A stretch of DNA of 33,036 nucleotides from Nitriliruptorales bacterium (GTDB lineage Bacteria; Actinomycetota; Nitriliruptoria; Euzebyales; JAHELV01). Position 1 is the stretch's first letter; each line of letters begins with the position of its first letter. A program made the position numbers and the translations under genes. The DNA lies in assembly GCA_024644015.1 (NCBI GenBank), contig JAHELV010000035.1:1-33036 (forward strand), written 5' to 3'. Below are positions 1 to 33,036 of the stretch, piece by piece. A model generated the notes under the pieces. That model worked only from the letters and a program-made list of their open reading frames with translations, was not told the DNA's origin and searched no databases.

Positions 1-1430
1 CCGTCCGTTGCGCCCTCGTCCGCCGCCGCCAGCGCGTCGGCCACCGCCGCCAGATCGCTGCCCTCGCGAGGCGCGTCACCGGTGCCCGCCAGCGCGCGCA
101 GGATGCGCGCCTCGCCGCCCGGGCCGGTGCGCACCCAGCGCCAGGCCGCGTCACTGATGCTGCCCAGCGCCGGCCCCACCGCGACGATGCGCTGGCCGTG
201 CTGGCGCACGGCTTTGCGCAGCCGCAGGTGCAGGATCGGCGACTCTTCCTCGGGGTCGAGCCCGGCGACGACGACCACGGCCGCCCGCTCGACCTCGTCG
301 TATGTCGGTCCAGCGGTGCCGGCGACCGCCCGGAGCAACGGGTGCTCCTCGGCGCTGCGCACGCTGCGCCTGAAGTCGACGTCGTCGGTCCCGACCACGT
401 CCCGGGCGAACCTGCTGACCGCGTAGGCGTCCTCGTCGGTCAGGTTGCCGCCGGTCAGCACACCGACACCGCCGCCGTCGCGGGCAGCGGTCAGCCGCTC
501 GGCCGCGGTCCGGATCGCCGTCGTCCACGACGTCTGCGTCACGGAGCCGAGCGCGTCGCGGGCCGCAGGCTCGACGATGCGGCTGGGATGCGCGACGAAC
601 TCGAAGCCGAACCGGCCCTTGTCGCAGTTCCACATCTCGTTGACGGCCGGGTTGGTCCGTGCCAGCTGACGTTCGATCCGACCGTTGCGTACGTCGACCC
701 GCAGGTTGCAGCCGCTGGCGCACTGGTTGCACACGCTGTCGACGGCGCGCACGTCGAAGGGCCGGGCCTGGAAGCGGTAGCTGTTCGCTGTGAGCGCCCC
801 GACCGGGCAGATCTGCACGACGTTGCCCGAGAAGTAGCTGTGGTACGGCTCGTCTTCGTAGATCGCGACCTGCTCCAGCGCGCCGCGCTCGAACAGCTCG
901 ATGAAGGGGTCGCCCGAGATCTCATCGGAGAAGCGGGTACAGCGGGCGCACAGCACGCAGCGTTCGCGATCCAAGCCGATCTGCGGCGAGATCGGCACCG
1001 GCTTGGCGTAGCGCCGTTTGCGGTCGACGAAGCGGCTCTCGCCCGGACCGTGGGCCAGCGCCTGGTCCTGCAGCGGACACTCGCCGCCCTTGTCGCACAT
1101 CGGGCAGTCCAGCGGGTGGTTGATCAGCAGGAACTCGAGTTGGGCCTCCTGCGACGCACGCGACGCCTCGCTGGTCAGGTGGGTGTGGACGACCATGCCC
1201 TCGGCGACCTCGGTGGTGCACGACGTCATCTGCCGCGGCTGGTCGGGGGCCCGCGCCAGCGCGATGTCGACGAAGCACTGGCGGCACGCACCCGCCGGCG
1301 CGAGCAACGGGTGGTCACAGAACCGCGGGATCGTGATCTGCAGCTGCTCGGCGGCCCGGATGACCAAGGTGCCCTTGGGCACGGTGACCTCCTGGCCGTC
1401 GATCGTGAGAGTGACCTGATCGTCTGCCAT
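1..1430 (-). CDS. nuoG: NADH-quinone oxidoreductase subunit G (NuoG), 5' part; runs off the left edge
   Basis: The first 476 codons of the iron-sulfur and molybdopterin-fold subunit of complex I, which relays electrons from NuoF along the peripheral arm. The N-terminus is a plant-ferredoxin-type [2Fe-2S] domain (FCDHPLLAPAGACRQC). It is followed by LDCPMCDKGGECPLQD, then a 4Fe-4S segment (RCVLCARCTRF and QICPVGALT), then the start of the molybdopterin-oxidoreductase fold. The latter has CNQCASGC and, 27 residues on, NCDKG, which matches the C-x2-C-x3-C-x27-C ligand set of the extra N7 cluster known from some bacterial enzymes. The frame is open to base 1. Family members are usually near 800 residues, so the C-terminal part is missing only because the window ends. 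The ATG at 1430 lies 7 bases after the nuoF stop. Identification is certain; the exact start is likely. Confidence 0.96.
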   Translation of the reverse strand, partial: MADDQVTLTIDGQEVTVPKGTLVIRAAEQLQITIPRFCDHPLLAPAGACRQCFVDIALARAPDQPRQMTSCTTEVAEGMVVHTHLTSEASRASQEAQLEFLLINHPLDCPMCDKGGECPLQDQALAHGPGESRFVDRKRRYAKPVPISPQIGLDRERCVLCARCTRFSDEISGDPFIELFERGALEQVAIYEDEPYHSYFSGNVVQICPVGALTANSYRFQARPFDVRAVDSVCNQCASGCNLRVDVRNGRIERQLARTNPAVNEMWNCDKGRFGFEFVAHPSRIVEPAARDALGSVTQTSWTTAIRTAAERLTAARDGGGVGVLTGGNLTDEDAYAVSRFARDVVGTDDVDFRRSVRSAEEHPLLRAVAGTAGPTYDEVERAAVVVVAGLDPEEESPILHLRLRKAVRQHGQRIVAVGPALGSISDAAWRWVRTGPGGEARILRALAGTGDAPREGSDLAAVADALAAADEGATD

Positions 1431-1437
1431 GGGCGCT

Positions 1438-2835
1438 CTAGACCTTCGCCGGTTCGGGGTCGTACAGCGGGGCGCGGTGGTTCGGGCGGAGGTGCCCGGA
1501 GTTCTGCGTCACCGGGCCGGCGTGCCGTTCGATGTGGTCGGGCAGCCGGCCGTGCTCGACCAGGTACTCGTATTCGTCGCGGAAGTACTTCAGCGACGAG
1601 TCGATCGGGCTGCACGCGCCGTCGGCGAGGGCGCAGAACGCCCGCTGGAAGATCCCCGCAGTGACGTCGGTCAGGATGTCGATGTCCTCCGGACGCCCGT
1701 CGCCGTCGAGGATGCGCTGCAGGATCTGCCCCAACCAGAAGGTGCCTTCGCGGCACGGCGTGCACTTGCCGCAGCTCTCGTGCTCGTAGAAGCGCGTCCA
1801 GTTCAGCGCGGCGTCGACGACGCTCGTCCTGTGCGAGTACATCATCATCGCGGTCGTGCCCATCAGGCTGCCGGCGGCCTGGATCGACTCGAAGTCCATA
1901 GTGATGTTGTCGTGGTAGTGCTCGGCTGTGAGCAGCGGCGTCGACGAGCCGCCCGGTACCCAGAACTTGAGCTCGCGCTCGGGCAGCATGCCCAGGCAGG
2001 ACTCCTCGACGATCTGCTTGGCCGGCGTGCCCATCGGCCACTCGTAGTTGCCGGGGCGCTGGACCTCGCCCGAGACGCAGAAGACCTTGGGGCCCGGCGA
2101 CTTCTCGGTGCCGATCGAGCGGTACCAGTCGACGCCACGCTCGATGATCCACGGCACGTTCATGATCGTCTCGACGTTGTTGACCGCGGTGGGGGCCGCG
2201 TACGCCCCCGCGATCGCAGGGAACGGCGGGCGCAGACGCGGCTGGCCGCGCCGGCCTTCCAGCGCGTTGAGCAGCGCGGTCTCCTCACCGCAGATGTACG
2301 CGCCGGCTGCGTAATGCAACGTGATGTCGAAGTCGAGGTCGCTGCCCATGATCCCGGCGCCGAGGTAGCCGGCGTCATAGGCCTCGGCGATGGCCTCCTC
2401 CAGCCGGATCCCCGGCCACAGGTACTCCCCGCGCAGGAAGATGAAGCCTCGCTTGGACTTCAGCGCCCGGCCCGAGATCGCCATGCCCTCGAGCAGCTGG
2501 TGCGGGTCGCGCTCCATCAGTTCGCGGTCCTTGAAGGTCCCCGGCTCTCCCTCGTCGGCGTTGACCACCAGGTAGACGGGCTTGGGGCCGTCCAGCGGCA
2601 TGAACCCCCACTTGACACCGGTCGGGAAGCCCGCGCCGCCACGTCCGCGCAGTCCGGAGTCCTTGACCTGTTGCCGCAGATGGGCGGGATCGGCGTCGAG
2701 GACGCTGCGCAGGACCTGGTACCCGCCGGTGCGTTCGTAGCCGGCGAGCGTGTGGGCGTCGGGGACATCCCAGCGCGACGTCAGCACGCTGACCGGTTCC
2801 TGCCGCTTGCCGCCGTAGTCGCTGCGGTCAGCCAT
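1438..2835 (-). CDS. nuoF: NADH-quinone oxidoreductase subunit F (NuoF)
   Basis: A 465-residue NADH-binding flavoprotein subunit of complex I that oxidises NADH through FMN. The FMN/NADH glycine-rich loop GRGGAGFPTGVKW is at residues 64-76 and NADEGEPGTFKDR at 92-104. The N3 [4Fe-4S] ligands are visible as SCGKCTPC (C355, C358, C361) plus C401 in RAFCALADG. Length is normal for the family. The frame stays open 21 codons upstream, but the ATG at 2835 is preferred because it starts MADRSDYGG and overlaps the nuoE stop by 8 bases (ATGGCTGA), implying translational coupling. nuoG follows 7 bases downstream. Identification is certain. Confidence 0.97.
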   Translation of the reverse strand: MADRSDYGGKRQEPVSVLTSRWDVPDAHTLAGYERTGGYQVLRSVLDADPAHLRQQVKDSGLRGRGGAGFPTGVKWGFMPLDGPKPVYLVVNADEGEPGTFKDRELMERDPHQLLEGMAISGRALKSKRGFIFLRGEYLWPGIRLEEAIAEAYDAGYLGAGIMGSDLDFDITLHYAAGAYICGEETALLNALEGRRGQPRLRPPFPAIAGAYAAPTAVNNVETIMNVPWIIERGVDWYRSIGTEKSPGPKVFCVSGEVQRPGNYEWPMGTPAKQIVEESCLGMLPERELKFWVPGGSSTPLLTAEHYHDNITMDFESIQAAGSLMGTTAMMMYSHRTSVVDAALNWTRFYEHESCGKCTPCREGTFWLGQILQRILDGDGRPEDIDILTDVTAGIFQRAFCALADGACSPIDSSLKYFRDEYEYLVEHGRLPDHIERHAGPVTQNSGHLRPNHRAPLYDPEPAKV

Positions 2836-3688
2836 CGTGTGCCTTCCCGTGATCGTCACCGGCGTCGGCGGTGGTCCCCGGCGCGCCGGACCCACCACCG
2901 CGGGTCGGGGACTCTCGGGCGTCGGGTCCTGCCTGTTCCTCGACCTCCTCGGGCTCCAGACCCGCGGTCCGCACCTGTTGCTCGGCCTCGGCCCGCTGCC
3001 CGTCGGATTCCCGTGCGAGCTCCGACGTCACGACTTCCATCTCGGCCTGCGGTCCGACCTCGCTCGTGACGGGCGGCGGAGCGCCGCCATCGGTGCCTGT
3101 CGCGAAACCCAGCTCGTGGCCCCGGTCGATGTCGTCGGGGTGCGGTCCCAGCCCCGCCAGGCGGTGCGAGACCATCCGGATGCCCGGGGAGCGCAGACCG
3201 CGGGTCGGCAACGGCATGTCGCCCGACGCGACCTGGTCGAGCAGCTGCTCGGCGCCGGCCGGCGTCATGCACTCGTAGTTGAAGTAGTCAACCGACACGA
3301 CCGGTGCACCCTCGCAGTTGCCCAGGCACTCGGCGTGCTCGAACGTGAACGTGCCGTCCTCGGTGGTCTGGTTGTGACCGACCCCCAACCGCTCGGCGAG
3401 GCGGTCGTAGACGTCCTGCGCGCCGCGGACCTTGCACGAGAAGTTGGTGCACACGCTGACGAGATGCCGGCCCATCGGCTCGCGCTTGTACATCGTGTAG
3501 AACGTCGCCACCGCCATGACCTCGGCCTTCGTCAGGTCGAGCAGCTCGGCGCACTCGGTGATGCCGTCGTCGGACAGATAGCCGTCCTGCGACTGGACGA
3601 GATGGAGCAGCGGCAACAACGCCGACCGAGCGATGGGATACCGCCCGACCAGCGTCTCCGCCTTCTCCCTCAGCTCACTACTGAACAC
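2828..3688 (-). CDS. nuoE: NADH-quinone oxidoreductase subunit E (NuoE) with long acidic tail
   Basis: A 286-residue 24-kDa-type subunit of complex I with a thioredoxin-like [2Fe-2S] (N1a) domain. Ligand cysteines are C80 and C85 (VCTNFSC) and C121 and C125 (AECLGNC). The catalytic-module core ends near residue 165. The remaining roughly 120 residues are rich in Glu, Ala, Gly and Pro and look disordered; tails of this kind occur in some actinobacterial NuoE proteins, but their role is unknown. The start is the GTG at 3688, because a strong Shine-Dalgarno sequence (GGGAGGAGG, 3695-3703) lies 6 bases upstream. The frame stays open further, to 4000, but that would overlap nuoD and encode an unrelated arginine-rich stretch. 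It is separated from nuoD by an unusual 256-base gap. Confidence 0.95.
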   Translation of the reverse strand: MFSSELREKAETLVGRYPIARSALLPLLHLVQSQDGYLSDDGITECAELLDLTKAEVMAVATFYTMYKREPMGRHLVSVCTNFSCKVRGAQDVYDRLAERLGVGHNQTTEDGTFTFEHAECLGNCEGAPVVSVDYFNYECMTPAGAEQLLDQVASGDMPLPTRGLRSPGIRMVSHRLAGLGPHPDDIDRGHELGFATGTDGGAPPPVTSEVGPQAEMEVVTSELARESDGQRAEAEQQVRTAGLEPEEVEEQAGPDARESPTRGGGSGAPGTTADAGDDHGKAHDG

Positions 3689-3694
3689 CCGACG

Positions 3695-3703
3695 CCTCCT
3701 CCC
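3695..3703 (-). promoter_or_regulatory. Strong Shine-Dalgarno sequence of nuoE
   Basis: GGGAGGAGG on the minus strand, 6 bases before the GTG at 3688. It decides the nuoE start and lies 9 bases downstream of the last arm of the interleaved inverted repeats, so folding of that element could affect access to it (inference). Confidence 0.8.
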
Positions 3704-3712
3704 ATCGACCGA

Positions 3713-3868
3713 GTTCGTCCGGCACTCACGCTCCGGCTCCAGCAGGGACCCCGGCTCGCCTGGCGGCTCGCCACCCCGAGTCGCCTCCACGCGGTCGCCG
3801 GACGAACGCTCAGGGCAGAGTCGTAACCGTAGCGGGCGCGCAGGGCCGTGCGAGAGCGACTCGGGGTG
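3713..3868 (-). ncRNA. Candidate structured leader element (pseudoknot-like) between nuoD and nuoE
   Basis: Two perfect inverted repeats lie in the nuoD-nuoE gap. Helix 1 has 13-base arms at 3856-3868 and 3772-3784 (CACCCCGAGTCGC with GCGACTCGGGGTG). Helix 2 has 11-base arms at 3797-3807 and 3713-3723 (GTTCGTCCGGC with GCCGGACGAAC). Along the transcript the order is H1 5', 48 bases, H2 5', 12 bases, H1 3', 48 bases, H2 3', so the helices interleave as in an H-type pseudoknot, with two outer loops of identical length. The last arm ends 9 bases before the nuoE Shine-Dalgarno sequence. The repeats are seen directly; formation in RNA and a regulatory role are inference. Confidence 0.5.
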
Positions 3869-3944
3869 CCCGAGCCCCATGGGCGAGGGCGGGGTCCCCG
3901 CATTCTGGAGCGACAGCACGGGCCTGCGCGCCCGCGGTTGAGCG

Positions 3945-5342
3945 TCATCGGTCGACCCCGCCCATGACGGGGTCGAGCGACGCGACGCCTGCGATGACAT
4001 CCGGCAGCAGCAGACCGGCGGTCAGGTCGGCCAGCGCACCGATGTGGATGAATGACGGATCACGCACCTTCACCCGGTACGGCTTGTTCGTCCCATTGGA
4101 CGTGACGTGGTAGCCCAGCTCGCCACGCGGTGACTCGACCGCACAGTAGACCTGTCCCTCGGGCACCGCGAAGCCCTGGGTCACCAGCTTGAAGTGGTGG
4201 ATCAGGGCCTCCATCGACTGACCCATGATCTTGGAGATGTACTCGGGGGAGTTGCCGATGCCGTCCGGCCCGAGCGCCAGTTGCGCCGGCCACGCCACCT
4301 TCTTGTCGGCGACCATGACGGGGCCGCCCGGTAGCCGTGCGACCGCCTGCGACACGATCCGCAGCGACTGCCGCATCTCGTTGATGCGGACCAGATACCG
4401 GCCGAACGCGTCGGCTGTGTCGGTGACGACGACGTCGAAGTCGTACTGATCGATGCCGCAGTACGGTGCCGCCTTGCGCAGGTCATGGGCGATGCCCGTC
4501 GAACGCAGCACCGGACCGGTGACGCCGAGGTCCAGGCACTGCTCGGCGGTCAGGATCGCCACACCCTTGTTGCGCTCGACCCAGACCGGGTTGCCGGTCA
4601 GCAGATCCTCGAACTCGTCGATGCGGTCGTTCAGCTCGGCGATCGCGGTGGTCACCCGACCCGCGAACCCCTCCGGCAGGTCCTGCGCGATCCCCCCGGG
4701 CCGGATGAACGCGTGGTTCATGCGCAACCCCGTGACGAACTCGAACATGTCGAGGACGGTCTCGCGCTCGCGAAAGCCATAGATCATCGCGGTGGTCGAG
4801 CCCAGCTCCATCCCGCCCGTCGCCAGCCAGACCAGGTGGCTGGATACCCGGTTGAGCTCGGTCAGGATCACCCGGATCGCGGACGCGCGTTCCGGGACGT
4901 CGTCGGTGATGCCGAGCAGTTTCTCGACGGCCAGGCAGTATCCGAGCTCGTTGAACAGCGGTGACAGGTAGTCCATCCGGGTGACGAATGTGACGCCATG
5001 CACCCAGGGACGGAACTCCAGGTTCTTCTCGATGCCGGTGTGCAGGTACCCGATGACCGGCTTGTTGTCGACAACCGTCTCACCGTCGAGCGTGAGCACC
5101 ATGCGCAACACGCCGTGGGTCGACGGGTGCTGCGGCCCCATGTTGATGACCATCAGGTCATCTTCGACCGCGTCGGGCAGATCCTCCCACCCGCGCGACG
5201 CCACGGTGTAGGTGTGCGGCGCGGCCAGTGTGCCCGCGGCGGCGGCGATGGCGCGCTCGCGTTTGGCGGTCTCGACGGTCACGTCGTCGCCGTCGTCCCC
5301 GGCGGGACGTCCGGGCGCGACGGCTCCGGTGGCGTCAGACAT
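3945..5342 (-). CDS. nuoD: NADH-quinone oxidoreductase subunit D (NuoD)
   Basis: A 465-residue 49-kDa-type subunit of complex I that lines the quinone-binding cavity at the junction with the membrane arm. The signature [12 protein letters not shown] is at residues 69-80, followed by GYLHTGIEK near 98-106; the conserved His and Tyr of the quinone site fall in these segments. Length is slightly above the usual 400-440 because of a polar N-terminal extension of about 60 residues. The ATG at 5342 is supported by GGAGGAG 6 bases upstream, which overlaps the nuoC stop. nuoE follows only after a 256-base gap, the widest within the operon. Identification is certain. Confidence 0.97.
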
Positions 5343-5354
5343 CCGCGACTCCTC

Positions 5355-6008
5355 CTAGTAGCTGCGCTGGTCGGGCGGGGGGATCGTCGCGCCCTTGTAC
5401 TGCACCTCGACGCCGCCGAGCGGGTAGTCCTTGCGGTGCGGGTGACCCTCCCACTCGTCGGGCATCAGGATCCGGCGCAGATCAGGGTGGCCGGTGAAGT
5501 CGACACCGAAGAAGTCGTAGACCTCGCGCTCCATGATCTCGGCGGAGCGGTAGATGCCGGTCACGCTCGCGATGCGCGGCTCGTCGTCGGGCAGCACCGT
5601 CCGGATGCGGAACACGTGGTTGTGCCGCAGCGACCGCAGCATGTAGTCGAGCTCGATGTGGCCCGCCTCGTCGCCACGGTCGTACCGCGGCCAACCGGTC
5701 GTCTCCGCGGCGACCACCTCCCGCTGGCCCCCCGGCCAGTGGACGCCGGAGAGGTCGGCGAGCAGCTCACACGACAGCGCTGGATCGTCCCTGCACAACC
5801 GCAGGATGTCCGGCACCTGGGAGGGCTCGCAGACCAGTGTCAGCTCCCCGCGGAAGCCGACGACCTCCAGCCCGTCGAACTCGGCAACGAGTCGATCACG
5901 CACGGCTCTGAGCTGTTCTCCGAGCTGCCGCTCGGGAACGGTGCGCGACCGCAGCTTGGCGGCCTCGCCGGACGACATGTTCGGATTGCCCGAACCGGAT
6001 GCAGCCAT
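5355..6008 (-). CDS. nuoC: NADH-quinone oxidoreductase subunit C (NuoC)
   Basis: A 217-residue 30-kDa-type subunit of the peripheral arm of complex I, a structural partner of NuoD and NuoB. The family signature EREVYDFFGVDF sits at residues 160-171, followed by HPDLRRILMPDEWEGHP and KDYPLGG. NuoC and NuoD are separate proteins here, not fused as in enterobacteria. The ATG at 6008 has GGAGGT 5 bases upstream. A 59-base spacer (6009-6067) with no visible feature separates it from nuoB, and its stop codon abuts the nuoD ribosome-binding site. Confidence 0.96.
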   Translation of the reverse strand: MAASGSGNPNMSSGEAAKLRSRTVPERQLGEQLRAVRDRLVAEFDGLEVVGFRGELTLVCEPSQVPDILRLCRDDPALSCELLADLSGVHWPGGQREVVAAETTGWPRYDRGDEAGHIELDYMLRSLRHNHVFRIRTVLPDDEPRIASVTGIYRSAEIMEREVYDFFGVDFTGHPDLRRILMPDEWEGHPHRKDYPLGGVEVQYKGATIPPPDQRSY

Positions 6009-6067
6009 CGGTTACCTCCGGCCCACTGCCGCGAATCTGGTGGCCTCGTCCGCGTGCGCTCCGCCCG

Positions 6068-6724
6068 TCACAGATGCTCTCCGCCGGTCCGATGCCCGGC
6101 CCGCTCGCCATGTCCGGTGCCGTCAGCCACTCCCGTGTCGCCGCTCTTTCGTGTGGGCTGATGGGCCGCCCAGCCGACCATCTCTGTCTCCTCGGCGGTC
6201 GGCCAGCCGGTGCGCTTGCGGAACTCCTCCATCGTCTCGCCCTTGCGTGGACGCTCGACGAACTGCTCCTGCTTGATCTTCGCGTGGAGCTTCACGATTC
6301 CGTCGAGGAGCATCTCCGGCCGTGGTGGACATCCGGGGACGTACATGTCGACCGGGATGATGTGATCGACGCCCTGCACGATCGCATAGTTGTTGAACAT
6401 GCCGCCCGATGACGCGCACACGCCCATCGAGATGACCCACTTGGGGTCGGGCATCTGGTCGTACAGGTTGCGGATGACCGGCGCCATCTTCTGGCTGACG
6501 CGGCCGGCGATGATCATCAGGTCGGCCTGCCGGGGCGACCCGCGCCATACCTCCATCCCGAAACGCGCCAGGTCGTAGTGGGCCGCACCGGTCGACATCA
6601 TCTCGATCGCGCAGCATGCGAGCCCGAACGTCGCCGGGAACAGCGACCCCGCGCGTCCCCAGTTGACGACCTTCTCTACGGTTGTCAGCAGGATTCCGTC
6701 AGGCAGTCGTGCCTCTATTCCCAT
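6068..6724 (-). CDS. nuoB: NADH-quinone oxidoreductase subunit B (NuoB)
   Basis: A 218-residue PSST-type subunit of complex I carrying the terminal [4Fe-4S] cluster N2, which donates electrons to quinone. Ligands are the tandem C37-C38 (FGLACCAIE), C103 (GVCASSGG) and C132 (VPGCPPRPE). The core ends around residue 180; a hydrophilic tail of about 35 residues follows. The frame is open 37 codons upstream, but ATG 6724 ([10 protein letters not shown]) is chosen because GGAGG lies 6 bases before it. The 10-base overlap with the end of nuoA implies coupled translation. Confidence 0.96.
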
Positions 6725-7074
6725 TCCAGGCCTCCGCTGCGCAGGATGTAGAAGTAGCTCTCGAAGAGCAACGCGACGAAGACGCCCATGACACCCAGGC
6801 CGTACCATCCGAGGTCCCGTACGACCACGGCCCACGGGTGCAGGAAGACCGCTTCGACATCGAAGATGATGAACAGCATCGCGACCAGGTAGAACTGGAC
6901 CGGAAACCGCATTCCGGTGAGTTCCTGCTCGGGGATGATGCCCGACTCGTAGGCCGCGCGCTTCGTCGGGTTGGGACGGTGCGGGCCGAGTCGCGCCGAC
7001 ACGAGCAGGGACAGCCCGACGAACAGCACGGACACGGCGACCAGCAGCAGCAGCGGAAGGTAGTCAGCCAGCAT
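6715..7074 (-). CDS. nuoA: NADH-quinone oxidoreductase subunit A (NuoA)
   Basis: A small membrane subunit of complex I and the first gene of the operon. Three hydrophobic helices are visible, with the family motif YESGI in the loop after helix 1 (E in the place of the usual YECG motif region), [18 protein letters not shown] in helix 2, and FLHPWAV following. The conserved Cys of YECGI is Ser here. Starts are ambiguous: ATG 7074 begins MLADYLP directly before helix 1 and has a weak GGGA upstream, while GTG 7098 and ATG 7095 would add 7-8 residues without a clear Shine-Dalgarno sequence. Identification is certain; the start is moderate. Confidence 0.92.
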
Positions 7075-7147
7075 CGTCGCAGGTCCCAGAGACATCACGA
7101 GTCATGTGCAGACGTCCAATCGCTTTGCTCGAGCACGCCGACCGGTG

Positions 7148-7181
7148 CGTCGCCACCTCGGGCGACGTCGCGCCTAGACTA
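7148..7181 (-). promoter_or_regulatory. Possible nuoA promoter -10 and leader hairpin
   Basis: On the minus strand a TANNNT-type -10 (TAGTCT, 7176-7181) lies about 100 bases before nuoA. It is followed by a perfect 7-bp stem with a 6-base loop (arms 7148-7154 and 7161-7167). No convincing -35 is visible, and the stem lacks a U-run. The hairpin could also help end transcription from the upstream flavoprotein gene. The rest of 7075-7222 shows nothing else recognisable. Confidence 0.3.
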
Positions 7182-7222
7182 TCGGTCGATCTGCGCGGAC
7201 CCGGCAACACCGCACCTTTCGC

Positions 7223-8596
7223 TCACGCGGCCGGGACGGCGCGCGACAGCAGGTTGAGAATGGCGTCGGTCGCGTCCCTGCTCCGGTGGTTGACCAGGTG
7301 GGCCATGGTGCGGAACACGAAGCGCATCAGCTTCAAGCGCGGCATTCCGTACACGGTGCACAGCCGCATGACGGTCGGGTGGCCCATCAGCGCGACAAAG
7401 GCGCGCCCGAGCGTGTAGTAGCCACCCCACGCGTCAGCGACGGCGCTGGGGTACTGCGCGAGCGGCGCGAACGACCGTGTGGCCAGGGCGCGGTCTATGG
7501 CCTCGGCGGCGAACGCACCCGCTTCGATCGCGTAGCTGATCCCCTCACCGTTGAACGGGTTGACCATGCCGGCCGCGTCGCCGATGAGCACCATTCCGCC
7601 CTGCACCATGGGCCGGCGGTTGTGCGCCATCGGCAGCCCAGCGCTCCGAGGCGTGCCCTCAATGGTTTCGGCGCCGAGCTCCCACTCCGGCGGCAGACCT
7701 GCGACCCATGCGTTCAGCACGTCCCGGTAGTTGGTCGAGCGGAAGTGCGTGGACGAGTCCAGCAGGCCCCAGCCGACGTTGACCAGGCCGCCGTCGAGCG
7801 GGAAGATCCAGCCGTAGCCGGGAAGCAACTCGCCGGCGTCACCACTGTTGCCGGCCGGGGCGCCACCGCGGCCCGCTCGGGGCACGCGCATCTCAAGGAA
7901 CCCCTCCATGACGTCCATCGACGCCCGCGGGCTCCGGTAGTACGCGCGGATGGCCACGCCCATCGGTCGACGGCGATCGCGATGACGACCAGCGCCGACG
8001 GCCATGCGCGACGAGTTGCCGTCGGCCGCGATCACGATCGGCGCGCGGACCTCGCCGTGCCGGCCGTCGCCGCGCAGGTAGCGGACGCCGGCGACACGGT
8101 CACCAAGGTCCGACCAGACCGGCGCGGTCGCCTCGGTGCGCTGCCACAACTGGGCGCCGTTGACCACCGCGTGGTTCGCAAGCGTGTGATCGAACACCGC
8201 CCGGGTAGCGGTGACCGAGTGGGCGGGGAAGTCTTCGAGCTGCGGCCACGGCAGGTCGAGCACGACTCCGCCGCCGTACATCCGCAGACCGTCCTGGCGC
8301 GCCCACCCCTCGGGTGTGCCGGACGCCTCATCGTGCAGACCCAGCAGCTCGAGCGCCTTGACCGCGCGCGGCGTCAGCGCGTCGCCACACACCTTGTCGC
8401 GCGGGAACGCCGCCTTCTCCATGAGCACGACCGTCCGCCCCGCCTGCGCCAGGAAGGTCGCCGCGGCCGATCCCGCGGGCCCGGCGCCCACCACGACGAC
8501 GTCGGCGTCGACCGGCGGTTGCGGCGCGCCAACCGGGCCAGGGCGGGGCGACGGTGAGCGCCGCGGCAGCCTGACGACGTCGTGCTCGACCGTCAC
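7223..8596 (-). CDS. Geranylgeranyl reductase family FAD-dependent oxidoreductase (possible menaquinone side-chain reductase)
   Basis: A 457-residue flavoprotein of the geranylgeranyl reductase family. A Rossmann dinucleotide motif VVVVGAGPAGSAAATF starts near residue 33. FPRDKVCGDALTPRAV (64-79) and LIGDAAGMVNPFNGEGI toward the C-terminal half are family hallmarks of FAD binding. Known members saturate isoprenoid chains; mycobacterial MenJ, near menG, partly reduces the menaquinone tail. The menG-containing run directly upstream suggests the same role here, but archaeal-lipid-type or carotenoid substrates cannot be excluded. The GTG at 8596 is chosen for GGGAG 5 bases upstream; the longer frame would run through promoter and repeat DNA. 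It has its own promoter region rather than simply overlapping the preceding methyltransferase gene. Confidence 0.85.
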   Translation of the reverse strand: MTVEHDVVRLPRRSPSPRPGPVGAPQPPVDADVVVVGAGPAGSAAATFLAQAGRTVVLMEKAAFPRDKVCGDALTPRAVKALELLGLHDEASGTPEGWARQDGLRMYGGGVVLDLPWPQLEDFPAHSVTATRAVFDHTLANHAVVNGAQLWQRTEATAPVWSDLGDRVAGVRYLRGDGRHGEVRAPIVIAADGNSSRMAVGAGRHRDRRRPMGVAIRAYYRSPRASMDVMEGFLEMRVPRAGRGGAPAGNSGDAGELLPGYGWIFPLDGGLVNVGWGLLDSSTHFRSTNYRDVLNAWVAGLPPEWELGAETIEGTPRSAGLPMAHNRRPMVQGGMVLIGDAAGMVNPFNGEGISYAIEAGAFAAEAIDRALATRSFAPLAQYPSAVADAWGGYYTLGRAFVALMGHPTVMRLCTVYGMPRLKLMRFVFRTMAHLVNHRSRDATDAILNLLSRAVPAA

Positions 8597-8638
8597 GCCC
8601 ACTCCCTTGTCCCTCGACCGTGCTGGCGTGCACAGACC

Positions 8639-8667
8639 AGCGTAGCAACAGGCCAGCGCATTGTGAA
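8639..8667 (-). promoter_or_regulatory. Promoter of the flavoprotein gene
   Basis: Minus-strand TTCACA (-35, 8662-8667), a 17-base spacer, and TACGCT (-10, 8639-8644). The expected start is near 8632, giving a leader of about 36 bases that contains the GGGAG ribosome-binding site. The -35 lies inside the palindrome at 8656-8683. Confidence 0.55.
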
Positions 8668-8683
8668 CCCGTTCACAATGCGC
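8656..8683. promoter_or_regulatory. Perfect CRP/FNR-type operator palindrome
   Basis: A perfect inverted repeat of 13-base arms with a 2-base centre (GCGCATTGTGAAC, CC, GTTCACAATGCGC). It contains TGTGA-N6-TCACA, the consensus of CRP and the actinobacterial GlxR/Crp regulators. It overlaps the -35 of the flavoprotein promoter, so the bound protein would most simply act as a repressor or as a class II-type regulator. No CRP gene is in the window. The palindrome and consensus are seen directly; the regulator is inferred. Confidence 0.7.
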
Positions 8684-8685
8684 GC

Positions 8686-8717
8686 GCATCCGGACCGAAA
8701 CGCACCCACGCCACGAC
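8686..8717 (-). repeat. Direct repeat copy nearest the operator (32 bases)
   Basis: One of two copies of a 32-base sequence, identical to 8747-8778 except for one base (8693 against 8754). Copies are 61 bases apart start to start. This copy ends 2 bases from the operator palindrome. It could be an activator site, a dispersed repeat, or the product of a local duplication; nothing in the sequence decides. Confidence 0.85.
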
Positions 8718-8746
8718 CTCGCAGCCAGCCGGGCGCAACTCCGACC

Positions 8747-8778
8747 GCATCCGCACCGAAACGCACCCACGCCACGAC
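8747..8778 (-). repeat. Direct repeat copy nearest the methyltransferase gene (32 bases)
   Basis: The second copy of the 32-base repeat, ending 4 bases from the methyltransferase stop codon. The 29 bases between the copies are unrelated to the repeat. Confidence 0.85.
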
Positions 8779-8782
8779 GGCG

Positions 8783-9592
8783 TCACCGGCGGCGGCCGAC
8801 CGCCAGCAGATACGGCTGGTCCAGCTCGTAGGACCCGTCGCCGGCCTGGTTCGCCTGCCGGTCGATCTCGCGGATCTCGGTCCACGCCCGCGCCCAGACG
8901 CCTTTGGCCTCGAGCGCCTCGCGTACCGTGCGGTAGGGACCCGACGCGGTCAGCAGGAACGCCTCGTGCGCCTGCGGCGACCCGAAGCGCCAGGCGATGA
9001 CGTGCCGTTCGACGGTCATGTCGACGCCGTGCGCCACGAACCGGTCCCGCAGGTACGTCGGATCACCCCAGTCGTCATACGACGGGCCGTCGTCGGACCC
9101 CAGGTAGCGCTCGATCACCGCCAGGGATTCCGACACCTCGCCGCCGCCGACCCACGTCGTGCACGCCACCACGCCACCGCGTCGACACACGCGCGCCATC
9201 TCAGCCGCCACGACGTCGTGGCGTGGGGTGAAGATGTGCGCGAAGCTCGACAGCACCGCATCGAACGCACCGTCCCCGGACGGCACTTCCTCGGCATCGC
9301 CCACCACGAGGTCGACATGCATGCCTGCTGCCCGCGCCCGGTCACGGGCGACGTCGAACCAGGCGTCGACCTGATCGATGCCCACGACGTCCGCGCCGCG
9401 CCGCGCCGCGGCCAACGCCACCGCCCCGGAGCCGGTGCCGACGTCGAGCACCCGATCGCCGGGCCCGATGTCCGCGGCCGCCACGACACGCTCCGCCGCG
9501 GGCTGCAGATGCTCGGCGACCGTCGGATAGTGGCCGGCCGCCCACATCTCGCGGGACGCGCTACGACGGCGCTCCAGCTCTGTGTCGTCCAT
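8783..9592 (-). CDS. Class I SAM-dependent methyltransferase
   Basis: A 269-residue protein with a complete class I methyltransferase fold. Motif I is VLDVGTGSGAVAL (residues 48-60), the acidic residue after strand 2 is in VVGIDQVD, and DAEEVPSGDGAFDAVLSSF resembles the UbiE/COQ5 type motifs II-III. The C-terminal third is specific and not recognised. The substrate cannot be told. Its ATG shares one base with the stop of the glycosyltransferase gene (TGATG), so the two are probably translated together, suggesting a lipid, glycolipid or quinone-related substrate (inference). It is distinct from MenG, which is encoded upstream. Confidence 0.8.
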   Translation of the reverse strand: MDDTELERRRSASREMWAAGHYPTVAEHLQPAAERVVAAADIGPGDRVLDVGTGSGAVALAAARRGADVVGIDQVDAWFDVARDRARAAGMHVDLVVGDAEEVPSGDGAFDAVLSSFAHIFTPRHDVVAAEMARVCRRGGVVACTTWVGGGEVSESLAVIERYLGSDDGPSYDDWGDPTYLRDRFVAHGVDMTVERHVIAWRFGSPQAHEAFLLTASGPYRTVREALEAKGVWARAWTEIREIDRQANQAGDGSYELDQPYLLAVGRRR

Positions 9593-10905
9593 CAGTTCGA
9601 CGGTAGCCCACGCGACCGTGCCGCGCGTTCATGACGTCGCTCGCCCCGTGTCCACCGCACCACGAGTCCGGCGCCCAGCCCGAGCACCGCGAGGTTGCGG
9701 CACACCAGCACCACCGCCGGCCACCGGGCTCCCTGGCGGAGCAGATCGAAGCCCAATGGGTAGCCCAGGACGGTGAGCACGACGACGATCGCCAGCGCCG
9801 GCACCACCCACCGGGTCAACGACGGGGTGACCGCCACCGCCACCGCGGCAGCCGCCAGCAACCACACGACGAACTGCGGTGAGAACACCCGTGCGGTGCC
9901 GAGCAGCAACGCGAGGACGGCGGTGACAGCCAGCGGCAGTTCGGTGCGCGCCCGCCGTGGCTGCCCCCGCCATCGGAGCCATGCGATCGCGCACACCAGC
10001 ACGACGATCGCCACGTTGAGGATCGTGCTCCAGCGGACGATCTGCGTCGCTGCCGGACCGCTGATGCCGAACGCGCCGCGCTCGAAGAGCAACTCGACCG
10101 GCCCACCCGCGAGCCGCTGCAGGTTGAGCAGCGACCCCCACAGGCTCTCGAGGTGGATGCCCCGCGTGGCGTGGTACCCCACCACGTCGTGCCAGATCTG
10201 GCGCGAGTCGGCGGCGTACGGCAGCCAGCCGATCAGCACGCCGAGCACCGTGCCGCCAACCAGCCGCCAGCGCCTGCCGGCGGCGGCGATCGCAGCCAGC
10301 GGCACGGCCAGCCCAGGCACGAGCTTGGCGGCGGTCCCCAACCCGAGCCACAGTCCGCCGACTGCCCACCTTCCAGCGTGCGCCCGCTCGAGCGCGAGCA
10401 GCAGCGCGACGGCGGGGACCAGATCCAGGCGCCCGTACAGCACGACACCGAGCAGGGGCGGCAGCACCAGCCACGTCAACGCACCCACCGGCGACCCGCC
10501 GCGGCGGGCCAGCCGCAACAAGGCGATGAAGCCGGCGAGGTCGACGAGCGCCAGCAGCGTCACGAAGACCCCCGCCGAGAACTGTGCCCGACCCAGCACG
10601 GCCGGCATGAGGACGAACGGCAGCGCGCCAGGAGGGTACTCGACGTCGAAGTCGCGGTATGCCACGAGACCGTCGCCGACCATCGCCCCGCCCCAGGCGG
10701 CGTAGCGCGCGAGGTCGCCTGCCGGATCACTGATGCTGTCCCCGTACAGCTGCGGATGCAGGGTCAACGCGACCGGCAGCACCCTGGTCACCGCGAACGC
10801 GGCCAGCGCGGCAACCGCGAGCGCGGGCCACCGCCATCGCCTGCGTCCCGACGCCCGCGCACTGTCCCCCTCGGCGGTCGCCGGGAAGGCATCTGCCGCC
10901 TTCAC
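9592..10905 (-). CDS. GT87 (DUF2029) family polyprenol-phosphate-dependent glycosyltransferase
   Basis: A 437-residue polytopic membrane protein with about ten hydrophobic helices and the GT-C-type loop motif YRDFDVEYPPG (residues 83-93) after the first helix. YGRLDLVP is in a later loop. GT87 members, such as mycobacterial PimE and arabinofuranosyl/mannosyl transferases, use polyprenol-phosphate sugars on the outer face of the membrane. The start is a GTG that overlaps the stop of the upstream membrane-protein gene by 4 bases (GTGA). Placement in a run with menG and two other membrane or lipid genes suggests cell-envelope glycolipid work, possibly sharing polyprenyl precursors with quinone synthesis. 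The acceptor is unknown. Confidence 0.75.
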   Translation of the reverse strand: MKAADAFPATAEGDSARASGRRRWRWPALAVAALAAFAVTRVLPVALTLHPQLYGDSISDPAGDLARYAAWGGAMVGDGLVAYRDFDVEYPPGALPFVLMPAVLGRAQFSAGVFVTLLALVDLAGFIALLRLARRGGSPVGALTWLVLPPLLGVVLYGRLDLVPAVALLLALERAHAGRWAVGGLWLGLGTAAKLVPGLAVPLAAIAAAGRRWRLVGGTVLGVLIGWLPYAADSRQIWHDVVGYHATRGIHLESLWGSLLNLQRLAGGPVELLFERGAFGISGPAATQIVRWSTILNVAIVVLVCAIAWLRWRGQPRRARTELPLAVTAVLALLLGTARVFSPQFVVWLLAAAAVAVAVTPSLTRWVVPALAIVVVLTVLGYPLGFDLLRQGARWPAVVLVCRNLAVLGLGAGLVVRWTRGERRHERAARSRGLPSN

Positions 10906-12707
10906 GGTCGTGTGCGCGGCGCCGCCTGCGCGGCGCCGACGGCAGCCAGCCCCACGGTCGACGACGGCTCGGACGCCGGGTCACGGACCGGGCTGGGCAC
11001 CGCGAACACCCACGCAAGTCCGGCTGGCATCGATCGGCGCACCAATCGGAAGCCCAGCGTGTGGAAGCGCCAGACATCGGTGGGTCGCAGGTCGTAGCCC
11101 ACCAGCACCACGTAGTCCACGCCACGACCGGTCGTCGTCGCGTAGCGTCCAGCGAGGTTGGCGAACGCCTGCGGGGTGAGGTCGCGGCGGTGCACACGGT
11201 TGCGTGGGAACCCGCGGAGCGCGGGCTGCGGATCGAACCGCGTCCGATAGCGGATGGGCCCGTACCCCGAGCCGGCGTCCAGCGTCAACGCCGGCACGGC
11301 GTCGGCCTGCAGCAGGAGGCGATCGACGATGTGCACCATGGGCACGGTCGACGACAGCCCGGGCGCGCGGGCCGACACGGCCCCGAGCACCAGCGATCCC
11401 GGTGCGATCGACGGTGCGGTTGTGAGCACCTCGGCGGTCGCGCGGTCGATCTGGCGGTACGGCTCGATCCGCTCGTGCAGCAACGCACCCATCGCGACCG
11501 TTCCGACGGCGGCCAGGCCGACGCCGACCCATCCGAGCAGCCGTGTATGCGCGTTGGCAACCGCGACCCACAGCAGCAGCGTCAGTGCGGCGAAGATCGC
11601 CAGGCGGGGCTGGACGAGCGTGCCGCCGGCCAGCCGGTCGGGCAGCAACACGGCAGCGGCACCGGTCGCAACCGGCAGCAGTCCCAGCAGATCCCACCGG
11701 TGCCAGTCGCGGCGCACGACACGACGCCCGAGCAGCAGCGCCACCGCGCACCAGGTCGCGATGGCCACAGTGGTGGCCCACTCGGCCTCCCCGTGCCCGG
11801 CTGCGCCGATCGGCCAGCGAAACAGCGCGGTGTCGACGGCGGACCGCCATACGTCCCGCGGGACGTCGCGGGGCCTGATCGCCTCGGGGTTCGCCAGGAA
11901 CCGCACCATCAGCACACCCGACGGTGCGCAGATGGCGGTCACCGCCGCGAGGCGACGGATCAGCGACCGCCACGCGCGCGAACACCGCAGCTCGGCGGCG
12001 GCCACGGCGACCGAAGCGACGCCGATTACCGCATACGCGCCCGCCAGGGACAGTGGATGGCTGAAGTACAGCACGATCAGCAGCAGGGCGAGCCACAGCC
12101 CGCGCCGCATGGTCAGCCGCTCGGCGACGCGCAGGTGGTAGCCGATGACGACGAGCATCAACCCGACGCTCGCCGTGAAGTTGTACAGGCCGGTGTGCAA
12201 CGACCATCCGACGGCAAGGGGCAGTCCGGCCACGGCCACAGGTGCCGCACGGCGGCCGGTGGCGGTGACGGCGTACCACAGGCCGACGGCAACACCGATC
12301 GCCAGCAGCGACACCACGGTGAGCTCGACGACCGCGGGTGTCGCCACCCGCACACCGGCCGCCAGGAGCGGGTAGGTGATCCAGTTCGGGTCGGACGCGA
12401 GGTTGGGTTCGTACACCGCCGCGAGCAGGCCGCCGTCTCCGGCCAGCAGGCGGCCCAGCGCCGTCGCGGCGAACAGGTGTGCGGGACCGTCCTGCGAGTG
12501 GAAACCGCCGATCCACATCCACGCGACGTGGGCCGCCAGCGTCACGGCTCCCGCCAGCTGCACCGCACGCCCGGCCGTGGACAGCGCTGCGGGACGACGC
12601 TGCCAGGCACGCGTGACGATCTGGCCAGAGGCCCTGACCGCGAACCTGCTGTAGCCCCAACCCAGGGCGGTGCGGCGTTCGGGCGCCACCGGAGCGGAGT
12701 CGGCCAT
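10902..12707 (-). CDS. Polytopic membrane protein, possible GT-C-type glycosyltransferase
   Basis: A 601-residue protein with about ten or more hydrophobic helices over residues 50-430 and a soluble C-terminal domain of about 150 residues. The first external loop carries GGFHSQDGPAHLF, where an acidic residue sits as in GT-C enzymes, but I do not recognise a named family. The C-terminal part (DLRPTDVWRFHTLGFRL and neighbours) resembles the extracytoplasmic domains that follow the helices in such proteins. The ATG at 12707, 5 bases after the menG stop, is preferred over an in-frame ATG 26 codons upstream that would lie inside menG. It overlaps the GT87 gene. Function is unproven. Confidence 0.7.
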   Translation of the reverse strand: MADSAPVAPERRTALGWGYSRFAVRASGQIVTRAWQRRPAALSTAGRAVQLAGAVTLAAHVAWMWIGGFHSQDGPAHLFAATALGRLLAGDGGLLAAVYEPNLASDPNWITYPLLAAGVRVATPAVVELTVVSLLAIGVAVGLWYAVTATGRRAAPVAVAGLPLAVGWSLHTGLYNFTASVGLMLVVIGYHLRVAERLTMRRGLWLALLLIVLYFSHPLSLAGAYAVIGVASVAVAAAELRCSRAWRSLIRRLAAVTAICAPSGVLMVRFLANPEAIRPRDVPRDVWRSAVDTALFRWPIGAAGHGEAEWATTVAIATWCAVALLLGRRVVRRDWHRWDLLGLLPVATGAAAVLLPDRLAGGTLVQPRLAIFAALTLLLWVAVANAHTRLLGWVGVGLAAVGTVAMGALLHERIEPYRQIDRATAEVLTTAPSIAPGSLVLGAVSARAPGLSSTVPMVHIVDRLLLQADAVPALTLDAGSGYGPIRYRTRFDPQPALRGFPRNRVHRRDLTPQAFANLAGRYATTTGRGVDYVVLVGYDLRPTDVWRFHTLGFRLVRRSMPAGLAWVFAVPSPVRDPASEPSSTVGLAAVGAAQAAPRTRP

Positions 12708-12712
12708 CGCGC

Positions 12713-13435
12713 CTATCCGTCGCGCAGGGCGTGGTGCAGGGCCACGATGCCGCCGGTCAGGTTCTTCCAGCGCACCGAGCGCCATCCCGCGTCGCGGATC
12801 TGACCGGCGAGGGTCTGCTGATCGGGCCAGGCGAGGATGCTGCGCGCCAGATAGCCGTACGCGGCAGGATCGCTCGTGAGCGCGTGTGCGAGGCGGGGCA
12901 GCACATCGAGCAGGTACCGCCGGTAGACCCGCGCGAACGTCGGGCTGGTCGGGCTGGCGAACTCCAGGACCGCCAGCTGCCCGCCGGGCCGGACCACCCG
13001 CCGCAGTTCGGCGAGGCCCGCGTCCGGGTCGTTGAGGTTGCGAAGGCCGAACGCGATGGTCACCGCGTCGACGCTGGCGTCGGGCAGCGGCAGGCGCTGG
13101 GCGTCGGCCACCGCCCAGCTGACGTCGCCGCAGACACGATCGGTTCCGACCCGGATCATCTCGAAGGACAGGTCCGCCACCACGACGCGGGCGCCGCGAG
13201 CCGCGAGCGGCGCAGCCAGCGCGCCGGTCCCGCCTGCGACGTCGACGACCACCATGCCCGGCGACGGGGCGACGGCCGCGACCGTGACGTCGCGCCAGTG
13301 GCGGTCCAGGCCCGCCGAGAACACCGCGTTCGCGAGGTCGTAGCGGGGCGCGACCCGATCGAACATCCGCTGCACCAGCGCCGCGTCCTTGTCGCGGACC
13401 GGCCGGTGGTCCGGCAGGCGCGCGTCCTCAGCCAT
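12713..13435 (-). CDS. menG: Demethylmenaquinone methyltransferase (MenG/UbiE)
   Basis: A 240-residue SAM methyltransferase that makes menaquinone from demethylmenaquinone, the last ring step of the pathway. It has the UbiE signature RYDLANAVFSAGLDRHWR (residues 31-48), motif I VVDVAGGTGAL (about 63-73), and AFGLRNLNDPD, the second UbiE/COQ5 signature. ATG 13435 (MAEDARLPDH) is chosen because it overlaps the amidohydrolase stop by 8 bases (ATGGCTGA). A 26-codon longer frame lies wholly inside that gene. It is the second gene of the operon and is followed after 5 bases by the membrane protein. The other men genes are 3-8 kb away on the right. Confidence 0.93.
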   Translation of the reverse strand: MAEDARLPDHRPVRDKDAALVQRMFDRVAPRYDLANAVFSAGLDRHWRDVTVAAVAPSPGMVVVDVAGGTGALAAPLAARGARVVVADLSFEMIRVGTDRVCGDVSWAVADAQRLPLPDASVDAVTIAFGLRNLNDPDAGLAELRRVVRPGGQLAVLEFASPTSPTFARVYRRYLLDVLPRLAHALTSDPAAYGYLARSILAWPDQQTLAGQIRDAGWRSVRWKNLTGGIVALHHALRDG

Positions 13436-14753
13436 CGTCGGCACCGGGGTCGTCCTGGTCGTCGAGCTCGGGCCAGGGACTGTCCCCGCTGGGCCGGCGC
13501 GATCGTCGCACACCGGCCAGTACGGTCAGCACCTGACGGCCGACGCCGTCCGTGATGAGATCGCGGTACGCGGTCGCTGCCGTGGTCGCCACGTCGACGC
13601 CGACCAGGTCCGCCCGCCGGCCCGGCGCCAGTACACCGCTGCTGGCCGACCATCCCATCGCTGCAGCGCCGTCACAGGTCACCAGACGAACCGCCTGCTG
13701 CTCCAGCTCGACCGGGCCACCGGCTCCCGGCCACAAGGCGATCCCCTGGCCGCGCGCGACGTCCACCCACGCCGCCGCCTCGGCCAGGGGATCCTGGTCC
13801 GTGACCGCCGCGAGGCTCTCGGTGCCCAAGGCCATCGCGACGCCGGCGCGGGCGTAGCGTTCCAACGGCGGCGCGCCCGCCTGCAGCCGCTCGTCCGACC
13901 GGGGGCATGCCACCAGCGCCGTGCGGCCGGTGGTCAGCAGGCGTGCCTCGACGTCGTCGACCCACACGCCGTGCGCGATCGAGTTGCCGGGTCCGACCAT
14001 CCCGCACTCGGCCAGGTAGCGCACCGGCCCGAAGCCCGTACCCTGCCCCGCCCACTCGTACTGTGCGCCCGCCCGGGCCGCCTGGTCGGCCAGCGGACCG
14101 TCGCCGTGCCAGATCGCCCGGACCTCAGCCTGGTCGATCGCGGCGTGGGCATGAAGTGGCGCACCGAGTTGCCGGCTCAGGCGTGCCAGCGCCTGCAGGG
14201 TTCCGGTCCCGACCCTGGTCGTGCTCTCCACGCAGACGCCCAGCCGCCGGCCCGGCGCGGGCAACGCGAGTGTGTGCCGCAGCGCAGCGAGCACAGCATC
14301 CTGTTCGCGGACGTCGACGTCGGCGATGCGCACCCACGAGTCGCCGGCGAGACCGGCACGCGATGCCGCCGGTACGCCGGGGCCACGGTGCACGACGTCG
14401 CCGATGCAGGTCGTCCCCCAGCGCAGGGCGTGCAGCACGCCCCGCCGGGCCGAATGCTGCCAGCGGTTCTGGTCCCACGCGCTGGTCAGACCGTCGACCG
14501 CCACCTGCCAATGGTGCTGTGGTCCCGGTTGCGCCAGCGCCGCCGCGTCGGCGAGCTCGACATGCGTGTGCGCGTTGACCAGTCCCGGCAGCAGCACGCC
14601 GTCGATGTGCTGCTCGCGGTCGGCGTCCCTGCGGAGCAGCGTCGCGTCGCCGACCGCGACGATCTCGTCGCCCGACACCAGGACACCACCGTCGTCGAGC
14701 GGGGGGCCGGTCATCGGGCACACGACGCTGGCGGAGTACAAGGCGGAGGTCAC
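13428..14753 (-). CDS. Amidohydrolase-family protein with altered deaminase residues
   Basis: A 441-residue member of the amidohydrolase superfamily, closest in layout to the SsnA, chlorohydrolase and aminofutalosine-deaminase type. Metal motif HTH is at residues 62-64 (GLVNAHTHVE), with H203 (LHAHAAIDQ) and H261 (IAHGVWVDD). Two usual active-site residues differ: HxxE reads H203-A-A-I206, and the metal Asp of GTDS is E312 (ALGTES). CPRSN reads CPRSD. The enzyme may bind metal in another way, catalyse a different hydrolysis, or be inactive. It leads the operon with menG. Futalosine-pathway deaminases act in menaquinone synthesis, but this genome uses the classical Men route, so the role is open. 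Start GTG 14753 follows a -10-like TAGCCT by 7 bases. Confidence 0.75.
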   Translation of the reverse strand: MTSALYSASVVCPMTGPPLDDGGVLVSGDEIVAVGDATLLRRDADREQHIDGVLLPGLVNAHTHVELADAAALAQPGPQHHWQVAVDGLTSAWDQNRWQHSARRGVLHALRWGTTCIGDVVHRGPGVPAASRAGLAGDSWVRIADVDVREQDAVLAALRHTLALPAPGRRLGVCVESTTRVGTGTLQALARLSRQLGAPLHAHAAIDQAEVRAIWHGDGPLADQAARAGAQYEWAGQGTGFGPVRYLAECGMVGPGNSIAHGVWVDDVEARLLTTGRTALVACPRSDERLQAGAPPLERYARAGVAMALGTESLAAVTDQDPLAEAAAWVDVARGQGIALWPGAGGPVELEQQAVRLVTCDGAAAMGWSASSGVLAPGRRADLVGVDVATTAATAYRDLITDGVGRQVLTVLAGVRRSRRPSGDSPWPELDDQDDPGADDG

Positions 14754-14760
14754 CGCAGGC

Positions 14761-14766
14761 AGGCTA
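14761..14766 (-). promoter_or_regulatory. -10 element for a leaderless start of the amidohydrolase-menG operon
   Basis: Minus-strand TAGCCT, 7 bases before the GTG at 14753. This matches the TANNNT-N6/7-start layout of actinobacterial leaderless mRNAs. No Shine-Dalgarno sequence is visible. The -35 region is weak. Confidence 0.45.
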
Positions 14767-14831
14767 GTACGCGCCGCGATCCGTCGCGGCCGGGCACCCT
14801 GACGGGTCGTTCGCGAATGTCCGCAGCACCG

Positions 14832-14846
14832 TGCGCACGTTGCGCA
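14832..14846. promoter_or_regulatory. Paired TGCGCA palindromes in the divergent amidohydrolase/merR promoter region
   Basis: TGCGCA, CGT, TGCGCA: two self-complementary hexamers 9 bases apart, roughly midway in the 184-base gap between the divergent starts. This is a candidate operator, perhaps for the adjacent MerR-type regulator, with no direct proof. Nothing else is recognised in 14767-14925. Confidence 0.3.
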
Positions 14847-14925
14847 CGATTGTCACAGCTGGTTCGATCGCCGTTGTGCCGCATCTCGTCCGGCCCGGCG
14901 TGACGTGCTGGGACCGGCGGCACCT

Positions 14926-14931
14926 TAGCAT
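14926..14931 (+). promoter_or_regulatory. -10 element for a leaderless merR-menF transcript
   Basis: TAGCAT, 6 bases before the ATG at 14938, with no Shine-Dalgarno sequence in between. It fits a leaderless start. Confidence 0.5.
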
Positions 14932-14937
14932 TGGCGC

Positions 14938-15462
14938 ATGGCGTCGAACGAGCATCCACTGCCGCCGGCCGATGCGGCGCTGGCAGCTGCCCTCGTGGGT
15001 CCGTTGCCGGGCGAGGGCGACGACGGAGACGTCGAGCTGCTGACGCTCGAGCAACTCGCGGAACGCAGCCACCTGCCCGCATCCCTGCTCGCGGCCGTCG
15101 AGCGTGAGGGCCTGCTCATACCCCGCAGCACCGACGACGAGCGCCGCTACACGCTGGCTGACGCCGACGCGCTTCGCGCGGGCCTGGCGCTGGTCGAAGC
15201 CGGGCTGCCACTCGACGAGCTGTTCAACCTGGCCCGCGAGCACACGGCGGCGATGCGCACGATCGCCGACCACGCGGTTGAGCTGTTCGTGCGGTTCGTC
15301 CGCGATCCCATTCGTACGCAGGCGACTGACGACGAGGACGCCACGGCCAGGCTGCTCGAGGCCTTCACGAAGATGCTCCCGGCGACGAGCACGCTGGTCG
15401 GCCACCACTTCCGGCGGCTGCTGGTCAACGCCGCCTACGCACGGCTGCGGGACCGGGCATGA
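14938..15462 (+). CDS. MerR-type transcriptional regulator
   Basis: A 174-residue protein with a MerR-like winged helix: LLTLEQLAERSHLPASLLAAVEREGLL then DERRYTLADADALR (about residues 34-80). A helical C-terminal part without a recognisable metal-binding or drug-binding cysteine set follows. About 30 residues precede the DNA-binding domain, which is longer than usual for MerR proteins. It overlaps menF by 4 bases (ATGA), so regulator and isochorismate synthase are made together. A role in setting flux into menaquinone synthesis is plausible from context but not shown. The ATG at 14938 is chosen for the -10-like TAGCAT 6 bases upstream. Confidence 0.8.
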   Translation: MASNEHPLPPADAALAAALVGPLPGEGDDGDVELLTLEQLAERSHLPASLLAAVEREGLLIPRSTDDERRYTLADADALRAGLALVEAGLPLDELFNLAREHTAAMRTIADHAVELFVRFVRDPIRTQATDDEDATARLLEAFTKMLPATSTLVGHHFRRLLVNAAYARLRDRA

Positions 15463-16721
15463 CACACGCGGCCACCCGCCGCGGCGGCGCGGCAGGCGCC
15501 AGGCCGCCCGTGCAGCAATGGTGGCGCACGGTCGAGATCGCTGTGGAGGCCGCGGACGCCGTGATGCCGAGCGGCGAGCTGTGCTGGCTGGCGCCGTCGA
15601 TCCAGATCGCCGGCTGGTCGACCGCACTGCGGATCCCGTTGGACGACCCGGAGCGGCGCGTCGCCGCGGCGGACCTGCTGACCGGCGGCTTCGCGGCCAT
15701 TGACGGCGCCGGCGGCCCGGGGCCACTGGCGTTCGCCAGCCTGACCTTCGATCCTCACGCGCCGGGCTCGGTTCTGGTGGTGCCACGGACGACGGTGCGA
15801 CGCCACGACGGCCGGGCGTGGCTCACGGTCGTCCAGGACCGGCCGGTCACCGGCGACGATCTGGCGGTGCCTCCGGCACCGGGCGCGCCCGCCGCGCCGC
15901 CACGCGTGCGCTACGCCGGTGCGACGGCGGCTGAGATCGCCTGGGTCGATGCGGTCGATCGCGCCGTGCGACGCATCCGCGACGGCCAGATCGAGAAGGT
16001 CGTGCTTGCCCGCGACCGCCTCGTCTACAGCGACGACGCCTTCGATCTGCCCGGTCTTGTCACGCATCTGCACCGACGGTTCCCGTCCTGCTACACCTTC
16101 AGGGTGGAGGGGCTGGTCGGCGCGTCGCCGGAGTTGTTGGTCCGTCGCGACGGGTCGAATGTCACGTCGATGGTGCTGGCTGGCACCGCCCGCCGCGGCG
16201 GCGGCGAGCGTGAGGACCGGCGGATCGGTGCACAGCTGCTGGCGTCCCCGAAGGACCTTGCCGAGCACCGTCCCGCTGTCGACTCGGTGCGCTCGACGCT
16301 CGGGCCGCTGGTGTCGCGGCTCGACGTCGAGGAGCATCCGCACCTGCTGAAGCTGGCCAACGTGCAACACCTCGCCACACGGATCACCGGGACGCTGACC
16401 AGTCCGATCGACGCGCTGGAGCTCGCCGGGCGCCTGCATCCCACAGCGGCGGTGGGCGGCACGCCGACCGGGCGCGCGTTGGACGTGATCGCCGAGCTCG
16501 AGACGATCGACCGTGGACGGTACGCAGGACCGGTCGGATGGGTCGACGCGGCGGGCGACGGCGAGTTCGCGATCGCCCTGCGGTGCGCGCAGGTCGATGG
16601 CGCCATGGCACGACTGTTCGCGGGCGCCGGCCTCGTGGCTGGTTCGCTGCCCGAGTCCGAGCTCGAGGAGACCCGGCTGAAGCTGCGGGCGATGCAGTCG
16701 GCGTTCGGCGCGACCCGCTGA
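15459..16721 (+). CDS. menF: Isochorismate synthase (MenF)
   Basis: A 420-residue chorismate-utilising enzyme that converts chorismate to isochorismate, the entry step of classical menaquinone synthesis. The C-terminal chorismate-binding domain shows IEKVVLAR with the likely base K180, HPTAAVGGTP (327-336), and AELETIDRGRYAGPVGW (345-361) with GDGEFAIALRC. The conserved acidic residues for Mg2+ lie in these and in SELEET near the end. A salicylate-type isochorismate synthase for siderophores is the main alternative, but the adjacent menD, menC, menA and menE favour menaquinone. The ATG overlaps the merR stop. Confidence 0.93.
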   Translation: MTHAATRRGGAAGARPPVQQWWRTVEIAVEAADAVMPSGELCWLAPSIQIAGWSTALRIPLDDPERRVAAADLLTGGFAAIDGAGGPGPLAFASLTFDPHAPGSVLVVPRTTVRRHDGRAWLTVVQDRPVTGDDLAVPPAPGAPAAPPRVRYAGATAAEIAWVDAVDRAVRRIRDGQIEKVVLARDRLVYSDDAFDLPGLVTHLHRRFPSCYTFRVEGLVGASPELLVRRDGSNVTSMVLAGTARRGGGEREDRRIGAQLLASPKDLAEHRPAVDSVRSTLGPLVSRLDVEEHPHLLKLANVQHLATRITGTLTSPIDALELAGRLHPTAAVGGTPTGRALDVIAELETIDRGRYAGPVGWVDAAGDGEFAIALRCAQVDGAMARLFAGAGLVAGSLPESELEETRLKLRAMQSAFGATR

Positions 16722-16760
16722 CCCGGTGGTCGCGGCCGACCGGCCGGGAGCCGCACCACA

Positions 16761-16800
16761 GCGCGCGGCTGCGCTCGCGAGACCGCAGTCCACCGCGCGC
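16761..16800. terminator. Hairpin between convergent menF and menD
   Basis: A stem of 8 plus 5 bp: arms GCGCGCGGCTGCG (16761-16773) against CGCAG (16784-16788) and CCGCGCGC (16793-16800), with a 4-base bulge and a 10-base loop. It sits in the 91-base gap between the two convergent stop codons and is well placed to end transcription from both sides. It has no U-run on either strand, as is common in high-GC actinobacteria, so termination is inferred. Confidence 0.5.
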
Positions 16801-16812
16801 CGTGACGAGTCG

Positions 16813-18522
16813 CTATCCGCGGACGGCGTCGGCGACGATCGTCGCGAGCTCTCGGTGCAGCGCGGCGTTGGCGTCACGGTCGGTGCGCACCTCGATCAGG
16901 TGCAGCCCACCCGCGGCCTGGGCGCCCGCCACCAGATCCGGCAGGTCAACCGCGCGGGCCAGAGGGTGGTATGCCAGGCCGAAGACCTCCGCGACGTGGG
17001 CGAGACGGATGCCGTGCGGCGTGCCGAACAGCCGCTCGAAGCCGTCGACATCCCGCTGCTCGAGGAGCGAGAAGATGCCGCCGCCGTCGTTGTTGACGAC
17101 CACGAAGACCGCATCGACGTCGACCGCCGGGGCGACGAGGAAGCCGTTCTGGTCATGCAGCAGCGACAGGTCGCCACTGAGCGCCGCAACCGGTCCACCG
17201 TGGGCGATCGCCGCCCCCAAGACCATCGACACGAAGCCGTCGATGCCACTGGCGCCGCGGTTGCCGATGATCCGCAGACCCTCCCGCGGCCGCATGACCG
17301 CCGACAGATCGCGTATCGGCATGCTCGAAGCCACCGCCAGCAGCGCACCATCCGGCAGGCACCCCGCCAGATCGCGCGCGACCCGCGGTTCGCTCGGCGC
17401 CGCTCGCGAATCGAGCGCTGCGTCGACGGCGGCGCGTGCCGCCCGTTCCGCATGCCGCCATTGCGCCAGGAAGTGGGTCGTGCGGTGCCCGTCGATGCAG
17501 GCGGCGACATCGCGCAGCAGGACGGTCGGATCGGCGCACACGATGCGCGCCGCGGTGCGCCCCGGGTCCAGCCATGCCCCGTCGGCATCGATCACGACCA
17601 CGGTGGCGATCTCGTCGAGCCATCGCAGAACGGCGCGCGTCAACACCGGGCGGCCGACGACGATCGCGACGTCGGGCCGGTGCGCCCGCGCGAACGCGTC
17701 GCCGGCGAGCAGCAGCTCGGCGGTGCTGACGACATGGTCGCCGGTGCGCGCGCCACTGTGGGGCTCGGCGATGACCGGCCAGCCGGCCGCGGCCGCGAAC
17801 CCGGCGGCGACCGGACCATCCACCCTGACGTCGCCGAGCACCAGCGCGCCGCGCGGCGCCGCCTGCACCATACCGGCCACCTCGGCGACGAGTGCCGGGT
17901 CGGTTGCGGCGCGCGGGCGCGGGTTGGCGGTCCACGGCGCGCCACCGGCCCGGCCGTCGAGCGGCTCGGGCCAGGTCGCGTCGTCGTCGGGGACCAGGGG
18001 CTCGCGCAGGCCGACGTTGCAGTGCACCGGCCCCGGCGGGCGCCCTCGGCACGTTGCGAGCGCCCGTGCCGCGACCGATCGCCAGTACGCCACCTGCCCG
18101 ACCCGCCGCTGCTCTGCGACGCTGACGTCGACCGCCCAGCGCGTCGCGCCGCCGAACAGACCGACCTGATCGATCGTCTGGTTGGCACCGGTCCCCCGGA
18201 GCTCCGGCGGCCGGTCCGCCGTGAGCAGCAGCAGCGGCGTGCGCGAGTGGTGCGCCTCGACCACCGCTGGATGGAAGTTGACCGCGGCGGTCCCCGACGA
18301 GCAGACGACCGCAGCCGGTACGCCTCCGGCCTTGCCGATGCCGAGCGCCGCGAAGGCCGCCGACCGCTCGTCGATCTCGACGTGCACGGCGATGTCGGGA
18401 TGGCGGTCGAACGCCAGTGTCAGCGGCGCGCTGCGCGAGCCGGGCGCAACCACCGCGTGGCGCAGGCCGCCACGCGCGAACTCGTCGACGAGGACCCGGG
18501 ACTGCGCAGTCGACGGGTTCAT
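16813..18522 (-). CDS. menD: SEPHCHC synthase (MenD)
   Basis: A 569-residue thiamine-diphosphate enzyme that condenses isochorismate with 2-oxoglutarate to give SEPHCHC. The N-terminal part has VAPGSRSAPLTLAF and IDERSAAFAALG with the TPP-activating Glu near residue 52. TADRPPELRGTGANQTIDQ follows. The C-terminal TPP domain shows SGDLSLLHDQNGFL and NNDGGGIFS. Length is normal. ATG 18522 is chosen because it overlaps the menC stop by 4 bases (ATGA) and begins MNPSTAQSRV at the expected N-terminus. An open stretch of 37 codons upstream lies inside menC. The product feeds an MenH activity, which is not encoded in the window. Confidence 0.95.
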   Translation of the reverse strand: MNPSTAQSRVLVDEFARGGLRHAVVAPGSRSAPLTLAFDRHPDIAVHVEIDERSAAFAALGIGKAGGVPAAVVCSSGTAAVNFHPAVVEAHHSRTPLLLLTADRPPELRGTGANQTIDQVGLFGGATRWAVDVSVAEQRRVGQVAYWRSVAARALATCRGRPPGPVHCNVGLREPLVPDDDATWPEPLDGRAGGAPWTANPRPRAATDPALVAEVAGMVQAAPRGALVLGDVRVDGPVAAGFAAAAGWPVIAEPHSGARTGDHVVSTAELLLAGDAFARAHRPDVAIVVGRPVLTRAVLRWLDEIATVVVIDADGAWLDPGRTAARIVCADPTVLLRDVAACIDGHRTTHFLAQWRHAERAARAAVDAALDSRAAPSEPRVARDLAGCLPDGALLAVASSMPIRDLSAVMRPREGLRIIGNRGASGIDGFVSMVLGAAIAHGGPVAALSGDLSLLHDQNGFLVAPAVDVDAVFVVVNNDGGGIFSLLEQRDVDGFERLFGTPHGIRLAHVAEVFGLAYHPLARAVDLPDLVAGAQAAGGLHLIEVRTDRDANAALHRELATIVADAVRG

Positions 18523-19520
18523 CGCGGCACGGGGTCGCCGGGCGACCGGGCACCGTCCCGGCTGTCGGGGACCCGACGTGCGGCGTCCAGACGCCGGTCG
18601 AGCTCCGCGTGGACTCCAGCGGCGGCCGCCCACCGGTCGAGCAGTGCGACTGCCGGGACGGGCCGCCGAACGGCGAGCTCACCGGAGATCGGGCGGAGCG
18701 GGGCTGTCGTCACGTCGCCTGCCAACAGGGACATGGTGCCCAGACCGCAGGCGTACGGCAGCGAAGGCAGCGCCGCGGCGAGCGCGAGCCCGGCGGCCAG
18801 CCCGACCGAGGTCTCGACGGCCGACGACACGACCGCGGGACGCCCACACGCCTCAGCGACCTGAAGGCAACGCCGGACACCCCCGAGCGGCTGCACCTTG
18901 AGGATCACGACGTCGGCAGCTCCGATGCCGGGTATGCGCAGCGGATCCGGCGCGAGGCGCACCGACTCGTCGGCGGCCAGCGGTACGTCCACCTGGCGAC
19001 GCAGGCGGGCGAAGTCAGCGAGCTCGGCAACCGGCTGCTCGACGTACTCCAGGTCGAAGCGGGCAAGCCGTCGCAGACGTCGGACCGCCGTGTCGACGTC
19101 CCAGCCGGCGTTCACGTCGAGGCGCACCTTGCCCCGGGGACCGAGCGCGTCGCGCACGGCCTCGACCCGGTCGATGTCGCCGTCGTCGCCGACCTTCACC
19201 TTCACGGTGGCGCAGCCCGACGACGTGACGATGTGGTGCGCCCGGCCCGGCTCGACAGCGGGGACGATCGCGTTCACCGGCACCGCGTCGCGCCGTGGCC
19301 GCGGCCACGGCTCGGTGGCCGCCTCGCGGGCCGCGCGCCACCAGCGCGCCGCGAGCCGGGGTCCGTACTCGGGGAACGGCGACCACTCGCCCCACCCGGC
19401 TGGTCCGCGCACCAGCAGACCACGCCGGGAGCGCACGCCGCGGAACCCCACGGTCAGCGGGATCTCGAACGCACCCACGACCGCGACGGCCGCGTCGGCG
19501 GCCGTCTGCCGAGCATGCAT
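18519..19520 (-). CDS. menC: o-Succinylbenzoate synthase (MenC)
   Basis: A 333-residue enolase-superfamily enzyme that dehydrates SHCHC to o-succinylbenzoate. Catalytic Lys of the KxK motif are K107 and K109 (TVKVKVG). Mg2+ ligands are D135 (LDVNAGW), E161 (YVEQPV) and D184 (AADES), with the second base K208 (VILKVQPLGG). Length is normal. It starts 10 bases after menA and overlaps menD. The ATG at 19520 lacks a Shine-Dalgarno sequence but is 7 bases after TAACAT, so it may also have its own leaderless transcript. Confidence 0.94.
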   Translation of the reverse strand: MHARQTAADAAVAVVGAFEIPLTVGFRGVRSRRGLLVRGPAGWGEWSPFPEYGPRLAARWWRAAREAATEPWPRPRRDAVPVNAIVPAVEPGRAHHIVTSSGCATVKVKVGDDGDIDRVEAVRDALGPRGKVRLDVNAGWDVDTAVRRLRRLARFDLEYVEQPVAELADFARLRRQVDVPLAADESVRLAPDPLRIPGIGAADVVILKVQPLGGVRRCLQVAEACGRPAVVSSAVETSVGLAAGLALAAALPSLPYACGLGTMSLLAGDVTTAPLRPISGELAVRRPVPAVALLDRWAAAAGVHAELDRRLDAARRVPDSRDGARSPGDPVPR

Positions 19521-19527
19521 GCGTCCG

Positions 19528-19533
19528 ATGTTA
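19528..19533 (-). promoter_or_regulatory. -10 element for a leaderless menC-menD transcript
   Basis: Minus-strand TAACAT, 7 bases before the menC ATG. Its TAA is also the menA stop codon. It would allow menC-menD expression without menA. Confidence 0.45.
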
Positions 19534-20430
19534 GAAGAACCCGCCGGGCGCGACCGAGGCCACCGACAGCCCGGCGGCCAGCAGGAGGCCGTAGACCAGC
19601 TGCAGGCGACCGGTCGCTGCGAGGCCGGACACGAGCAGCGCCGGATCGTCCACCTCGATGCCGTCGGCTGTCCGGTTCTGGGCCGTCAACGCGAGGGGCA
19701 GCGCAAGGTAGGCGATCGCCGGCCACACCGACAGGGCCGCGAGCGCGACCAGCCCGGTCCACAGGATCGCGACGTTGATCAGGACGATGAACAGATAGAA
19801 GGTGCGCTTCGAACCGATCCGGACCGCGAGCGTGCGCTTGCCGACGAGCTCGTCGGTTGGGATGTCGCGAAGATTGTTGATCACCAGCAGTGCGACCGAC
19901 AACAGGCCCACCGGCACGGCGGCGAACGCTGGTAGCCACCGCACCGTCTCGTCCTGCACGTATGCCGAGCCCATCGTGGCCACCAGCCCGAAGAAGACGA
20001 AGACGAAGACTTCGCCCAGCCCCGCGGACGCGTACGGACGTGGCCCACCGCTGTACCCGATCGCCGCGGCGAAGCACAGCGCGCCGACGAGCAGCAGAAT
20101 CCAGCCGGCGGCGGCGGCCAGAGCGATCCCTGCAACGGCAGCCACCGCGAGGGCGACCACCATGCCCGCGCGCATGCGCTGCGGCGGGATGAGACCGGAC
20201 GCGACCGCCCGGCGCGGGCCCCGGCGCTCCGGTGTGTCCACGCCGCGGATGCCGTCGAAGTAGTCGTTGGCGAAGTTGACCGCGATCTGCACCGCCAGCG
20301 CGACGATGAGCGCTGCGCCCATCCGCCACGGGACGAACCGCGTCGCCGCCGCCGTGCCCACCAGTACAGGAGAGATCGCGGCAGGCAGCGTGCGCGGCCG
20401 TGCTGCGGCCACCCAGACCTCAGCCGACAC
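19531..20430 (-). CDS. menA: 1,4-Dihydroxy-2-naphthoate polyprenyltransferase (MenA)
   Basis: A 299-residue UbiA-family membrane prenyltransferase that attaches the polyprenyl tail to 1,4-dihydroxy-2-naphthoate. Both Asp-rich motifs are visible: NDYFDGIRGVD (residues 55-65) and NNLRDIPTDELVGKRTLAVR (about 190-209). The rest is eight or nine hydrophobic helices. Length is normal. The GTG at 20430 has GGGAG 7 bases upstream. It is divergent from menE with only 39 bases between start codons, and it is followed by menC after 10 bases. Confidence 0.96.
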   Translation of the reverse strand: MSAEVWVAAARPRTLPAAISPVLVGTAAATRFVPWRMGAALIVALAVQIAVNFANDYFDGIRGVDTPERRGPRRAVASGLIPPQRMRAGMVVALAVAAVAGIALAAAAGWILLLVGALCFAAAIGYSGGPRPYASAGLGEVFVFVFFGLVATMGSAYVQDETVRWLPAFAAVPVGLLSVALLVINNLRDIPTDELVGKRTLAVRIGSKRTFYLFIVLINVAILWTGLVALAALSVWPAIAYLALPLALTAQNRTADGIEVDDPALLVSGLAATGRLQLVYGLLLAAGLSVASVAPGGFF

Positions 20431-20456
20431 GGACCGACTCCCGTCTCCAGCATCGC

Positions 20457-20462
20457 TAGCGT
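20457..20462 (+). promoter_or_regulatory. -10 element for a leaderless menE transcript
   Basis: TAGCGT, 7 bases before the ATG at 20470. It overlaps the palindrome GCTAGC (20455-20460) between divergent menA and menE, so the two promoters must share sequence. Confidence 0.5.
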
Positions 20463-20469
20463 GTGGACG

Positions 20470-21681
20470 ATGGACTCGTCGCAGGCTAGCGCGCCACGGC
20501 CGGGTGCACGGTTGGTCGCCGTGCGCGGGTCCGGTTCTGCCACGATCGACCTGATCGATCGCGTGTGGGCAGCAGGCGACGCGGCGCTACCCATCGACCC
20601 GGCGCTGCGGGACCGGGCGGCACGGTCGATCGCGGTCGGGCTCGGCGCCCACGAACTGCGTGACACGACCGGTGCGGTCCAGCTCGGTGGTGGGGTCGCC
20701 GTGCCGGCAGGCACCGCTCTCGTCATCCGCACGTCGGGGACGACGGGCCGGGCCCGCGGTGTCGTGCTCGGCCACCAGGCACTCGACGCCACGGTGGCCG
20801 CCAGTATCGACCGCCTGGACGCCGGTGCCGGAGCGCGTTGGCTGGGTGTCCTGCCGCTCCATCACGTGGCCGGCGTGCTGGTGGTGCTGCGCGCCAGAGC
20901 CGCGGGGGCCGCGCCGGTGCTGCACGACCGCTTCGACGTCACGCGGGTCGGCGCCGCCACCGACGTGACGCACGTCGCGCTGGTGCCGACCATGCTGCAC
21001 CGCCTGCTGGAGCAGGACGTCGATGTCGGCCGCTTCGCCCGGATCCTGCTGGGCGGGGCGGCGCCACCGGCCGGCCTGCTCGACCGCGCCGCAGCCGCCG
21101 GCGCGCGGGTCACGGTGAGCTACGGCATGACAGAGACCGCCGGTGGGTGTGTCTACGACGGGCGTCCGCTCGACGGCGTCGCGGTCGCGGTCGCACCTGA
21201 CCAGCGGGTACTCATACGCGGCGCCGTCCTCGCCGACGGCTACCGGGTCGACGGCGGGCTCACGCCGCTGTGCGACGCCGACGGCTGGTTCCACAGCGGC
21301 GATCTCGGTCGGTTCGAAGGTGGCCGGCTGGTGATCACGGGGCGGGTCGACGACGTCATCGTCACCGGCGGCGTCAACGTGTCCACGACGGTGGTGGCCG
21401 GGCTGCTGCGGCGGCATCCGCAGGTGGCTGACGCGGCGGTGGTCGCGGTGACCGACGCCGACTGGGGTCAGCGCACCGTCGCCTACGTGGTGCCTGTCGA
21501 CGCCGAGCGGCCGCCGACGCTCGAGGCGCTGCGGGTCCACGTGCGACGGCATGCCGACCCGGCGCTCGCGCCCCGAGGGCTGCGTGTGGTGACGTCGCTG
21601 CCGCTGACCACGCTGGGCAAGGTGGACCACGGCGCGCTGCGCGCCGCAGCGACCGCGCCGGCGGACACGGGCTCGACATGA
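20470..21681 (+). CDS. menE: o-Succinylbenzoate-CoA ligase (MenE)
   Basis: A 403-residue ANL-superfamily adenylate-forming enzyme that activates o-succinylbenzoate to its CoA thioester. The phosphate loop is RTSGTTGRARGVV (about residues 87-99), with Arg where PKG is usual. SYGMTETAGG is the A5 motif, WFHSGDLGRFEGG the A7 region, and LTTLGKVDHGAL carries the C-terminal catalytic Lys. It is shorter than typical acyl-CoA ligases but similar to compact actinobacterial MenE proteins. ATG 20470 is preferred over an in-frame GTG three codons earlier, because the -10-like TAGCGT sits 7 bases before it. Men context makes the assignment firm. Confidence 0.92.
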   Translation: MDSSQASAPRPGARLVAVRGSGSATIDLIDRVWAAGDAALPIDPALRDRAARSIAVGLGAHELRDTTGAVQLGGGVAVPAGTALVIRTSGTTGRARGVVLGHQALDATVAASIDRLDAGAGARWLGVLPLHHVAGVLVVLRARAAGAAPVLHDRFDVTRVGAATDVTHVALVPTMLHRLLEQDVDVGRFARILLGGAAPPAGLLDRAAAAGARVTVSYGMTETAGGCVYDGRPLDGVAVAVAPDQRVLIRGAVLADGYRVDGGLTPLCDADGWFHSGDLGRFEGGRLVITGRVDDVIVTGGVNVSTTVVAGLLRRHPQVADAAVVAVTDADWGQRTVAYVVPVDAERPPTLEALRVHVRRHADPALAPRGLRVVTSLPLTTLGKVDHGALRAAATAPADTGST

Positions 21682-21761
21682 CCGTCCGGCGGGAGCGGTG
21701 CCGCAGTGCGTCGCCCCCCGCGCGGGCAGGCGACCCTGGCGTACCGCTGGTGGCGGGTGGC

Positions 21762-21767
21762 TACCAT
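21762..21767 (+). promoter_or_regulatory. -10 element for a leaderless ctaA transcript
   Basis: TACCAT, 7 bases before the ATG at 21775. No Shine-Dalgarno sequence is present; the -35 is weak. Nothing else is recognised in the 93 bases after menE. Confidence 0.45.
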
Positions 21768-21774
21768 CGGGCGC

Positions 21775-22710
21775 ATGTCCGACGCGTCGCAGACCGCGAG
21801 CACGACCGTGATGGACCGCATCTCGCTGGCGGCCATCGTCACCAATGTCGCGATCGTGGTGACCGGTGGCGCCGTTCGACTGACCGGTTCCGGTCTTGGA
21901 TGCCCCGAGTGGCCGACGTGCAACGAGGGCAGCGTGGTGCCGGTCGCCGCGGCCGATGTCGCGGCATGGCACCAGGCGATCGAGTTCGGCAACCGCCTGC
22001 TCAGCTTCGTCGTGCTCGCGGTCGCGGTCGCCGCGCTGGTCGCCGCGCTGCGGCTGCGGCCGCGGCGGCGCGACGTCGTGCGGCTCGCGGCGCTGCTGCC
22101 GCTCGGCGTGCTGGCACAGGGCGTGATCGGTGGCATCACGGTGCTGACCGGACTGCACCCGCTGATCGTGGCGGCGCACTTCCTGACCTCCATCGCGCTC
22201 ATCGCTGCGGCCGTCGCGTTGCACCACCGGGTACGACACGGCCCCGGATCAACCGGAAGCGCGGTGCGGCCCGAGTTGCGCCGGGTGCAGCACGTGCTGG
22301 TCGGCGTCGTGGCCGCGGTGTTGACGCTCGGCACGCTGGTGACCGCCTCGGGACCCCATGCCGGCGACGCCAACACGCCGCGTCTGGGCCTGGACCCGCG
22401 TCTGACCAGCCAGTTCCACGCCGACGGTGTGTTCCTGCTCCTGGGCCTGGCGATCGGGTTGTGGTTCGGGTTGCGCGCGACCGACGCGCCACTGCGGGCG
22501 CAACGAGCCGCAACCGTGCTGCTCGCTGTGGCTGTCGCGCAGGGCGCCATCGGCTACGTCCAGTACTTCACGGGCCTGCCCGAGATCCTCGTCGGTGCCC
22601 ACCTGCTGGGCGCGTGCCTGGTGTGGATCGCCACGCTGCGTCTGTGGCTGATGTCCGCGGTCCGGTCCCCCGCCAGCGGCTCGACGGAGCGGGTTCAGGC
22701 GTCGCGGTGA
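21775..22710 (+). CDS. ctaA: Heme A synthase (CtaA/COX15)
   Basis: A 311-residue membrane enzyme with eight helices that oxidises the methyl group of heme O to make heme A for aa3-type oxidases. Heme-ligand-type histidines are H66 (AWHQAIEFGNR), H135 (HPLIVAAHF), H215 (QFHADGVF) and H276 (VGAHLLGA). A cysteine pair C43 and C49 (GCPEWPTC) lies in the first external loop, as in the cysteine-containing class. Length is normal. The ATG at 21775 fits the -10-like element and the first helix; the frame opens 23 codons earlier with no support. CtaB and oxidase genes are not in the window. Confidence 0.93.
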   Translation: MSDASQTASTTVMDRISLAAIVTNVAIVVTGGAVRLTGSGLGCPEWPTCNEGSVVPVAAADVAAWHQAIEFGNRLLSFVVLAVAVAALVAALRLRPRRRDVVRLAALLPLGVLAQGVIGGITVLTGLHPLIVAAHFLTSIALIAAAVALHHRVRHGPGSTGSAVRPELRRVQHVLVGVVAAVLTLGTLVTASGPHAGDANTPRLGLDPRLTSQFHADGVFLLLGLAIGLWFGLRATDAPLRAQRAATVLLAVAVAQGAIGYVQYFTGLPEILVGAHLLGACLVWIATLRLWLMSAVRSPASGSTERVQASR

Positions 22711-22828
22711 TGTGCGGTCTGCCCACACCGGGAGTCCGAACAGCGGCCGTGTACGGCTCCGGCTCCCCGGGAGTGCTCCCGGCTATCGTTGCGATCGAGC
22801 TGCCGCATCCGAGGAAGGTGACCCCGCG

Positions 22829-23182
22829 ATGAGCGACGAACACCAGGTTCCGCCTTCGGTGGAGCAGAGCCAGGACCGGATTCAGGAGCGGGACTACGAG
22901 TCGGACTTCGCGCAGTTGCCGGACGCCGAGGTCCAGCGCCGCGCCGAGCCGGGCGCTGGACCGTACGGCTCGACCGCCACGTCCGGCACGAACGGGCCCG
23001 TCATCCTCATGGCGATCGGGGCGCTGATCGCCGCATCGGTCTTCCTGTTCCGCTCACTGTGGATGCTTGTCCTCGGTATCGGCATCTTCCTCGCCGCGGC
23101 GATCTGGGCGGGCGTCACCGGCCGGTCGGCGGGGACCATGGCGGGCAGCGGTCCGTCGACGCTCGATCCCGACGAGCACTGA
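22829..23182 (+). CDS. Small hypothetical membrane protein
   Basis: A 117-residue protein. The first 50 residues are charged (QDRIQERDYESDFAQLPDAE), two adjacent hydrophobic helices span about residues 57-75 and 77-96, and a short polar tail ends DPDEH. The ATG at 22829 is supported by GAGGAAGG 8-10 bases upstream; an open frame to 22712 would overlap the upstream spacer without a signal. I do not recognise a family. It follows ctaA by 118 bases in the same direction and could be an accessory membrane protein. Confidence 0.75.
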   Translation: MSDEHQVPPSVEQSQDRIQERDYESDFAQLPDAEVQRRAEPGAGPYGSTATSGTNGPVILMAIGALIAASVFLFRSLWMLVLGIGIFLAAAIWAGVTGRSAGTMAGSGPSTLDPDEH

Positions 23183-23326
23183 CGGCACGGCCCAGGCTTC
23201 ATCGGTCACGCCGAACTATGGTCCAGGCGAACTTCGGCAGTGGCGAACAACGGTGTGATAGGTGGTCGGACCGGCTGCGGGCAGCGCATGCTTCGTTCGC
23301 TACATCGCCGGTGGCAGACTTCGGCA

Positions 23327-24655
23327 ATGCCAAACTTCGTCAACCGCGAACGTGAGTTGCGGGCACTCGACCGCGCCTGTGGCGAGGACGGCGGGATGGC
23401 GGTCGTCTCGGGCCGGCGGCGGGTGGGCAAGACCGCGCTGATCGACCGGCTCGCCTCGACCCGTCGTGCCATCTTCCTTCCAGGCACCCGCGCACCGGTG
23501 TCCGAGGCGTTGCGCCGCCTCGAGGACCGGATCCGCATGGTGCTTCCGCCACAGGCCGGCGATCTGCTCGACCTGGGTCACCTCGACACCTGGGACGCGG
23601 CGCTGGGATACCTGCTGGCCCGCACGCGCGACGAGCCGTTGCTGCTGATCCTCGACGAGTTCCCCTATCTGTGCGAAGCCGACCAGACGCTGCCCAGCAC
23701 CCTGCAGGCCAGGTGGGACCATCGCGGCGGCAGCCACCTGTCGATCGTGCTGGCCGGCAGCCACGTCGGGCTGATGGAGGAGCTCGTCGCCGCCGACGCA
23801 CCGCTGTTCGGCCGCGCCGACGCCCACCTGCGCATGGCGCCGTTCACCTGGCGGGAGGCACGACTGCTCGTGGGCGGAGACGACCCCGACACATGGCTCG
23901 AGGCCTTCTGCACGGTCGGCGGCATGCCGCGGTACCTGACCCTGTGGGACCCGCGCGAAGATCTGCTGACCAACCTCACCGAGCTGCTCGACGGTCCGGG
24001 CGCCCCGCTCGGCGACGAGGGCACAGTGGTGCTCCAGGAGCTGACCCCCGGCTCCGCGGCCGCGCGGATACTCGAACTGATCGCGCTGGGCGCCGAGAGC
24101 TTCTCGGTGCTGCGCGAGCGCGCGGGCCTTGCGCCGGCATCCACCAGCGAGGCACTCGCGCTGCTCGAGGCGCTCGGCCTGGTCGAGCGCGTCACCCCCG
24201 TCGGCGAGGACGCCCGCCGGACACGTCGCGTCCGCTACGAGGTCCGCGACGCGTTCCTGCGGCTGTGGCTGGCCGTGGTGCTCCCCCATCGCGAGGCGTT
24301 CGAGCTCGGACGCGGCGCCGGCGTGCTGGCCGCCAACCGCATGACGCTGGCGACCAGCCAGCAGCGCAGCCTGCGCGCCGTCCTGCGCTCCGTGCTCGCC
24401 GACCAGCACCAGGCGGACTGCGGACCGTGGTGGGCGACGACGGGGGGCGGAGAGGTCGATGCCCTCGCGCTCGCCGGCGGCGCAGCGGTCGCTGCGGGCT
24501 GCGCCCAGTGGACGACGAACGCCGACGCGGACCGCGAACGGCGCCGCGTCCGCGACGTGCTCGCCGGTTCACCGTATGCCGCGCCCGAGGACGTCATGGT
24601 GCTCGCCCGCGACGGCCACGGCGTCACGCGACCAGGCGACCTGTACGCCGATTGA
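23327..24655 (+). CDS. AAA-type ATPase with DUF234-like C-terminus
   Basis: A 442-residue ATP-binding protein of the archaeal-ATPase (ATPase_2) type. Walker A is GRRRVGKTAL (residues 29-38), Walker B LLLILDEFPYL with D110 and E111, and a winged-helix region lies near 250-300. The C-terminal part matches the DUF234 layout, a PD-(D/E)xK-like domain. It keeps E376 and D378 (GGGEVDAL), but the usual GExKW reads GCAQW (C392, Q394), so nuclease activity is doubtful. Function in the family is poorly known. The ATG at 23327 directly follows ACTTCGGCA; an in-frame GTG 29 codons earlier follows another copy of the same nonamer and is an alternative start. It shows no link to the respiratory genes around it. 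Confidence 0.82.
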   Translation: MPNFVNRERELRALDRACGEDGGMAVVSGRRRVGKTALIDRLASTRRAIFLPGTRAPVSEALRRLEDRIRMVLPPQAGDLLDLGHLDTWDAALGYLLARTRDEPLLLILDEFPYLCEADQTLPSTLQARWDHRGGSHLSIVLAGSHVGLMEELVAADAPLFGRADAHLRMAPFTWREARLLVGGDDPDTWLEAFCTVGGMPRYLTLWDPREDLLTNLTELLDGPGAPLGDEGTVVLQELTPGSAAARILELIALGAESFSVLRERAGLAPASTSEALALLEALGLVERVTPVGEDARRTRRVRYEVRDAFLRLWLAVVLPHREAFELGRGAGVLAANRMTLATSQQRSLRAVLRSVLADQHQADCGPWWATTGGGEVDALALAGGAAVAAGCAQWTTNADADRERRRVRDVLAGSPYAAPEDVMVLARDGHGVTRPGDLYAD

Positions 24656-24726
24656 CCGCCGGAGACATCTGCCTGCGGTACGCGACAGCCGTCAGCCCGA
24701 GGCGGGCCGACGCATGGTGCGGCGTG

Positions 24727-25782
24727 CTAGGCGACCGTGATGTCACGCGACAGGTAGACGTCCTGGATGGCGTTCAGCAGCTCGATGCCTTCGACCGTCG
24801 GGCGCTGGAAGGCCTTCCGGCCCGATATCAGCCCCATGCCGCCGGCACGCTTGTTCACGACGGCGGTCCGCACGGCGGCCGCCAGGTCAGACGCTCCCGA
24901 CGACGCTCCGCCCGAGTTGATGAGCCCCGCGCGCCCCATGTAGCAGTTCACGACCTGCCACCGGGTCAGATCGATTGGGTGATCGGTCGTCAGCCGGTCA
25001 TAGACGAGGTCGTGGGTCCGCCCGTACCCGTCGATGGCCTGGTAACCACGATTGGTTTCTGGCTGCTTCTGCTTGATGATGTCCGCTTCGATGGTCACGC
25101 CGATGTGGTTCGCCTGCCCGGTGAGGTCGGCGGCGGTGTGGTAGTCGACGCCCTCGACCTTGAAGGCGCTGTTGCGCAGGTAGCACCACAACACCGTGAA
25201 CATGCCCAGCTCGTGGGCGTGTTGGAACGCCTCCCGGACCTCCTGCAACTGACGCGACGCCTCCGCGGATCCGAAGTAGATCGTGGCGCCCACGCCAACG
25301 GCGCCCAGATCGAACGCCTGGGAGACCGAGGCATACATGATCTGGTCGTGCACGTTGGGGTAGGTCAGCAACTCGTTGTGGTTGAGCTTGACGATGAACG
25401 GGATGCGATGGGCGAACCGTCGCGACACGGCGCCGAGCACGCCGACCGTCGTTGCGACGGCGTTGCACCCGCCGTCGATCGCCAACTCGACGATGTGCCG
25501 GGGATCGAAGTAGCGGGGGTTCGGGGCGAACGACGCGGCGCCGGAATGCTCGATGCCCTGATCGACAGGGAGGATCGAGACATAGCCGGTGCCCGACAGG
25601 CGCCCGTGGTCGAACAGCGCCTGCATATTGCGCATGACGGCGGGTGAGCGGTCGGTCCCGGCGACGACGCGTCCGACGAAGTCCGGACCGGGCAGGTACA
25701 GGTCGTCCCGGGGCACCGTCTTGCACTCGTGGTCCAGCAGGTCGGCGGCCTGGTCGCCGAGTGCAGAGATGATATCGGTCAT
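24727..25782 (-). CDS. fbaB: Class I (DhnA/FbaB-type) fructose-bisphosphate aldolase
   Basis: A 351-residue aldolase of the DhnA/FbaB class that cleaves fructose 1,6-bisphosphate or runs in reverse. The N-terminal core shows [14 protein letters not shown] (residues 69-82) and [18 protein letters not shown]. Candidate Schiff-base lysines are K132 (FIVKLNHNE) and K237 (IEADIIKQK); the latter fits the family position. GGASSGASD and [12 protein letters not shown] form the phosphate site. Length matches E. coli FbaB. The ATG at 25782 has GAGGAGC upstream. It is convergent with the ATPase gene, with a 71-base gap (24656-24726) showing no clear element, and is monocistronic or last after the response regulator. 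Confidence 0.93.
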
Positions 25783-25875
25783 GGCTGGCAGCTCCTCGCG
25801 TCCGTATGCATGCCAGACCGTACCCACCCGGCGTGCCCGGCTACCGGATCGGCGTTCAGGCCAGAGGGGCTGTGC

Positions 25876-26265
25876 TCAGCGGTTCCCGGGCGGCGCCACC
25901 GGCGCCACGGTCTGATCGATCGTGGCGAGCAGTGCCGACGCGATGAACGGCTTGGTCAGGTACGTGCACCCCAGTGCGCTGGCGGCAGCGCGGTCCTGCT
26001 CGGCTGTCCGGCCGGTCAGGAAGATCACCGGCAGGGTGTCGAGCCCGGGGCGATCGCGCAGTGCCCGGACCAGCGCGAACCCGTCCATGTCGGGCAGCCC
26101 GATGTCGAGCACGGCGACCTCGGGCACACCCGCCGGGCCGTCCACCGCGGTGAGCGCCTGACCCCCCGTCGCAGCGTCGAGCACGTGGTGCCCGGCTCGC
26201 CTGACGTTCGCTGCGATCACGTCGCGGACCATGTCGTCGTCCTCGACGACAAGTACGCGAGCCAC
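25876..26265 (-). CDS. Single-domain response regulator (receiver only)
   Basis: A 129-residue CheY-like receiver with no output domain. The acidic pair is in VVEDDD (D9-D11), the phosphoacceptor is D54 (AVLDIGLPDMDG), with T84 (FLTGRT) and K105 (LTKPF). All residues for phosphotransfer are present. The GTG at 26265 has GGAG 5 bases upstream. It is divergent from the hybrid kinase, whose Hpt domain is a natural partner, so it could be a phosphorelay shuttle or signal through protein contact (inference). The target is unknown. The 93 bases to fbaB show no certain element. Confidence 0.88.
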   Translation of the reverse strand: MARVLVVEDDDMVRDVIAANVRRAGHHVLDAATGGQALTAVDGPAGVPEVAVLDIGLPDMDGFALVRALRDRPGLDTLPVIFLTGRTAEQDRAAASALGCTYLTKPFIASALLATIDQTVAPVAPPGNR

Positions 26266-26277
26266 CGTCGCTCCATT

Positions 26278-26311
26278 CGTCGGCTCTTACCGACGCATAC
26301 CGTCGGCCGAC
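26278..26311. promoter_or_regulatory. Tandem inverted repeats between the response regulator and kinase genes
   Basis: CGTCGG, 6 bases, CCGACG, 5 bases, CGTCGG, CCGAC: alternating half-sites at 26278-26283, 26290-26295, 26301-26306 and 26307-26311. They cover a TACCGT (26298-26303) that could be the kinase -10. This is a candidate operator controlling both divergent genes. Confidence 0.4.
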
Positions 26312-26366
26312 ACTGATGCTCATGAAGCGCCCCTTCCCGGCGTGCCACAGATCGAGGATCGCGTTG

Positions 26367-29444
<3,078 letters not shown>

Positions 29445-29482
29445 CCGGCCCGTCCCCCCGTGCGCTGCCGCGCGGCCTGTCG

Positions 29483-30586
29483 TCAGGTCGCGTAGGAGTG
29501 CAGGCCGACGACGACGAGGTTGACGGCGAAGTACGTGACCATCAGGGCGACGAACGCCGACAACCCGACCCAGGCGGCCCTCCGGCCGCGCCAGCCGTAG
29601 GTCGCGCGCGCATGCAGGTAGGCGGCGTAGAGCACCCACGTGAAGAACGACCCGGTTTCCTTCGGGTCCCAGCCCCAGTACCGGCCCCACGCCTCCTCCG
29701 CCCAGATCGCACCGCAGACGATCGCGAAGGTGAATATCGGCAACGCGAACGCCGTGATGCGGTAGGCGAGGTTGTCCAGCTGCGCTGCCGGCGGCAGATA
29801 GGGCAACGCGTACCATGCGGCGACGCCGAGGAGCGCGCCCACCGGGGCCATCGACGTCCCACGGACCACGTCGTACTTCATCAGCCCCCACACGAAGAAG
29901 AAGGCGGCCGGTGCGACGACGAACCACACCGGTGACAGGACGCGACGCAGCTCCAGCGGTGAGCTGACGGCAGCGGGAGCATGCTCGCGTTCCGTGACGT
30001 CGATGCTCGCCGCACCCACGGTGCCCGCCGTGTAGCGCTGCCCGGAGCGATCTGCGAGGCGCCGCTCCCCCGCGTCACGTGCGAGGTAGAGGACGGTTGC
30101 CACCGCGGCAAGGATGAAGATCGCCGAGGCGCTGACCATGGCGGTGACATGGATCTTGAGCCAGTAGCTCTCGAGCGCCGGCACGGTGGGACCGGCCGGC
30201 ACGAACAGCATCGCGCCGGCCGACATCATGAGGACGGCGGCGGCGAGCACGAAACCCATGAGGTGGCCGAAACCCATCCGCCACTGCACCACCAGGAGCC
30301 CGCCGGCGACCGCGACGAGCGCCATGACCGACGAGTACTCGTACATGTTGGCCCACGGGACCCGGTCAGCGGCGACCCCTCGGGCGACCACGCTGCCCAC
30401 GTGGGCGGCCAGCCCGGTCGCCGCGAGCACTGTCACGGTGACGCCCATCCGGCGGCCGGTCACCGTCGGGGCCATCCGGCCATCGACAGCGACGCGCGTG
30501 AACGCCATGGCGAAGAACGCTGCGACCATCGCCGCGATGTAGGCGCCGAGCGCGACGAAGAACAGGGTGTTCGACAGGTCAGCCAT
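29483..30586 (-). CDS. ccsB: System II cytochrome c synthase subunit CcsB/CcsA (heme handling protein)
   Basis: A 367-residue polytopic protein of the CcmC/CcsA family that, with ResB, carries heme across the membrane and attaches it to apocytochrome c. The WWD domain is near residues 300-325 (WGRYWGWDPKETGSFFTW), followed by H325 (AYLHAR). Other conserved-type histidines are H62, H146 and H363 near the C-terminus. ATG 30586 (MADLSN) overlaps the resB stop by 8 bases (ATGGCTGA); an ATG three codons earlier is possible. Naming differs between organisms (ccsA or ccsB). It is convergent with the kinase gene, with a 38-base gap. Confidence 0.93.
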   Translation of the reverse strand: MADLSNTLFFVALGAYIAAMVAAFFAMAFTRVAVDGRMAPTVTGRRMGVTVTVLAATGLAAHVGSVVARGVAADRVPWANMYEYSSVMALVAVAGGLLVVQWRMGFGHLMGFVLAAAVLMMSAGAMLFVPAGPTVPALESYWLKIHVTAMVSASAIFILAAVATVLYLARDAGERRLADRSGQRYTAGTVGAASIDVTEREHAPAAVSSPLELRRVLSPVWFVVAPAAFFFVWGLMKYDVVRGTSMAPVGALLGVAAWYALPYLPPAAQLDNLAYRITAFALPIFTFAIVCGAIWAEEAWGRYWGWDPKETGSFFTWVLYAAYLHARATYGWRGRRAAWVGLSAFVALMVTYFAVNLVVVGLHSYAT

Positions 30587-32204
30587 GGTGCGCATCTGTC
30601 ATCGTGGTCTCCTGTGCCGCCGCTCCGGCCTCGGTCGGCAACGCCGTGCGCACCGCGGCGACGAGCGCGGCGAACGCGTCGGCGAACACCACTTTACGCT
30701 GCAGCGCGACCCCGGCGACCACCACGGTGGTCATGCCGTCGTCTGTCCGGTGGGCTTCGACCCACACCCGGCGACGGTAGCCGTACAGCGAGCTGATCAG
30801 GCCCACGAGCAGCAGCACGGAGCCCGCCAGCATCGTCCACCGACCGGGCGCGTGTGACACCTGAAAGCCCGACCACAGCGGCAGGTCGGCGAACTCCACC
30901 GTCAGGTTGGCCAGCAGGGGGTCGCTGGTGCCGCCCGGCACCAGCGTCGTGCCGGCCACGGGCTCGCCCTCGCGGATGAACCTGCTGGCGTCGACCGCTC
31001 GTTCCAGCCCGAGCTCGCCCACCCACAGGTCTGCGAACAGCACCGGCGCGTCGGGCTGCTCGCTGCGCGAGAACGGCCGGCCGCGGTCGTCGACGGCGAA
31101 ATCCGGCAGCAGGGCGAGGTCCAGCGCGATCTGGTCGGGAGAGCTCGTCTTGACTTTGGCGGTCCCGGTCCACACCCCACCGGAGTTGCCGAGCATCACG
31201 CGATCGTCGAACAGCACAGTGTCACCGGCTTTGACGATCACGTGCGGCGCCATGCCGAACCGCAGCTGGTACAGCTTCATGCCGTCATGGCGCAGCGGGT
31301 GGTTGGGGCGTACTCGCACGCCGGAGCGGACCACGTCGCCGTCCTCGATGATGCTCACGGTCGAGACGAAGTCGTCCGGCGTCCCGTTCGCGTGGTAGCT
31401 GGCATCGAAGTCGTCGAGACGGACCTGGAACCCTCGATGGTCGTCGATGCCGAAGTACCGCCCGGCGCGGACGTTGCCGTACACGATCCGCGTGTCGGTG
31501 AACGTGCCGCCCTCGACGACGTTGATCTGACCCGCGAAACCGAACGCCTGCGCGACCGCGACCCCGATCAGCAGAACATAGAACGCGGTGTGGAACAGCA
31601 GGTTGCCGCCCTCACGCCAGTGGCCGCGTTCCGCAGCGATCTGCTCGCGTCCCGACCGCGTCGTCGTGACGTCGATCGCGCGACGACGGAACCGCCGCCG
31701 TGCCAACAGCCCGTCCACGACGGCCAGCGCGGCCGTCGGGTCGAGTGTCGTGCGCAGCACGGTGTGGTTGCTCAGCCGCTCGAGGTTGCGACCTGCGGCC
31801 GGAGGGCGTCTGACGTTCCGCCAGAACGCCCGGTAGCGCGGAATCAGGCAGCCGGTGAGGCTGACGACGAGCAGCACCGTCAGGGTGGTGAACCACCACG
31901 AGCCGAACACGTCGAACAGGCCGGCGGCATCGAACATCCTGGCGATCGGCGCGCCCGGACCCGCCGTACCCGCGCGCCAGTTCGCGACCGTGTCGGGTAC
32001 CAGCGGCGCCTGAGGGATGAATGTCGCGACGATGCTGGCGATGGCGAGGCTGAACAGCAGGACCAGCGCCGTCGACATCTTGCGCAACCGGCGCCAGACG
32101 GCCAGCAGGGTCTCCCACGGGCCCGGGATGATCGGGAGTCGCGCCCAGCCGGTGGGTTGCCGGGGATCGGTGGCGTTCTGCGTTCGCGTCGTCGTCTCGG
32201 CCAT
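30579..32204 (-). CDS. resB: Cytochrome c biogenesis protein ResB/Ccs1
   Basis: A 541-residue partner of CcsB in the System II cytochrome c synthase. Two N-terminal helices (about 43-65 and 105-125), a third near 203-222 (LLFHTAFYVLLIGVAVAQ), and a fourth near 465-485 flank a large external domain (about 225-460). SWWFTTLTVLLVVSLTGC and LYQLRFG are typical ResB segments. Length is normal. The ATG at 32204 follows ccdA by 39 bases with GGTGGAG upstream. The overlap with ccsB indicates coupled synthesis of the two subunits. Confidence 0.93.
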   Translation of the reverse strand: MAETTTRTQNATDPRQPTGWARLPIIPGPWETLLAVWRRLRKMSTALVLLFSLAIASIVATFIPQAPLVPDTVANWRAGTAGPGAPIARMFDAAGLFDVFGSWWFTTLTVLLVVSLTGCLIPRYRAFWRNVRRPPAAGRNLERLSNHTVLRTTLDPTAALAVVDGLLARRRFRRRAIDVTTTRSGREQIAAERGHWREGGNLLFHTAFYVLLIGVAVAQAFGFAGQINVVEGGTFTDTRIVYGNVRAGRYFGIDDHRGFQVRLDDFDASYHANGTPDDFVSTVSIIEDGDVVRSGVRVRPNHPLRHDGMKLYQLRFGMAPHVIVKAGDTVLFDDRVMLGNSGGVWTGTAKVKTSSPDQIALDLALLPDFAVDDRGRPFSRSEQPDAPVLFADLWVGELGLERAVDASRFIREGEPVAGTTLVPGGTSDPLLANLTVEFADLPLWSGFQVSHAPGRWTMLAGSVLLLVGLISSLYGYRRRVWVEAHRTDDGMTTVVVAGVALQRKVVFADAFAALVAAVRTALPTEAGAAAQETTMTDAHHG

Positions 32205-32243
32205 CGACGCTCCACCCTACGGTTCGACGCGCCGAGGTCGCAC

Positions 32244-32996
32244 CTACAGCGCCGTTTCGAATCCGCCGATCACCGGCAGCAGCCGGTTGATGAACGCGTT
32301 CCACAGGCCGGTGGCGATGGCGATGCCGACCAGCATCAGCAGGATCCCGCCGATGATCTGGATGGTCCGGGCGTTGCGCCGCAGGAACCCCAGCGTGCGT
32401 CCGGCCTGCTGGAACGCCAGTCCCAGCAGGATGAACGGCACACCCAAGCCGATTGCGTAGATGAAGCCCAGTACTCCCCCCCGCACGGCGCTCCCGCCGG
32501 TCGCTGCGGACAGCGCGAAGATCGCCGACAGTGCGGGGCCGATGCACGGCGTCCATCCGACGCCGAATACGAAGCCCAATGGCATCGCACCCAACACGCC
32601 GCGGTCGATCGCCTGATCGGTGACCCGCGCCTCGCGGCGCAGCAGGTCGAACGGCAGCAGGCCCGTGAACGCCAGACCGAGGGCCGCGACGGTGACGCCG
32701 AGCGCAATCTGCCAGCCGCGGCTCTGCAGCGTCGCCGACAGGCTCCCGCCCAGCAGACCGAGCAGACTGAACGGGATCGCGAACCCGATGACGAACAGCA
32801 ACCCACCCGCCAGCACGCGCACGCGGCCACCGCCGGTCGACGACAGCTCCGTCGACGACAGCCCGGTCATGTACGACAGGTAGCCGGGCACCAGCGGCAC
32901 CACGCACGGCGACGCGAACGACACAACCCCTGCCGCGAATGCGACGGCGGCAGCGACCAGCAGGTTCGCGTCGGTGATCAACGCGCCAGGGCTCAT
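32244..32996 (-). CDS. ccdA: Thiol-disulfide interchange membrane protein CcdA
   Basis: A 250-residue membrane protein of the CcdA/DsbD-transmembrane family with six helices. It carries reducing power from cytoplasmic thioredoxin to the outside to reduce apocytochrome c cysteines. The two redox cysteines are C31 ([13 protein letters not shown]) and C151 ([10 protein letters not shown]). ATG 32996 has GGAGG 7 bases upstream. ResB and CcsB follow, so the run is a standard System II operon. No terminator is seen before resB. Confidence 0.95.
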
Positions 32997-33036
32997 CGGC
33001 AGGCCTCCGCGGAGCCTGGTTCCACTGCGGCGCCAA
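32993..33036 (-). CDS. Possible C-terminal end of an upstream gene, perhaps a ResA/TlpA-type redoxin
   Basis: A 13-codon open tail ([13 protein letters not shown] then TGA) enters from the right edge and overlaps the ccdA start by 4 bases (ATGA), the same coupling used elsewhere here. Redoxin genes commonly precede ccdA, so this is the expected neighbour, but the fragment is too short to identify. Confidence 0.3.

Follow-up and report, generated by a model that had tools for sequence, protein, structure and literature searches.

The 256-nt gap between nuoD and nuoE (positions 3689–3944; both flanking genes on the minus strand) holds two inverted copies, termed U1 and U2, of a dispersed hairpin element of ~100 nt. 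The element belongs to a family with extreme stem covariation, members of which follow many genes that rank among the most important in an entire, little-studied bacterial lineage. The identity of the element is secure, and its mechanism is not. Throughout, the window refers to the whole stretch of DNA that was analysed (33,036 nt).

An inverted pair of hairpins between nuoD and nuoE

When the nuo gap was searched against its own genome, a family was recovered on contig C71, and the two halves of the gap matched each other in inverted orientation. The features of the region are as follows, where R1 is the covariance model of the element.

3945–5282, minus strand: nuoD (NF004739, 550 bits; start approximate)
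3916–3935, no strand assigned: U2 outer stem P1, second arm; pairs with 3832–3851 and covaries
3856–3910, no strand assigned: U2 conserved tip (profile match, 38.8 bits), including the 13-bp-repeat arm 3856–3868
3832–3851, no strand assigned: U2 outer stem P1, first arm; 20-nt inverted repeat with 3916–3935 (95%), covaries
3831–3936, plus strand (putative folding strand): copy U2 (R1 match, 79 bits, E 3e-11; the covariance-model match itself is in the nuo-gene, minus, orientation)
3797–3807, no strand assigned: U1 outer stem, second arm, outer 11 bp
3732–3786, no strand assigned: U1 conserved tip (profile match, 37.4 bits), including the 13-bp-repeat arm 3772–3784
3713–3723, no strand assigned: U1 outer stem, first arm, outer 11 bp
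3711–3809, minus strand (putative folding strand, that of the nuo mRNA): copy U1 (R1 match, 70.2 bits, E 1.5e-9), inverted relative to U2 and located in the nuoE leader
3695–3703, minus strand: nuoE Shine-Dalgarno sequence GGGAGGAGG, by direct reading, 9 nt from the last arm of U1
2828–3688, minus strand: nuoE (nuoE_fam TIGR01958, 150 bits)

An earlier note on this DNA had described interleaved perfect inverted repeats in the gap. Both are present, the 11-bp repeat at 3713–3723/3797–3807 (GTTCGTCCGGC / GCCGGACGAAC, 100%) and the 13-bp repeat at 3772–3784/3856–3868 (CACCCCGAGTCGC / GCGACTCGGGGTG, 100%), and the loops between their arms measure exactly 48, 12, and 48 nt, as described. Direct reading likewise agreed with the distance of 9 nt between the last arm and the nuoE ribosome-binding site (plus-strand complement, cctcctccc). 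The longest repeat in the gap, of 20 nt at 3832–3851/3916–3935 (95% complementary), had been overlooked. The repeats are indeed unusual, but they are somewhat likelier by chance than had been guessed, with a perfect inverted repeat of at least 11 and at least 13 nt arising in 4.2 and 0.4% of 5000 dinucleotide shuffles of the gap, respectively. Similarly, the gap is as wide as was said, but calling it the only wide gap was too strong, given that rough gene calling yields other gaps of up to ~180 nt in the same gene run. Immediately beyond the gap, within the last codons of nuoD (3948–3980), there is a further 13-nt inverted repeat (92%) with a 7-nt loop.

The earlier note read the interleaved arms as a pseudoknot. 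Once the overlooked stem of U2 is counted in, both hairpins are nested: the 11-bp arms are the stem of U1, and the 13-bp arms are complementary because U1 and U2 are inverted copies carrying the same conserved tip, which is equally conserved in single copies that have no partner. An H-type pseudoknot was thus rejected, since its helix A covaries as the U1 stem, and its B/B' arms are the conserved tip. A pseudoknotted translational switch or leader of nuoE would account for the interleaved perfect repeats and for the end of U1 lying so close to the ribosome-binding site, but two inverted copies of an element that occurs singly behind many other genes are enough to explain both repeats. Among relatives, the nuoD–nuoE gap contains both copies in one genome (G003), a single copy in another (G014), and one copy plus half of the inverted one in a third (G027); these single-copy loci largely refute the pseudoknotted switch, which we regard as very improbable. 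The proposed switch is not supported either, and the element is not specific to nuo: it stands behind tuf and several rps and rpo genes of the same genome. What was borne out, by the relatives' copies and by stem covariation, is the presence of a real, conserved, covarying hairpin element in the gap, which illustrates that inverted repeat copies can mimic a pseudoknot.

U2 starts 8 nt past the nuoD stop codon and is predicted to fold better on the plus strand, opposite to nuoD (−69.4 vs −64.3 kcal/mol), while U1 is predicted to fold better on the minus strand (−58.1 vs −48.8 kcal/mol). The predicted energy optimum of the whole gap as mRNA pairs U1 with U2 (−151.4 kcal/mol, vs −131.0 kcal/mol for two local hairpins). 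We do not favour this long-range pairing as the working fold, because the unit occurs singly elsewhere and would fold locally first.

Structure of the unit and covariation of its stem

In the aligned copies, the unit consists of a 20-bp outer stem (P1), a 3×3 loop (UCC/UCC along the gene, GGA/GGA on the other strand), P2 (GGC/GCC), an internal loop, P3, P4 (GUCC/GGAC), a 2×2 loop (UC/UC), and P5. The tip sequence represented by the 13-bp repeat is conserved with small variation in all full copies, while the sequence of P1 is little conserved and private to each copy. The arms of P1 nevertheless match each other within a copy, pairing at 16.7 of 22 positions, vs 10.1 when stems are swapped between copies. 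In the 21-copy alignment, 87.6% of cells are paired, compared with 35–46% when the register is slid by 1–3 columns. Two-sided changes were found at all 20 of the P1 pairs in this alignment; none of 500 shuffles and none of six slid registers did nearly as well. Orthologous copies across species differ by up to 14 compensated pairs. Compensatory change in relatives, the test proposed in the earlier note, was thus strongly positive, and on this comparative evidence P1 is under selection for pairing. In all copies, the outer stem is weakened at the same height (pairs 5–9), and most of the A·C mismatches (G·U on the other strand) are found there.

Beyond the stem, no conserved T-rich or A-rich columns were detected on either side of the aligned copies, nor was a conserved promoter or flank. 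An intrinsic (Rho-independent) terminator is a GC-rich hairpin followed by a U-tract, and no U-tract follows this hairpin. Since U-tract, promoter, and conserved flank are all lacking, the element is neither a canonical terminator nor a free sRNA gene. Two other candidates were rejected: a kink-turn in the tip, because the non-bulged strand carries an extra GUC that does not match such a motif, and a MITE with terminal repeats, for which private stems and conserved tips are the wrong way round.

Gene-end positions and taxonomic range

The covariance model and BLAST each identified nine copies in the genome from which the window derives (G000), a count that is a minimum, only part of the first-look candidates having been scored. 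The copies outside the nuo gap lie on contig C71, a ribosomal-protein/RNA-polymerase region, 1–20 nt behind the stop codons of tuf (twice), rpsJ, rpsQ, rpoA, rpoB, and rpoC. Across genomes, further copies follow rpsN, infB, rpsD, and sufB, and a few weaker matches have a less clear context. The names infB (one copy), tuf, rpsJ, rpsQ, rpoA, rpoB, rpoC, nuoD, and nuoE were checked with NCBIfam profiles, while rpsN, rpsD, sufB, and the remaining infB copies were named from C-termini and gene order; gene starts come from a codon-position gene caller, and the genomes are drafts. Copies with a clear upstream gene mostly begin 0–57 nt past its stop codon, both within operons and between convergent genes. 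Their orientation relative to that gene is uniform except for U1 in two species, and a weak match in another genome (G009) may also be inverted.

R1 detected 5–9 copies in each of the four genomes of the genus and 1–3 copies in six genomes of another family of the same order (class Nitriliruptoria), both ranges being minima. No R1 match was found elsewhere in the class (66 genomes) or in ~330 sampled actinomycete genomes outside it; the E-values of R1 are rough, only part of the candidates in the genome searches was scored, and some of the distant set was assessed visually. Over the GTDB species genomes, a strict tip pattern matched only Actinomycetota MAGs, including Nitriliruptorales and Euzebyaceae, apart from one deltaproteobacterial match that is likely due to chance. 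The same pattern had no match in viral contigs, and a phage origin was rejected on this ground. Our literature search returned nothing on the motif, or on its taxon together with RNA motifs, and the family is apparently undescribed.

Positions are partly conserved and partly new. The rpoB–rpoC copy occurs at the orthologous position in three genomes, and the rpsN copy in four. In one genome, a copy (G001:C102:13679–13777; L071, L174) runs into the 3' end of a gene, whose last residues it replaces; in three congeners, the orthologues have a normal end and no element. Copies are therefore also gained. In rpoB–rpoC gaps of family f4 (L155–L164), hairpins of ~20–25 bp with a semi-conserved foot (CGCTGG..CCAGCT) were observed close behind the rpoB stop codon. 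These show the same A·C/C·U-type mismatches and have no shared tip; as the hairpin behind rpoB is not a repeated family in its genome, we do not claim homology.

Exchangeable tips

A second conserved tip, CCTTGGAGGGYGGGYGGG, was found in relatives on the same scaffold (private stem, mostly a GGA/GGA loop on the folding strand, and P2). An exact search returned it 40 times across 11 genomes of the order, and a reversed-pattern control gave no match. It lies behind rpsD, nuoD, sufB, rpoA, rpsJ, tuf, and rpsQ, genes that in other genomes are followed by the first tip. That the position is conserved whereas the tip can be exchanged points to a function linked to these gene ends. On the folding strand (e.g., G003:C25:20276–20354; L180–L209), the second tip contains four G-runs that could form a G-quadruplex. 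Three second-tip copies (G001:C59, G001:C98, and G000:C143; L187, L197, and L198) have stem and flank sequence in common (aggaggtcgttggt...), which suggests that they were recently copied.

Strand asymmetry of the stem

Mismatches in the outer stem are asymmetric. Read along the gene, there are 39 A·C and 6 G·T mismatches, which on the opposite strand become 39 G·U and 6 A·C, the pattern anticipated when the fold under selection is on that strand. General strand composition was rejected as the source of this A·C excess, given that control post-stop hairpins from the same genomes, lacking the element, had 40 A·C vs 31 G·T mismatches (Fisher p 9e-4 against the element, a value that treats copies as independent, which related copies are not fully). 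The second tip family independently repeated the pattern, with 27 G·U vs 4 A·C on the opposite strand, and in orthologues, 26 one-sided changes preserve pairing on the opposite strand, compared with 6 on the gene strand. For every one of the 21 copies, the opposite strand is also predicted to give the better fold, with a mean advantage of 9 kcal/mol, although these copies share ancestry in the tip and are not 21 independent observations. On that strand, the internal loops become GGA/GGA and tandem GA/GA. In inverted U1 copies, the bias follows the unit rather than the gene strand, which speaks against a mutational strand bias, albeit with small counts. Together, these comparisons point to selection for folding on the strand opposite the upstream gene.

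This signature contradicts the obvious reading as an mRNA hairpin, in which a sense hairpin behind the stop codon would, after cleavage, block 3'–5' exonucleases or slow the terminating ribosome, so that neighbouring cistrons obtain different mRNA levels. Such a decay or processing barrier agrees with the positions of the copies close behind stop codons, inside operons and at convergent ends, and with the very stable predicted sense fold (mean −61 kcal/mol); boundary hairpins without a U-tract are documented in E. coli (PMC5927463), and REPs near stop codons are reported to stall ribosomes (PMC12306157). However, a malE-type barrier or a near-stop REP effect fits the place and not the strand signature, because the stems avoid G·U and tolerate A·C on the mRNA strand, the opposite of what selection for mRNA pairing predicts. 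The element also stands between rpoB and rpoC, two genes for which different levels have no obvious benefit. We consider an mRNA barrier unlikely, though still a credible contender.

Strand asymmetry is equally expected if the element is a mobile hairpin recognised as single-stranded DNA, similar in principle to REP, PATE, or attC. The folded strand would then be a recombinase substrate, and position and orientation would reflect an insertion preference at gene ends on one replication strand. The lineage-specific gain in G001, with loss of the normal C-terminus, the three second-tip copies with a common stem sequence, and the inverted pair in the nuo gap are all in line with mobility. Against it, no Y1/RAYT transposase (PF01797) was found in the 10 genomes searched, while controls were positive; the stems are private to each copy rather than conserved ends; only ~9 copies were found per genome; and the same dozen genes are targeted in different families with different tips, the place being conserved. 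A mobile hairpin of this kind therefore appears distinctly unlikely.

A possible role at cistron ends

The explanation that we tentatively prefer, and would not yet call probable, is that of a boundary element at cistron ends, with the strand opposite the upstream gene as the working one. For RNA made in the direction of the gene's 3' end, whether antisense or read through from a convergent neighbour, the hairpin on that strand would most likely be a directional site of stopping, pausing, or processing. In the nuo gap, U2 would face nuoD as a directional boundary. U1 would face nuoE and form part of that gene's leader in the nuo mRNA; there, it may additionally divide the message into a nuoD and a nuoE portion. 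Several points count against this boundary model: the U-tract, promoter, and conserved flank are lacking; the working fold of U1 would precede nuoE in the nuo mRNA, and a strong terminator at that position would do harm; the hairpin on the gene strand is predicted to be very stable as well; and the wobble pattern would look no different if the folding strand acted as single-stranded DNA.

A broader version is possible but doubtful: a family of directional cistron-end elements with long private stems and interchangeable conserved tips, recognised by a factor, would act from the strand opposite the gene and shield Nitriliruptoria genes for the ribosome, RNA polymerase, and respiration from antisense or convergent transcription. 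Were it indeed the opposite strand that works, a repeated directional structure would be guarding gene ends, which is not a function that intergenic palindromes are commonly given. The U1/U2 pair in the nuo gap offers a compact site for testing opposite-strand action.

Comparison with known elements

The element resembles the structured RNA motifs of Rfam (nuoG and other cis elements) in being multi-locus and covarying around a conserved core. It differs from them in that the window had no Rfam match at the gathering threshold, and none that was relevant at a relaxed E-value; a sub-threshold CRISPR-repeat match elsewhere on one relative's locus was the only Rfam signal.

REP and BIME sequences are described as repeated intergenic palindromes, often just behind stop codons and sometimes in inverted pairs (PMC2817692; PMC12306157). 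The element is likewise extragenic, palindromic, multi-copy, and located in 3' regions. REPs usually exceed 100 copies per genome, with units of 14–40 nt in E. coli. In contrast, at least nine copies of the element were found, not hundreds; its unit of ~100 nt combines private 20-bp stems with a conserved tip; and it is limited mostly to core genes. The companion RAYT transposase of REPs (Y1, PF01797) was detected in 0 of 10 genomes (5 of 14 controls were positive), and identity with a REP/RAYT system was rejected because of this absence.

Finally, the element is similar to the intercistronic, mRNA-protecting stem-loop of the malE–malF type in that a stable hairpin without a U-tract lies between two cistrons (PMC5927463), but it differs in forming a repeated family with a conserved tip, in having two interchangeable tips, and in showing selection for pairing on the opposite strand.
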